64,000 bases of DNA from Powellomyces hirtus (taxonomy: Eukaryota > Chytridiomycota > Chytridiomycetes > Spizellomycetales > Powellomycetaceae), in assembly GCA_025526995.1 (NCBI GenBank), contig JAHLKG010000004.1:1649958-1713957 (forward strand), in the 5' to 3' direction. Positions within the stretch are counted from its first letter, which is position 1. Each line of letters starts with the position of its first letter. The notes beneath the pieces are model-generated. The model ran no database searches. It saw only the letters and a list, made by a program, of their open reading frames with translations, and had not been told where the DNA came from. Positions 1 through 64,000 of the stretch are shown here, in pieces. Position numbers and translations under genes: made by a program.

Positions 1-3000
1 GCTTAACTGGCGACCATCCCTTCAATGCAGAAGCCAGTGTTCAGACTCTCGTCGACATCAAATCACCTCTCACGCCATCAGCCCTCCACTTTGTCCGCAA
101 CCACGGGCCGGTCCCCAAGATCGACTTTGATGCTTTCCGATTGGAAGTTGGAGGCCTGGTCAAGTCGCCGCGCAGCTTTTCGATGACCGATCTTATTGCC
201 ATGCCTTCTATCAAAGTCCCCGTGACGCTCACCTGCTGCGGCAACCGTCGACAAGAGCAGAACATGATCAAGAAATCCCGCGGATTCAAGTGGGGCGCTG
301 GCGCCATCGGAACCGCCATCTACACAGGGGTACCCATCAAGCACATCCTCGAGGTGTGCGGCGGCATCGACTCCACCTTTGACATTGGCTCGCTTTTTCT
401 CTGTACCGAGGGATGCGATATCCTACCCAACGGGACCTACGGCACCTCCATCAAACTCTCGCGTGCCCTTGACATCTTTGGCGACGTCATGCTGGCCTAC
501 GCTCTCAACGACCGGGCTCTCACACCCGACCACGGCTTCCCATTGCGCGTCATTATCCCGGGCTTTGTGGGTGGCCGCATGGTCAAGTGGCTCTCCCGCA
601 TCACCGTCACCGACAAGGAATCTGACTCGTGGTACCACTTTATGGACAACCGAGTCCTACCTCCACCACCCATCGGCCCCGCGTCGGGAGAAGACGCCGA
701 GGCCGGCAACTGGTGGACCAAGCCTGAATACATCATCAACGAGCGCAACATCAACTCTGTCATTGCCTACCCCGCCCACTCGGAAACCATTGACATCCGA
801 ACCACCCTCTCCTTCCCGTCCCCGACCCCAACCTACACTATGAAAGGTTACGCGTACTCGGGCGGCGGCCGCCAAGTCACCCGCGTCGAACTCTCCTTTG
901 ATGACGGCATCACCTGGGAACTCGCCAACCGACTCCAGTACGACTTTGAACCCCGCCATGGCGAAAAGTACTGGTGCTGGTTCCGCTGGGAACACGAAGT
1001 GCCCATCTCCAAGCTCATGACGACCCCGGACGTCTGTGTCCGCGCCTGGGACGCCAGTCAGAACACCCAGCCCAAGGATATCACCTGGAACCTGCTCGGC
1101 ATGATGAACAACGCGTAAGTGCTCGCCCTCTGGTTCATACCAATCATCGGGCGTGCAACTCATTCTCTATTGTTATTCAGATGGTATCGTGTCAAGATTT
1201 CTCTGAACTCAGAGTACAACCTTGTGTTCAGACACCCAACCAACGTGAGCGGCAAGGATCCTGGGTGGATGGAAACCCCATCTGCACAAGCTTCAATTGC
1301 CCTTGTCCCGGCCACCACATCCAAGCCCGCAATCATCGACGCATCTCCCAATCTCACCCTCTATACCCTCGAGGAGATTTCCAAGCACAACACAAAGGAG
1401 TCCTGCTGGATCATCCTTCACGGTCTTGTTCTCGACTGCACAAACTACCTTCGAGTCCACCCCGGCGGCGAAAGCAGCATTCTCATCAAAGGCGGCAAGG
1501 ATGCCACTGAGGCATTCGACAGCATTCATTCCAAGCAAGCAAAAATCCTCACTGAGAAATACGTCATTGGCAAAGTCGACGATGGAGCTTCCAAGGCCCA
1601 GGAACCCGCAAAGGACCACGTCAAGGAGCGCAATGTCGAAAAGGAATCCAAGCCGGCTTCCACGCCTCCGCCACCACCAATCCAAGCATCAGCGGCTGAA
1701 GGCAAGGCGCTCAACACGTCCAACCCACTCACACCTCCCGGCTCCCCGACCAATCCTGCGCAACCGAACGGTGTCGCTGATCCGATCGTAGTCACCAGCA
1801 ATGGAGGCGACAAGCAGGATGCCAAATACACGATTGTCGTCGTGGGACTTGGCATGGTGGGCTTGAGGTTCTGTGAGAAGATCTTGGAGTACGATACCGA
1901 AAAGAAGTTCCGTCTTGTGGTGTTTGGCGAGGAATCCCATCTGGCTTACAACCGAGGTAGGTTTGCGCCGTGCAATGCTATGCCTGAGCTATGACTTATA
2001 TGCTTATCGCTTCTTCTTCGTTTGTCTCGTCTAGTTGGCCTCACCAACTACTTCACCCACCGTTCTGTCCCGCAAATGTTGATGGCCGAAGCGGCTTGGT
2101 ATCATCACAACAACGTCGAGCTCCACCTCGGCGACGAAGTCATCGGCCTGGACACCAGCACGAAAACCATCAAGGCTGCCAGCGGCTTCTCTGTGCAGTA
2201 TGACAAGTGCGTGCTCGCCACTGGATCAACTCCCATGGTCCCGCCCATCAAGGGCCGAGACTCCGACGGCGTCTTTGTCTACCGCACCCTCACGGATCTC
2301 GACCGCATCCTCACCCACTCGGCCGGCAAACGTCGCGCTGTCGTTGTTGGCGGCGGTCTTCTTGGTCTCGAAGCTGCGAAGGCTTGCCATGATCTGGGAC
2401 TCGAGACCACGATCCTCGAGCGATCGGAATGGCTCATGCGCAGGCAGCTCGACAAGACGGGTGGAGAGATCCTCGCTGGAGAGATTGCTAAACTCGGTAT
2501 CACCGTCCTCGCCAACTGCAATACGAAGGAAATCATCTCGGACCCAACGACTGGCCATATCTCCAAAATGGTGGTCGATCTCGTCCCTGCGGGTGAAGAA
2601 CCCACTCCAATGGAAATTGAGACGGATATGGTCGTTTTGAGCTGTGGAATCATTCCCCGAGACAATGTGGCCAAGGGTGCCGGGTTGACGCTTCACCCGC
2701 GAGGTGGAATCATGGTCGATGATTTCTTGCAGACCAGTGACGAGCACGTGTTTGGAATCGGCGAGTGCATCATCCATGGAGGCATGCTCTACGGACTTGG
2801 TGAGTGTTGGCTCATGATTTAATATTGGCATCGCACCCTGCGGTTATACTAAGTTTCTCATTCTCCGTGAAATCAGTTGCCCCTGGATATGACATGGCCG
2901 ATGTGGTGGCCAGCAACTTGATTCAGGCCCCCAACAGCACCGTGCGCACCTTCACCGGCGCCGACATGTCGACAAAGCTCAAACTCCTCGGCGTCAATGT

Positions 3001-5206
3001 CGCCAGTTTCGGTGACTACTTTGCGGACGAAGCTGTTGCCACGCCCCTCGTGTTCCACGACCCGTTCAGCAGCACCTACAAGATGCTCATGTTTGACAAG
3101 AACGGATCCCGTTTGATCGGAGGCATCCTGGTTGGCGATACATCTGACTACGGAAAGCTGTTGGGTTTGTCGAAATCCCAAAAGCCCCTCACTGTCTCCC
3201 CATCCGAGCTCTTGTCGGGGCCTAAAGCAGCCAATGGAGCAGCAGGGGAAGGAGCAGGCGATCTCGATGATGAAGCCCAAGTGTGTTCTTGCAACAACGT
3301 CACCAAGGGCGCCATTGCCAAAGCTGTTCGCGAGAAAAACTGCTGCAGCGTGGAAGAAGTCAAGAAATGCACCAAAGCTGGGACATCGTGTGGTGGTTGT
3401 GTGCCCATCGTCACTGAGATCTTCAACAAGGAAGTTGTCAAGCTCGGACGAACCGTCATACAGCATCTCTGCGAACACTTCAAGTATTCCCGCAAGGAAT
3501 TGTTTGAAATCATTAAAATCAAACAGTACCGCACCTTCAACGAGCTACTAAAAGGCCACGGTGAACAAGGCTACGGCTGCGAAATCTGCAAACCGGTCGC
3601 GGCTTCCATCTTTGCCAGTCTGTACAATGACCATGTCCTCGACCACAAGGCTCTCCAGGATACCAACGATAGGTACCTCGCCAACATCCAGCGTGACGGT
3701 TCCTTCTCGATCGTGCCCCGCATTGCCGGCGGTGAAGTCACTCCCGAGGGTTTGCTCGTCATTGGACAGATTGCGAAAGATTATGGACTCTACTGCAAGA
3801 TCTCGGGTGGTCAGCGCATCGTGATGTTTGGGGCCCAGAAGCACCAATTGCCGGAGATCTGGGAGAAGCTTGTCGACGCCGGGTTCGAAACCGGCCACGC
3901 CTACGGCAAGTCCCTGCGAACCGTCAAATCCTGCGTCGGCAGCGAATGGTGTCGCTACGGCATGCGCGACTCGGTCCGCTTCGCCATCGATATTGAGAAC
4001 CGCTACAAGGGCCTGCGATCCCCGCACAAGATCAAATCCGCCGTGTCGGGCTGCATCCGCGAATGTGCCGAAGCCCAAAACAAGGACTTCGGCCTCATTG
4101 CCACCGACAAGGGCTACAATCTCTACGTCTGCGGCAACGGCGGATCCAAACCCAAACACTCTGTCCTCCTCGCGGCTGAAATCTCGGAAGAGCTCGTCAT
4201 TAAATACGTGGACAGATTCCTCATGTACTATGTCAAGACAGCTGACAAGCTCATGCGTACCGCCCGCTGGCTCGAGAAACTTGACGGCGGGATCGAGTAC
4301 CTCAAGCAAGTCGTCATTGAAGACAGATTGGGTATTGCAGAGGAACTGGAACAACAGATGCAGTACCTTGTCGACACTTACCAGGACGAATGGCAGACGG
4401 TCGTTCGAGACCCCGTCCGACGCGCGGATTTCAGACAGTTTGTCAACACTCCAGAAACAGAGCGAACAGTGGAAATGGTCAAGGACAAGATTGGTCAACA
4501 ACGACCCGCCAACTGGCCCTCCGACAAGGCCTCCCGCGCCCGCGCCAATCGCGTGAACCGTCAGCGAGATTTTGGCAAACCCAAATCTTCATCACCACCC
4601 ACACCCACCTCAGTGACAGAGATCATCGAGCTGACCACCCCTCCCGAAACTCCCGTTGTCGAAACCCTCGATATCCAATCCGCCCTCCCCTCCCTCCCGC
4701 CCAAATCCGAATGGCAATGGACCACGGTCGCCAAAACGCTTGATTTCCCTACCGACGGCGGCGCCGTCATCAAACGCGGCCAAGTCCAAATCGCCGTCTA
4801 CAACTTCACCTCCATGCAAGCCTGGTACGCCTCTCAGAACATGTGCCCCCACAAACGCGCCTTTGTCCTCGCCCAGGGCATCCTCGGCACCGACAAGGAA
4901 ACACCCAAAGTCTCCTGCCCCATGCACAAGAAAAACTTTTCCCTTGTCGATGGATCCTGTCTCTCGGGTGAAGACTACACCCTCCAAACCTTTGAGGTGA
5001 AAATCGTGGGTGAGGACGTGCAGTTGTTGCTACCCGAGGAAGAAGCACTCGATGCGGTACTCGGGACTGGCAAATGGATGGTCACCGCGGCCGAAACGGA
5101 GGGAGAGTGGGCCCAGGGCATTGAGATGGAAGGAATCGAGAATGGAGTCCAAACCGCTGGCGGTTGTGCCAGTGGAGGCTGTGGCGACAAGAAGCTCGAG
5201 TGGTGA
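1..5206 (+). CDS. Fused nitrate reductase / NAD(P)H nitrite reductase (5' end outside window)
   Basis: Assimilatory enzyme predicted to reduce nitrate to nitrite and nitrite to ammonium in one cytosolic polypeptide. Coding starts before the window; the first full codon is base 3. Exons: <1-1114, 1181-1956, 2035-2799, 2877-5206; all junctions are GT-AG and keep phase. At least 1660 residues are visible. In order: molybdopterin domain (HPFNAEA; Mo-ligand Cys in TCCGNRR), Mo-cofactor dimerisation domain ending MMNNAWYRVKI, cytochrome b5 at about 431-505 (heme His in HPGG and SIHS), a Pro-rich linker, nitrite reductase FAD/NAD(P)H domains (GLGMVG about 586; GGGLLG), BFD-type [2Fe-2S] (CSCNN...CGGC), siroheme/4Fe-4S ligands (CVGSEWC and CIREC), a Rieske domain (CPH...CPMH) and a Cys-rich tail. 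The cytochrome-b5-reductase module normally ending fungal nitrate reductase is absent. Domain identities are firm; single-protein function is inferred. Confidence 0.93.
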
Positions 5207-8079
5207 ACTCTCTCTATGTCGATATGAAAGAAACCATTATTTTTAACTAGCATATTTCGTGTATATACAGTATTCCCTCCCCCATTTTCCACACCATGTG
5301 TGACATATCGTGCAAATACATTCACGTAAAGAAGCATATACTTTCATACCAAAATCGAAGTCCAAGCGGTACTTACATACACTACAGCAAACCTATCTAT
5401 CGATATTCCTCGTATGCATGTTGCCAACGGTCAACAACTTCGTTAGCATTGGGCACGGGAAGGTGGGAGGGGGTACTCGGCCGGGCCGGCACATCGGTCG
5501 CCAACGAAAGTCGGCCCACACAACAACGCCGCACACCGCCTTCACCCGCTCAGACACCGTATCAAGATCCGGTCGTCCCTGCCGAATCCACGTGGGCTGC
5601 TCGTCCTACATTTCCATCATCTGCGTCTCACCACCCCAATCACCACTGCCGGTGCGGTGCGAATCAAAGGATGTGCGTTGGTGAGCTGTCCACTCGGTTC
5701 AGTATTTTCGTGTTGTTGGAGGAGCATGGGTGTGTGAAACGGTGAGAATACAACCAACCCGCTCTCCAACTTGTGCGCTTGTTGGGTTGTTGAGTCCAGG
5801 AGGTAGGTTTAGGACCCGCTCTCGCGGACGGACCAAATAAGCACGCAGTGAAGGAGTTCGCGTTGGCTGGTGCGCCAGGCGGTTATGTTGGATGTGTAAA
5901 TTGACTGTAGAAGTTTGAGTTGGGAGGGAGCTGTAATAAAAAGGGGACAAATACAGCTGATGGCCCCAACGAGAAGGCAACGGATAACCCAACGAGAGAT
6001 ACAACCGCAGGCATATGGCGGACCCGCTGAATCCGCATTGTATAAAAAACATGCGAAATTGGCGGGATAAAAATACATTGAATATACACATCATGGAGTA
6101 GCTCCATGGGACCCGGGGTATGGCATCCTCTCTTATCCCTTCCCTCCGTCTATGGGGGGTCGGGGGGCAAGCCTCCCTTCACGCCGAAGCTGATGAGCTC
6201 GGACATTCTCCGCATGCTTCTTGTTGACCTCGTCAATTTTCCATTCGGTCTTAGGGGTGTGGAAGATGTAGTTGAGCGTCGCTTTGTGCATTGGACTGTA
6301 GATGCTCGTCGTTGGTTGACGCTTGGTAGTTGCTTGCTTCTCGGCGGCGCTGTTGGATTCGGTTTTTGGATTCATGAGTTCAAAAGGGGGACTCCGTCTC
6401 CCTGAACCCCCTTCGAGTGGCAAGTCGCCATTCTTTAATGGTCGCGTTGCCATGCCCAACAAACATTCCGCCCCGATATAAACCCTAGACTCTCATCTTC
6501 GGGGGGTCGGGGAGGAGAGCCCCCCATGGTCCCACTCCAGATCACCGACATACCCGCTGAACCCCTCGTTTTCTTTGATGAGGAGTTCTGACCTGCATGG
6601 GTGTGATACGGGCCATCCACCAACAGTTTCGGTGCGGTGTCGCCATCGTATCCCGCTACCAGTTCGCCACCGCCGCCGTCCAATTTCCAGACATCCGAAT
6701 ATGCACCGACACAACCCCACGCTGCTCACCCCATGAGGAGGACGAAATCGAACACGAGTGCCACTCAAACGCGCTATTGGATGGAAGCCATATGAAGACG
6801 TAATGGTCAGCCAAGTAATGGAAGTTAAGTTAAGTACAGTCGATTGCCGCGGATAACTCCACCGGCTAAGATCTTGATGTTGAGCCTTTGGGTTTGTTAG
6901 CAGACGCCACGCGTGCGGACGGAGATATTGATGCCCTATTGGAGCAACGCGCGCGGATCCTGTTGGCCTGTGCTTCGTGGATCGCGGCAAAGGCGATGAA
7001 TACGGGAAATAACGGGATATGGGTTCGGAGAACACCTCAAAGAGTTGTCGCCGGATCGAAGTAATAACCAAAGCCAGAGGCTCATTTCACTCTGGCTCGT
7101 CGGGTCCCGTAGCATTCAGGTAGTCATTGCTTTTTTTTTTGACCGAGCTATCCGCTCGGACATTCATACCCCTATAAAAATGCCTGGCTATGTCGCCGTC
7201 CTGCCCATGTCCTCCACAATCTGACGCGCACTTTTGCCAACCCTTGCGAGATCCTTTATCAATGACCCGACAATGCAGTTGAGAGCCCTCTTCCCTCCCC
7301 ATGATCGCCACGTTAACGCCAACCTGGATGTCGGGATGGTGAACCAAGCCATGGCCAAGGCGTTCAACTTTCTTGACGGGCGTGTCAGCTGCTGCCGCAA
7401 GCGGAATTGGACTCATAACGATGCCATCAATCTAGACAAGCTCGTTCGTGGACGCGGCAACTACGTCTGAAAAACCGCGCTGTAAGAAGAAAATCAACCG
7501 GAGAGGCGGCACGCTCCGAATCGCTACCTCGTACCATCTCGAATGCAAGCGTTTCGGTCGAAAACACTCGTCCCAGAAAGGCACAAACATGGTCATTTAT
7601 TGACTTCTTCAACAGCGGAGCCGCCACGTGTTAGGTGATCCCGCGTGACGCAAGCGAAGAGCATCGATCACGCACGGCGCTGCCCTCAATCGTGACACTG
7701 CCCTCCATCACAGCGGGTTCTCAAAACCTCAAATATCAAGCAAACCGTATCGCTATGGAGGAGCGAGCTCCTGAGTAGGGCCACATGTTTGGCGCGAGGC
7801 GGAAACGCTACGAACTTGCTAGCCTGAGCGATCCCCTTTTCTTTGCCCTTAGTTTAATGTTCTTTTCCTGGCCAGTTGACGCTGGCCTGGCTGCACAGCA
7901 TTTACGTGTCAACGGTGCAGGGGTGTGAAAACCCTTGCAGCTCTTGTACTCTGGGAAATGCAAAGACGTGAACTTTGGCAGTCAAACTTTCGCCAATCGA
8001 GTCGGACTCGCGCCATTTATCACACAGTGCCCAATTGCTCACAAATTCTTGAAGCACACACAAGTCAATCTAAATCTCC
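5207..8079. other. Intergenic stretch, no recognisable gene
   Basis: About 2.9 kb. Several reading frames on the minus strand look partly coding (about 5400-5680, 6150-6460 and 7090-7640) but none matches a family I recognise and all are interrupted. Two G-rich blocks (around 6157 and 6499, each containing GGGGGGTCGGGG) recur about 340 bp apart and may mark a decayed repeat. A poly-T run lies at about 7131. Confidence 0.5.
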
Positions 8080-9573
8080 ATGCCCTCGCTTCCCCGCCGA
8101 TTGGTGCAAGAGCTTGGTCTGACGACCGTATGGTTTGCCGGACGGAATGTGCATCTCCTATTCCTGGCGAAATTCCTGCGCATGTTCGCGTACGGGTCCA
8201 GCACACTTATCTTAGCCGTCTACATTGCGGCCCTGGGCTATTCTGACGAGAAGATTGGCCTCTTTATGACGCTCACTTTGCTAGGGGACGTGTTGGTCAG
8301 CTTGTTGTTGACGGTGGTAGCGGATGGGTTGGGTCGGCGACGCATCTTGCTTTTGTCATGCCTGCTCATGTCAGCCTCAGGAATTGCATTTGCCTCGTCA
8401 TCCAACTACAATGTGCTGCTTGTGGCTGCGATCCTCGGTGTTATCAGTCCCAGCGGAAACGAAGTTGGACCGTTTCGAGCCGTGGAGGAATCTACGCTTT
8501 CCCATCTCTCAGACCCGGGAAACAGATCCGACGTATTTGCCTGGTATGTCGTACTTGGGTCCTTCGGAACCTCGATGGGATCTCTTTCGGCCGGATGGCT
8601 GGTGGAGGGTGCTCAAGGTTCATTGGGATGGACAACTGTTGAGGCATACCGCTGCGTATTCTGGATGTACACAGGTCTGGGTCTGGCCAAAGCCGCCGCG
8701 GTGCTGCTTTTGACATCGACTTGTGAACCGGAGAGAATAGCAGCGGCTGCAGTGAATGAGGCACGGGAAAGCGCGGAAGAGACACAGCCGCTCTTGAGCG
8801 AGCAACCAGTAACATCACCCGGGGAAGTACAAACAGCGGATCAATCGCGACCACCGTCAGCCGCAACGAGGCGAGGCATCTTTGCTCACATCTCAGCAGA
8901 AAGTCGAGCTGTCCTCATTAGACTGTGTATGCTCTTCTCGGTCGATTCCTTAGCCAGTGGAATGATTCCATACTCCCTCATCGTCTACTTCCTGGATGGA
9001 AAGTTTGCCGTTCGAAAGGGAGAGCTTGGCTCAATCATGTCCGTTGCTTGGTTCGTAGCCAGCATGGGCAACATTCTTGCGTCCCCAATTTCGAAACGCA
9101 TCGGGCTGGTTCCCACGATGGTATTCACGCATCTTCCCTCTGCGTTGTTTTTGGCGTTGATACCCTTCCCCTCGTCGCTCTACCTCACAATCGCTCTCCT
9201 GTTTGCCCGCTCAAGTCTGGCATCGATGGATCAGGCTCCCCGCTCGGCTTTCATCTCCATGGTTGTGCTGCCATCTGAACGCACGGCAGTGATGGGCATC
9301 GTCAACACACTCAAAACCACCAGTCAAAGCGCTGGACCAGTCATTACGGGCTTCTTGGCTGCCAATGACCGCTTTTGGGTCGCGTTTGTTGCGGCCGCGG
9401 CGTGTAAAGTGCTGTATGATCTGGGGATGTTGGCGATGTTTGTTGGGCATAAGACCCGCGAGGAGGAGGAAGCTGAGCAAGTCGAAGCCGATGATGTGGA
9501 TGGCTCGGTACCAGGAATAACCGTCGCAATCAGTGGTGGCAGAGACGGCTCGGGACGTAGCGGTCGCGAATAG
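8080..9573 (+). CDS. MFS transporter, multidrug-type
   Basis: Single-exon 497-residue major facilitator superfamily protein of the plasma or vacuolar membrane, probably exporting small molecules by proton antiport; the substrate cannot be read from sequence. The N-terminal half has hydrophobic helices from about residue 25, with the loop 2-3 signature in the form ADGLGRRR at about residues 85-92. A hydrophilic central loop (about 215-265, rich in Glu, Ala and Ser) separates two six-helix bundles. The second half starts near VLIRLCMLFSVDSLASG, and the C-terminus is acidic. Length is normal for the family. The ATG at 8080 gives the usual short cytoplasmic N-terminus. No partner gene is adjacent, so this is probably a monocistronic gene. 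Confidence 0.85.
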   Translation: MPSLPRRLVQELGLTTVWFAGRNVHLLFLAKFLRMFAYGSSTLILAVYIAALGYSDEKIGLFMTLTLLGDVLVSLLLTVVADGLGRRRILLLSCLLMSASGIAFASSSNYNVLLVAAILGVISPSGNEVGPFRAVEESTLSHLSDPGNRSDVFAWYVVLGSFGTSMGSLSAGWLVEGAQGSLGWTTVEAYRCVFWMYTGLGLAKAAAVLLLTSTCEPERIAAAAVNEARESAEETQPLLSEQPVTSPGEVQTADQSRPPSAATRRGIFAHISAESRAVLIRLCMLFSVDSLASGMIPYSLIVYFLDGKFAVRKGELGSIMSVAWFVASMGNILASPISKRIGLVPTMVFTHLPSALFLALIPFPSSLYLTIALLFARSSLASMDQAPRSAFISMVVLPSERTAVMGIVNTLKTTSQSAGPVITGFLAANDRFWVAFVAAAACKVLYDLGMLAMFVGHKTREEEEAEQVEADDVDGSVPGITVAISGGRDGSGRSGRE

Positions 9574-10992
9574 ATAGGGGCATCATGATCCGTTTCTTGT
9601 CGACACCAGCCGCGCGTTTACATGTAAACGGGTTACGTATTGCGAACCCTTCTTGTCGAGTACGCCAAATGGCCCATCCCTTTTGCGGACCGCCGATCGC
9701 AAAGAGATCTCACTCAACTGACAAAGCGTTTGAAACTGGAACAATCCGACTCGCCCATTTCCCTCACTTCAGCGCTAGACAGACAGGGCAACTCGAACCT
9801 GTATGTCCTCCTAATTCAATCTACCCAAGAGCATCCTTTCGCCGGTCCTCGAGCATATCTTGGGACGCGCCTGTTGTGTGAGAAGGCATCTGTCTCAGCA
9901 TTTTCTCCCGACCAAATGCGGGGTCTTATACGGTTAGAGCAGCACGTATAGTAGCCGCCCTTGCCCCTCCACTTAATTGACCATCAAACTTGTAATTTCC
10001 CACCGTCTCCAAGGTGTATGAATCAATATGGACAGGTGTGCTGCCTCCATCAATGACAAGAGTCGACCATGGATGAACGTGAGCGCGGTATATGCGGTAC
10101 TGAGAACGTCGTCTTTTATTCCCTGTGAGGTAGCGTACAAAGATGCATGATTCCCTGACGATGAAAATTATGAATGGGTTGCCCAGCGTATTTAACCAGG
10201 GTAAGCCGCTGCCCAGTGCGGCAAGCGGTGATTGATGCGCAAACAGAATGGACTCGACCCGATATTTGTTCGAGTTTATATATCTATGCGAGTAGTGCGG
10301 TGCCCCTGCCTTGAAGAGCACGGAATGCACCGTGCCATCTCCAACTTTTCATGAAAAATAGTGACTGTCAGTCAGTGCATGCGAAAATCTCGCGTTTTTA
10401 GCGGCAGTAAAGACATACCAAACCACTGTAAGTTGGTGGGGGACGACTGCTATCGACGAAGCGTGCATTAGGGCGCACTCTCAGAAACTGACCTTCCTGT
10501 AGACAGTGCGGTATTTGGCCCATCCCCGCGGTCAGGGGAATGGCAACGAGGGCATGCTCATATTTTACTGGCGCAAAGTTACCGGACAGATAGAAATTCG
10601 GCTTCCGGAATGAAGACGTATCTTGCGCGACCTTTGTGTTTCCCGGGCCATTACGGGCAGCCGATGCCAGTCCAGCCCGCGCACAACAGAGCCGAGGAAG
10701 GATCTGACGGCGCTCTCAGGAATACGTTGACACCGGTATGCCCCAGTCGAAGAGATGATGCCCGCCCAAAGGAATAAAGCAGCGCCTCTCTATCATCCTA
10801 AGAGACGGGTGGTGCGGCTGGTGGTGCGGTGAGGGAACGGTGAGTGACTCGCGTACGTAAATGAAACGATTGACAGTGACAGGACCTGCTGGCGTGCCAA
10901 AGAAGCATCACCAATTTCCGGGAATCTATGAGAACTAGCACAAACTACTTACAATCTTGAACCCTCCTTTGTGTCCCTCTCCACTGAAGACC
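9574..10992. other. Intergenic stretch, no gene seen
   Basis: About 1.4 kb without a supported reading frame on either strand. The final few hundred bases are presumably the promoter of the DUF1348 gene. No repeat or element was recognised. Confidence 0.5.
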
Positions 10993-11567
10993 ATGTCTCT
11001 AGTTCCGCCATTCACTGCCGAAACCGCCGCCGCGAAAGTACAGAAAGCGCAAGATCTGTGGAATTCGAAGAACGCTACGGTGGTCGCCCAAGCGTATACC
11101 GAGGACTGTATGTAAGTAATTCATGGACGTCCAAAACCGACGTGCGACTCGGCATCCGTAACCTTGTTGTGTTGTTGGAAAGTTGGCGAAACCGCGACAC
11201 GTTTCTTCGCGGCCGAGATGCGATCGTCAACTTTCTGTGCAACAAATGGGAGAAGGAAAGGTACTACCGCCTCCGCAAAGAGTTGTTTTCATTCAACGAC
11301 GATCGTATTGCGGTGCAATTCTGGTACGAGTTCTGCGATAAAGATGGACAGGTAAGATGGCAATGCTGGCAGTCGGCAAGCTATTCAAAAACCCTAACCC
11401 TGCACTAGTGGTGGCGAGCGTATGGTTTGGAACATTGGACGTTCAATGCAGACGGCCTGATGAAGGAACGAAGATCCAGCATCAATGATGTGAGAATTCA
11501 GGATGGTGATCGATGGTTCAAAAACGGGCAGTTGGATAGAAAAGAAGACCCGGTTCCATTCCAGTAG
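10993..11567 (+). CDS. DUF1348 / SnoaL-like (NTF2-fold) small protein
   Basis: Three-exon gene: 10993-11111, 11183-11351, 11409-11567, giving 148 residues, with canonical donors (GTAAGT, GTAAGA) and preserved phase. The protein shows the family hallmarks of DUF1348: [19 protein letters not shown] near the start, [14 protein letters not shown] across the first splice junction, [15 protein letters not shown], then [15 protein letters not shown] and, after intron 2, [10 protein letters not shown]...[13 protein letters not shown]. This is a compact NTF2-like fold found widely in bacteria and fungi. Its biochemical role is not established; some relatives are annotated as polyketide-cyclase-like, which is only a fold relation. 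The ATG at 10993 lies directly before the conserved region and fits the usual family length. Confidence 0.9.
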
Positions 11568-12042
11568 AACTTCGTCACACTACGATTACGGCGCCTTAGG
11601 CATAGTCAGCCCTAGACCCCTCTGCCCTAGTTTTGCGCCGCTGGAGAGAGAAGGGTGATTTTAAAGAAGCCGTTGCGGTTGCTTCCTGGCGTCAGGTCGC
11701 ATTCTGATGGAAGAGATTGGCTATGACCGCTTCTTCAGCAAGGCATGCTATGAAGGTTGGACTTTCTCTCCCACGTCAATTCGACATGACATTCCATCCG
11801 CCGACATGGCTACGGAAGTCATCTTCAGACCCATGCACGGGGTGTTCTGTTATTATAAATAGCATATACTTTTGAGTGTGAGAACGGGCGGAGCAAGTCA
11901 TTGCTTCTGTGGCTTCGACTCTAAAAATAGAGCTAAGAGGCAAATGCCATCATCCAATTGAAGACCACCCGAGCGTAGCCCCGAATATGCCAAAAGTAAT
12001 CGACACCGCTACGTCCAATTCTCATCTGCAACACCTCGAAAT
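11568..12042. other. Intergenic spacer
   Basis: About 475 bp between two plus-strand genes. It holds the 3' flank of the DUF1348 gene and the presumed promoter of the next gene. Nothing else was recognised. Confidence 0.4.
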
Positions 12043-13593
12043 ATGTGGCACCCTTTCACGATAGCGGCGATGGTGTGCGCCTGCCTGGCTCTCCTGATTA
12101 CACTCGCGGAAGTGATACTACGAACCCGAATTCTTTTGGAGTTGAGGCAACAGACAAAAAGGATCCTGCGGCTTCAAATTTTCATGCTCGGTAGTATACT
12201 GCTGTCGTGTATGGCCTGCTGCTCTCTAGTCAAGGCAGTACAGACGATTGCAGACGTCAAAGAGATGGTGACAGAGCTGGTGAAACCATCGATGCTGATG
12301 AATGACCACTTCATGACGATAAAGGACAACAACGCTACGTTTTTCCTTGCGCTACCGGAAATTGTCAGCAACAGTAATGATAAGGATAAAGTCATGCTGC
12401 TTACTAATGCTCGGATCCTGGTTGCCCTTGGAGCATTGATTCAAGGAGCTATGAATGAAGTGAAAACTCCTCTTCTGATACGTTTGTCAAAATACGTCGG
12501 TCAGTAGCAACACCCAAGCGCCCAACATGGGCGCTCGCATTCCACCTCAGCTTGAAGGAGCTTGCTGATCATTTGTCTTTCTGCGGTGGCTTTCAGAGGG
12601 GAGCAAATACGAACCAGGCTTCGCGTGGATCTCGTGCCCGCCTGCCCCCAAAACTACCCCGGAACTCCTCGCAGTGTACACTACTCCTGCGCAGCTGAAC
12701 GAAGGCTCGACTCTAGTTCTCATGACCGCGGCAACCCTGCAGTCTGAATTCGATGCTATAAGACCAACTTTGGAGGAATGGATTCCAAAGGGTAGGACAC
12801 TGAATATTGCGGTAACAATGTTTGGGTGGGCTCGGATACTTGGAGGTGAGAGCCAAAGTGGAGCGTATGAATGGCGGTCTTTCAATCTGGTGCTTTTACT
12901 GAAAATTGCCTTCTTCGGTTGCTACAACCAAAAGCATTCCTGTATGGCCTATCGGTACTGAACCGTTTTGCGCTATTCGAGAATGTGCTACTATTACCAA
13001 GATGGTTGATCCCAACGCTTCAAGTGGGAGCGGTGGGGGCCACAATAACTGGGGTTACTTTCCACATGCTTGTGTGGTGGGGTGACTGGAGTTTCTACCT
13101 CATAGTAGCGACTAGCATTCCCCACTTCTACGTGTTCCTATTGGACATTGTCGTGTCGACGCTGATGGTGCGCACGCTGGTCACCTTACCCACTGAGGCA
13201 AATGTTGGGGCTCGGACGGGGGTGCGAATCACGGTCCCATATGCGCAACTGTACTCGCTGTTTTCGTACCTGCTGCTCTCGCTCGTGGCGTCCATCGGTC
13301 TGGCGTCGATCGATACCGTTGTGGGGGGATACTTTCAGATGGAGATGACGGCGGTTCGAGAACTGCTGGTTATTTCGACGTACCTTTCCGGGTTTCGATT
13401 CCTTTCTGCTCTGCGTACTTTCCGCCACAGCATACACGAGTCATCTTCAAAGATTCCAGCAAGAGCCACTTTTACCCCAAGTGGCAGCAACTTGACGCCG
13501 AGGGCCTCCAAGAGCGGGCATCCGCTAGGCACACATACGCGCATGAATGACGAGACAGTCAGTCCAGGAGCGGTTCCAGGAGCGATTGTATAA
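12043..13593 (+). CDS. Multi-pass membrane protein of unknown function
   Basis: Not recognised as a known family. Best model has three exons: 12043-12499, 12597-12845, 12935-13593 (454 residues). The donor of intron 1 is GTCAGT and the acceptor of intron 2 lacks a strong pyrimidine tract, so the second junction is less certain; phases agree throughout. The N-terminal segment (about residues 4-25) and a second segment starting LQIFMLGSILLSC are hydrophobic. A soluble stretch of about 120 residues follows, then at least three more strongly hydrophobic segments (VGAVGATITGVTFHMLVWW, the segment starting WSFYLIVATS, and one starting LYSLFSYLLLSLVASIG). The tail is Ser/Thr/Pro-rich. Overall this is a 5-7 TM protein with a cytosolic or luminal tail. 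It could be a lineage-specific receptor or channel, but no motif supports that. Confidence 0.6.
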
Positions 13594-14063
13594 TTTTTCA
13601 TCCCTGTCAGGGCGTAGGCATTCGATCACACATTTTTTCTTTGTTGGATATCAACCATTGAACAGAAAAACGCGCGGAGGACGATGTATATATAGACAGG
13701 GATCGGGGCCGAAGTTCTGTTTGCATAATGGTTTGGACTGCACTATACATCCACTCCGGTCCGCGATACGCCAAAGGCAGCTCGCTAATTGTTGCCCACT
13801 TACTGTATACTACATGGCCCCACATGGGAAAGATGCTGGTTAGTGGTCTTCCGCCATGGCCTATGATATTGCGATCACGACTAATCACAGCATCTTCATG
13901 GGCGTACCTTTACTCGCTGATCCCACACGGCCGTTCTTACATGGTAAACCTATGACCGTTGATATCCTGGTGGCCGATTGACTTCGCGCGCGCACAAATA
14001 AAATCAAACAACGGCATAATGACATCAACATTAAAATATATGGACTATTCCGGTGAAAACTGA
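13594..14063. other. Intergenic spacer before a retroelement remnant
   Basis: About 470 bp without a supported gene. The in-frame TGA at 14061 marks the 5' limit of recognisable retroelement sequence. Confidence 0.4.
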
Positions 14064-14786
14064 AAAGAATGGCTTCCATTAGTTGAATTTGCTATCAATT
14101 CAACCCCTCGCCGACTTCTTAATGGTTTGACACCCTACGAAGTCGAACTTGGTCGAACACCGCAAGCACCTGGGTGGACTATTCCGCCCCATCTTCTCAA
14201 TGCCATGACTGCACCCAAACGCGAAGACATTATTCGAATGCGAACTGCAGCTACCGAAATCACTCGAATTGTCCAACAACTACTACGTGATGCGCAGGAT
14301 CGATATGAGTTACGATTTAATGTCGGTCAAAATCCCATTACCTTTTCCATTGGAGATCAGGTTGACCTTAACAGGACTGATTTAACTGTTGAATTCAATG
14401 ACATCAAACCGGACAAACTACTTCCGAAATGGATAGGCCCATTCCGTGTTATGGAGAAAGGACCACATCCCGATACTTATCGATTGGACCTTGAAGGCAC
14501 CGCTATTGGCAATATTTGGCCATACTTCCATGTCAATGTTTTACGACCCCACGTCGCATCTGAGCATCCATTACGCAAACACACACCGTCTCCTGAAGAA
14601 CCCGTCATTATCCGTGGGCAACCGGAATACGCTATTGAGAAGATCCTCAGCGCGCAACGTCAAAGAAATAAACGTGAATTTCTTCTCAAATGGGTTGGAT
14701 ACTCAGATCCCACTTGCGAACCTGAAGCGGCATTACGTAACACTGAAGCCTTTAAGATTTGGCATGCAAATCATTGCTCATTGTAA
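14064..14786 (+). pseudogene. Ty3/gypsy chromovirus pol remnant: integrase C-terminus and chromodomain
   Basis: Truncated remnant of a Ty3/gypsy pol gene. It begins inside the integrase C-terminal part (frame reading EWLPLVEFAINSTPRRLLNG, then TPYEVELGRTP), continues through the GPY/F-type region (PKWIGPFRVMEKGPHPDTYRL, YFHVNVLRP), and ends with a chromodomain (PEYAIEKIL, then REFLLKWVGYSDPT). The reverse transcriptase, RNase H and catalytic integrase are missing. An in-frame TGA lies at 14061-14063 where Trp would be expected. No LTR was found on either side. It is a different family from the full-length Ty3/gypsy element at 23-31 kb, because the chromodomain sequences differ clearly. Confidence 0.85.
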
Positions 14787-15812
14787 CTACCAAACCGTAA
14801 GACGCTGCACGGAAGCGCAGCGTCATTGGCAGAATACGGCGCTTGCTGAACAACTACAAGGAAGCGCAGCGCCAGCCTTGGGACGCAGCGCCTACTGACC
14901 TATTTTTTGGTCAAATCATTTATTTTGCATTGAACCCATAGAAATGGATAGAATGGTAGCACTTACTTCTATAGTTTACATTTGTAAACTTCCGCGTATA
15001 CATCGCGAAGAGGCAGATGAATTTTCCTGCTTGAGCTCTTCTATGCTCCATACTGCGTATATTGCAAGACAAAGTATAGTGACCAATGTCCTGCTTCATA
15101 CCGCACTCAATGGAGTAGCGATGTTTTCCAATACTTAACAAAGTATTGACAATTCTATAAAGGTTGTGACTCAATGCCATAAATAAATAGGCTTGAGTCA
15201 ACGGGGACTGTCATACACCCCGCGTCCAAAGATACTATCTTTCAAGCCACTGGTTTGATTTCCAAACGACGCGGATCGAAGTTGGGCAAGCAATGGCGGA
15301 AACAAGCCTCATCCTATCTCATTATCACATGCAGCCTGAAACAAAGATAATGCGTGTTTTTGTACTCGGTGAACTCACTGCTGTATCCGCGATAAGAAAG
15401 CGGCTTAATAATTGTTGCAATAAGCGGAAATGGGCATGAGGTATAAATAGTACAGTGCTTCCTGCTCCCGTTTAAGAAATATATTGTCTTCTGAACCCAC
15501 ACTGGTGTTCTATTCCTTGTTTTATTCGCCCTAAGACACTGAAAAACCACTTGTATTACACACGTCTCTTTGAACAAGTGAAAAACAACACATGTTACAC
15601 TTGTGTTATTCTTTGGCAAAAATAAACAATGTGTGTTGTTGAGTAAAACAAAAAAATATGCAGATTCTATCATGAGTAAAGTGCTAACCTTAATTCACAG
15701 AAGTTTAAGTCAGTTAAAGGTTTGAGAACGTGATGCAACTGTACATCAAGATTCTCACAGTGCACCACAATGTGCCAGTTAGCTTTGATGAGTGATATAT
15801 ATAATATTATTT
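14787..15812. other. Gene-less AT-rich stretch
   Basis: About 1 kb. The first 110 bp contain several GGAAGCGCAGCG-like repeats that may be leftover retroelement sequence. Beyond that no gene, LTR or RNA was recognised. Confidence 0.4.
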
Positions 15813-16062
15813 TGTGGTTGATCTGAGGTGCAAGGTACTTAGATCAAATACTATCCCTCTTTTGAGGAGTACTACCTGCAAGCGCGTACCTAAGTGGGCC
15901 TGTATACTGACATAGCTGAAAAGACGACATGGGAAAGTGGTCTGAGAACCAAAATGTCTCAACACACGACTTGAACAATGTATAAACAAATGAAAATGTG
16001 TGGCCAGTTTTAATTTAAAGATAGTATTTGACCTAAGTACCTTGCACCTCAGATCATCCACA
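15813..16062. repeat. MITE-like inverted-repeat element
   Basis: About 43-bp terminal inverted repeats at 15813-15855 and 16020-16062, differing at only a few positions; each arm contains GATCTGAGGTGCAAGGTACT or its complement. They enclose about 165 bp without a supported gene, and AT-rich sequence containing TAATATT flanks both sides. The structure fits a non-autonomous DNA transposon. No transposase and no clear target-site duplication could be assigned. Confidence 0.7.
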
Positions 16063-16345
16063 GAGTAATATTCTATATATTGCCGCTATTATTCACAACA
16101 TAATATTATATATATTTTGCTACTATTCATGCTTGGTAAAATGATTGACAACTTCGCGGTGGGTGCCGTCTGCCGGAGTGCGGGAGAGAAGCTGTGCCAA
16201 CTTGGCTTCGTAGTTCACTTGGGACTCTACCAAGCACCAAGTCTTGGCAAGCCCAGCATTCTTTTTCCTCCGTAATGCTTCTATGAACGTTTTTTTGTTC
16301 TGCATAAATAACAGTTAGCCTACATCAGCACGAGTCCATTAACAA
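16063..16345. other. Spacer between the MITE-like repeat and the Ty1/copia element
   Basis: A 60-residue minus-strand frame at 16123-16305 is open but not recognised. The last five bases, AACAA (16341-16345), are the 5' copy of the copia target-site duplication. Confidence 0.5.
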
Positions 16346-16600
16346 TGTTGAAACTGGACTTGTGAGATAAACCTGTCAAATTGACAGCGCTCCAAGACCC
16401 CACGACACTTCTGCTGCACACTGGCGCTTCATTTAACCACGTATGATTAGATAGCTTGCACAGCCACTTTTGTTCTTTTTAGCGTAGATCTCTTTCACCC
16501 ATTGTTCTACACTTAACAACACAATCATTCCATTGTTATTGAAAGTGTTGAGCTAGCTTTCCTCTGTTGCACTACCCCTTAACCGGACCTACGCACAACA
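16346..16600 (+). repeat. 5' LTR of the Ty1/copia element
   Basis: 255 bp, starting TGTTGAAACTGG and ending ACGCACAACA. It matches the copy at 21419-21673 over its whole length with scattered substitutions. Confidence 0.95.
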
Positions 16601-16614
16601 GGTTATGAGCCCTG
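16601..16614 (+). promoter_or_regulatory. Primer-binding site resembling a half-tRNA-Met primer
   Basis: The bases directly after the 5' LTR, GGTTATGAGCCCTG, are complementary to the anticodon arm of a CAU (Met) tRNA rather than to a tRNA 3' end. Copia in Drosophila uses such an internally cleaved initiator tRNA. The assignment is inferred from complementarity only. Confidence 0.55.
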
Positions 16615-16681
16615 ATAGCCCGCTCAACGCTTAAAACAACAAGTTTCCTGTATCCTTCTTCTTGTTGTTCAATACTCAATC

Positions 16682-19600
16682 ATGCCATTGTCCTGTAGCC
16701 CCGTTCGGACCCGGTCCGGAACAAACACTGCGTCTGCGCCGATGCAGGCTTCTGCAAATGGGGGTCCTTGCAGTAAGGACGACAGAGGTCGAGCCGGTCA
16801 ACCTGACAACACAGTTGTCGCTAAGGAGTATTTGGAGAAGGCGCTGTTGAAATCCCAACACATTACCGCCGAAATGCAGGAATGCATGCTGCTAGAATTG
16901 CAGCGACTCGCCGCTGAGTCACAACGAGAGATGATGGAGAAGATGATCTCCAATTTTGCACAGATGCAAATGCAGACGGCCGCTGCTGCAAACTCTTGGG
17001 TCTTCCCGGAATACCGCCCAGACTCTTGTTCATTGAAGAACTCTTCTCCCACTTCGTCCTCAATGAATCCCATTGCAAAGGAGCTTCTTAAGCAGGTTCC
17101 TAACTTCAACAGCGATGTGAGCAGTCCGCAACTGCTTCTTGAATTCATGGCAAAACTAGATGACTTCTTTGAGGTTGCATACCTTCCGCCGCTTCTCGAA
17201 ACGAAGATGGCGGTGAGCAAACTCACATCCACCGCTCACATTTGGTGGGGGATTCAGAAAAGCCAGGGGACTGCTCCCCAAGCGTGGAATCTTTTCTAAA
17301 CAGCGCTACATCTGAGGTTCACACCACCAGCGTTCAGTTCAATGATCCGTGATAAGCTGGATGATCTCTTGCAATCCACGTCCATTGTTGCATACCACAA
17401 TGTGTTCAACAAGCTTGTCATGCAGATCCCCAACATGAACAAAGGAGAGATCGAGCACCGCTATCTCAAGGGACTCAAACGATCTACTCGGCCATCATCT
17501 CGAAGGATCTCTTGGATCTAGATGTCATGCAGGAAGCTGCAACTCGTCAGGAACAACTTACCTCAGAGCAGGGTGCCCGCGCGCCCAAAAACGAGTCTCG
17601 CATTGAAGCTCATGTGATGCACAGCGGCCCGGCTGCCAACGCCAACGTCAACGCACATGCGCATCGAAAACCGTGGAAAACGTATCCACGGAAGGATTCA
17701 CAACAACGTCGCCGCTTAGTCCCAGGGTCTCCTTGTCACCTCTGTGACCAAACTGGTCATTGGATGAAGGACTGCCTGCAAATGAGAAACGCGCGTGCGC
17801 TTCTCAAACAACATCAGCAAGGACCCGGTGCTGAAGCAAACCTTGTTTTGGCAACGAACCACCGATCCTCGCACTCAATTGCTCTTGACTCTTGCGCAAC
17901 GCATCACGTCATCAAGGACTCTATCCTTCTCACCGACCTGCGACCCATCCCGGCAGTTCAAATCAGCGTCGCAAATGGCAAAAACCTCATCGCCCGTCAA
18001 GCAGGCACGCTCACCGTCAGCAACAACGACACGGACAAAGCTATAGTCTGCATCGACGCGCTCTACGTACCCGACGCAAGCCGCAATCTGGTTTCCACAT
18101 CGCCCTTGAACCAGGAGGGTTATGTGATTACGTTCTCAACTAAAGGTTCCTCTATTTCAAAGGACGGCCGCGTCATCCTGCCGCTCCGCCACAACGGAAA
18201 CCTGCCATTTATCGATGGCTACGTTGAGACCACTGCCGCTGCCTTTGCAACCGAAGCTGCAAAACAAAGGACCGCAATGTCTATAAACTATGGCATCAAC
18301 GCTTTGGGCACATCGGACAACAAGCGCTTCAAGCTGCGAATCTGATCTATTCTCTCGATCTGCCAAACAACATTGAACCGGAGCACGCGCTGTGCTCCGG
18401 CTGCTCCCTTGGTAAATCCACTCGGCTGCCCTTCAATGGGCAAAACTCTCGACCTGCGACCAAACCTCTTGATCGCATACATTCGGACATCCTTGACATG
18501 GGCACCAGTCTTCTCTCTCTCTCTGGCGCCCGCTACATCCTCACGTTCATTGACGAATACACACGGTATTCTGTCATCTACCCCCTCAAGACCAAAGATC
18601 AAAGCAACAATTATTGGCAAAACTATTGCGCATACGCTGAATGTCATCTCGACTCCAAGATCAAGGAGCTGCGCTGCAATAACGGCGGTGAATACTATCC
18701 TCTACAGACTGAGCTGCTCGCCGACGGGATCACGTTAAACCCCACTCATCCGTACTCCTCTCAGCAAAATGGCATTGCTGAACGGTTCAACTGTACGCTC
18801 ATGGACCAGGTCCGAGCGATTCTTCATGACAGCCGCGCTCCTTTCAAAGTTTGGGGAGAAGTCGCTATGGCCGTCAACTATCTGCGTCAACGGACGCCAT
18901 CATCGTCTCTCAACGGAGAGACCCCATACCAACGTTGGTTTGGAACCCCTGCCGATGTATCAAATCTCCGCACCATCTGGAGCGAGGCCTATATACATCA
19001 ACCTGTACGCCGTCGCACACACCGCAAGCTTGGGGCTCGCGCTGTTGGACCGTTCCGACTAGTGGGATATCACCCCACTAAACAAGGCAACTACTGCCTC
19101 TATGATCCCTTGACGGATTTGATCATTGACGCACGAGACATCACAATCAACGGGGCTGATTACATCAGCCCTGTTGCTCAGAGCGACACCGCTCCCGAAT
19201 ATGTGGTTGAGCGCATCTTACTCTCTTGCAACGGCAAAGGGGGAGAGGAATTCCTGGTCAAGTGGCTTGGCTACGACGAACCAACATGGGAACCCTTGAC
19301 AATGTCTAGGACTCAGAGGCCCTGACGCGATTCACCGGAATCAAAGATGACAGCACACCCGTAATTGCCGAATTGCATGCCGCATGCAGCACTGACATCG
19401 ACGTGCCCGCCACTTACCAGGCGGCGGTCAACTCGCCGTATGCAAAAGAGTGGAAACAAGCGATCGACGCCGAACTCTTATCTCACCGCACTAACAAGAC
19501 GTGGGACACGGATACCATGCAAACACCGCCCGGCACTCACCTTGTCGATTCCAAATGGGTCTTCAAAGTCAAACGCAACGCCGATGGTTCCATCTAGAAG

Positions 19601-20962
19601 TTCAAAGCTTGCCTTGTCACCCAAGGCTTCACGCAGTGTGAACGCATTGACTTCAATGAAACATATGCGCCCGTCGTCAAGTTCAACACCTTGCGGGTGC
19701 TACTTGCGCTTGCCGCTAAGCTTGACCTTCACGTCCATCAAATGGACGTCATCACCGCATTTCTCAACGGAGATCTCGACGTAGAGATCTGGATGCGGCT
19801 TCCAGCCGGCGTTGCCGACGACATCGTCAAACTACGCCGGTCTCTTTACGGCCTTAAACAATCACTGCGCCTATGGAACAAGGTTCTCGACTCCTTTCTT
19901 CAACAGCTCAGGTTCTCAGTATCAGAACTCGACACCGCGCTCTACATCAAGCAGACTGACAACACAAAGATCCTGATTGTTGCGGTCTACGTGGATGATC
20001 TCACAATTTTCGCATCAGACCTCAATGACCTGCTCGCTCTCAAATCCGCGCTTGCCGAACGCTTCAAGATGGAGGACATGGGGGAGATCTCTCTCCTTCT
20101 TGGTCTTCAGATTACGCCCAACCGGTCAAAGCGCTGCATCACCGTCGGCCAACAGAAGTACATCAAAGACATGATCGACAAGTTTAACCTTAAAGGCATG
20201 CGGCCGCATCACATCCCGATGGACCTGAACTTACATCTAAATGCAAACAATGGAGCCGACGCCCTTGACACATCAGGAATCAAGGAATATCATTCGATCA
20301 TTGGAACCCTAATGTATCTGATGTTAGGGACTTGCCCCAACCTGGCCTAGTCAGTCTCCCGCTTATCTCAGTTTCTGGCAGAGACGGCTGCACACATGAC
20401 GGCTGCAAAGAAGGTTTGCGCGTACGCAAACACAACCAGTGATCTCTCTCTTGTCTTCAAAGATGAGGGAGACATTGTCGGATATTCGGATGCCGATTAC
20501 GCACGCTGTATGGACACGCGTTGCTCAACCTCTGGCTATGTATTCATGCTCAACAGAGCTGCCATTTCATGGAAATCTCAATGTCAAAAATCAACCGCGC
20601 TATCCACAGCAGAAGCAAAATACATTGCACTCGCGGAATGTGCAAAGGAAGCACTCTGGATCCGGAGTCTCCTATCCGACCTGTCAGCAACGGAGCAGAC
20701 AACAGTTCTCATCTATGAGGACAATCAGGCCGCTATCAAGCTTGCTGCCAATCTGACGCATCACCAATGAACCAAACACATTGATGTCCGTTATCACTTC
20801 TTGCGAGGCCTTGTTGGTAATGAGCGCATTCACCTACAGTACATTGAGTCCAAGCTCGTGCTTGCTGACGCCTTGACAAAACCACTACCTCGCCCATTAC
20901 TTAACGATCTGCGACATCGAACTGGACTCCGAACAAAATCAGATTACACTAAATTTAGTTGA
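16682..20962 (+). pseudogene. Ty1/copia gag-pol polyprotein with chromodomain, multiply disrupted
   Basis: Gag starts at ATG 16682. TAA at 17297-17299 interrupts the frame after WNLF, and a frameshift near 17480 leads to the CCHC knuckle (CHLCDQTGHWMKDC) and protease (DSCATHH). A frameshift near 18285 leads to the GAG-pre-integrase motif (LWHQRFGHIG) and the integrase core starting near RIHSDILDMG. The usual SDNGGE motif reads CNNGGE, with Asp replaced by Asn at 18678. A chromodomain follows at about 19191-19350 (EYVVERIL, FLVKWLGYDEPTWEPL). Reverse transcriptase has VYVDDL and RNase H has YSDADYA and STAEAKYIAL. Further stops lie at 19595, 20348 and 20768. The order and motifs are certain; the copy is a pseudogene. 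Confidence 0.93.
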
Positions 20963-21394
20963 AATACACTCGCCGCAACCACAATCTCAATCGATGATCT
21001 GACTTGTTGCATTTCGGGCAGCGTACTTCTCCACTCTGATGCACCAGACCCCGTGAACAGCTCTCACACAGAAAACAGGGGTCATTTTTCCACAGGCGTG
21101 CGGTGTCCGACAGTCCTTTATTGTATAACACAGTGCACACCGTTTTCTTGTCACGTCCCCTTCAAAGAGGTTAATCCACAACTTCCTGTGCAATACAAAA
21201 CATTAATACCCTGAAACCAGCACAACGGAACTCCTTCCTCACCTGCAGATAGCACATCTGCGTGCAGCGTTGTCAAGTGCCACCCAACTATACTGCAAAC
21301 ATTTAAAGCAAAACAGGTGTCCGCAGCTCCCACAGAATTCGGCATCTCGAAAAAGACAAATGGGACACTTTGGAGCTTGAGCATTTTGTGGCAT
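20955..21394 (-). pseudogene. Antisense double-RING zinc-finger gene inside the Ty1/copia element
   Basis: Lies antisense between pol and the 3' LTR; its 3' end overlaps the end of pol by 8 bp. Exon 1 (21394-21243) starts MPQNAQAPKCPICLF and holds a complete RING-HC pattern: CPIC, then CGHLFCFKC, then CAIC. A GTGAGG donor at 21242 and a GCACAG acceptor before 21185 join in phase (intron 57 bp). Exon 2 has a second zinc-ligand set: CALC, HACGK, then PCFLCESC and CPKC. These last pairs are in the next frame, so a one-base loss in the A5 run near 21091 breaks this copy, in line with decay of the sense genes. RING domains usually act as ubiquitin E3 ligases or protein-binding modules; the role here is unknown. 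Confidence 0.75.
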
Positions 21395-21404
21395 GTTTGG
21401 TCAC

Positions 21405-21418
21405 AAAAGTTGGGGGAG
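21405..21418 (+). promoter_or_regulatory. Polypurine tract of the Ty1/copia element
   Basis: AAAAGTTGGGGGAG directly precedes the 3' LTR and is the expected plus-strand primer site. Confidence 0.8.
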
Positions 21419-21673
21419 TGTTGGAACTGGACTTGTGAGATAAACCTGTCAAATTGACAGCGCTTCAAAACCCCACGCCACTTCTGCTGCGCACTGGTGC
21501 TTCATTTAACCACGTATGATTAGATAGCTTGCACAGCCACCTTTCTTCTTCTTAGCGTAGATCTCTTTCACCCATCGTTTTACACTTAACAACACAATCA
21601 TTCCATTGTCATTGAGAGTGTCGAGCTAGCTTTCCTCTGTTGCACTACCCCTTAACCGGATTTACGCACAACA
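21419..21673 (+). repeat. 3' LTR of the Ty1/copia element
   Basis: 255 bp, starting TGTTGGAACTGG and ending ACGCACAACA, followed by the AACAA target duplication. Confidence 0.95.
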
Positions 21674-21754
21674 AACAACACACAAGCTTATTTTTACTAG
21701 TCTGGCAATGTACTCCCGATCTTTATCGTTGCTTGAGGCACATGCATCCGCTTG

Positions 21755-21855
21755 GACGGTCAAATAGTTTTTATAGTCATTGTAGTTCGCTAATGGCTGC
21801 TCCTCTAGGAATTCTGTGGAGTTAGGGTTAGATGCACTTTTTTTTATTTTAATTT
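21755..21855 (-). pseudogene. Fragment related to the small secreted peptide at 40.5 kb
   Basis: The minus strand reads STEFLEEQPLANYNDYKNYL, closely matching PTEFLEERPLADYDEYKKYL of the peptide gene at 40485-40676. The surrounding frame extends from 21952 to 21662 but lacks a clear signal peptide and is embedded in AT-rich repeats. It may be a decayed paralogue or an exon whose other parts are not visible. Confidence 0.55.
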
Positions 21856-21856
21856 T

Positions 21857-22316
21857 GCAAGTGACTGTCACACAAGTATGTTTATGCATAAATTTGTAAA
21901 ATTGTAAAATATACAATATATTTTTTTTTTCAAAAACGTTTTGGGAAAACACATTGAATAGTCAAATAATTAAAGAAAAACTTATTTTCATTTATATGGT
22001 AAATATAATACTTTATGTCTATTGTAAAAACATTTCAAGTGCACAACTCTTTAACTCAACAATACTGTGTACAGATATATAATTCAACAATATGCTACAA
22101 ATTTTAAGCGAATTGTAGCAATCTTACCCCATTGTGTTATATTAAAGTTGCAAGTAACTGTCATAGTTTTAAAAATTGTAAAATATACGACTTTTTTTTT
22201 TATTAAAACATTTTAAGAAAAAACATCGAATAGTCAAATATTTAAAAAAAAAAACTCATTTTCATTTATATAGTAAATATAATAATTTATGTTTGTAGTA
22301 AAAACATTTCAAGTGC
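21857..22316. repeat. Imperfect direct repeat in AT-rich DNA
   Basis: Two related blocks, about 21857-22042 and 22150-22316. Both start GCAAGT(G/A)ACTGTCA, both contain GAATAGTCAAAT and TTTTCATTTATAT, and both end AAAACATTTCAAGTGC. Homopolymer runs differ in length. Origin unknown. Confidence 0.75.
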
Positions 22317-23019
22317 TTCACAGGACCAACAGTCTTTGTACCCTGTAAGAGTATCTCCACCGGTTGACTGAAACACTTGAAGTTGGCCCAATAGCTGCTG
22401 ACATCAGCCATGATTTGATTGAACGCTGAATCTGTAGCATTTCAATTTCAGTTTGCAGCCCCAGTTGTTGATTCCCTAAATGCTCCAAGACGTCGGTAAA
22501 TGCGTCCAAACATGGGTTTATTATAACAACAAAGGACGCTTTGATAGTTGATAGTAGAAAATACTGTGTATTATTGTGTGTTGTAAGGTAACAAGAGCGG
22601 AAGGGTGACCAGCAGCTGACAGCTTTATATAATGCGTGTCAGGGTGGCGTGTATAATTTATCCGGGAGGTGCTTTATTGCCTATGAGTCAGGAGTCATGT
22701 GTATCACCAATGCAGCGGGTGGCCAGCCCGAGCAAAGGATCTTGTATAATGTAATCCAAAAAGAACAAAAAAGTATAAGAATATGAGGTTTCCCCGACAT
22801 TTATGGTGTCCAAACATGGATTCATGAGAGTGCACTCCTGCAGAGCGCAATTGTGCTGTGTGCACTGTTGCAGGACTGTGCCACACAGAACGCGACACAG
22901 AACCCGCGTGCATGTGTCACAAAGAAACACGGTCCTGCAAGCCACCTGAGTGCACTAGATCTAGAAAATGTACAACCTCATAAGCCTTAAATTGGACACC
23001 TTTACCCAGCGGTCTGGGA
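22317..23019. other. Gene-less stretch up to the Ty3/gypsy element
   Basis: About 700 bp. A minus-strand frame at 22688-22945 encodes a Cys-rich segment (CDTCTRVLCRVLCGT, then QQCTQHNC) without an assignable family. AGGAG at 23020-23024 is the 5' target duplication of the next element. Confidence 0.4.
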
Positions 23020-23024
23020 AGGAG

Positions 23025-23298
23025 TGTAATGAGGCGTGGCTCACCAGCCTAAGCCTAGACACGCGTCAGGAAGGGTCCCGCGCGAGATGGATGCTAGCGT
23101 CAGCATCCCGAAGGGTACAGGACCTCAGGGTGGCCACGGATGGCCATCACGTGACCAGGGCCGCTCCGCGGCCTAGAAGAAAAGTAGGAATGCTCCAACA
23201 AAGGCGCATTCAAGACTTAGAGATCTTACAGTAGAATTAGACATAGGGAATTCCCGAATAGAAGACTAGACTCTGGCAACGGACCTAGTATTATTACA
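23025..23298 (+). repeat. 5' LTR of the Ty3/gypsy element
   Basis: 274 bp; matches 30711-30985 with scattered substitutions. Confidence 0.95.
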
Positions 23299-23314
23299 TG
23301 GTAGCACCACCCCG
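23299..23314 (+). promoter_or_regulatory. Primer-binding site of the Ty3/gypsy element
   Basis: TGGTAGCACCACCCCG directly follows the LTR and begins with TGG, complementary to a tRNA CCA end. The tRNA identity was not determined. Confidence 0.7.
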
Positions 23315-23326
23315 TAGACGACAACA

Positions 23327-24536
23327 ATGGCACGTAGCACCAGGAACAGCCCAATGGCAGTAGGAGAACCCGAAGCCGACACACCGACCAACAACCCCGT
23401 CGCAATGTTAGCTGCACAATTGGCGGAGACCCAACGCCTACTGCAGGAACAGATCGCAATGGGAGAGGCCCGCTTCGAAGCCCTTCTCTCAAGGATTCCG
23501 ACCCCAGTCCAACCAGCGGTTGCAACACCGCACGTCAACATCATCCTGGCGGAAGAAAACTGCGCACGAATGCAAGCTGAGAAGGAACGCCGAGAGAACC
23601 TTTGCAAGCAGCTGACACACTTCGACGGAAAAGGGAACAGTGAAGAAATGGTGTCGAAGGTCGACGAGTTCCTGAAGGTCCACACGCGCTACCTTGAGGC
23701 AACCGACTTCAGGACGGACCACCGGGACGTCGACCACATCTCGAGGTACCTCAAGGAAACCGCCGACGAATGGTGGCAAATGCTCAGAGATGCTGGCGAC
23801 CAGCCCACGACATTGGAAGAATTCACAAGGATCCTCCGCATCCGCTTCTACCCCGCCAACTTACGAAACACCGCAGAAGCAAAGATGAAGCGGTTGGTTT
23901 TCACCAATAGCATATCGGAGTATATCGCCAAGTTCAATACCCTTCGGGCCCAGATTGCAACGCTTGACGACAAGGAGCGGCTTACCCCAAGGCAAGAACG
24001 TGCCTATTTCTTGACAGGATTCTCGACCAACCATGTCGGCCAGCGCATTCGGGACCACTGCTATGCCGCAATCATGAGGAATAATGGCGCCGAGATCCCG
24101 ATCACCGAGCTACAGAATGAAGCTCTACTATGCTACAGGATTCGAGGCTATGCGGACGATGTCGCGCAGGTAACCCCCAACGGGAGGAGACGTCAGTACG
24201 CTGCAGTCCAGCCGGCTCAGGTACATCGAGGGAACTATCAAGCACGAGAAAGGGGACGCCACACCCCCTATGGCTCAGGTCGTCCCACACGCGGTATGGA
24301 CAACTACCAAGGGATTTCACGCCGTGAGCGCACCATCTACGACGAACGCCGTGAGCGCACGAATGTTTCAACTGCGGGGGCAAGGGGCATTACGCCCGTG
24401 GGTGCCCAGCAAGTAAAGGTAAAACCGGTGAGCATAGGACGTTTGCTGCCCCTGTAGAGATCACCAAAGGGTCCGGAGACGAGGCGGCCAGCGACGGGGG
24501 CTCAGTCAACAGCTCGGATTTTTGCCCCGGGTGCTG
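23327..24536 (+). pseudogene. Ty3/gypsy Gag with CCHC zinc knuckle, one frameshift
   Basis: Starts at ATG 23327 (MARSTRNSPMAVGEPE). It contains a Gag capsid-like region (about residues 85-260, including KGNSEEMVSKVDEF, YLKETADEWWQML, and RFYPANLRNTAEAKMKRL). The zinc knuckle CFNCGGKGHYARGC at about 24364-24406 lies in another frame than the first 345 residues, so one base has probably been lost near 24358. The Gag frame then runs to a TGA at 24534-24536 and overlaps the start of pol, which is open in the -1 frame. A T5 run lies in the overlap, so a -1 ribosomal shift is possible but not shown. Confidence 0.85.
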
Positions 24537-27500
24537 AACGCTTGCACCGTCTCAGTACCCCAACCCCAAATGCAAGACAAGATCCCCACGGACAGACCGG
24601 GACCCCGCATTCACAGGAAGACATTTGTGGTCCACGGGAAGGTACAAGGGCACTTTGCCCGCATCCTAATCAATACCGGATGTAACACCCTGATCATCAG
24701 CGACACTTGGGCCGCCAAACACGGCCTCCGGACCTACACCTCCCCAACTCCGCTGGTGGTCCGGTGGGGCGACAGAGTGGGAAACTACGGGGCAACAAAG
24801 ATGACCTGTGGGGACCTCTCGGTGTTCACCGAGGAGAAGATCATCTACTGGGAGGATACCGTACCGTTCGTGGTCGCGCCGATCAGGGTCGATGCCATAC
24901 TGGGCTTGCCATTCATATTGGGGCTGGACGTCCGAGGGCTTTTCGACCAAGGGGGCTTTCCAACGATGACGTTCTACCACGACGGCCAGACCCTCAGCCT
25001 TCGAGCCAAATTGACCAACCGCCACTGGGAAGCACCATCCGCGTGCGCCGCCCGTCTACTCTCCCCACGAGAGGTACGGCCCCGCAGATTCCAGCCGGCG
25101 AAGTCAGCACTCAATGCAGAGGGAATCTACACAGCCAAGCAATGGAAACGCTTGATGAAGAAGGGCAAGATCACTGGAGTCTTCGAGGTACAAATTGTAG
25201 ATGCAATTCCAGTTGCAGAGGCTCAATTTGTACGGACGGTCGATGCCAAGAAAAGGGCAATCTTGGAGGAACGACGCCACACCAATACTGAAGCCAAGGC
25301 GGCAGATCAAGAAGACCCGCTAGAGACGCTGGCAGCCGACCATCCACTCCGACTGACCCTAGAAAAATACGTCATGACGCTATTCACCAAGCAGTCAGGC
25401 ATCCCTCCGGACCGAGGCGAGGACAATTTCACCATTCGGCTCAAACCCGGCTCGAAGCCCGTGATGCAGCCACTTTGGCATTTGAGAGCTGACAAACTGG
25501 ACGAGCTCGGCCAGCAGATGCAGCGTTTAATGGACAAGGGTTGGATCTCACACTCTCGCAGTCTGTGGGGCGCGCCCGTCCTATTTGCCCCAAAGAAGGA
25601 CGGCGGCCTACGCTGCTGCATTGACTACCGGGCATGGAACAAGATGACTCACAAGGATGCCATGCCACTTCCGAACCTCTCGGAGCTGCGCGACAGGCTT
25701 GTCAACATGCGGGTATTCACCGCGATCGACATCCGCAACGCGTACCACTGCATCATGATCCGACCGGAAGATAGGGAGAAAACAGCGTTCCGAACACGTT
25801 TTGGACATTTCGAATACAATGTTCTACCTTTCGGCTTAACTAATGCACCTGCTACATTCCAGCGACTAACCAACAAGCTCTTGGGCGACAAGTACGACGC
25901 CTACGTGATATCATACCTCGACGATATCCTCATATTCAGCACCGACATGAGTTCGCACATTCAGCAAGTCGACGAGGTCCTCAAGACCTTGACGGAACAT
26001 CGCCTCCACATCAAACCCAGCAAATGTCAATGGGCGGTTGACGAAGTCGAGTTCTGCGGCCACCGAGTCGGCAAGGATGGCCTAAGTATTGCCCCCTCCA
26101 AGGTGACCGCGGTCCGGGAACGACCTCGCCCGACCAACTCCCTGGAGCTCCTTAGCTTCATGGGCCTTGTCAACTATGTCCAGGAATACATCCCCGAGTA
26201 TCCACAGATTGCCCTACCCCTAACGAATCTGCAATCCGGCAACCGCCCATGGCAGTGGGGTGACAAGGAAGATCGAGCGTTCAATCGCTTAAAGGAATTA
26301 TGCTCCTCGGCACCCACTCTAGCGTACTTCGACCCGGCACTCGACACCTACTTGTTCACGGACGCATCGGGCTACGCCTACGGCGGATGGCTGGCGCAGC
26401 CGGCCAAAGGGGATTTCCCTTACCCTCACCCACTACCAACCACCAAATCGGGCTTAGCCAACCTCCCGCAACTTTGCCCGGTGACATACTACTCCCGCAA
26501 GATGCAACCCGTCAAGACTCGATACCCCGTGCATGAACAAGAACTACTGGGATTAGTCAAGTCCATACGCGCCAACCGCCATTACCTCATTGGCCGCCCA
26601 TTCCGCGCGTTTGTTGACCACAAGTCCCTGATCTACCTCCAGGAACAACCCCACCTGTCACGTCACCAAGCAGGCTGGGTCGAGTTCCTCCAACAGTTCG
26701 ATTTCTCAGTGGAATACCTCCCCGGCACATGGAATTCGATCGCCGACTTCCTCAGTCACGACCTGACTTACGCCCCCAAGTGTGCAACCTGCCAGGCCAA
26801 GATCGACGTGGTCACCGCCATTGTGCAGACGGAGAAGCCCGTCCCGACGCACATGCCGACCGATGCGGACTGGACCCAGGCGCTCGCATCGGATGATTTT
26901 GGCCAAAACATCTTACTAACCATCAACAGTCCCCCGGAGAACCTATCCGGCCATGCACGCCAATTCCGGACAGTGGACTCTCCTCCACACCGCTTCTTGA
27001 TGTACCACGACCGTTGGTACGTCCCCGACAGCTTGCGGGGGCCACTCCTTCAGACTCATCACGACTCCCTCGCGAACGGTGGTCACTCCGGTGTCCAACG
27101 AACGCTCGCCAAACTTCTGGAGTCGTACTATTGGCCTCACATGGAGCGCGATGTGTACCAATATGTCCGCACCTGCCCTACCTGCCAATGTCACAAGCGA
27201 ACCGCGCCGATTGGTTTCCTCCGCAGCTTACCGATCCCTGACGCTTGTTGGCAACAAATCGGCATGGATATATTCTCCCCCACGTCAGGCTTTAAGGGGG
27301 GGGAACCTCAGGTAGAGCCCGACGTGACGAAGAACCCTTCACACCACACCGGCAAGAGACTGACCAAGAAGGCGGACACCGTACTCCTCATTGTTGACTA
27401 CCTTTCATGCCGCGTGATACTTTTACCTACTAACACACGCGCTACAGCTCAGAAGACGGCTCAACTCTTTCTGGAACAGGCATTCCGCCACACGGGGTTA

Positions 27501-28460
27501 CCCCACACCATCGTGAGCGATCGGGACCCCAAGTGGCTATCAGAATTCTGGCGGCACCTTATGTGGACACTTGACGTCAAGCAGGAACTCTCGTCGGCAA
27601 GACACCAACAGACCGACGGCAAGGCGGAGAACGCCATCAAGACAATCAAGGGAATCATGGGCCCCTTTCTTGACTATGCCGGCTCCGACTGGAAGAGTTT
27701 ACTCCCCACCCTTGAGTACAACTAAAACTGAACGCCGCAGACGTCGACGGGACTATCCCCTTTCGAGATTGACCTAGGCCGCGTTCCCCGGGTACCGAAC
27801 CAATGGGTAGCATCTAACTCCGGAGAGATGATAAGGCAATCGGCACGAACCACCGTGGAGAGACAGATTAAGGAATTTGTCGATGTGAGTCCCATCGTGC
27901 AGCAACGGCTACAAGACGCACAGGACCAGCAGGCAAGGTACTACGACCGCAAGAAGCACACGGAAGCATACCGAGAGGGTGACAAGGTCTTACTTCATCG
28001 TGAAGGTATCGCGATTACCAGCGTCACCACAAGGAACAAAAAGCTGGCTGAACAATGGATTGGGCCATTCACAGTACGCGGCAAGGGCCCGCATCCTGAC
28101 ACCTACGAGCTTGAACTACCCAAGGACTTCACCGGGTTGCACCCAGTCTTTCATGTCAGCATTCTGAGACGTTACCACGACCCGGACGGTACCCCGTACA
28201 GACAGGTCACCGCCCCGCCTGAGCCCGAGAAGGACAAAGACGGTCAGGAGACCTACCAAGTGGACAAGATCCTAAATGCCAGATGGCACAGGAACCCCGA
28301 GCAGTTCTTAGTCAAGTGGACAGGTTACAACAACACCCAGAACAAGTGGGAGCCGTATGCACACATGAAGGTAACGACCGCACTGGAAGAATGGCTCCAG
28401 GAGCACCCCGGAGAGGACCGCGGCCAAAGGCTAGCGGCCAGGCGACGTAAGAGAACCTAG
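24522..28460 (+). pseudogene. Ty3/gypsy Pol: protease, RT, RNase H, integrase, chromodomain
   Basis: A single frame of about 1300 codons interrupted only by TAA at 27723 and TGA at 27729. Protease region: LINTGCNTLIIS, where the catalytic Asp of the usual DTG/DSG motif is Asn (codon AAT at 24672). Reverse transcriptase: YLDDILIFS. RNase H: YLFTDASGYAYGG. Integrase: HHCC zinc motif (HHDSLANGGH...CPTCQC), then Asp in GMDIFSP, Asp in SDRDPKW and Glu in DGKAENAI. After the two stops the frame continues through SPFEIDLG, WIGPFTVRGKGPHPDTYEL and HVSILRRY. A chromodomain closes the protein (YQVDKIL, FLVKWTGY, KWEPYAHM). The altered protease and stops suggest that this copy cannot mobilise itself. 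Confidence 0.95.
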
Positions 28461-28524
28461 ATAGCGAGCTGTACTGTAAATTAACAAGAGAGATGCTACT
28501 TGAGGTAGAGGACATTATAGTGCG

Positions 28525-29270
28525 AGATTCCGGCATCGTTGGACGATGGCCGGAGGCTGCTGGGCAGCATACCTCGCTGGGCGAGATGCCGGCATTGTTG
28601 GACGATGGCTGAAGGCTGCTGAGCAGCATACCTCACTGGGTGAGATGCCGGGATCGCTGGGCAATGAGCCGACGGCTTGCCGATGCAAGGTGACCGGCAC
28701 CAGATTTGCATGGCGGCGTACCTCGAGACCCGCGGGGACCATGGCCATGGTACATACCTACGCAAAGGGGAAGAGAAGGGCTTCGGCCAAGATACCGGCA
28801 TTGTTTGACGATGGGCCGAAGGCCGCTGGGGGGCATACCTCACTGGGTGAGAAGGGTGATGCTGGGCATTGACCGGCTGCCGATGCAAGGTGACCGGCAC
28901 CAGATTTGCACGGCAGCGTACCTCGAGACCTGCGGGGACCATGGCCGCAGTACATACCCACGCGAAGGGGAAGAGAAGGGCTTTGGCCAAGATACCGGCA
29001 TCGTTTGACGATGGGCCAAAGGTTGCTGGGCGACATACCTTGCTGGGCGAGATGCCGGGATCGCTGGGCGATGAGCCGAAGACTGCGAGGCAGTAGACCT
29101 CACGAGGTGAGATGCCAGCATCCTTTGACGATGGGCCAAAGGTCGCTGGGCGACATACCTCGCTGGGCGAGATGCAGGGATCGCTGGGCAATGAGCCGAA
29201 GACTGCAAGGCAGTAGACCTCACTAGGTGAGATACCGGCATCGTTGGACGATGGCCGGGGAACCGCTGGG
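28525..29270. repeat. Higher-order tandem repeat inside the Ty3/gypsy 3' region
   Basis: Repeated units of about 60 bp (containing GACGATGG...GCTGGG...CATACCTC.CTGGG.GAGATGCC) arranged in blocks of about 120 and 180-200 bp. A second unit type, with GATGCAAGGTGACCGGCACC and ending AAGAGAAGGGCTT, occurs twice. Much of the spacing is near a multiple of three, which keeps several long minus-strand frames open, but these look like by-products of the repeat. Confidence 0.85.
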
Positions 29271-29440
29271 CGGTCTTCCCAATGGGGAAGTGTGATGCAG
29301 GGCATCTACCATGAGCACCATAGCCGGGAGGAAGCCGAGTGACATTGGACACAGCGGATGCATACGAAATGCTATAAGGCTCAAGGGAGCACAGCGATGA
29401 GAAGGCAAGTACAGCGATGAGATTGTGGTACTGAATTTGA

Positions 29441-30263
29441 TTATACGGGCCGAAGGCCAGGCCCCGAAGGAGCAACAGACAACAAGTGAAAGTATGTACA
29501 AGAAGGAGGGGGGGGAGAACTAATCTTGGTGAAGAAGAATTGGCACCGGTTGCCGTGGCACCGGTCGCCCAACCCGCACCGGAGGGGGGTGTAATTTGCC
29601 ACGTTCATCTCGCTGCGGAGAGAGCTGAGTTAGTCAGGTACGACAGCAGCAGGCCAAAGAGTACTACTTACGCGCGGACGTGGCCCATGCAGTGGAGATG
29701 GTTGCATGGAAACATGCGGAGGTCCGCTCCGACATGGTTGCAGCCAGCGAACTGGCACCCAGCGGGGATGGCCGCAAAGAAGAGAACCCGGCCGCAGTGG
29801 GGGGCGCCGCACGTCAACTGGCCCTGAGGGCCGTCGTTCTGGAAAGCAAAGGAACGAAGGAACCACACCGTTAGGAAGACATCAGGCCGCCTCTCAGCGA
29901 AGGGGGGGGACATACCGTGTCATCGGCCGCCGCCACGATGCAGGGCTGGCACACCAAATGGTGGCATTCTGATGTGAACATCTTGCTCTTGCGGAATTGG
30001 TTGCACTTCCAGCAAGAGGGCAAGTCGGCCGACCTCTCGGGGGTGGACTTTTCATGGACCGAGGGGTTCTGTAGACAACAAGGGAAGACGGGGAACATGA
30101 GACGAGTTGCCACAGCCGAGGACGAGCACCGACCCCTACTCACCCGGGTGGGCTGGGCCCGCTTGGTTGCGCCTTTCGCAAGTTGCTGGGCGGGCCGGCG
30201 CTTGCCCATGGTGGTGGTGGTGGTGTTGGGGGGGGGAGGAGAGTTGTTGGGGGTGTCAGCCAT
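29441..30263 (-). CDS. Antisense double-RING-like zinc-finger gene inside the Ty3/gypsy element
   Basis: Antisense gene between the tandem repeat and the 3' LTR. Four exons with good signals and phase: 30263-30144, 30068-29916, 29838-29672, 29612-29441; donors GTGAGT, GTATGT and GTAAGT; acceptors TCTACAG, TTTCCAG and CCGCAG; 203 residues. The N-terminus is Pro/Thr-rich, then basic (GKRRPAQQLAKGATKR). First zinc module: CWKC, 12 residues, CHHLVCQPC, then CGAPHC. Second: CQFAGC, then CNHLHCMGH, then CGLGDRC. The spacing resembles a tandem RING. No stop or frameshift is needed in this model, unlike the retroelement genes around it. A TG-rich microsatellite lies just upstream of the ATG. Function unknown; ubiquitin-ligase or RNA/protein-binding roles are possible. 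Confidence 0.72.
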
Positions 30264-30266
30264 GGT

Positions 30267-30300
30267 GTGTGTGTGTGCGTATGTGTGTGTGTGAGGTGTG
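30267..30300. repeat. TG microsatellite
   Basis: Near-perfect TG/GTGTGC run directly upstream of the start codon of the antisense zinc-finger gene, so it would sit in that gene's promoter or leader. Confidence 0.8.
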
Positions 30301-30710
30301 AGTTCGTCGAGCTACAAAGAAAAGAAGAGCGAGAGGGGGAGATTCAACGGGCAGTACCTTTTAAAGGCTCGACCTGCTTGGGAACGCTCGGAAATTCAGG
30401 TGTTAGTGTTTCATCCCCTACGGAGCGCAGCAGATGTTACTTATCGAAATCCGCATGGAGGAAGCTACTCGTGATTCATCTAGGGTCCCTGCAAAGAGAG
30501 AAATAGACTTTCCGACGATTTTGCGCACCACGAAGGGCGGAGACTACCCGTCAGGGACTACCGCGATGCGATCTGCGCCAGGGCCGCCTCCCCAGCCTCA
30601 TCTTCCCACAACCACGTCAGCATCCGTTAACCCGCCGCCGCCCGGCTTAGGCAAGCTTTGCCTCGCGGAAGAGATTCGAGCCTAAGAGATAGTCGCGAAT
30701 CTAAGGGGGG

Positions 30711-30985
30711 TGTAATGAGGCGTGGCTCACCAGCCTAAGCCTAGACACACGTCGGGAAGGGTCCCGCACGAGATGGATGCTAGCGTCAGCATCCCAAAGG
30801 GTACTAGACCTCAGGGATGGCCACGGATGGCCATCACGTGACCAGGGCCACTCCGCGGCCTAGAAGAAAAGTAGGAATGCTCCGAAGAAGGCGCATTCAA
30901 GACTTAGAGATCTTACAGTAGAATTAGTTATAGGGAATTTCCGAATAGAAGACTAGACTCTGGCAACGGACCTAGTATTATTACA
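30711..30985 (+). repeat. 3' LTR of the Ty3/gypsy element
   Basis: 275 bp, from TGTAATGAGG to TATTATTACA, preceded by the polypurine tract and followed by AGGAG. Confidence 0.95.
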
Positions 30986-31158
30986 AGGAGTAACCCTAAA
31001 AGCATTCAGATGGCAACACCACCCAAGTTACCCTTGTGGAAACCCTATATGAAAGTTGGGGTCTCAAAGGTCCCGTATTGCTACATTTTGTGCAACGAGG
31101 CCATCTGAATCCCAAATCGCTTCGTTTCTGCTGAATTCTGAGGTCCCGGTGGTGTTGA

Positions 31159-31195
31159 GAGCATCTTTAACGGCAGGCATTTACTTGTGGCACAG
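31159..31195 (+). repeat. Left terminal inverted repeat of the Harbinger element
   Basis: GAGCATCTTTAACGGCAGGC followed by ATTTACTTGTGGCACAG; complementary to 34693-34729 with one difference (C versus A). Confidence 0.9.
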
Positions 31196-31369
31196 TCAGA
31201 ATTTGAAGCCTGTGGTTCCGAAAGCACTGTTAAAGGTGTGGCGCGGGGGCGCTATTTTGTACTAAGCGTTGCTACTTTCCTGCGCCACAGTTCATATTTG
31301 AAACCGGTCGGCTCCCAGCTTTTAAAATGAAGCCTCCGAACAGTCGGTCCCGTAAAGTTGCCATTTGTC

Positions 31370-32443
31370 ATGGCAGACTCCAATATTATAACACAAATTG
31401 CACAGTTGATTGCTCAAAACCTGCATTCTGTTGCTGCGCAAGCTTTGCTAAAACAGAACCCGGCCGCGTATACTAGAGCTACCTACACAGAATCTGGAGA
31501 ATGCAGCCTACTTGTCCCGCCTATACATCTCCCTTTGGCTTTGCCAGCTCCGCCACAGGCCACACCGCTAACTCCACGCCAAACACCTGCACCGCAAGCG
31601 CAGGCCACACCTCCCTCAGAATCATTCTTGTGGCGTGGTGCAAGAGGAAAAGGGTTCTCTCGCACAGAAGACGAGCGCCTATGCGTGGTCTGGGTTCAGA
31701 TATCTGAGGACCCCATCACCGGCAACGAGCAGAAAGCGGATGCATTTTGGAGTCGAATCCATAAGGTGTTCAACGACAATCCACCAGACGAAGCGCGGAC
31801 CAGAAGCTCGTTGAAAAACCGCTGGGGGGTTGTGTCTCGCGCGGTTGCCAAATTCGCAGGACATATACGCTCAGCCACAGCTTCATTGCCCAGTGGTGCC
31901 ACTAGAGACCAAATCGTTCTTCTAGGAGAAGACTTCTACTACGGAGCGGAAAAGCAAAAGTTTGTCCTGCTGCACGCCTACAACTTACTGCAGAACTGCC
32001 CCAGGTAAGCAATTAATTGCGTGGGAAAGTACTGCGTGGCAACATAGTGCGTGATGCGTACCTGCGTACTGCGTGGTCATGTTGTGCGTACCTGCGTGAT
32101 GCGCACTGCGTGGTAAAGAAATGCTTTAACATCAACTTCATTTAGATTTATGGCAGACAGCGAGAAAACGCCACAAAAGGCAGCAGGAGAAAAGGACGAG
32201 GTCCGTCCAATTGGTATCAAACGAGCAAAGCGCCGACGAGATGAAGACTTATCGAAGGATGAAGAGTTGGAACTTGTGAAGCAACAGCTGGAAATACAGC
32301 AACGTGAGCTACAATTGAAGGAGGACGAGCAGCGTCTTAGCAAAGTAGAAAGACTGGTACAGCTTTTTGGGTGTGAAAGCTCCATCGCTCAAAAGGCCTT
32401 GTTTGACTTGGCCAAAGAGCTGCAAAATGAGGATAGCAGCTAG
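31370..32443 (+). CDS. Harbinger Myb/SANT-like DNA-binding protein
   Basis: Two exons, 31370-32004 and 32146-32443, with a GTAAGC donor and TTTAG acceptor in phase; 310 residues from MADSNIITQIAQ. Residues about 85-165 form a trihelix/Myb-like domain (FSRTEDERLCVVWVQISEDP, then FWSRIHKVFND, then RSSLKNRWGVVSRAVAKF). Exon 2 carries the motif RPIGIKRAKRRR and a Glu/Gln-rich coiled coil (ELELVKQQLEIQQRELQLKE), like the NAM-associated C-terminal region found in such proteins. In PIF/Harbinger elements the Myb-like partner binds subterminal DNA and helps bring the transposase into the nucleus. It is transcribed convergently with the other two genes of the element. Confidence 0.88.
32024..32115. 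repeat. Short repeats in the intron of the Myb-like gene
   Basis: Several copies of (G)TACTGCGTGG and TGCGTACCTGCGT fill the intron. The same decamer occurs at 34244-34275 in intron 1 of the transposase gene. Confidence 0.75.
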
Positions 32444-32519
32444 TATTCATGCGTGAATAAAAAAACTGTCTACCGGTTAAGGTAGCCACCAAGTTTAACG
32501 GTCGCTTTGCTTGGGACTT
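32444..32519. terminator. Convergent 3' ends of two Harbinger genes
   Basis: 76 bp between the stop of the Myb-like gene and the stop of the small minus-strand gene, with a GAATAAAAAAAC stretch that could serve as a polyadenylation signal for the plus-strand gene. Confidence 0.4.
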
Positions 32520-32979
32520 TCACCCACTTCCTCCTCCTCCACTTGCTCCTGCACCTCCTCCTCCACTTCCTCTTTGCCCCGTCCCCTCTTCTCCCCTCCT
32601 TCTTCTCTCCCCTTCCCTCCAAGCAAAGGCGCGGACCCATTTCTCTGCGTATGCGGTCACTTGATCAAACTTGGTCTGAGTTACAAGTTGCCGCAGTTAG
32701 TACAAACGGGGTCAGCAAAAAATGATGTTACACTTACCTTTGCCGCGACCATATCCCAGTTTACCTCGTCAAGGTACTCCTTCATTGCCTCTTGGTAGAG
32801 GCGTGGGTACTGGCGCTGCAGCTGACGAAGCTGCACTGCGCACCTTGCAACCTGATACAAAGAAATTAAGTGGTATGTAGGTACTATAGAAGCTCAACAA
32901 ATCTACCAAGAGCTGCTGCATCCTCTTCAGCTTGACGCTCAGCGTCAGTTGGGATTCTTGGCTTTTTGGGGCGAGGCAT
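32520..32979 (-). CDS. Third Harbinger gene: small charged, Gly-rich protein
   Basis: Three-exon model: 32979-32907, 32835-32738, 32675-32520; 108 residues, phases consistent. Intron 2 has a GTAAGT donor, a perfect TACTAAC branch site and an AACTCAG acceptor. Intron 1 is less certain, because alternative acceptors nearby would give slightly different joins. The protein starts MPRPKKPRIPTDAERQAEED, continues through a predicted helical part (LQRQYPRLYQEAMKEYLDEV) and ends in a basic then Gly/Ser-rich tail (GERRRRGEEG, then GGGGAGASGGGG). No family recognised. The basic N-terminus could be a nuclear signal. It sits downstream of the transposase on the same strand, but separate introns and spacing suggest its own transcript. 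Confidence 0.55.
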
Positions 32980-33179
32980 TGTGATGAGGAAACAGCGGGG
33001 CATTGCTACCCTAGTATAGTATAAGTATAAAAACGCTTTTGAGACATATTGACATGTGTCAAAGAAACAGTTAACCCTTTTAAGGGATATATCAAAAGGT
33101 TCCAGTTTGCGTGGCACGCTCGCATGCTCTCATTAAATCGCACTGACATGTTTTAGGGATTGCAAACGATTTGTGTAAT

Positions 33180-34583
33180 TTATTGACTACCCTTCCATTC
33201 CCATAAATGTTGTATCAGGTCTGCGCGCAACTGATGATGAAGCACAGAGTCACGCAATGTTTTTCTCCTTATTTGTTGCGATGTTTCTTTGCGACCGCCC
33301 AGAGAGATGTTAATGTCGGCAAAATCCTCTGCTATATCTTCCATTGCCGCATCTCCTTGATCCTCAATAATCATGTTGTGCAAAATCACACAGGTTTTCA
33401 TGATATTTCCCAGTTGCGCGCGATGCCATCCACGAGCGGGCCGTTGAATAATGTGCCACCGCGCTTGTAATGCTCCAAAGGCACGCTCTATGTCTTTGCG
33501 CACTGCCTCCTGCATTTGGGCAAAGAACTTCTTTTTTTCGCAGTCAGGCTGTGAAAACGTCTGCACAAACATCGCCCAAGGAGGGTATATTCCATCCACC
33601 AAATAATATCCTAGTAATGCTCTTTGTGAGTATATGCTATGCAGTATTGTACCACGCAATGCGCAGGTACGCACAACACATCACACAACGCACCTTGAGT
33701 GTATTAACGTCCATTAATCTCGTAATCAAGGTTTGGTGTGCAACCAGCCAGTTGGTCATCAAAGAGAGGGGAGCGGTCCAAGACATTAATGTCATTGTTA
33801 GCGCCGGGGATGCTGAAAAAGCAATGCCAAATTTGTAAATCGTAGGTTGCAACCGCTTCCAAAATAATCGTCGGAACCTTTTCCTTGCCTTGAAACTGAC
33901 CGGCCCACGCTCGAGGACAGTTCTTCCATGCCCAGTGCATGCAGTCCAGAGAACCAAGCAGTCCAGGAAAACCACGTTGCCTGTTGATCCGCAATATATG
34001 ATTTAGGTCATTTTGGTTTGGCGGTCTCAGGTAAGTAGCGGCATAGATGTGCACAATGGCAGCACAGAAGCGGTGTAATGCAACTGTTGCAGTAGCTTTG
34101 ACGCAGCGAACGTACTCGTCCACAGCATCTGCTGCAACACCGTAGGCGAGCATGCGTAGTGCGGCAGTAAGCTTTTGTTCGGATGACAGACCAGTAAGTC
34201 CTGTACAGTCACGACGCTATTGCAGAATTTGTGATTAATACAAACATACTGCGTGGCCACGTACTGCGTGGCCAACGGGTACTTAGTAGCGTACTTACTG
34301 GTTTAAAGTAGCGGTCACTTTTGCACAGATCTGCTTGGATACGCAGGAAAAGCTGACGTGACATTCGGAAGCGGCGCCTGAAATCCTTTTCACTGTAGAT
34401 GCAATCAGCGCTGAAATAGTCTCGAATTAGACGCTCTTGTCCGAGTGCCCTAAGGCGGTCACAATTGCAGAGGCGCTTTCTTGCTGTTTTTCTTTCCACA
34501 TCTTCTTTTTGTTCCAGTCTCCGTTGTAAAATGCGCCTACCCCACTGCCTTGTATCGTACTTGGCCCAGAGTTTGTCAAGCAT
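33180..34583 (-). CDS. PIF/Harbinger DDE transposase
   Basis: Three exons: 34583-34299, 34216-33709, 33619-33180; about 410 residues, all phases consistent (donors GTAAGT and GTTAAT). Family signatures of the plant-type Harbinger transposase: LFLRIQADLC in exon 1; GLTGLSSEQKLTAALRMLAY at the start of exon 2; first Asp in GSLDCMHW (about residue 186); second Asp in ANNDINVLDRS (about 237); YYLVDGIYPPW; and Glu in KDIERAFGALQARW (about 309). HNMIIEDQ near the end also fits. All catalytic residues are present and there are no stops. The GTTAAT donor of intron 2 is unusual and should be confirmed. It cuts and pastes the element with the help of the Myb-like partner. Confidence 0.92.
34244..34275. 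repeat. TACTGCGTGG repeats in intron 1 of the transposase gene
   Basis: Two adjacent copies (ATACTGCGTGGCC and GTACTGCGTGGCC) on the plus strand, matching those in the Myb-like gene's intron about 2.1 kb away in the same element. Confidence 0.75.
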
Positions 34584-34692
34584 TCTTGACTGGTCTATTT
34601 GGGCATTACATAAGAAAGTAAAGCGAGAAATAGCGTCAACGTGTAGGTTGGCAAGTGGGAACTTTAAAAATTCGGGGTTTCACACGTGACTG

Positions 34693-34729
34693 CTGTGCCA
34701 CAATTAAATGCCTGCCGTTAAAGATGCTC
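34693..34729 (-). repeat. Right terminal inverted repeat of the Harbinger element
   Basis: Complement of the left repeat, ending GATGCTC directly before the TGA target copy. Confidence 0.9.
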
Positions 34730-34966
34730 TGAAAATCGCATCGAACGCGTCCCTCAAAAACTCGAAATGGAGATGCTCCGTGACAGCGTGTTCTGCCATC
34801 TGAAAAATTTCTCTGCGTGACTCTCTCGCTCTTCCTCGGGTGTTGCATCAAGAGCGTCTTAAATTGGTAGAGCACTTCCAACCAATTATCCCATGAGGGG
34901 AATTTGTCGTCCGCAAAGTAGCGGGTGAGGGTTGGAAATTCGAGCGAGTAAATAAATGTAGCTCAT

Positions 34967-35463
34967 GTGTGTGATGGGTGAATGGAGAAGATCTTGAAAA
35001 GATGATGGAAAAGCAGGTCGGCTACTGTACGTTAAATCGGGCCAACGCGTTTTCATGTCCTTAAGACTGCAATGAACGCGCCCGAACGCGTAAGGATGAC
35101 ACAACCCCTTCGCTGCCGGCAACGAGAGCAAAACATAGCATCCAGAAAGGTGGACTGCTCCAAGTCCCGTACGTAGTTTGAGAATATAATTTCCACGCTT
35201 CAGACGTTTTCTGTAAGAGCGTCAAAATCCAGTTTGCGTGCTTTTAATCCATTATCGTCCCCTTCAACCTGGGAATTGATAATGTTTCGCCTTAGAAAGA
35301 TGGATGGACTAACTAAGGAAAATATATAGAGAACCAGGCGTAAACATTAAAATAGTAGGAAAGATAGAAACCACACCATTACGCCGTTTCTCACGCCTCA
35401 AGCGAATGATCCCCTGACACCACACCGTGCAGGCAACAACACAAATAGCAGTCCCAAAACGTG
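34967..35463. other. Intergenic spacer
   Basis: About 500 bp between the interrupted minus-strand exon and the next minus-strand gene. It may hold an upstream exon of the interrupted gene, but none can be defined. Confidence 0.4.
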
Positions 35464-37092
35464 TTACCGGAGTTCATGTTCTGTCGCAACTAATTCCATG
35501 CCTTCCTCGGGCCGCATCTCCATCACGTCCTCGATAACGTTACCCTTGACGAGTGTGACCGCCTCTCCCTTGTGGACCAGCCATACATCGCAATTTTTTT
35601 CAAAGGCCCCCTGACAACTATCCAATCTTCGCGGGTTCAGTCCGGCTTCCTTGATGGCCAGACCGGCCCATTCGACCGCGCTCACCGGGATCAGTCCCAG
35701 TTTGGTTCCAAGTGATGGCCCGACGGAGTAAAACACCACGGCGAGATAGAGGAGAATGAAACCAATCACCACCACGGGTATAATGACGACCACAGTGCCA
35801 AAATATGAAAGAATCGAACACGGAACAGCGAAGGATGCAGGCACGAGGTAGTCGTCAGCTTTCAAGTCGGTGCCCACAGATAGGAACATCCGAATGAGTA
35901 AATCCACCGGGTCCGTTTCAGGATGCTGGGGTTCCGTGGATGATTGCAAGGCGTTTCGAACATTGATATTCCATTCTTTTGTCAATTTGTCGGTCAGGTA
36001 TGTCGCAAATCGGTCAACGTAGGGAAGATTCATTTCCCCCCATTGAGAAACTACCGCGGTGTTCCTGAGAGAGACCTTGCATAGCAAAGCCGGAGCTGGG
36101 CTGGGAGTGGTGTATGGGACTCGAATGTCTCCGCCATCTAGTCGGCCAAGAGTAAGAGGGCTGGCTAGTTGCTCGTATAGGTTGATGAGCAAGATGTTGA
36201 ATGAAGTTGGTGACTCTGGCCATGAAGCCAGATAGTGCAGATCAAAATGGGTAGCGCAGTTGGCCAACACGTCTAATTCACAGGGCTGCATATATCGTCC
36301 ATGCCGAAGATCGAACCGGATATTGGCAAATGGAACAGAGGGATCCAAACTCTGCACGGGATGGGCTCCAGTCTGGGTTGACCACCCGGCCACCGCAAAC
36401 GCGTCGGACCGAATTCCCAACGAGACATTCACGCTAAATTTGAACGTGGTTTCTGTGGGTTCACAGGCGATCAATCCCGCCATCAAATTTCGGTCGTAGC
36501 GCCATAAAGGATCATGTACAATAACTCCGGGTATGTGACCCTTTGGGATTTCGGCCGAGTCGTAGAGAGACTCGATGACGCGAGTGTAATCGGTATGGTT
36601 GTAGAATTGAGCCCCAGTCATGCTAACCAGCCGTGATGGAACAGCAGGACGATCCTGCACTCCGCAATTCTCTTTCGCCTTTGTGGTGTTCACAAGTAGC
36701 AAACCACCTAGAATGATATAGGAGCAAACAAAGCTTAACGAAAAAGTGCGTTACGGGTCCCTCGGGAAAAACAGAACAGTAAACTTACCCCCATAATCAA
36801 TCAGATAGGCACTCAACAGCACCAGTGCTATCAATCCACATCTAAGCGTTTCTCGGCCAGTCAAAAACTTCATCTCCACCAGTCTCCCCGTGACGGCCAG
36901 CGTTCCAACTTTCACTTCCCCCGCGACATGTAGTTTCCAAGCGGCCCGCACTCGTCGCATCGTCTCTATCAAGTTCCAAGCAAACCACCAACAGCCGATT
37001 GATACAAATCTAGCAAAAGTGACAGCTGCGGCGGGGCCTAAATCCCAAAAGGCAACGCCCTCAGAGATAAATCGGATTGTTGGGAAGCCCAT
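35464..37092 (-). CDS. Membrane protein with large ectodomain, unknown function
   Basis: Two exons, 37092-36789 and 36707-35464; a GTAAGT donor and TTCTAG acceptor give phase-correct joining and 515 residues. Not recognised as a known family. A hydrophobic segment spans the exon junction (LIALVLLSAYLIDYG, then GLLLV), followed by about 280 hydrophilic residues with several possible N-glycosylation sites. A strong membrane segment comes near the C-terminus (FGTVVVIIPVVVIGFILLYL) with a tail of about 90 residues that is probably cytosolic. The N-terminal 85 residues contain another moderately hydrophobic stretch (AAAVTFARFVSIGCWWFAW). This layout suits a surface receptor-like or sensor protein, but nothing in the sequence proves that. 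Confidence 0.7.
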
Positions 37093-39540
37093 TTTGCCGC
37101 ACAGCGTTTGCTTTTGACAGAAGGTAAGTACGTTAACCCTCTCCCACTTTGCCAGTGCGTAGGGAGGGATTCTCCAGAAGCGATATTGCTTTCCGAGTCC
37201 TTAGGCAGCAACCCTAAATGGAAAGAAAAAATGTCTTCCGAGATACGCACGCACAAAGCTGCAAAAATGAATGCTGCTATAGATACTCATGGTGGTGCGA
37301 TAGAGGAAGATGAAATGGCGCGTTGCGTTTCGATGTGAAGTCCCCATATCTCCCGGCTCATGCACACCAACTCTAACTTCCTGGCATCGGAGACTGATCG
37401 TGGCGCCGATAATTGGAAACGGGCTTGATGGGCATGCTTTCCCCATAGAGAGACACCCGACACTTATTTCGGCCACCATTGCCGGCATCACCTTTCCTCG
37501 CGGCGGTGTCCTCATGTTTGCCTTTACCCGTTCTTTAAGGATTTCGGAAGTTAATCCCGACCCTCGAGGAACACTACTCGGCAGTCGACAAATAGGTCCA
37601 ATACAACGAGGTTACATGCTTCTAAAATGGTAACTTAGCGCTAACGACAGGAGCTATGTTGTATGCTAGGCAAGCCCTGCATCTTGCGGACCACATCTAC
37701 TTGCAGACACAGGCACTCCCTTGATCACGGCAGAGAGTGACTCGCTCGATAGTGCGTCATAGCGCCGCAACACTCGCCGCGAAATATACTCGATCCCGCA
37801 TCGGGGGTTGTCGGTATTTCACAAAGGTGCGTTGGTTAGATTCTACCCCAGTCTTTGAGCGAAGGAAAAGGTTGCACGATGGGGTGGGCCCGCTCTGGTC
37901 GCTTCTCTCTCGTTCAGAGAGATACCACATCCCCGTCGGCCTGTAATTTCGTTGGTGCAAGCACTCGGGAGGTTCATGTAGGAGCTCGCCGGCCGTCAGG
38001 ATCGCGAGCTCTATGGGAGAGGATGCCAGAGGACTATATCATTGCCTCTGGGTCAGCGGGGCCTTGGCGAGCTCACGCTGCAGCACTTTTGGTCTAGCTC
38101 CTACAATTCTTGGTGCATATACTCTCCGTCGGCCTGTAATCTCGACTCCATCATTTGATGCGCTCGGGAGGTTCACGTAGGGACCGCCGGCCGTCAGGAT
38201 CGCGAGTCTCATATGATAGGATGCCAGAGGACTATATCATTGCCTTTGGGTCTGCATGCACTCAGCGCAAGACGACTTCACATGAGTCAAGATACGTGGC
38301 GCATATTTGACTAAACATACATTCTCGATTTCTTTCTGTATGGCCTCCTCTTGTGAACGATGACGTCAAATTTGGAGGCGATCTACACCTTCCGGGTCTG
38401 CTCCGGGCGCTCTCCAAATGAGGGACGATCGCCAAATAGCGCAACTAATCAGGTTTGGACCATTACCGAACAGTGTAAGTGATTGTAGTCCTCATCAGGC
38501 AGCGGCATTCGAGGCTTGTTCCCGCCGCCTTGCGGCTCTGTCCGTGCACATGCGGCTCACCCCTTCTTCCAGCCGCCGCTTTCCACGCGGAGCAGCCGCG
38601 GGCGGTTGGGATACTTGCCCAGGTCTCTGTCGATCGATACTTGTCTCCGTTGCCCCTGAGAGAAAATCCAAAATCAGTCCCGATAGCTGGTGAGCACGGG
38701 GAGGCGTCGGTCGCTGCACCCTCGAGCTTCGGGATGAACGAGATGTTGATGTCTCCGTCGATGCGGAGTGTGGAAGGCCCGTCTTGCGGAACTTAACGTT
38801 GGTGCTTAGGGTGTGAGCTCCGCGCGGGATGTAGAGATCGCTTCAAGGGTGTGGCGCTCGCAGTCGTAGTACGTCTTGTAGATAGCATGTCCGATGTCCT
38901 CGCCGGGCTTGAGGTCCGGGATCGTGCATCGTCGCACGGCGCTGGGCGCTGCGGAAACCAGTGCAGATCCTGCCGCGGCTAGACGGTCAGGAGTCGGAGG
39001 AAAGTAAGGTCATTGTTTTTTTTTTTGTAGGATCAAAGCGGGGAGGATGGTCGGAAGTGAGTGCTTGCGGCGGTTGATGAGAAGCTGGGGGAATATCCAC
39101 TTCCAGCGGCCTTTCAAAGACCATGCAGCGTTCGCGCGGCGGGCATTCTCCGCAAAGCCCAGGCTGTGAACCCCGTCACGAGACCTGACCCCTAACCTCC
39201 TCCACCCCCCCCCCCCCCCCCCCGCCACACCTCATTTTCAATGTACAAAAGCCCTCTCTGTAGGCCGCGTCATGCGGAACTTTTACTTTGAGCCTCGACA
39301 GGGGTGGTATCCTAAGCCCGCCGGCCGAGCAACCGTCGAGCTTTCGAAAACGAAGCCTCGACATCCCATCCTTTGTCAATTATCTTTTTTTTTTTGTCTT
39401 TTCCTTCTGCAACGATTCTGAAAACCATCAGTTCCAAAGGTGCGATGTGATCTGAGCGACGGATCTCTCCTCCGAGTTTCAAATAGCACGCCCCACCTCG
39501 TGTCTTGCTTCCCCTTCCAACAGTTGTCCTCGTTTTCACC
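37093..39540. other. Gene-poor degraded stretch
   Basis: About 2.4 kb with no intact gene. It includes a diverged direct repeat (37932-38253), a T10 run near 39015 and a run of about 20 C at 39206. On the minus strand 38690-38975 keeps coding-like fragments (for example IPDLKPGEDIGHAIYKTYYD, then CERHTLEA), probably a decayed gene I cannot name. Confidence 0.5.
37932..38253. repeat. Diverged direct repeat
   Basis: Two blocks of about 125 bp (37932-38054 and 38126-38253). They share CGTCGGCCTGTAAT, CTCGGGAGGTTCA.GTAGG, GCCGGCCGTCAGGATCGCGAG and GATGCCAGAGGACTATATCA. Origin unknown. Confidence 0.75.
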
Positions 39541-40415
39541 ATGGTCTCTGTGGCCGAGTTCGCGAGCGTCGTTGCGGCCGCCACCTGGGCCGTCAGCGTT
39601 ACTGCCGCTCCCACCAATGGCTCGAAGGCTTTTTTCACCACGAAAGCCGGGTCCGATGCCTTCGACTACCCGTACTACTCCAGCGATGTGCCCATCCTCA
39701 AGACCAACACCAAAATCACCATCGTAAGTGGAACAGTGTGTGTGACAGCGCTCCCGCGCCATCTCTTCCCTACTGTTTCCCCCACCCACAACCAACTAGC
39801 CCTAGAACCCCGACAGTGGCAGATGGGACGACTGTCTCAGCGAAGTTACCGTCACCGTGCATATCGCAGTGCGCAACAAAGGCAGCAAGACCGTCGGCGT
39901 GCACTACGCGAGCGCTTGGATCGACGGTGGCGGCCTCATCAAGACCCACGATCTCGCCGCCACTTACGTTCGAGCGCTCGACAGCGGCTTTGGGCTGCGG
40001 CAAACGCAATTCGACGGTTCCCAATGGACGTCCAACCGATCGCCTCGAGTTTTCCAACAGACTACCGCGAGCAACCTGATTTTTCACGTGACTCCGGCGT
40101 CTCCTACAGCTCACAGACGAAGAACGTTTTCCTTACCGGATCCGCGGACATCTACGCCTTCGACTGGACGAAGGACACGACAAACGGTGCTGTCATAGTG
40201 GTTGGACGACGAACAATTGGAATGCCTCCTAGAGCTTCCCTGCCGCCTTTGCTGGCAACAACACGGTTGCTTGGAACATCCCGGTCGCAGCGGACGCCGC
40301 ACACCTTCCTGCCAATGTCACTTTTTGCCTGCAATACGACTCTTCAAACAATGTGTTTACATGGAACAGCAACAAGCAGAACAAGCAGTACAACCTCTAC
40401 CCCGCTCTCATGTAA
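39541..40415 (+). pseudogene. Secreted carbohydrate-binding (CBM21-like) protein, disrupted
   Basis: Exon 1 (39541-39723) encodes a clear signal peptide (MVSVAEFASVVAAATWAVSV, then TAAPTNGS) and ends at a GTAAGT donor; exon 2 starts at 39806 in phase (NPDSGRWDDCLSEVTVTVHI). The frame breaks near 40088, continues in another frame as DSGVSYSSQTKNVFLTGSAD, and shifts again near 40200. A third frame has one TAG and ends with NNTVAWNIPVAAD, then VTFCLQYDSSNNVFTWNSNK and YNLYPALM. The closing pattern resembles CBM21 starch-binding modules (aromatic and Asn-rich end), a low-certainty family call. At least two shifts and one stop make it a pseudogene unless the sequence has errors. Confidence 0.6.
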
Positions 40416-40484
40416 GTCCCGAACTGTTCCGGCCCCTTACTATAAAACCGGGGCGGGTTGGGGCACCTGCCCCGCGCGTCCGAT

Positions 40485-40676
40485 TCACGCGTAAGGGTTG
40501 GCTTCTGAAAACTTAACAAACGCCGCTCCGCAGGCGGCCAAATATTTTTTGTATTCATCGTAGTCCGCCAATGGCCGCTCCTCCAGGAATTCTGTGGGGG
40601 TGAGGGCCGTACACATGATGCTGGGAGGTTTTAGATGGAGAGAAAGGAGCAGTGCCGCGCACACTAGCACCTTCAT
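40485..40676 (-). CDS. Small secreted peptide with TEFLEE/PLADY motif
   Basis: A 63-residue frame starting MKVLVCAALLLSLHLKP, a good signal peptide with likely cleavage after the hydrophobic core. The mature part carries TPTEFLEERPLADYDEYKKY and ends FSEANPYA. A related segment occurs at 21755-21855, so this is a repeated family rather than a chance frame. It lies 70 bp from the end of the CBM21-like pseudogene, convergent with it. The ATG at 40676 is chosen because it starts the hydrophobic core, although the frame stays open upstream. It may be the first exon of a longer protein. Function unknown. Confidence 0.5.
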   Translation of the reverse strand: MKVLVCAALLLSLHLKPPSIMCTALTPTEFLEERPLADYDEYKKYLAACGAAFVKFSEANPYA

Positions 40677-41629
40677 GCGGACGCCTGTCCAATGGATGTC
40701 GTCGCGACAAAGGCCGTCCACGTGACATGCGCCAGGGAGACACGCCATCAAATCCTCTCCCTGTGATTTCATTATCCCAACAAACGGTCGCTTCCCCTCA
40801 GCATCCACATCGCCATCTAATCCTCTCCCTGTGCATTCACATATCCCAACGACCTCTCGCGGGGTCGCTTCCCCGTCAGCATCCACATCGCCCGCGTGTT
40901 GCACTCAGTGAATTGTCATGATGGATCACTGCCCCTCCCCTTATTAAACGCACGGCAGTCGTTTTCTGCGCAATCAGTCATTCTGAGGTACGTGAGCACG
41001 AGTCATCAGAGTTACAGACCAGGCTACAGAGAGCTGGGGCAGCTACTGGAAGGTCCCCTCGATGGTAAAGAGGCGATCTGGAAGGTCCCCTCGATGGTAA
41101 AGAGGCGATCCGTCTTGTGACATGGTTTCCGCTCGCAAGAGCCGTGACACATGTCCCGGTTTAAAACCGCACGGTCTTGGTCAATATGAACCATGCCAAT
41201 CAAATGCAGGAGGACCTGATAGGGCCGAACCGTAGTACGGCCCAGGAAAGGTTCGGCCGGGGCGGTCCCCCGGGTTTATCCCAGCGTCACTTAGCTCCTG
41301 GCGCGGTCATCGCTGCACACCAGCAGAGAGATCGGCCGGGGCGGTACCCTGGGTTTATCCCAGCGTCACTTAGCTCCTGGCGCGGTCATCACTAGCACAC
41401 CAGCAGAGAGATCGGCCGGGGCGGTACCCTGGGTTGATCCCGGCGTCACTTAGCTCCTGGCGCGGTCATCGCTAGCACACCTGCTGGTGTGCAGCCATAA
41501 CACTCGTCCCCAGGCCTGTAGGAGAACTTTCTCGAAGCGTTGATTGGCTGGCGGGGACAGAGCTACCATGTGTTGGACGACATTTACAACCAAACTAATA
41601 CAGCTTTTCTCATTCCTTGCCATGCGAAG
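40677..41629. other. Gene-less stretch with tandem repeats
   Basis: About 950 bp. It contains a 32-bp tandem duplication at 41046-41109 (unit starting CTGGAAGGTCCCC) and the 79-80-bp array at 41251-41481. No gene seen. Confidence 0.5.
41251..41492. repeat. 79-80-bp tandem repeat ending in a hairpin
   Basis: Three copies of a unit containing CGGCCGGGGCGGT, TTTATCCCAGCGTCACTTAG and GCGCGGTCATC, at 41254, 41333 and 41413. The array ends in a perfect hairpin, GCACACC-TGCT-GGTGTGC (41475-41492), whose left arm is also part of the repeat unit. Confidence 0.85.
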
Positions 41630-42571
41630 AAAAATACCCCAAAGTCCTCGCTTCGACTCCGAAATAAATGGAACCTGACCATTTAACGAGATGAAGTACC
41701 GCATGGGCAGCCGCTGGTTCTTCGTCAAAGAGGACTGACTGGGACTACGATTTTATCAAGGTCATTATTGTCACCGGTGACCACTCAGTGACTGCAGAGG
41801 TTCGCTTCCGCGCTTGATGCCGGCCGTTCTCTTCTCTGACAGTAAGACCGTTCACCTTTCCCCTTAAGGAACGGAGCCGACCAGTTCGAGGCGCTGGCGC
41901 CGGGTCGAAGTGCCTACTACTGGAATGTGATGCTCTGCCAGATGTTTAACCTCTTTGCGTGCAATACCCGTTACCGCAAGCCGTTCGGTCGGTACCAGTT
42001 CAGAAGCTCAAAGACGTTCGCTTGCGTCCTGTGCGGTGGACTGTTCACTACCATCATCGTCTATGCGCCTCCATTCAATGGAAGGAACCGCACATGGGGC
42101 CCTCAGCACGGAGAGTCCTGAGAATACCAACGTTAATCAGGCCAACATTAACTAGAAAAATTATATCCAACCAGTTGCGTTCGCGACATCGTATCACATG
42201 CTCCCTCTCTTTTGGCTTTCGGGATTCCTGGGCGGTTCACTTGTCATCATGTATTCCGCTCTGAGGAAGCTGATTGTTCGCAAGTACTTTCCGGTGCTAC
42301 GGAACAAGGACATCGACGGACTTATGATGCACCCCACCCGCTGGGTAAGCATTGGCGTTCCTTCCTTGTCGTTTGGGGACGGGTAACACTTAATATTGTT
42401 TTCGGAGTAGCCTAATACCTTTGCCGTCTGCAGTTGAGCGTGGAACGAAAGAAGCCGCAGCAAACCGCAAACAAGCCCCCAACGGGTACAGGGCACAAGA
42501 CCCGGGACACACGGGCAAAGAGTTTCAAGCAACGAAAGAGAGAGTGGCGAGGGGTAGGGGGATGCGCGTAG
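41630..42571 (+). pseudogene. Remnant of a type IIC (Na+/K+-type) P-type ATPase
   Basis: Scattered pieces of one animal-like cation ATPase in the right order. Around 41630-41700 are N-domain fragments (KYPKV and KWNLTI, with stops and shifts). 41761-41800 reads VIIVTGDHSVTAE, the hinge motif before the P-domain. 41870-42121 reads ALAPGRSAYYWNVMLCQMFN, then TTIIVYAPPFN (membrane helices 8-9). 42175-42344 reads LPLFWLSGFLGGSLVIMYSA, then LRKLIVRKYFP (helix 10). A final exon at 42434-42571 gives a basic tail after a GTAAGC...CTGCAG intron. The region between the hinge and helix 8 is missing. Distinct from the ENA-type ATPase at 47-51 kb. Clearly non-functional. Confidence 0.65.
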
Positions 42572-44629
42572 ATTGGAAAAGAGGTTTAACTTCCATATTG
42601 AGCTGCCAAAGCAGAAGTTTGTCGGCCGGGCAAAAGCCGAAAAGCCAGCGGTGCGCGTGGGGCTTTCCGACAGCCCGGCGCCACGCGCCCCCGGCCAACC
42701 AGGGCTGTCAAATATTAGGGCGTCATAGTAATAGTTATCATTTAGCCAGTGACTGCCTCTACAAGGCCACTGCGCAGACATGCCCTCATTTAAAATCAAT
42801 CAATTTCCCATTATACTTGACCCCGTGCACTACGCCGAAAAACGGCCGAGTGTAGACCGACTCGTTCCCATGTGTGCCACACCGCCAGCAAAATCGACGT
42901 CAAGGAAAAACCGCTGCAGCGTAGATGTGCAGTAATGACCATCCGGGACCACCGAAGCAGAACGCTGATACGGATTTACCCGCGACTGTGACTGACCAAT
43001 CTTTGCTACCTCTCTGTTCTTGTTTTCCTGAGTCACGCTGTGTACGACGCCGACCAAAAAAAAAAACAAAGCGATAGGGCGGCGCCCACATTCCACCAAC
43101 GCGTGAAGTACCGCCATATACAACGCTGCAGGAGCACAGAAAGGTCGGGGACAGGCCGCCGCGAAGAATCGAGACCAAGAAATTCTCGCCTGCATTGGTC
43201 GTCGCGTGACAGAGCATGGACTGTTCCGGATCTTGGCCCTCGACCCTCCAGAAGCTCGAAGCCCATCAAAGGAGTCCAGTGGTGACACTATGGAGGCCGT
43301 CGCTCAGCGTCACTTTCACGCATTTCGTTTGATACTCCCCTTCTCATTGAACACGCTTCCATCAGTGCTGCTCATGCTGTCGAACCACCCTGTCGGTCAT
43401 CGCCTCGCGTGTATTTCGGTGGTGCTCTTGCAATTTAATTACAGTACAAAGATCAATTCACCCAAAATTCCCCGAACATGATGATTCACAAACGCGAAAA
43501 ACAATAATGAAGCAGAGACGTAGGAGAAGCAGTCGCGGCAGGAGAGTCTGGAATGGCCAGTTCTCAAGAGAAATCCGAGGCTTCAAGCTGATGACGCACC
43601 ATGGCGTGCCCGCTCGCCAAGCGATTCTATAAATGTGACGCAAAACGGGACGGGTCTCAACGCATCACCATGTCATCCAGTACGTCGCTCATAGCTGATG
43701 CCGTTCAGCGTGACTTAATAAACTTGAACTAGACTGGCATCCGTAGCTTGCGTTATCGTAGCCCGCTGATGGTGGCGACCGCGGAACTGGTCATCGAGCT
43801 CAAGAACGCCTGCCCGACCAAAAATCTCAAGAGGAATTTCATCCCACGTCCGAAAGAGTCGGGCCATGAGATCGATGTTTTCGCATGCCGGCGAGTCAGC
43901 AGGCAGGGGGAGATTGATGTCCACCGGCTGCGCGCAAGACATATGTTCCTTGGCCGCAGGGGCCACACTGGACCTGCTTCCTGCTCCAGAAACGGCCTGG
44001 GTAGCTTGGCTGTACAGATGAAAGAAGTTTGAGCAGCGAGCGGAAGTCGGGAAACGTAGCTGCCTTCAAAGTCATGACTACCTATTTGAACCCCGATAGC
44101 TGGCATCGTCCCTTGTTTCGTCTGGTTTCTAGCGCTAGGAAAATCGGAAATACGTCCCGCCGGCTCGTCTGGAGGCAGTAGGGCAGCCGTTCAGGAGCGA
44201 CATGTCAGTCCATTGAGATCTCCGGAAGCTTCGGCACCGGTAGCGGGGTCCTCCGTGGGGCCCTCGGCGGGAAACGAGACTAGCGAAAGGAAAAGATTGG
44301 GTCCACGTTAAGGAAAACAGTAGGTGCGACATAAAGAATGTGGAGGTAAGGGTAAGGAGCGGACGTCAAACAGGGCGAGGCGGCGGCGGTTTTCGAGACG
44401 TCAACCAGGAACTGACAGGATTCAGCCTTTTAACTGTCAGCCGGACCTGAGCCGCTGCTCAATTTTTGGCATACATTGCTGTGGAAATGCAGTGGTCGAT
44501 GTGGGATGTGGGTAATCAAAGAAAGAAAACTTCCGACCGGGGTCGATTTAACAATCCCAATATATTGCAGGTCCGAAACTCAATTGCTGCTAATGGGGTG
44601 GGCAAGTAGGGTGGACAAATCCCGGAAGC
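42572..44629. other. Gene-less stretch
   Basis: About 2.1 kb. Open frames exist on both strands (for example 43715-43966 minus), but none has a recognisable domain or supporting splice structure. No element or RNA seen. Confidence 0.45.
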
Positions 44630-45702
44630 TTATCCGGGGAGAGTGATCACAAGCTTCTCCCCGCTTACTTTTCTCGCAGCCAACAGCTCCAACGCCTCAC
44701 CAATTCCATGCAGCCCCCCTTCCACAATCCTAACGCGGCAGGGCTTGATTTTGCGCTGCGCAACGTACCCGATTATCTCGTCTCCAATCACCTCGTTGAT
44801 GAAATCGATGAGCGTGGGGTCGAACGCCATGATCATGGGCAGCAACGTCACGCCGACCGGCACCTCGCCCGAGGCGACGCCGACCGTCGCGATCTTTGAC
44901 GGGTGATCCACATCAGCACGGAGGGCGGCAGCGGCCTGGGCCGTCACCGTTCCACCGACGGCGTCGAACGCGAACCTGCACTCTCCCCCCGTCAGCTTGC
45001 GGATCTGCTCGACAGCGTCCGGGGCGTTGTAATCCACAACGTGCACGGCCCCGAGCGCTCTAACCGCAGAATGCTGCTTAGGGCTCGCAGTGGCGATCAC
45101 TGAATACCCAGCAGCTGCTCCGAGCTGCACCGCGTACGATCCCACAGTGGAGGTCCCGCCCCACACGAGGAGGTGTTCTCGCGGCATCTGCTGCTGTTTT
45201 GCGTCCCTTGGCCGGACGAGCTTCAGGCCCTTGTCGGAGAACAGCCCGATGCTTGCCGTGAGGGTGCCGATAGGGACGGTGGCGGCCTCAGCATAGGAGA
45301 GGTCGGCCGGCTTGGGCCACACGTGGCGGACAGTGGCGGTGGCGTAATCGGCGAAGCCGTCAAACTGCGGCCGGGCCACAACGGGGTCACCGACTTTGAA
45401 GGTGGTGACGTTCGGGCCGATGGCCGAGATGATGCCGCTGACCTCGACGCCGAGGCGAGCCGGAAATGAGCCGATCATGAACCCTTCCTTGGCCATCATG
45501 GCGTCGAGAGGGCTGCCCGGGAAGGGGGAGGTAGATGGTTAGCGGGGAGAGGTAGAGGAAAGCGGGAAGATGAGCGGAGTGAGACGACCTACTTTACGGC
45601 CGCAGCTTTGACCTGGATGACCACCTCGCCGTCTTCACCGGTTGGAGCTTCAACATCTTGGACTGCCCACTGATTGGGGGCCTTGAGAACGAATGCATAC
45701 AT
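44630..45702 (-). CDS. Zinc-type alcohol dehydrogenase-like / enoyl reductase (MDR family)
   Basis: Two exons, 45702-45593 and 45512-44630; a GTAGGT donor and GGGCAG acceptor rebuild NPLDAMMAKEGF across the junction; 331 residues, typical for the group. Medium-chain dehydrogenase/reductase without the structural zinc lobe, close in layout to quinone oxidoreductases and the trans-acting enoyl reductases of fungal polyketide pathways. Visible features: catalytic-domain start MYAFVLKAPNQWAVQDVEAP, LGVEVSGIISAIG, VGDPVVAR, nucleotide-binding motif VWGGTSTVGSYAVQLGAAAG, then FDAVGG, and a tail ending KLVITLPG. It probably uses NADPH; the substrate is unknown. No polyketide synthase is nearby, so a general detoxification role is just as likely. 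Confidence 0.88.
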
Positions 45703-47441
45703 GGCTGTTGAGATTGCTGGTCTGATCGAGGTATGGCGATAAAGCGGGGTAGGGGAGCCGTCGAATGCGAATGTCTAAGGTGCTGCGAGGCGGCGGGTGG
45801 TGAGTGAGTGAGGAGGGAACTGCAGAGCAGAAAGCTCCTTTTATATAAGACATCCTCTGACAAATAATAATAATACCCTAAATCCTTTGAAATATCTGGG
45901 GGACATCTCGAGTGGCTCCCCCTTAAGCTCAGCCACGGCTCGTGGCTGCCGTGGCTGCCGTGGAATTTACATGGGGCTGAACTTTCACTCCAAACAGCGT
46001 GCCTGCCTAGCGGAAGCATGCTCCGACTCCGCGCGTGCCTTGCCCCATTCTGTCCTGACGTCCCTTTCCGAGGGAAGGGTATTGCAGCATCGGAATGCTA
46101 AATGATTGACTGGCCCCAACGTGCTAGGAAGCGGGAAGGAGCGGAGATCCAGACAACGATCCCACTTCCAGAATTGCCGAGAGTGACGATAAGGAGGGAG
46201 AACCAGGCGCCAGGAGAACCATGCTTGGGCTCGGTCTCGATGGCAGGAGTTGTGAGTGCACGGTCACGGTGGACGCGCAGGACTGTCATGCTACGCGTTT
46301 GTCAGGCATATCATAGAGTCACGGAGCACAAATAGACTGCGCACATTCGCGACCGACGCTGTGCGTGCGGCTGTTGCGAATCTGAGTAGAAAGGGCTGGA
46401 GCGCATGTTCTCGTAAATTCTCGCATGTCAATTCATGTATCCGCCAGCAAAGAGCAGAGCCTCCAACAGTCTCCACCACATCAAGCAGGTCCTGGACACC
46501 ATACGCAACCCCGTCCACCGGAACTCCGTCCCGCCTCCCTATACGGCCAAGTACCAGCTCGCCACGTTTCGCACTAACGCTGCGCTCGGCGCGCACCAGA
46601 CGTGTCTCGATCGACTTCACAGCGATGCAAAGAGGGCGACTGCAGAGTGGATTACAGCGGCTCCCGAAAAGCGTTCCGGTGCCGTTTTGCGGTTCGGGTC
46701 CACGGAAGTACTAAATAAAACCAAGATCCTAAATTATGTATTATGAAATATCGATACGTTTAAATATAAAACCGCGCGTTCACGAGTATGCAACCACGCA
46801 CCGTCGGGAGTCACGGCGCGTCTCTCGAGGACAACGACACGACGATAGATCAGAAAGTCACCCGCAAAATCGTGACGAGGACAAAGGAACACGTTTTGAA
46901 GTCAGGGTCCGACACCTTGGGGCTAGGGTTAGGGATTCTGATCTCAAATAATGCGCGGGAATGGCCATGCTGTGTGATGGTCCACAGAGGCACTATGCTA
47001 GTGGGAGTCGGGGGGGTTCCGGGGGTCCCGAGGGTCTCGTGTATGCGGTCGTTCTTACAACAAAGTATCACTGTTACTGAGCGACTCACCATCCTTTACT
47101 AAAGAGGCGTCTGCTGGATATTTATATTCTGTAAAGGGTTAACTATGTGGTTGATGGTTCCTCTGTCTCTGTTCCCTACGTATACCTGTATATATCACGG
47201 TTATTGTGGAATCTTTGATGACAAGGGTTTTTGAAAGACGATGGCAAAAAGCTGGTTGATACAAGGTGTCAAATTTCGACAGCAAATGTTTTAAGGTCCA
47301 CATAGCAGGCCACGGGCATTTGGTTCATATTTCATAGGACAAACCCAGTCGCAATCTATTTCATCTATGCGATGATCACAAATACAGATATACAGCCGAG
47401 AAAAACCTTACTTTTCTCCCTCTCTCTCACACTCTCCGTCT
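45703..47441. other. Divergent/intergenic stretch
   Basis: About 1.7 kb between two minus-strand genes; the first few hundred bases are presumably the promoter of the oxidoreductase gene. A short GGCTAGGGTTAGGG (46919) resembles telomeric sequence but has little more than one unit. No gene recognised. Confidence 0.4.
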
Positions 47442-50400
47442 CTAAACTTGCTCCATACTATGCCTCGGCACCACGCCGCCAAACAGCATCCCCTTGACGA
47501 TTTTCCACATATCTCCCAACACGATCCACAACAGGGCAGCTCCAAAGACGACACCCCACTCCCACGTGATTGCCCCCATTTTGAAGTGGTCCCGTCCGAC
47601 TTGCGGGATATATATAAACACCGACAGAACTCCGGTGAGGACAATCACGCACCCCATGAGTGTCGAGTCACGCACGGTTTTGATCAACCCCGCCCCGCGC
47701 CATTCAGGGTCCCGGTAGGATCGGCAGTGGACGGATTGGATAAAGAAGAGGAACATGAAGACTAGCAAGATTGTGCTGCGTGCTCTATACAATGCATCGC
47801 ACCCCTCGACAAACGTCGCATCGCAATGAGCAGCCGTCACACCATGACCGGTCCACAACACGATACTGAACGCGGCCAAACATATCCCGGCCGCTCCAAG
47901 AGAGTAAAATACCGTGTCGCGGATGATCTCGGCATTGAAGATTGACTCAGTCGGCGGCCGCGGCGGCTCTTGCATGATTGTTGGCGAGGCCGGTTGGATG
48001 CTGATGGACGCCGCGGGGGGTGTCATGGCCAGGTATAAAAACAAAAGCATCATAGGTGTCAATGGCGACATGGGCACGCCCGATGGATCTCTCACGGCGA
48101 GGTTGACAAGCACAATTATGGCGGCTGCGAAGAGCCCAACCCAGTAGTAGAGCAAAAACCGTTGAATGTTGGTGTACAATCTTCGCCCCTCGCGAATGGC
48201 TGTGATGATGGTGGCGAAATTGTCGTCGGCCAAAACGATATCACTCGCGGATTTGGCAACATCGGATCCGGAAAGTCCCATTGCGACGCCAATGTCGGCG
48301 ATTTTGAGCGAGGGGGAATCGTTGACACCATCACCTGTCATGGCGGAGATATAGTGGCGGCGGTGGGATGCTTCGATCATTTTGACTTTGGTTTCGGGAC
48401 TGCAGCGTGCAACCACCAGAGGAAGCCGTTCAAGCTTATCAATCTCCTCATCGCTCAACGCGTCAAAGGCAGGTCCCGTAGTGCAGACGGTGGACAGCAT
48501 GTGGGAAGTCATTTTGCGAGGGTCTTGGTCGATGATGCCGATTTGGTAAGCGATTGAGACGGCGGTTTGGTGGTGGTCGCCGGTTAACATATGTACGCTG
48601 AGACCGGCTTCGTGGGCCTGGCGGACGGAGGAGGCGGATTCGGGCCGGGGCGGGTCGTAGATCCCAGCAAGCCCCAAAAACTCCAAATCCCGTTCCACGT
48701 CATCACGATCAACTGACTTCCAGTATGCAGCAGAGTCAACATGGTGCCCGTTGCTGTTGCCTTTGTTGTTGTTGTTGTTGTCGATGTCGTTGTCGGTGAT
48801 GGTGATAATATCAGATGCAGCAGGAGTAGCATAAGAAGCACCACTCCCACCGCCCAACGTCCGTGACGCAAGCAACACTACCCTCAACCCCCTTCTCGCA
48901 AAATCATCAATGACCTCATGCACATACTGATCCCGTTTTTCATCCGGCGTACACAACCCCAACACAATCTCCGCCGCGCCCTTTGTGAGTACTTTGAGGG
49001 GTCCGTCGGGGGAGCGGTAAATGACGGACATGCGTTTCAGTGTGCTTGTGAAAGGGTAGTCGTGGAGAAGTGTCCATCCGCCGCGAGAGTCATTTTTGTC
49101 GACCTTGATATTGAGTGCATTCTGGGCTTCGAGGGAGGGTTTTGCCATGCCGAGTTTGTGGGCGTAGACTTGGAGGGCGACTTCGGTTGGGGAGCCGGAC
49201 GTTGTGTATGTGGTGGTAGGGCCGTCAGATCTATTTTTGATGGTACCGGTGTCGGCTGCGGAAGGGGAGGTGTTGGTGGTGGTGGTGTTGGTGGTGGAGT
49301 CGGAGGCAGGTGTTGACTTGTTGGTAGTGACGTTGACGGATGCAAGGTTGCATAATGATGCGCAGAGGGTAAATTCGCGGAGGGGGCCAGGGTACTCCAG
49401 TCCATCGTCGGTGTTGTCATATTGTATTTTTGTAACGATTTTTCTTGCCACGTCGTCTTTGCTGGGTGTCGATTCCACCGCCACATCATTGGTAATATAC
49501 ACGTCGCCGACGGGTTGGACACCATGAGGTTCGACGTACACATGCCCGACCCCACCGCCAATCCAACAATTGACGACAACCATTTTAGCTTGTGTCAGTG
49601 TCCCCGTCTTATCCGAGAAAATATGCGTAACACTCCCCAAGGTTTCCAAACATTTGAGTTTTCGCACGATGGCATTGTGTTTTGTCATTTCCTTCCCCCC
49701 CATCACAAGCGTGACTGTCAATACGGTGGTGAGTCCGGCGGGAAGCACGCTCAACGCCATGGTGACAGCGTACATGCCCAATTCGTATGAAACGTCGAAT
49801 TTTCCAACGGCGAGGACGATCAGTGCCCCCGCGACGGCGACAAAGATGAGGAAGATGTACATTTTGTAGAGGGATTTCTGTAGACGGGTCAAATCGGATT
49901 TGGCGTCGCTGGAGGATTGGAGTCTGGTCGCGATGCGGCCGATTTGGGTCTCCATGCCTGTCGAGACGATGATAGCGCGTGCGCGGCCTCTGGTGACGAT
50001 GGTGGAGGAGTAGACCATGTTGATGCGGTCTCCGAGGGGTTCATCTATAACGGTTCAATGCAGATGGTTAATAAATGTATTACAAAATGAGTTTGACATT
50101 TTTTTTTGGTTCTTTTCATTTCGCTTATCTTTGCCTTTGTCTCACAAGTCTTTTACGCACACTGATTCACTACCTTCTTCTCCCATTTCTCTTATTAACT
50201 CGCTGATTGACCCTCACTGTCTTTCCCTTTCCCCCCTCCAAAGATCGACATCATATCCAACCGCGCCTCCCCTTGCTTCATTTTTGATAATACATACCGA
50301 TTGACGTTAGAGTGGCAGAATCCTTTTTGACGGGCATGGATTCGCCGGTCAGCAAAGCCTCATCGGTTTCCAAATCGGTCACCGAGATCAATCTTGCATC

Positions 50401-50904
50401 TGCGGGAACGGCATTGCCATCGGTCAAAACGACAACATCACCGGGTACAATATCAGAGGAAGGGATTTGCTGTTCTGTTCCATCTCTGACGACGGTGGCG
50501 GATGAAGAGGACAAGTTCCTCAAAGCGGCCAAGGTCTTTTCTGCGGCATACTCTTGGGAAAAGGACAAGTAAAGATTGATGAAAGCGAGAGCGACCAGCA
50601 CACCGCCAGTGACATAATCTTTGAGGACAAAGGACGCGGCACCCAAGGCGAGGAAGAGCCAGTTCATGGGATCGACCAACTGGGCAAACAAGATCTTGAC
50701 CCAAGTGGCGCCCTCTGTTCCGGTGAGTGCATTGGGACCGTACTTGCTCAAGCGGGCGGGAATGGACTGTGAGGTGAGTCCCTTGTCGAGATCTGAGTGT
50801 AGTGTTTTTGCGGATTCTGAGGCGGAGAGAGTGTGCCATGGCGTGGCGGGGTCGATGACAGGAATTGTCTCGAGGAGTTCGATGGAAGTTGACGGCGACG
50901 GCAT
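47442..50904 (-). CDS. ENA-type (IID) P-type cation ATPase
   Basis: Plasma-membrane ATPase predicted to export Na+ and/or K+. Two exons, 50904-50298 and 50044-47442, joined in phase (GTATGT donor, TTATAG acceptor); about 1069 residues. Actuator motif LLTGES at about 184-189, phosphorylated Asp in SDKTGTLT at about 347, KGAAE in the nucleotide domain, TGDHHQTA and TGDGVNDSPSLK in the P-domain, and the ENA-like LAGIYDPPR. Helix 4 reads VLPAGLTTVLTVTL. Two low-complexity inserts lie in the N-domain: a Thr/Asn/Ser-rich one (about 475-505) and an Asn run before GHHVDSAAYW. About ten membrane segments are visible. Substrate choice between Na+ and K+ cannot be settled from sequence. Confidence 0.9.
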
Positions 50905-51178
50905 GGTGTGCGGGTGTGTGTTTTACGTACGTGAGTCTGCCTGTTACACTTCACACATACAAATGATTGTATGAACGAATCGCATATGAAGGAGTGGAAG
51001 CCTGAAGGCAACTGGAAGGGAGACATTTATATTTGGAAAAAGGAAGTGGAAACGAGTGAACTCCCAAAAAAAAAAACAAAAAAAAAAACGATGCAGTGAA
51101 TAATTACTCCAGTTGAGTGCATGCAGTGATAATTGGACGATTGACGCAACGCGTGATGAAAAATTGAGACTGGTCGGA

Positions 51179-51220
51179 ACCAGCCCAGAAACCAGCCCAG
51201 AAACCAGCCCAGAAACCAGC
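51179..51220. repeat. 12-bp tandem repeat
   Basis: Three and a half copies of CCAGCCCAGAAA. Confidence 0.9.
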
Positions 51221-51273
51221 TCAAAATGGCGAGTGGGATGCTCTCTTTTTCTGAATTTTAGGTTGGGCTCGGC

Positions 51274-51423
51274 AAGTCGTTCCGTTGGGACGTTGGGCGT
51301 TCAAGTTGCTGTGGCACAAATCTATGTCACCGTGACTAAAGTTGCGGCGAGCAGGGAGGGTGCCACAGGGTCGAACAGAAAAAGTCACAACTCGAACGCC
51401 CAACGGACCCCAACGGAACGACT
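51274..51423. repeat. Inverted repeat with about 35-bp arms
   Basis: Arms at 51274-51308 and 51388-51423. The left arm contains GTCGTTCCGTTGGGA and GTTGGGCGTTCAAGTTG; the right arm is its complement with a 2-bp indel and a mismatch. The loop is about 79 bp. It may be a MITE fragment. Confidence 0.7.
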
Positions 51424-51964
51424 GAGCCGTTTCCAGATCCGGTTGGCCGAAGAGCTCTGCTGCACGCCGCTGCCCCTAGGATATCTGTATCTTCGCGAAG
51501 AAGCCGCCGCCGCGAGCTGCGTTTCGTGTTTCCAGTACAAAGAAGCCAAGTGGACGGACGGCGGAACGCTGTGAGCAGGGTTAGGGGCCACTGGGTGGAA
51601 CAGCGAAAGTCACATTCTCAAACAAATCCCAGTCGCAATCAATGCGCACATGAAAAATAAAAAAGATACTGCAAAATAGAAAAGATACTGCCCTTTTTGT
51701 GTTTGTTTGTCGGCTGTGATGATCGTGTTTGTCGCAAGTGTGGGAAAGGAAACACATTCTGCAGTTGTCAATGAGATATCTGGATTGACATGTTCCCGCA
51801 TCAAGCGATATACTTCATTCTTGTTTTTTTTTCTTTCTATCAAGTGATATACACACGTGTATGTAAAAGCGCCCGCCTTTCCCTTCTCCAACCAAAGATA
51901 CGCTCCTCCTACCAAATACCATCACAAGCGCGTTTGCGCCATCATTGGAAAGGACGGAGGGAGT

Positions 51965-53435
51965 CTACGCAGTGACGGTAAAGGCCTTGCAGGAGGACTT
52001 GAGGTGACCTAAGACTTTGGATCTTGCTACCCGCCGGGGGAGCAGAGTCAGAACGGGAAGGGGAATAGGTGGAGGGTGGTTATCTACATTCTCGTACCTA
52101 CAAATAAAAGAGAAAGAGAAAAAAAAGGACACAGATAAAAATTAATACAACTATCTCGTGTGAGGGAAAATCATCAACCAAATTCATTTCCTCAAAAGAC
52201 ATTCATAAGAAGAGAAAATATCAAATGGGTTTCTACGTCAGAAACTCACCCAAATATAATCTCCAACACTTTAATCTTCTCAGTCCAACTCAATCGCCCA
52301 TACACCTTCCCACTCATCAACTCGTTGATCGTTCCCACACACCGCTCCCTGAATGCCACCCTCGCCCGTTTCTGATCGCCATCATGCATCTGTTCCAACA
52401 GCAGCATGGAATTAAACCCGCCCTCTTTCCGATCCTCCTCTATCGTCTTGGCATCCTCGTCGTATTCCCAAAACGAGTACACGCATTTCATGGCGGCCAG
52501 TGCTCCCTCCGAGATTCCCAACCCGGTATACGCGGAGAAGAAGTAGTGCAACAGGAAAATATCCCCGGTGCGTTTTTGCATCGCGGCAGTGAGGTCTGTG
52601 TCACTAACGGCGGAGGACTTGAGTAACGCCGATTCTTCGGCAATGTAGTTGACCAGCGCGCGAAAGTCGGAGAGCACTGTCGGGGACAGGAGATGCAGGT
52701 GTTCCAGAACGCCGGTGCAATCTTGAAACACCATCTTCTTAACAATCTCGTTCCTGTTTTTTGAAAATAAAGTAAGTGGCCGGCAAGGGAGGAAGGTGAA
52801 CGGGCAAAATTGGAGCAGGGGAAGGTAGTAATGAAGAAGAACGAAGGCCTCACAAAAAACAGTGCCATCCGCACTAAGCAACCACTACCCCCCCCCCCCC
52901 CCCCCCCTCTTTTACAAACCAAAAGGAATGGAAATCAAGTCAAACTATACCAAACCCCAAATAGCCGAAACCCCATAGACAAACAAAAACCCATTTTCCT
53001 TTCTCTGATACTCACGGATTACCAAGCGATGGATCCTGTTGCGCCCTCTCAACCCTCTTATCACACTCATACACCATCCCTTCAAAATACTGCAGCACGG
53101 GCATCGCAGCCATGACCGTCTTCATATCCGCGTTGTAGAGCGCGGAAAAGTGCGGGACGACAAACTGTTTATCAGAAAATCATTTTTTTTAAATTTAAAA
53201 GTTTTTATTGTTAGTTCGCATCTTCCAACGATCAGATTACCCGGTTTTTGTTTTGTTTCAATACCTCTAGAACACGGTTGGATGCGAATAACGCCGCGGG
53301 GGAAATGAACCGCTCTGTCATGACATCTGCCTCGAAATTGAACACCGCAATACGTTTCCGCGCGTCGTAGTCCAGTTTGGTCGTACTGAGATTATTCATC
53401 TTTGTACTATACACTTTTGTTTGTTTCTTTGTCAT
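51965..53435 (-). CDS. Unrecognised four-exon protein, 318 residues
   Basis: Exons 53435-53265, 53164-53016, 52753-52250 and 52097-51965, all with GT-AG borders and consistent phases (donors GTATTG, GTGAGT, GTGAGT). The protein is soluble and mostly helical in character: KLDYDARKRIAVFNFEADVM, FVVPHFSALYNADMKTVMAA, then MVFQDCTGVLEHLHLLSP and GDIFLLHYFFSAYTGLGISE. A Pro-rich, basic C-terminal exon follows (NHPPPIPLPVLTLLPRRVAR). There is no signal peptide or membrane segment. I considered a terpene-synthase-like helical fold, but no DDxxD or NSE motif is present, so no function is proposed. An in-frame ATG at 53399 could also be the start. Confidence 0.7.
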
Positions 53436-54297
53436 GATTGCCGGGTTTATTGCGGTTGATAGGAAAGCGTTGGTTGTTTACGAGTATTGTGAAAAGGAAT
53501 AAAGATGAGGTGTCGTGTCAATGGAGTGTGTGGCTAGATTATATGTCGGTTGGATAGAATGGGTGGTTTGTGGAAATATGGCCTTCATAACATAGGCGTG
53601 AGGTTTTATGTGCAAAGACTTTTTATTTTTTTTTTAAGAAGCGGTGCGCCTTCTTTCAAATTCTTCGGATGGGGCTGGGCTGTCTTACTGGCTGCGGTGG
53701 CAGTTGGGCGCATTGTCAACGTTACAAAAATGCATACGTCGTACTCATGCGACACATCAATCGTTGACTATCGATGCCGCGCAGATCAGCTGCGTGTAGG
53801 CACCAGCGCATCCCACAGGATGATGGCCGACGCCTGTGTCACTGACTTAACCGAGCAATTTGACCGAAGTTTTTCTCAACAAAATGGCCACCGCCAGTCC
53901 GCCAGCGCCCGCCGCAACAGACGGGGAAAATATTTCACTCAGCAGAGCAAATCTACCTTGTCTAAGCCACATCTACATCTTTTCATGGAACTGGGCGTCG
54001 TTGATTTTTGTTGAATTTGGTGCCAAGCGTCTCCCAACTAACCCAACTACTGGCAACTAGGATGTGAAGGGACGCCCGGGTTCAACCATTGTATCTTGCA
54101 CTCCAACAACCAACCCACTAAAAATAATATGTTTAAAAGGCGCTGCACTTCCTGTCAATCGCACATCCTTGAATTCATTCCTACAGAGTACTCCCTTGTC
54201 TAGCACAACACCTCTTCAATTACAATTGCTATCAGTATATTCCATCTGCTTTATTCACTGTTCCAAATCAGCTTCATCAGTCATCATTTGATAAAAG
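53436..54297. other. Divergent intergenic region
   Basis: About 860 bp between divergent genes, presumably containing both promoters. Plus-strand frames at 53550-54060 have no recognisable domain. Confidence 0.4.
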
Positions 54298-56356
54298 ATG
54301 CCGGAAAAGACGCCAACTCCTAGATCGGACGAGGACCAACTCGCAACGCTTGGCTACAAACAGGAACTGGTCCGCAACATGTCACTCACATCGGTATACG
54401 GCGCCACACTCTCGATTGTCAGCATGCCGGCTGCGGCATACCCGCTAATTGCCTATGGACTTTTGAACGGAGGTGAGGTTTGGAAATTTTAAAAATATGC
54501 TTACACAGATGGAAGCGGAAGAAGGATCGGGATTGGCCTGGACTGAATCTCGCTTTATGTTTGTTTTAGGGCCGGCCGGAATCCTCATATCATGGCCCAT
54601 TGTTGGAATCCTTTCGATGTGCGTCGGTGCTTCAATGGCGGAAATCGTTAGCGCGTATCCGACGAGCGGCGGTCTTTACTACGTAACGTAAACATTTTCT
54701 CTTGTTCTTAAAGCGCGTCGCGCCTCCTAAAAACCCCCATCTCACACATTTCCCTTTGGCTAAAAATGCGCAGTGGGCTGCCCAGCTCGCCGGCTACCGT
54801 CTTGCCCCAGCCGTATCATACTTCACGGGCTATTTCAATCTATTGGGTCAGCTTGGGTTGACTGCCGGAGCATCCTTCGCATGCGCGCAGTTAATTGCAG
54901 CCATTCTTTACGTTGCCGATATCATCCCGTCCACCCTCACGACTTCCGATGTGCGATACAAAGTATTGGTGGTCGGTGTGAACACGTTGATTCTGCTCAT
55001 TTGCGGGTTGCTCAACGTCGTCGGATCGAAAATGCTGGGCAGAATCGGGAGTATCTCCAGCATTTTCAATGTGGGTGGATTGGCCGTGACCTTGGCCATG
55101 GTAGTGGCCATGAACCCAAATCGAACAAGTATCGGAACTTTATTCACTTTGTGGAATAATCAGTCGCTATTTCCAGACACATGTCAGTTAACGGCCTTGA
55201 TCCAGGCGTAGCATTCCCACAACGGCTAACCTTTTTTTGTGTAGATTGTGCTGTCGCGACAATCTTGCTCGGTTGCTTCACCTTTTCTGGCTACGACTCC
55301 GCTGCGCATCTTGCTGAAGAAACACACAACCCGTCCAAAATAGCACCTCTCGCTCTCCTCGGTACTCAATTGACAACATTCTTTTTGGGATGGTAATTTA
55401 CATGCGCACAGTACTTTCAAAAAAATATAAAGAAATGTCTTTGTAAAGACCAACTGATACATATCTATTTTTTTGATACGACAGGGCTACACTCATCGGC
55501 CTCATGACTGCGGTTCCCGCAAACATAGACGATATAAACGCCTTGGCCACCGCCCCGGTCTCCACATCGACCGTTGTAGACATATTCCTTATATCCACGG
55601 GAAAAAAATCAGTGGCAATCTTTCTGACCATATTGGCAGTCATCAGCGTCATCCTGTGCACCATCATGCTGGTGGCCACCATGTCTCGAATGATCTACGC
55701 ATTTTCGAGAGACCACGCCCTTCCGGGATCCGGCTACATCCATCATTTGGACCCGAAGACCAAGGTTCCCGTCCGCGCCATGTGGCTGACCATCATTGGA
55801 TGTATGGTGATCACTCTATCGGCATTGGGGACGTTGACTGCATTCACAGCCATTGCGTCCATTGGAACCGTTGGGCTTTATATCTCTTACGGTAAGTAAA
55901 AAACCGAACCCGTTGATTCGGGGAAGGAAGGTTGGCAGTCGAAGATTGAATTTTTCTTAACAGAACCATTCTTCGTCTTTACAATGTATGTCCATAGCCG
56001 TTCCAATATTCTTGAGAGTCGTACGGTCTTCTCATTTTCAACATGGTCCTTGGGACATGGGATCTTGGGGAACGTGGGTTGGTGTCGTCGCGATCCTGTG
56101 GATTCTCTCGGTATCCGTGATCCTCAACCTTCCCACGACAAATTTCATTGCTGTAAAAGGCGAGTTTGACGCAAATCTATTCAACTGGGCGCCAGTGATG
56201 GCAGGCACTGTTTTGGTGGGTGCTACTGCCTACTGGTTGCTCAGCGCAAGGAATTGGTTCAAAGGTCCCAAATTGGCGGGAATGTCGTCGCAAAAAGACG
56301 AGGACAATATTCACATTGTCAGCGTAACCTCAAATGAACCGAAACCCGAAGTGTAA
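54298..56356 (+). CDS. Amino-acid / choline-type permease (APC superfamily)
   Basis: Six exons: 54298-54472, 54570-54682, 54774-55182, 55245-55392, 55485-55891, 55998-56356; 536 residues; all phases agree. Proton-coupled importer of amino acids, GABA or choline in the plasma membrane, of the fungal ACT subgroup. The start matches the family (LATLGYKQELVRNMSLTSVY). Helix 1 begins GATLSIVSMPAAA, then GPAGILISWP and SYPTSGGLYY-like AYPTSGGLYY. FSGYDSAAHLAEETHNPSKI is the typical helix-6/7 signature, and RMIYAFSRDHALPGS follows. About twelve membrane helices can be counted. Small introns of 62-106 bp are typical of this genome. The substrate within the group cannot be told from sequence. Confidence 0.93.
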
Positions 56357-57090
56357 AGAGAGAAACACATAATTTACAGAATCCATGCTTATCGCAACAT
56401 TTCCCCCGGTCTTCCTATGTATCGGTTCCCGTCGGTGAGCTTGGCGATGCAAACTCATGATCATCATTTGTCCTTGTCTCTTTTTGCAATTTCTGCACAT
56501 GCTCCTTCCTACCGCAAACATTAAGCGCCATTTTTCTATGCCCACCCCGCTGCAACAACCCATTGACCGGCCCGCTGGATTCTCGCTCGACGAGTGGACA
56601 GAGTACATGAACCGCTTGCACAATCCAAAACTGAGTGCGGTCCGGGCGGATCTGCAGCGGTAACGCAAGCAATTCACTGTATATAATCAGTGCCGTTTGT
56701 GGTTAATGCTGAATTGCACTTCAATGACAGAAGTTAGCATTTACTGTTGGTGATTTGTAATCCACCGGCCGGCAGGGGCTTGAAACGCCATTAATCGCCT
56801 AAGCTGAATTTTTTTTGCATCAGTAAGCGTTCAGAATTCCATTGTCAGAAACGATATTCCATGGTAGATGTTTTTACATTCCAAAATGTCCAAAACATCG
56901 ACTTAATAAACTCACTGGTGCGTAACTAGTAACGCGTCGGCCTGCATCCTGTTCACCGGTTTGGGCAGAGAACGACGGGCTTCGGAACCGCTGAAAACGA
57001 CAATGGTTTAGCGTCATGTTTTAAGAAAAACACCCACCCGTACACCACACACCGCCCTTCGCACTTTCCAGTCGTCGGACACAATCCCCC
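56357..57090. other. Intergenic stretch with a possible tiny gene
   Basis: About 730 bp. A 41-residue plus-strand frame at 56538-56663 (MPTPLQQPIDRPAGFSLDEW, then TEYMNRLHNPKLS) looks codon-biased, but no family is known, so it is not listed as a gene. Confidence 0.35.
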
Positions 57091-58119
57091 ATGTCTGCGG
57101 CTCTCTGTTCATCACCCTCTCCGCTCATATGGACCCTTGTTCTGCCACGGGTCGACTGGTCCGCCGCAAAAGCCTTGTTTGTCCTGTCTAGAGACATAAG
57201 GAGCTTGTTCACGCCCCGTCAGATCCTCGCGACTCAGGTTAGGTATCTCACCCAAGAGCGTAAGTATATCGCGGACAATCGATACCGCTTATGGCGACCC
57301 AAACTACCCTGATGATCCGGAGGAAACGAAGGTTGTCCAGAAAGACTCGCTCGCTGTTGCCGTGAGCGCAGGTCGCCTTGATGCCGTCAAGATGATTGCT
57401 AGACTCGCCAAATGAGGGGACACCATGGACTGGGAGAGCAGCTGTCCAACCTCCGCCTGTTTGAAGGCTCCAGCCCTCACTGGGGTTCCGATCACGCGGT
57501 TCCTGCTCGAAAGCGGGTTCGCTACCGACGGCGACCTTGCCCTCGCTTTGGAGAGAGGTGCGGACGCTGGACAGTTGGAGTACTTTGAAGTGCTTTTATC
57601 TCACTCCACGCGTTCGGACGCCGTCTACTCCCTATTGTACCGATCTGCGAACTACGGCGAAGGCAAGATCCTCAACCTTCTCTTGGAAGCCGGCGTCGAC
57701 GCCAACCATAACGACGGCGAAGCTTACAGGGCTGCCGTTGAGCGAGGGTTTGAAGATTTGTATCAAATGCCTGTTGCGTCACGGAGCCAATCCCAACGCT
57801 CAGAACGGCGCCGCCTTGTTTTGCAGTCTGCACGACGGCAACATCTCGCTCAGCCGTCTTTTGAAACTTAGCGTTCGACCGACCATGGATGCCGTCCAGG
57901 CGGCCTGCAAAGCTAACAGAATTGCCGACGCGAAGCTTCTTTTGGACCGAATGGTGGATTCAGATTTGAATGCTGCTCTGATCGCGATGCTGTGGGCCAA
58001 AAGTGTTGATGTCGTCACCTCCCTGATTGCGCGCGGCGCTGACGTCCTTCACAATGACAGTGAAGCACCCCCCATTTTAGGGTTAGGGTTAGGGTTTCAG
58101 GTGCTTATTATTGGGGGTT
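57091..58119 (+). pseudogene. Ankyrin-repeat protein, interrupted
   Basis: Pieces of one ankyrin-repeat protein in order, in several frames. The first exon-like part (57091 on, MSAALCSSPSPLIWTLVLPR) is followed near 57300-57415 by KDSLAVAVSAGRLDAVKMIA and a TGA. Then 57425-57760 reads GVPITRFLLESGF, KILNLLLEAGVDANHNDGEA and YRAAVERGFEDL. The frame shifts near 57760, and the rest reads KCLLRHGANPNAQNGAA, VQAACKANRIADAKLLLD and SLIARGADVLHNDSEAP. Coding homology stops exactly at an interstitial telomeric repeat (58076). Ankyrin repeats bind other proteins; the partner is unknown. One stop and at least one shift argue for a pseudogene. Confidence 0.7.
58076..58097 (+). repeat. Interstitial telomeric repeat
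   Basis: About three and a half TTAGGG units (TTTAGGGTTAGGGTTAGGGT) where the ankyrin homology ends. Confidence 0.9.
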
Positions 58120-58478
58120 AGCCATCTCTCTCCTCTCAGATCTTGACTTGTCTAACCATACCATACAGAATCGCAGCGAATGACCTCTGCCGGAAGGCGT
58201 ATGTAGATGCCATTGCCCCAGGTGCAGTGTTGGATGGAACTTGTAAAGCCTTCGTTGTCATCCGCGCTGCGTTGGTTAGGCCAAGCTTTTTCTGCAATGT
58301 TTATCAATAATTGTGGTGTGGCATTAGCCAGAAGCCACTGCTCCAATAGCCTTCTCCCGCTTTCCTGACTCCTCCTTCCTGATGGTGGCGATGATGGGAT
58401 GGGCTGGGCTGCGTGTGTGTGGGAGTAACGTGCTTTTGGTGGACATGCTTCTGCTAGCAGCCCTTTTTCTTTGTTCCC
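58120..58478. other. Gene-less stretch after the telomeric repeat
   Basis: About 360 bp. A 64-residue minus-strand frame (58152-58346) is open but unrecognised. Confidence 0.35.
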
Positions 58479-58918
58479 ATGGCTCAGGTAGAGTACGAGT
58501 TGGACGGTGCTCTAAAATTTCTAATCATCTAACCAACTCGTTACAGGAACCAAAGGCGAAGGAAGATAGCAGCACACTTGCTGCAGGGAAGGCACCGAAA
58601 CGCAAGAAAAATTCAAAGAGGAAACAGAAGTAGAAGAAGCAGGAAGAACATGAAGGCGACGACATTGAGCTCATCGTCGCAGAGTTCAAAAGCCTAGACT
58701 TGGGCAGAAAGCAAGCTCGACGTGCCTTGGTGAAAGAGATAGAAGCTGCTCAATCCTTCCCACGCTTGGATGGTGTCTTCAACCTATTTGTAACTGGCGT
58801 CTTGGCTGTCAACAAGGTTGTAGTCGATCCGGCTATTCTCAACCACGTGTACGATGGGAATCTCCTTAACTACCTGTTGCTCGAAGGCAGTTTTGTCGCT
58901 ATCTTATTTAGACCATAA
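58479..58918 (+). pseudogene. Unrecognised gene with internal stop, truncated by a duplication
   Basis: Two exons: 58479-58487 (MAQ) and 58547-58918; the intron has a CTAAC branch site and a TTACAG acceptor. The protein starts with a Lys-rich region (GKAPKRKKNSKRKQK), interrupted by TAG at 58631-58633. It continues DDIELIVAEFKSLDLGRKQA, RALVKEIEAAQSFPRLDGVF and LAVNKVVVDPAILNHVYDGN. The last eleven residues come from the 135-bp duplicated segment starting at 58886, so the original C-terminus is probably lost. Family unknown; it could be a nuclear protein because of the basic stretch. Confidence 0.5.
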
Positions 58919-59020
58919 GACAACTGCACTAATGCGCCCTCAACAGCATGATCGCTCTGTAAACGAAATAAAGTCAGCACAAACTTGAATTCAAGAGACT
59001 ATGCTGTCCGGAATACGAAC
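58886..59020. repeat. 135-bp segmental duplication, copy 1
   Basis: Nearly identical to 61892-62026 (one difference noticed: CACAAAC versus CACGAAC), same orientation, 3.0 kb apart. The other copy lies in the nuclease-like gene and includes its intron-1 acceptor. Confidence 0.92.
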
Positions 59021-59333
59021 CTTGCCCTCTCCTTCACGGCTTCCAGACTGTAGGCGCTAAAGATGACAGACGGCCATTGCGAATTGAAGCATAGTCGTCG
59101 ATCCGAGAAGCTCCTTGTGCAATGTTTTGCAAAGATAAGATTGGTAAGATATAAAAGCCACACGAAGCATGCTGTCCAAAAAAGAAACGAACCTTTTTAA
59201 GCTGCCAGCACTTGGCCCCGCCGGAACACTACACAAAAGAGGATATAGGGATGTTAGTACAGGCGTTATCGAAAGGTTGATGCAATGTATTGCAAGCTTG
59301 CAGTTGCGCTGAGCCCAAAGGGACATGCAAAGG

Positions 59334-59724
59334 ACGGATACGAACACAGTTCGCTCCGTCTGGACAAGTACAGCTCAGCTACAAGGTGTCTTGCCAGGAG
59401 AGACCGGCTTCCGACCAGAGTCGCGAAGGGGCCTCCCCTCCCTGCGGCTCGTTCCTCCCGAGCGGTCTGAAGACGAACGGATACGAACACAGTTCGCTCC
59501 GTCTGGACAAGTACAGCTCAGCTACAAGGTGTCCTGCCAGGACAGACCGGCTTCCGACCAGAGTCGCGAAGGGGCCTCCCCTCCCTGCGGCTCGTTCCTC
59601 CCGAGCGGTCTGAAGACGAACGGATACGAACACAGTTCGCTCCGTCTGGACAAGTACAGCTCAGCTACAAGGTGTCCTGCCAGGACAGACCGGCTTCCGA
59701 CCAGAGTCGCGAAGGGGCCTCCCC
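59334..59724. repeat. 143-bp tandem repeat, 2.7 copies
   Basis: Copies at 59334-59476, 59477-59619 and 59620-59724, the last partial. Each contains ACGGATACGAACACAGTTCG, GGACAAGTACAGCTCAGCTA and TCCCGAGCGGTCTGAAGACG. Copies 2 and 3 are almost identical; copy 1 differs at a few bases. The period is not a multiple of three. Confidence 0.92.
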
Positions 59725-60561
59725 CCGCTAGTATCCTAGCGGCATCACTCGACTCGGGCAAACACTGTGAACACGTCTTGAACTTACCGCCTGCATCTTG
59801 GAGATTGGAGATGACGTCCATCTGTCCGGAACACTCAATGACCATCTGCTTCGTGTGCCCGCGATGCGTGGTTGAAAGCGAGAGAAGAGCGGATGGGAGA
59901 AAGGAGAGAGTGATTCTATAGATGGATGGATGGATGGATGACGGTGACGATGAGAACCGAGCGAGGGAAGAGACAAGAGGAGAAGGACGCGCGTCTAAGA
60001 TAACGAGGTTCCAGCGGAGCTTACATCAGCCACCTCAGAGCCACGGGACTGTCTACGTCTCGACGCTACTTGCTGCCGTGTCCATCCGTTCATCCATGCA
60101 TGCATCCATCCACCCATCACTTCTAATCCCTCTGAGTAGATCAGTTGTAGAAGTTCAAACGCTTGTTTGCGTGTCTGCGAAGTTCGGATACCCTTTGCAC
60201 TTGTGCTCGGTAACCCACCAATTTCTTTTAGGCATGTCCGGGCAAGCAAAAAAAGTGGTTGCTGCACTCCATACTTCAAGTTTTCAGTAAAGAGACTCGA
60301 CAGCACTTATTCAACATTCAGTGCCATGTGCAGGCGTGCAAGCAGTAAAACGCGTGGGAATTGATCAGAGCCACCTGGCCCGGAACTGCCGGGCCCCGAG
60401 GCCCCGAACCGGGCCAGCTATTACGGACTGGTACGGATGATGATATCATCAACCGCGGGTTGCAATACATTCAAGAGCATCAACGCTCACATGGTGCCAA
60501 TAGTTTAGGGAGGCCAATCATTTTATATTAGAACACACGAAACCTCGCCACTCCAGTTGCA
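59725..60561. other. Gene-less stretch with simple repeats and a GC-rich hairpin
   Basis: About 840 bp. It has a GGAT microsatellite (59920-59940) and an inverted CATC-rich partner near 60092-60115. A GC-rich inverted repeat, CTGGCCCGG (60375-60383) with CCGGGCCAG (60409-60417), encloses further GGCCCC-rich sequence. No gene seen. Confidence 0.55.
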
Positions 60562-62317
60562 TCAGGCTACGGGGCGTTTTCTCCTCTGCGGCGTGTCGAA
60601 CGTATTGAGAAGGGGGGGATGATGGTTTTGAGCTGCTCCTTCAAAACGAGCATCGTCAATCTGAACCATAGTTTCCTTCATCATCGTCCCCCAAATCAAA
60701 ACGACACGACAAGTGTCCAGTAGGCGGCGAAAGTTATCGAGCGTTGTGGGCAACCACTTCTTGCAGATGTTGCCGATGAGCACAACACCGCTTGGCAATT
60801 TGACCGCGCAACGCAAAGTCCACTCTCCACCGAGACTAACCACCGTCCAAACCGGAACAACAACGCCCACGTCCCTCTGAATGTGATCTATGCAGTCCTT
60901 TGCCCCCTTCGTGGACTTCAGTTTCGCATGTTCGGCTTCCTGGCGATCATCCGCCCAGGAACCCTTCTTTGCCTCCATCCAAACGATGACATCCCCCTCC
61001 CCTGTCTGCCAAATCCCGTCGGCCTTACGGCCACGCATGTTCTTGACATCTGAGCTGGCGTTTCTGATCTTCCGCGCTTTAGAGGCCTGAACTGTTTCTT
61101 CCGGTGGGCTAACGTCCAGGCCACGCGGCGCCAAGGGTTTGAAAATGCCATCGAAAAGACGCATAAAATGAGCCTCCCTTTCATTGCGAGCTGGCCCGGG
61201 GCCACGCGCGCAATTATTCAAACTACATGAAAGAAAGCGCTTTAAGACGGTGCTATATGATTGACGTGGGAATGGCACTTACAATTGCGAAATAACTTGA
61301 GCGAGGTTTCCATACGTATCTCCGAAGATTCCCTCCTCATCCTGGTGGGACAAGAGGTGCTCGAACATGGCACGACGCAATTTTTCTGCCGTCTGTCTGC
61401 CGTTCATGTTCTTGAACTCCTTCTCTAAGTAATCACAAAGAGAAGAACATTGTAACAACTCAGAGTCAGTAGAGGTCCAGTCAAAGTTATCCGACTGATA
61501 CTTAGCCGAGTTGCACAATGCCTCCCACTTATTCTTGAGGTGAGTGGCATCCTCGAGAGGGAGAAGGGATCCTAAGGAGTCATCATTGAGGTCAATGATG
61601 AAAGAATGTACGGGAGCCTCGGGCTCCATCCCAACAGCAGCTTTCACTATCACATCTTCCAACAGTTGGCCAGAAGGAAGGAAAGTAAGCTGTTCGTCGC
61701 TTATTTTTTTCCTTTGTTCGGACCAAAAGCTTTCAACCTCATCGGGCTCGTGGTCGGACCCCGCGCCCTCGGTCTCGTGGTCGGACCCCGCGCCCTCGGT
61801 CTCGGACTCTGCTGATGGACGATGGATAGTGTGATGCCGCCTTTTCGATGGAGTCCTTGGAGGTGATCCCGCTGGTCTTTTTTGTGGCGCTGGCAGTTTT
61901 GTCGCTATCTTATTTAGACCATAAGACAACTGCACTAATGCGCCCTCAACAGCATGATCGCTCTGTAAACGAAATAAAGTCAGCACGAACTTGAATTCAA
62001 GAGACTATGCTGTCCGGAATACGAACGTTGGCTATCTTTGTCTTCTCGTCCTCAAACGACCTTTTCCTCTATAAAGCAAACAATTAAGGTTCCTCTCGAG
62101 AACAGGGATGAACACCATCTAAATACCGTACCGTTTTCGCCAGTCTCGCCTGCTTCAGAAGCCGCTCAGTTTTCACGTCCCAGGGATACGCTTGGGCCTC
62201 AGCTGTCCAGTGAGCAATGACAGCGTCGCAGTGATCAACATACTCATGCCAAGTCGCATCGGGGTGGTCCATGAGAAACTGGGCGGGTTTCTGAAGCGTG
62301 GGGATGGTGTGTGCCAT
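60562..62317 (-). CDS. Protein with PD-(D/E)XK nuclease-like C-terminal domain
   Basis: Three exons: 62317-62132, 62004-61283, 61222-60562; phases agree (GTACGG...CATAG and GTAAGT...ATGTAG); 522 residues. The N-terminal exon begins MAHTIPTLQKPAQFLMDHPD. The middle part is charged and carries a short in-frame repeat ETEGAGSDH (two copies) before an acidic region. The C-terminal exon contains GRKADGIW, then VIVWMEAKKGSW: an Asp followed by Glu-x-Lys on a beta strand, as in restriction-endonuclease-like folds. Such domains occur in chytrid and oomycete Crinkler-type proteins, but the typical N-terminal Crinkler signature is not seen, so that relation is only a suggestion. Nuclease activity is not proven. 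Confidence 0.6.
61892..62026. repeat. 135-bp segmental duplication, copy 2
   Basis: Spans the first 113 bases of exon 2 and the last 22 bases of intron 1 of the nuclease-like gene. It is probably the source copy, because it is part of an intact gene. Confidence 0.92.
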
Positions 62318-62557
62318 GGTCTGTGCGTGAGAATCTTTTTACGTGTGAAAGATGGGTGCTCGCGCCGGGCTTGGCCCCCTTCTATATGCAGACGCTTTCG
62401 GACATTCGGACTGATTCGGACTTCTCGGACTAATAGACTTGTGGCTCAGTCACGGAATGCGATTACGCAACTCGTCCCGTCCGTCACGTCCCAAAATACG
62501 CTGTTTTCGCTGTTTGCGTTCCGTCGCTCTTCCCAACATACACACACAAGTAGAATA
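62318..62557. promoter_or_regulatory. Divergent promoter region
   Basis: 240 bp between the start codons of two divergent genes. It includes short repeats of CTGATTCGGACTTCTCGGAC-like sequence near 62400-62430. No binding site can be named. Confidence 0.45.
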
Positions 62558-64000
62558 ATGTTTCGAAACAACGAGGCTTCCAACGTGGTGGTCTCCACTT
62601 CGACACACAGCTTTATGGCGGACAAGGTGAATGATGAGTGTTTGCCTCCCGAAGTCGAGTTGGGAAACGTACGTAGGTCTTTCTAGTGTCAAATTCCTTT
62701 CTGTTCCACGAATTGATGACAAGTTTATTTTGGGGAAAGGTCGAGTACAAGCTTCAGCTCATAAACCCACCCGCGGAACGTCTGGAGCACCTCATTACAC
62801 AACTCAAATGGCGGTAAGCGATAATTGCGCGACTGCACACAGTTGCCAACGACTGACCCTCCATACTCTCCCCTTTCCCTTTCTACATTTCATATGACAG
62901 GCTCGCAGAAGGCTACGGCGAGGCAGTGTACGAGATTGGCGTTTCGGATAAGGGCACACTCGTTGGGCTCACGCAGTCCGACCTCGACGCGTCCGTGAAC
63001 ACCCTCAAGCGCATGGGGGAGGCTCTTCGTGCTGATGTTTCCATTATTCGCGAGCGCGTCGTCACCTTTGAGGACGAAAAGCCGTTGAGGAAGGTCGCGG
63101 AGGTTTTGTTGAGAAAGTGTTTAACCGATGATCAACACTTTTTGGAGGTTCGAGTGGCCATTGTCGGTGGTGCTGATGCCGGAAGTGAGTAGTTGACTTG
63201 TTTGGCGTAGTGTTGTATCTGGCAAAGCTCCATTCTTACGTGTATCCTGTTATTACTGTACAGAATCAACCCTTTTGGGTGTTTTGACACACGGCGAAAC
63301 CGACAATGGTCGTGGCAAGGCACGCCTGAACCTTCTCCGACATCGTCACGAAATCGAATCCGGCCGAACCTCCTCCATCTCTCACCAAATCATCGGGTTC
63401 GACCCATATGGCATCCTCATCAACTACGCTTCCGCCAACGTCCAGACCTGGGCTCAAATCTGCGAAAGAGCCAGCAAGATCATCACGTTCCTCGACATGT
63501 GCGGTCATCCAAAGTATCAAAACACGACTCTGTCGGGTCTCACCGGCCATGCCCCAGATCATGCCTGCGATCATTGGAGCAAACACGGCGGGTGTACCCG
63601 AAGTGTCGCGTGAACATCTCGGTATCGCCGTTGTTCTCAACGTACCCGTGTTCATTGTTATTACGAAAATCGATATCGCCACCCCGGCGCAACTAACGCG
63701 CACCGTCGGCGCTCTGCTCGCGTTGCTCAAGAGTCCCGGCATACGACGCGTCCCGCTCGTCATTCAGAACGCTGACGACGTGGTGGTCTTTGCGTCCACG
63801 TTTGTTGACTCCCGCGTTATTCCCATCTTCCTTACTTCAAGCGTGACGGGCGAAAACCTCCCCCTGCTCACTCAGTTCCTCAACGTCCTCCCCAAACCCG
63901 TCGCAACCAACCTCGACAGCCTCGTCGAGTCACCAGTTGAATACCAGATTGGAGAAATTTACGCGGTCCCTGGTGTCGGATGCGTCGTTGGCGGTAAACT
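62558..64000 (+). CDS. GTPBP1/GTPBP2-like translational GTPase (3' end outside window, one frameshift)
   Basis: Exons 62558-62668, 62740-62813, 62901-63184 and 63264 onward. EF-Tu-like GTPase of the GTPBP1/2 family, linked in animals to ribosome rescue and mRNA surveillance. The N-terminal region fits the family (NPPAERLEHLITQLKWRLAE, then GEAVYEIGV). P-loop GGADAGKSTLLGVLTHGETD spans intron 3; then RHRHEIESGRTSSIS, DMCGHPKYQNTT (G3) and TKIDIATP (G4). Near 63563-63570 the frame moves by one base between GHAPDHAC and IIGANTAG. The reading then stays open to the window edge with strong family similarity (REHLGIAVVLNVPVFIVITK). Either a sequencing or assembly error or a young mutation explains it. 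Confidence 0.87.

Follow-up and report, generated by a model that had tools for sequence, protein, structure and literature searches.

A spliced and conserved antisense gene for a RING-like zinc protein in a Ty3/gypsy chromovirus family of the chytrid Powellomyces hirtus

The window, i.e., the whole stretch of 64,000 nucleotides of Powellomyces hirtus DNA that was analyzed, contains a Ty3/gypsy chromovirus with LTRs of ~275 nt. Between the chromodomain end of its pol (28460) and its 3' LTR lies a gene of four exons in antisense orientation, and a neighboring Ty1/copia element contains an antisense zinc gene of its own. The features are as follows (positions are those of the window):

near 16346-16600 and 21419-21673: LTRs of the neighboring Ty1/copia element
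21394..~20957, minus strand: antisense RING/zinc gene of the Ty1/copia element (exon 21394-21243, intron of 57 nt, exon from 21185)
~23025..23298, plus strand: 5' LTR of the Ty3 element
24522..28460, plus strand: Ty3 pol, first frame to 27725 and second frame 27828-28460, with a chromodomain at the end
28480..29300, plus strand: tandem repeats with a unit of ~60 nt, between pol and the antisense gene
29441..30263, minus strand: A-type antisense gene of the Ty3 element, in four exons; with its stop lost, this copy encodes 203 aa
29441..29612, minus strand: exon 4, CGLGDRCHGNRC, lacking 8 nt near the family stop in this copy
29613..29671, minus strand: intron 3, 59 nt, GT-AG, giving an in-frame stop if unspliced
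29672..29838, minus strand: exon 3, the rest of module 1 followed by the opening part of module 2 (CNHLHCMGH)
29839..29915, minus strand: intron 2, 77 nt, GT-AG (74-81 nt in relatives), with a CTRAY motif
29916..30068, minus strand: exon 2, CWKC...CHHLVCQPC, first part of module 1
30069..30143, minus strand: intron 1, 75 nt, GT-AG (59 nt, in one case 58 nt, in B copies)
30144..30263, minus strand: exon 1, Thr/Pro-rich start and basic segment KRR-x10-KR
30357..30367, minus strand: TATA-like CCTTTAAAAGG upstream of the ATG of the antisense gene
~30711..30985, plus strand: 3' LTR of the Ty3 element; both LTRs are immediately bordered on their outer sides by AGGAG

An antisense gene of four exons and three introns, situated between pol and the 3' LTR, had been proposed in a preliminary description of this DNA. 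It is confirmed at that place, and its introns are of the GT-AG type and measure 75, 77, and 59 nt. The window copy is atypical. Since 8 nt that are present in its relatives are missing near the end of exon 4, the family stop is lost and the protein has 203 aa, the last ~25 residues not being those of the family; most intact copies encode 176-179 aa.

On the minus strand, two long open frames (269 and 211 aa) traverse the tandem repeats adjoining the antisense gene (28496-29475); the longer one had no Pfam match. To the right of the Ty3 element coding pieces occur on both strands (31358-34000), which we take, as an impression, to resemble a PIF/Harbinger DNA transposon; for the first of these pieces Pfam yielded nothing up to E = 0.001. 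A piece of another Ty3 element, distinct from the first, lies at 13980-14890 and showed an SH3 match and a sub-threshold chromodomain match.

Copies of the antisense gene were searched for in the genome from which the window comes (29.26 Mb, 60 contigs). The DNA search yielded at least 40 full-length copies with 91-100% identity (40 scored of 83 candidates). A scan with exon 2 yielded 90 matches from 90 scored candidates, which were grouped by score and identity into 69 A-type, 17 B-type, and 2 C-type matches (~88 copies), the remaining two being a short match and a match no better than chance (E = 0.03). Copies examined were 50 of the A type (L001-L030, L061-L080), 11 of the B type (L101-L108, L111-L113), and 2 of the C type (L109, L110). 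All were collected by means of the antisense gene itself, so the many conserved copies in the Ty3 family are a count of elements with the gene, and elements of the family that lack it fall outside this count. For 30 A copies flanks of up to 1.5 kb were inspected: the end of pol was present in 28 (the others being L002, at a contig end, and L011) and a stretch of 240 nt or more matching the 3' LTR was likewise present in 28 (the others being L009 and L014). The gene therefore occupies, on the antisense strand between pol and the 3' LTR, the place of the additional open reading frames termed aORF-3R, and given its multi-copy matches it is not a chance reading frame.

A spliced protein of 165-185 aa with the family end was obtained for 33 of the 50 A copies and all 11 B copies, and these 44 are hereafter called intact. 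Among the 17 A copies that failed this filter, up to 12 are those with an exon 1 whose length is not a multiple of three (12/50 A copies); by eye these off-frame lengths were located in a poly-C run, in which the assembly may be in error. Upstream of the antisense ATG a TTTAAAA core was found at a distance of 97-115 nt in 27 of 30 A copies (TTCAAAA in one, neither in two), and CCTTCAAAAGG starts 72-74 nt upstream of the ATG in all 11 B copies; neither the TTTAAAA core nor CCTTCAAAAGG was found upstream of the gene in the two C copies.

The A and B copies share their exon lengths. Exon 2 measured 153 nt in 49 and exon 3 167 nt in all of the 50 A copies, and exon 1 commonly measured 114-120 nt. 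For introns 1, 2, and 3, the donor GT was present in 48, 49, and 47 and the acceptor AG in 49, 49, and 50 of these copies, one of which is truncated through exon 1 and intron 1. The respective intron lengths were 75, 74-81, and 59 nt in A copies vs. 59 (one 58), 75-76, and 62 nt in B copies, while exons 2 and 3 of the 11 B copies were equal in length to those of the A copies. Since the introns differ in length and the exons do not, the unspliced frame cannot be the conserved one. The third donor has been lost in three B copies. The CTRAY motif was found in introns 2 and 3 of all 50 A copies and in intron 1 of none of them. The public protein P0002 (DFJ77DRAFT_512327, P. hirtus) is identical to the spliced protein of the B copy L106 and gives one independent (predicted) gene model for the splicing; a second public model from P. 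hirtus, P0003, agrees with the L102 protein as spliced over just 105 of 178 residues and departs from it thereafter.

Purifying selection across copies, which had been set as a check in the preliminary description, was found with dN/dS values of 0.31-0.39. The value was 0.33 among the 33 intact A copies (bootstrap CI 0.23-0.46), 0.31 among the 11 intact B copies (bootstrap CI 0.21-0.46), and 0.39 between A and B copies (bootstrap CI 0.26-0.56, bootstrap using every third A copy). When exons 2-4 of A-B pairs were read in all six frames the gene frame had the lowest value (0.35), the five other frames ranging from 0.60 to 1.42. In A-A pairs one opposite-strand frame had a value of 0.35 vs. 0.32 for the gene frame, but stops interrupt this opposite-strand frame in 43 of 44 copies. 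A second frame on the opposite strand is open in 34 of 44 copies and had values of 1.20 (A-B) and 0.72 (A-A). Stop-free runs on the opposite strand were as long as those on the unspliced gene strand (medians 152 and 155). With all 50 A copies included, unfiltered, codon positions 1, 2, and 3 diverged by 0.051, 0.030, and 0.073, and all 14 cysteines of the A copy L024 are retained in the B copy L106 (hypergeometric p = 0.0002). That this is a gene, that it is spliced, and that it is under purifying selection is, judged jointly from these sequence comparisons, almost certain.

Antisense transcripts over the 3' end of the element would also pair with the genomic RNA, and a role of this kind has been discussed for plants in the accessible part of one study (PMC7264820). 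A function residing in the antisense RNA, i.e., in double-stranded RNA regulation with an incidental coding frame, is nevertheless very improbable, as selection is strongest in the gene frame, the cysteines are conserved, and the lengths of exons 2 and 3 are constant. The introns, the zinc motif, the codon-level selection, and the signs of allelic exchange point to the protein as the selected part.

The encoded protein had been described as a tandem RING protein. Two modules of zinc type were indeed recovered. Module 1 has the eight ligands of a C3HC4 RING in order (C59, C62, C75, H77, C80, C83, C101, C106), each present in 42-44 of the 44 intact copies, and module 2 has the ligands C119, C124, C136, H138, C141, H144, C159, and C165, all present in 41-44 copies. 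The RING assignment held in part for module 1 and did not extend to module 2. Profile searches, which had been recommended, matched module 1 to Pfam RING models with scores that were all below the gathering cut-off (15.2 of 21 bits for the window copy, 16.8 of 21 for L025, and 18.2 of 27.9 for a B-type row two residues off L106), and the final ligand pair of module 1 is C-x4-C, not the C-x2-C of RING. The best match among solved structures was the RING of PCGF5 (E = 0.021), covering module 1 only, and all Pfam and solved-structure matches listed were in module 1. Module 2 as an internal duplicate of module 1 was rejected, their similarity not exceeding that of shuffles with C and H fixed (fractions 0.27 and 0.64). 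Structure prediction, proposed earlier as a check for a zinc fold, gave an uninformative AlphaFold model (six rows, mean pLDDT 37), in which module 1 had a strand-strand-helix-strand order at an unreliable block pLDDT of just 43-59. The ligand order of module 1 is like that of RING finger E3 ligases, with PCGF5 and RING2/BMI1 as the nearest solved structures; the Ty3 protein differs from these ligases in its sub-threshold scores, its last ligand pair, and its unmatched module 2. Considering the Pfam scores and the unusual ligand spacing, the predicted protein is RING-like rather than RING.

The same features bear on the question of what the protein acts on. A CPxC-type signature is a criterion for E2 interaction, and the Ty3 protein is without it; its ligand spacing is non-canonical and its N-terminal segment is basic. 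It may thus be an RNA- or DNA-binding zinc protein that serves as a nucleic-acid chaperone or transcription regulator outside the ubiquitin pathway, a possibility to which we give somewhat less than an even chance. The antisense proteins of the plant elements Grande and Retand are, in the accessible parts of the respective papers, nuclear or predicted to bind DNA (PMC7264820; PMC11963269). On the other hand, the ligand order C-x2-C-x12-C-x-H-x2-C-x2-C fits RING profiles best, though weakly. The basic segment of exon 1, which could be a nuclear signal, is present in A and B copies and nearly so in C copies.

No relative from outside Powellomyces was found with an A+B profile: among 5,052 candidates three proteins matched at E-values of up to 10, of which two belong to P. 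hirtus and the third is labeled as from a Powellomyces virus. The search with the A protein only scored just the 8,000 candidates with the most shared words. PHROGs gave no match up to E = 1 for two proteins, and phage records (50,697) and viral contigs, from which records close to the genome of the window may have been left out, contained no relative.

The protein with the viral label, P0001, is nearly identical to the A-type protein and was deposited as an 'oncoid' of Powellomyces chytrid fungus MELD virus 1, a class that, according to the accessible part of its authors' paper, rests solely on short linear motifs (PMC11071296). Together with matches to marker families of polinton type in the genome (5 Pox_A32, 3 D5_N), this record would fit a viral (polinton-like, 'MELD virus') gene, or a captured host gene, that happens to sit in some elements. 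We consider such an origin unlikely. P0001 belongs to the same gene family as the A-type gene but is annotated as a DNA-virus gene and unspliced, being read through introns 1 and 2, and in exons 2-3 it differs from the Ty3 copy L024 in 1 of 107 residues, so the virus record probably spans a Ty3 copy. Of the eight marker places, one had a gene copy within 21 kb, namely L006, which is flanked by Ty3 sequence; the location of the gene is a Ty3 context in the P. hirtus genome, not a DNA virus genome. The exon-2 scan, with its three types and the short and chance-level matches beyond them, revealed no clear host gene either. The case is a warning that what was deposited as a 'virus oncoid' most likely represents a retrotransposon gene translated across its introns. 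The virus marker matches themselves are scattered over the genome (e.g., G000:C26:295663-296112 and other contigs). DNA_pol_B_2 had no match in the genome, and the control was likewise without a match anywhere.

Two types of the gene, deeply diverged from each other, sit on element backbones that are similar. Protein identity between A and B is 53% and the dS of the gene is ~1.0, vs. pol dS values of 0.15 and 0.14 (window vs. L114, i.e., one B element); the pol protein of the window and this B element is 90-91% identical over most of its length and 84% in one stretch of 62 residues. Along the alignment of the window with the B element, identity is 0.95-0.97 just before the gene, drops to 0.27-0.72 across the gene and ~100 nt upstream of the ATG, and is 0.80-0.98 beyond the drop. 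With the drop limited to this segment and the dS of the gene so far above that of pol, the gene behaves as an exchanged cassette. An LTR tree of 32 rows placed three B LTRs, those of L101, L102, and L111, within the A LTRs; the fourth, L105, comes from a neighboring element in opposite orientation, and the remaining B copies are without an LTR stretch of >200 nt. When a tree was built from the flank that separates the gene from the LTR (42 rows), the B copies clustered with one another and with C, which may be due to hitch-hiking next to the gene. Because only three usable B LTRs nest among A LTRs and the flank adjoining the gene does not, our confidence was lowered slightly, and exchange of the gene as a cassette between otherwise similar Ty3 elements is considered highly probable. 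In each exon compared, the C gene is more similar to A than to B (72 vs. 64% in exon 1, 69 vs. 43% in exon 2, and 72 vs. 47% in exon 4), whereas the flanks of the C copies, which are degraded, are an outlier far from both A and B (roughly 67-83%).

An antisense gene with two zinc modules had also been reported at the equivalent place of the neighboring Ty1/copia element. This gene is real (21394..~20957), but compared with other copies the one in the window carries a frameshift in exon 2. At least 41 matches were found in the genome, one copy being in two pieces (43 candidates, 40 scored). The gene had 115-140 codons in 13 of 21 copies examined, with a dN/dS of 0.52 among these 13, four of which (the window copy, L086, L092, and L095) have altered ends. 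It resembles the Ty3 gene in strand, position, possession of an intron, and two zinc modules, and differs from it in its length of ~127 aa, its two exons, and the more canonical CP[IV]C start of its RING, which reached a Pfam E-value of 4.6e-5, under the cut-off. No relatives of the copia protein were found up to E = 0.1 among 75 candidates. Convergent capture or transfer between the two elements had been suggested, and a parallel antisense gene in a copia family is confirmed. Transfer between the superfamilies was rejected, as the comparison of the Ty3 and copia protein profiles gave a probability of 2.6% (E = 0.017) and aligned the RING motif only, with no homology beyond it; independent origins are therefore the simpler reading. 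The integrase ORF of the Ty1/copia element (18498-19325) ends in a chromodomain (PF00385, E = 1e-7, over the cut-off), a domain usually tied to Ty3 chromoviruses.

Conservation, splicing, and apparent exchange of the antisense gene suggest a useful accessory protein, and we consider it likely, as a whole explanation, that this is an accessory gene of the P. hirtus Ty3/gypsy chromovirus family, carried antisense and exchanged as a cassette. Transcription of the gene would start at a promoter of its own, located just internal to the 3' LTR. Genomic RNA would carry its introns as reverse complements invisible to the spliceosome, and the introns would by virtue of this orientation survive each round of copying; antisense-intron reporters follow the same logic. 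The protein may enter the nucleus by means of the basic segment of exon 1, where its RING-like zinc domain would act on a host or element protein. The most likely route would be recruitment of the ubiquitin machinery against a host silencing factor or for regulation of the element, although a ubiquitin-type mechanism is proposed tentatively and we would not expect it with even confidence. It is more speculative still, and rather unlikely, that the A and B genes are competing specificity alleles, that swapping of the antisense cassette retargets it to a host silencing factor or to sibling elements, and that Ty3 and copia elements independently recruited antisense RING-type genes for the same purpose. 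If true, antisense RING-type genes would join env and the antisense ORFs of plants as another kind of accessory gene. The P. hirtus genome of 29 Mb offers a testable case, with the copia gene as an independent comparison.

Antisense ORFs at this position are already known. In the accessible parts of two papers, aORF-3R between pol and the 3' LTR comprise gene23 of maize Grande, rice RIRE2, ORF4 of Silene Retand, PvRetro13, and the fungal Boty, and are present in most copies (PMC7264820; PMC11963269). They share strand and interval with the P. hirtus Ty3 gene, and in Retand tandem repeats occur near the aORF in about half of the clusters, as they do in the P. hirtus Ty3 element (PMC11963269, accessible part). 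The P. hirtus gene is unlike them in its three introns, its RING-like zinc modules, its chytrid host, and its two diverged types, and the Retand TRP28 domain (PF04195) was not among the matches listed in Pfam scans up to E = 10. Functions of the plant antisense ORFs are not known according to the accessible text of PMC7264820. Among the matches listed from the open-access literature, as far as their text was accessible, no antisense RING or ubiquitin gene was found in LTR elements, and no multi-intron, RING-like antisense ORF at this position was found described there.

A comparison can also be drawn with retroviruses, one of which encodes the bZIP protein HBZ. The HBZ gene of HTLV-1 is, in the accessible parts of the sources, an antisense accessory gene near the 3' LTR with a spliced transcript (PMC1459196; PMC2099442). 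The P. hirtus Ty3 gene has three introns, unlike HBZ, and its likeness to HBZ is one of description.
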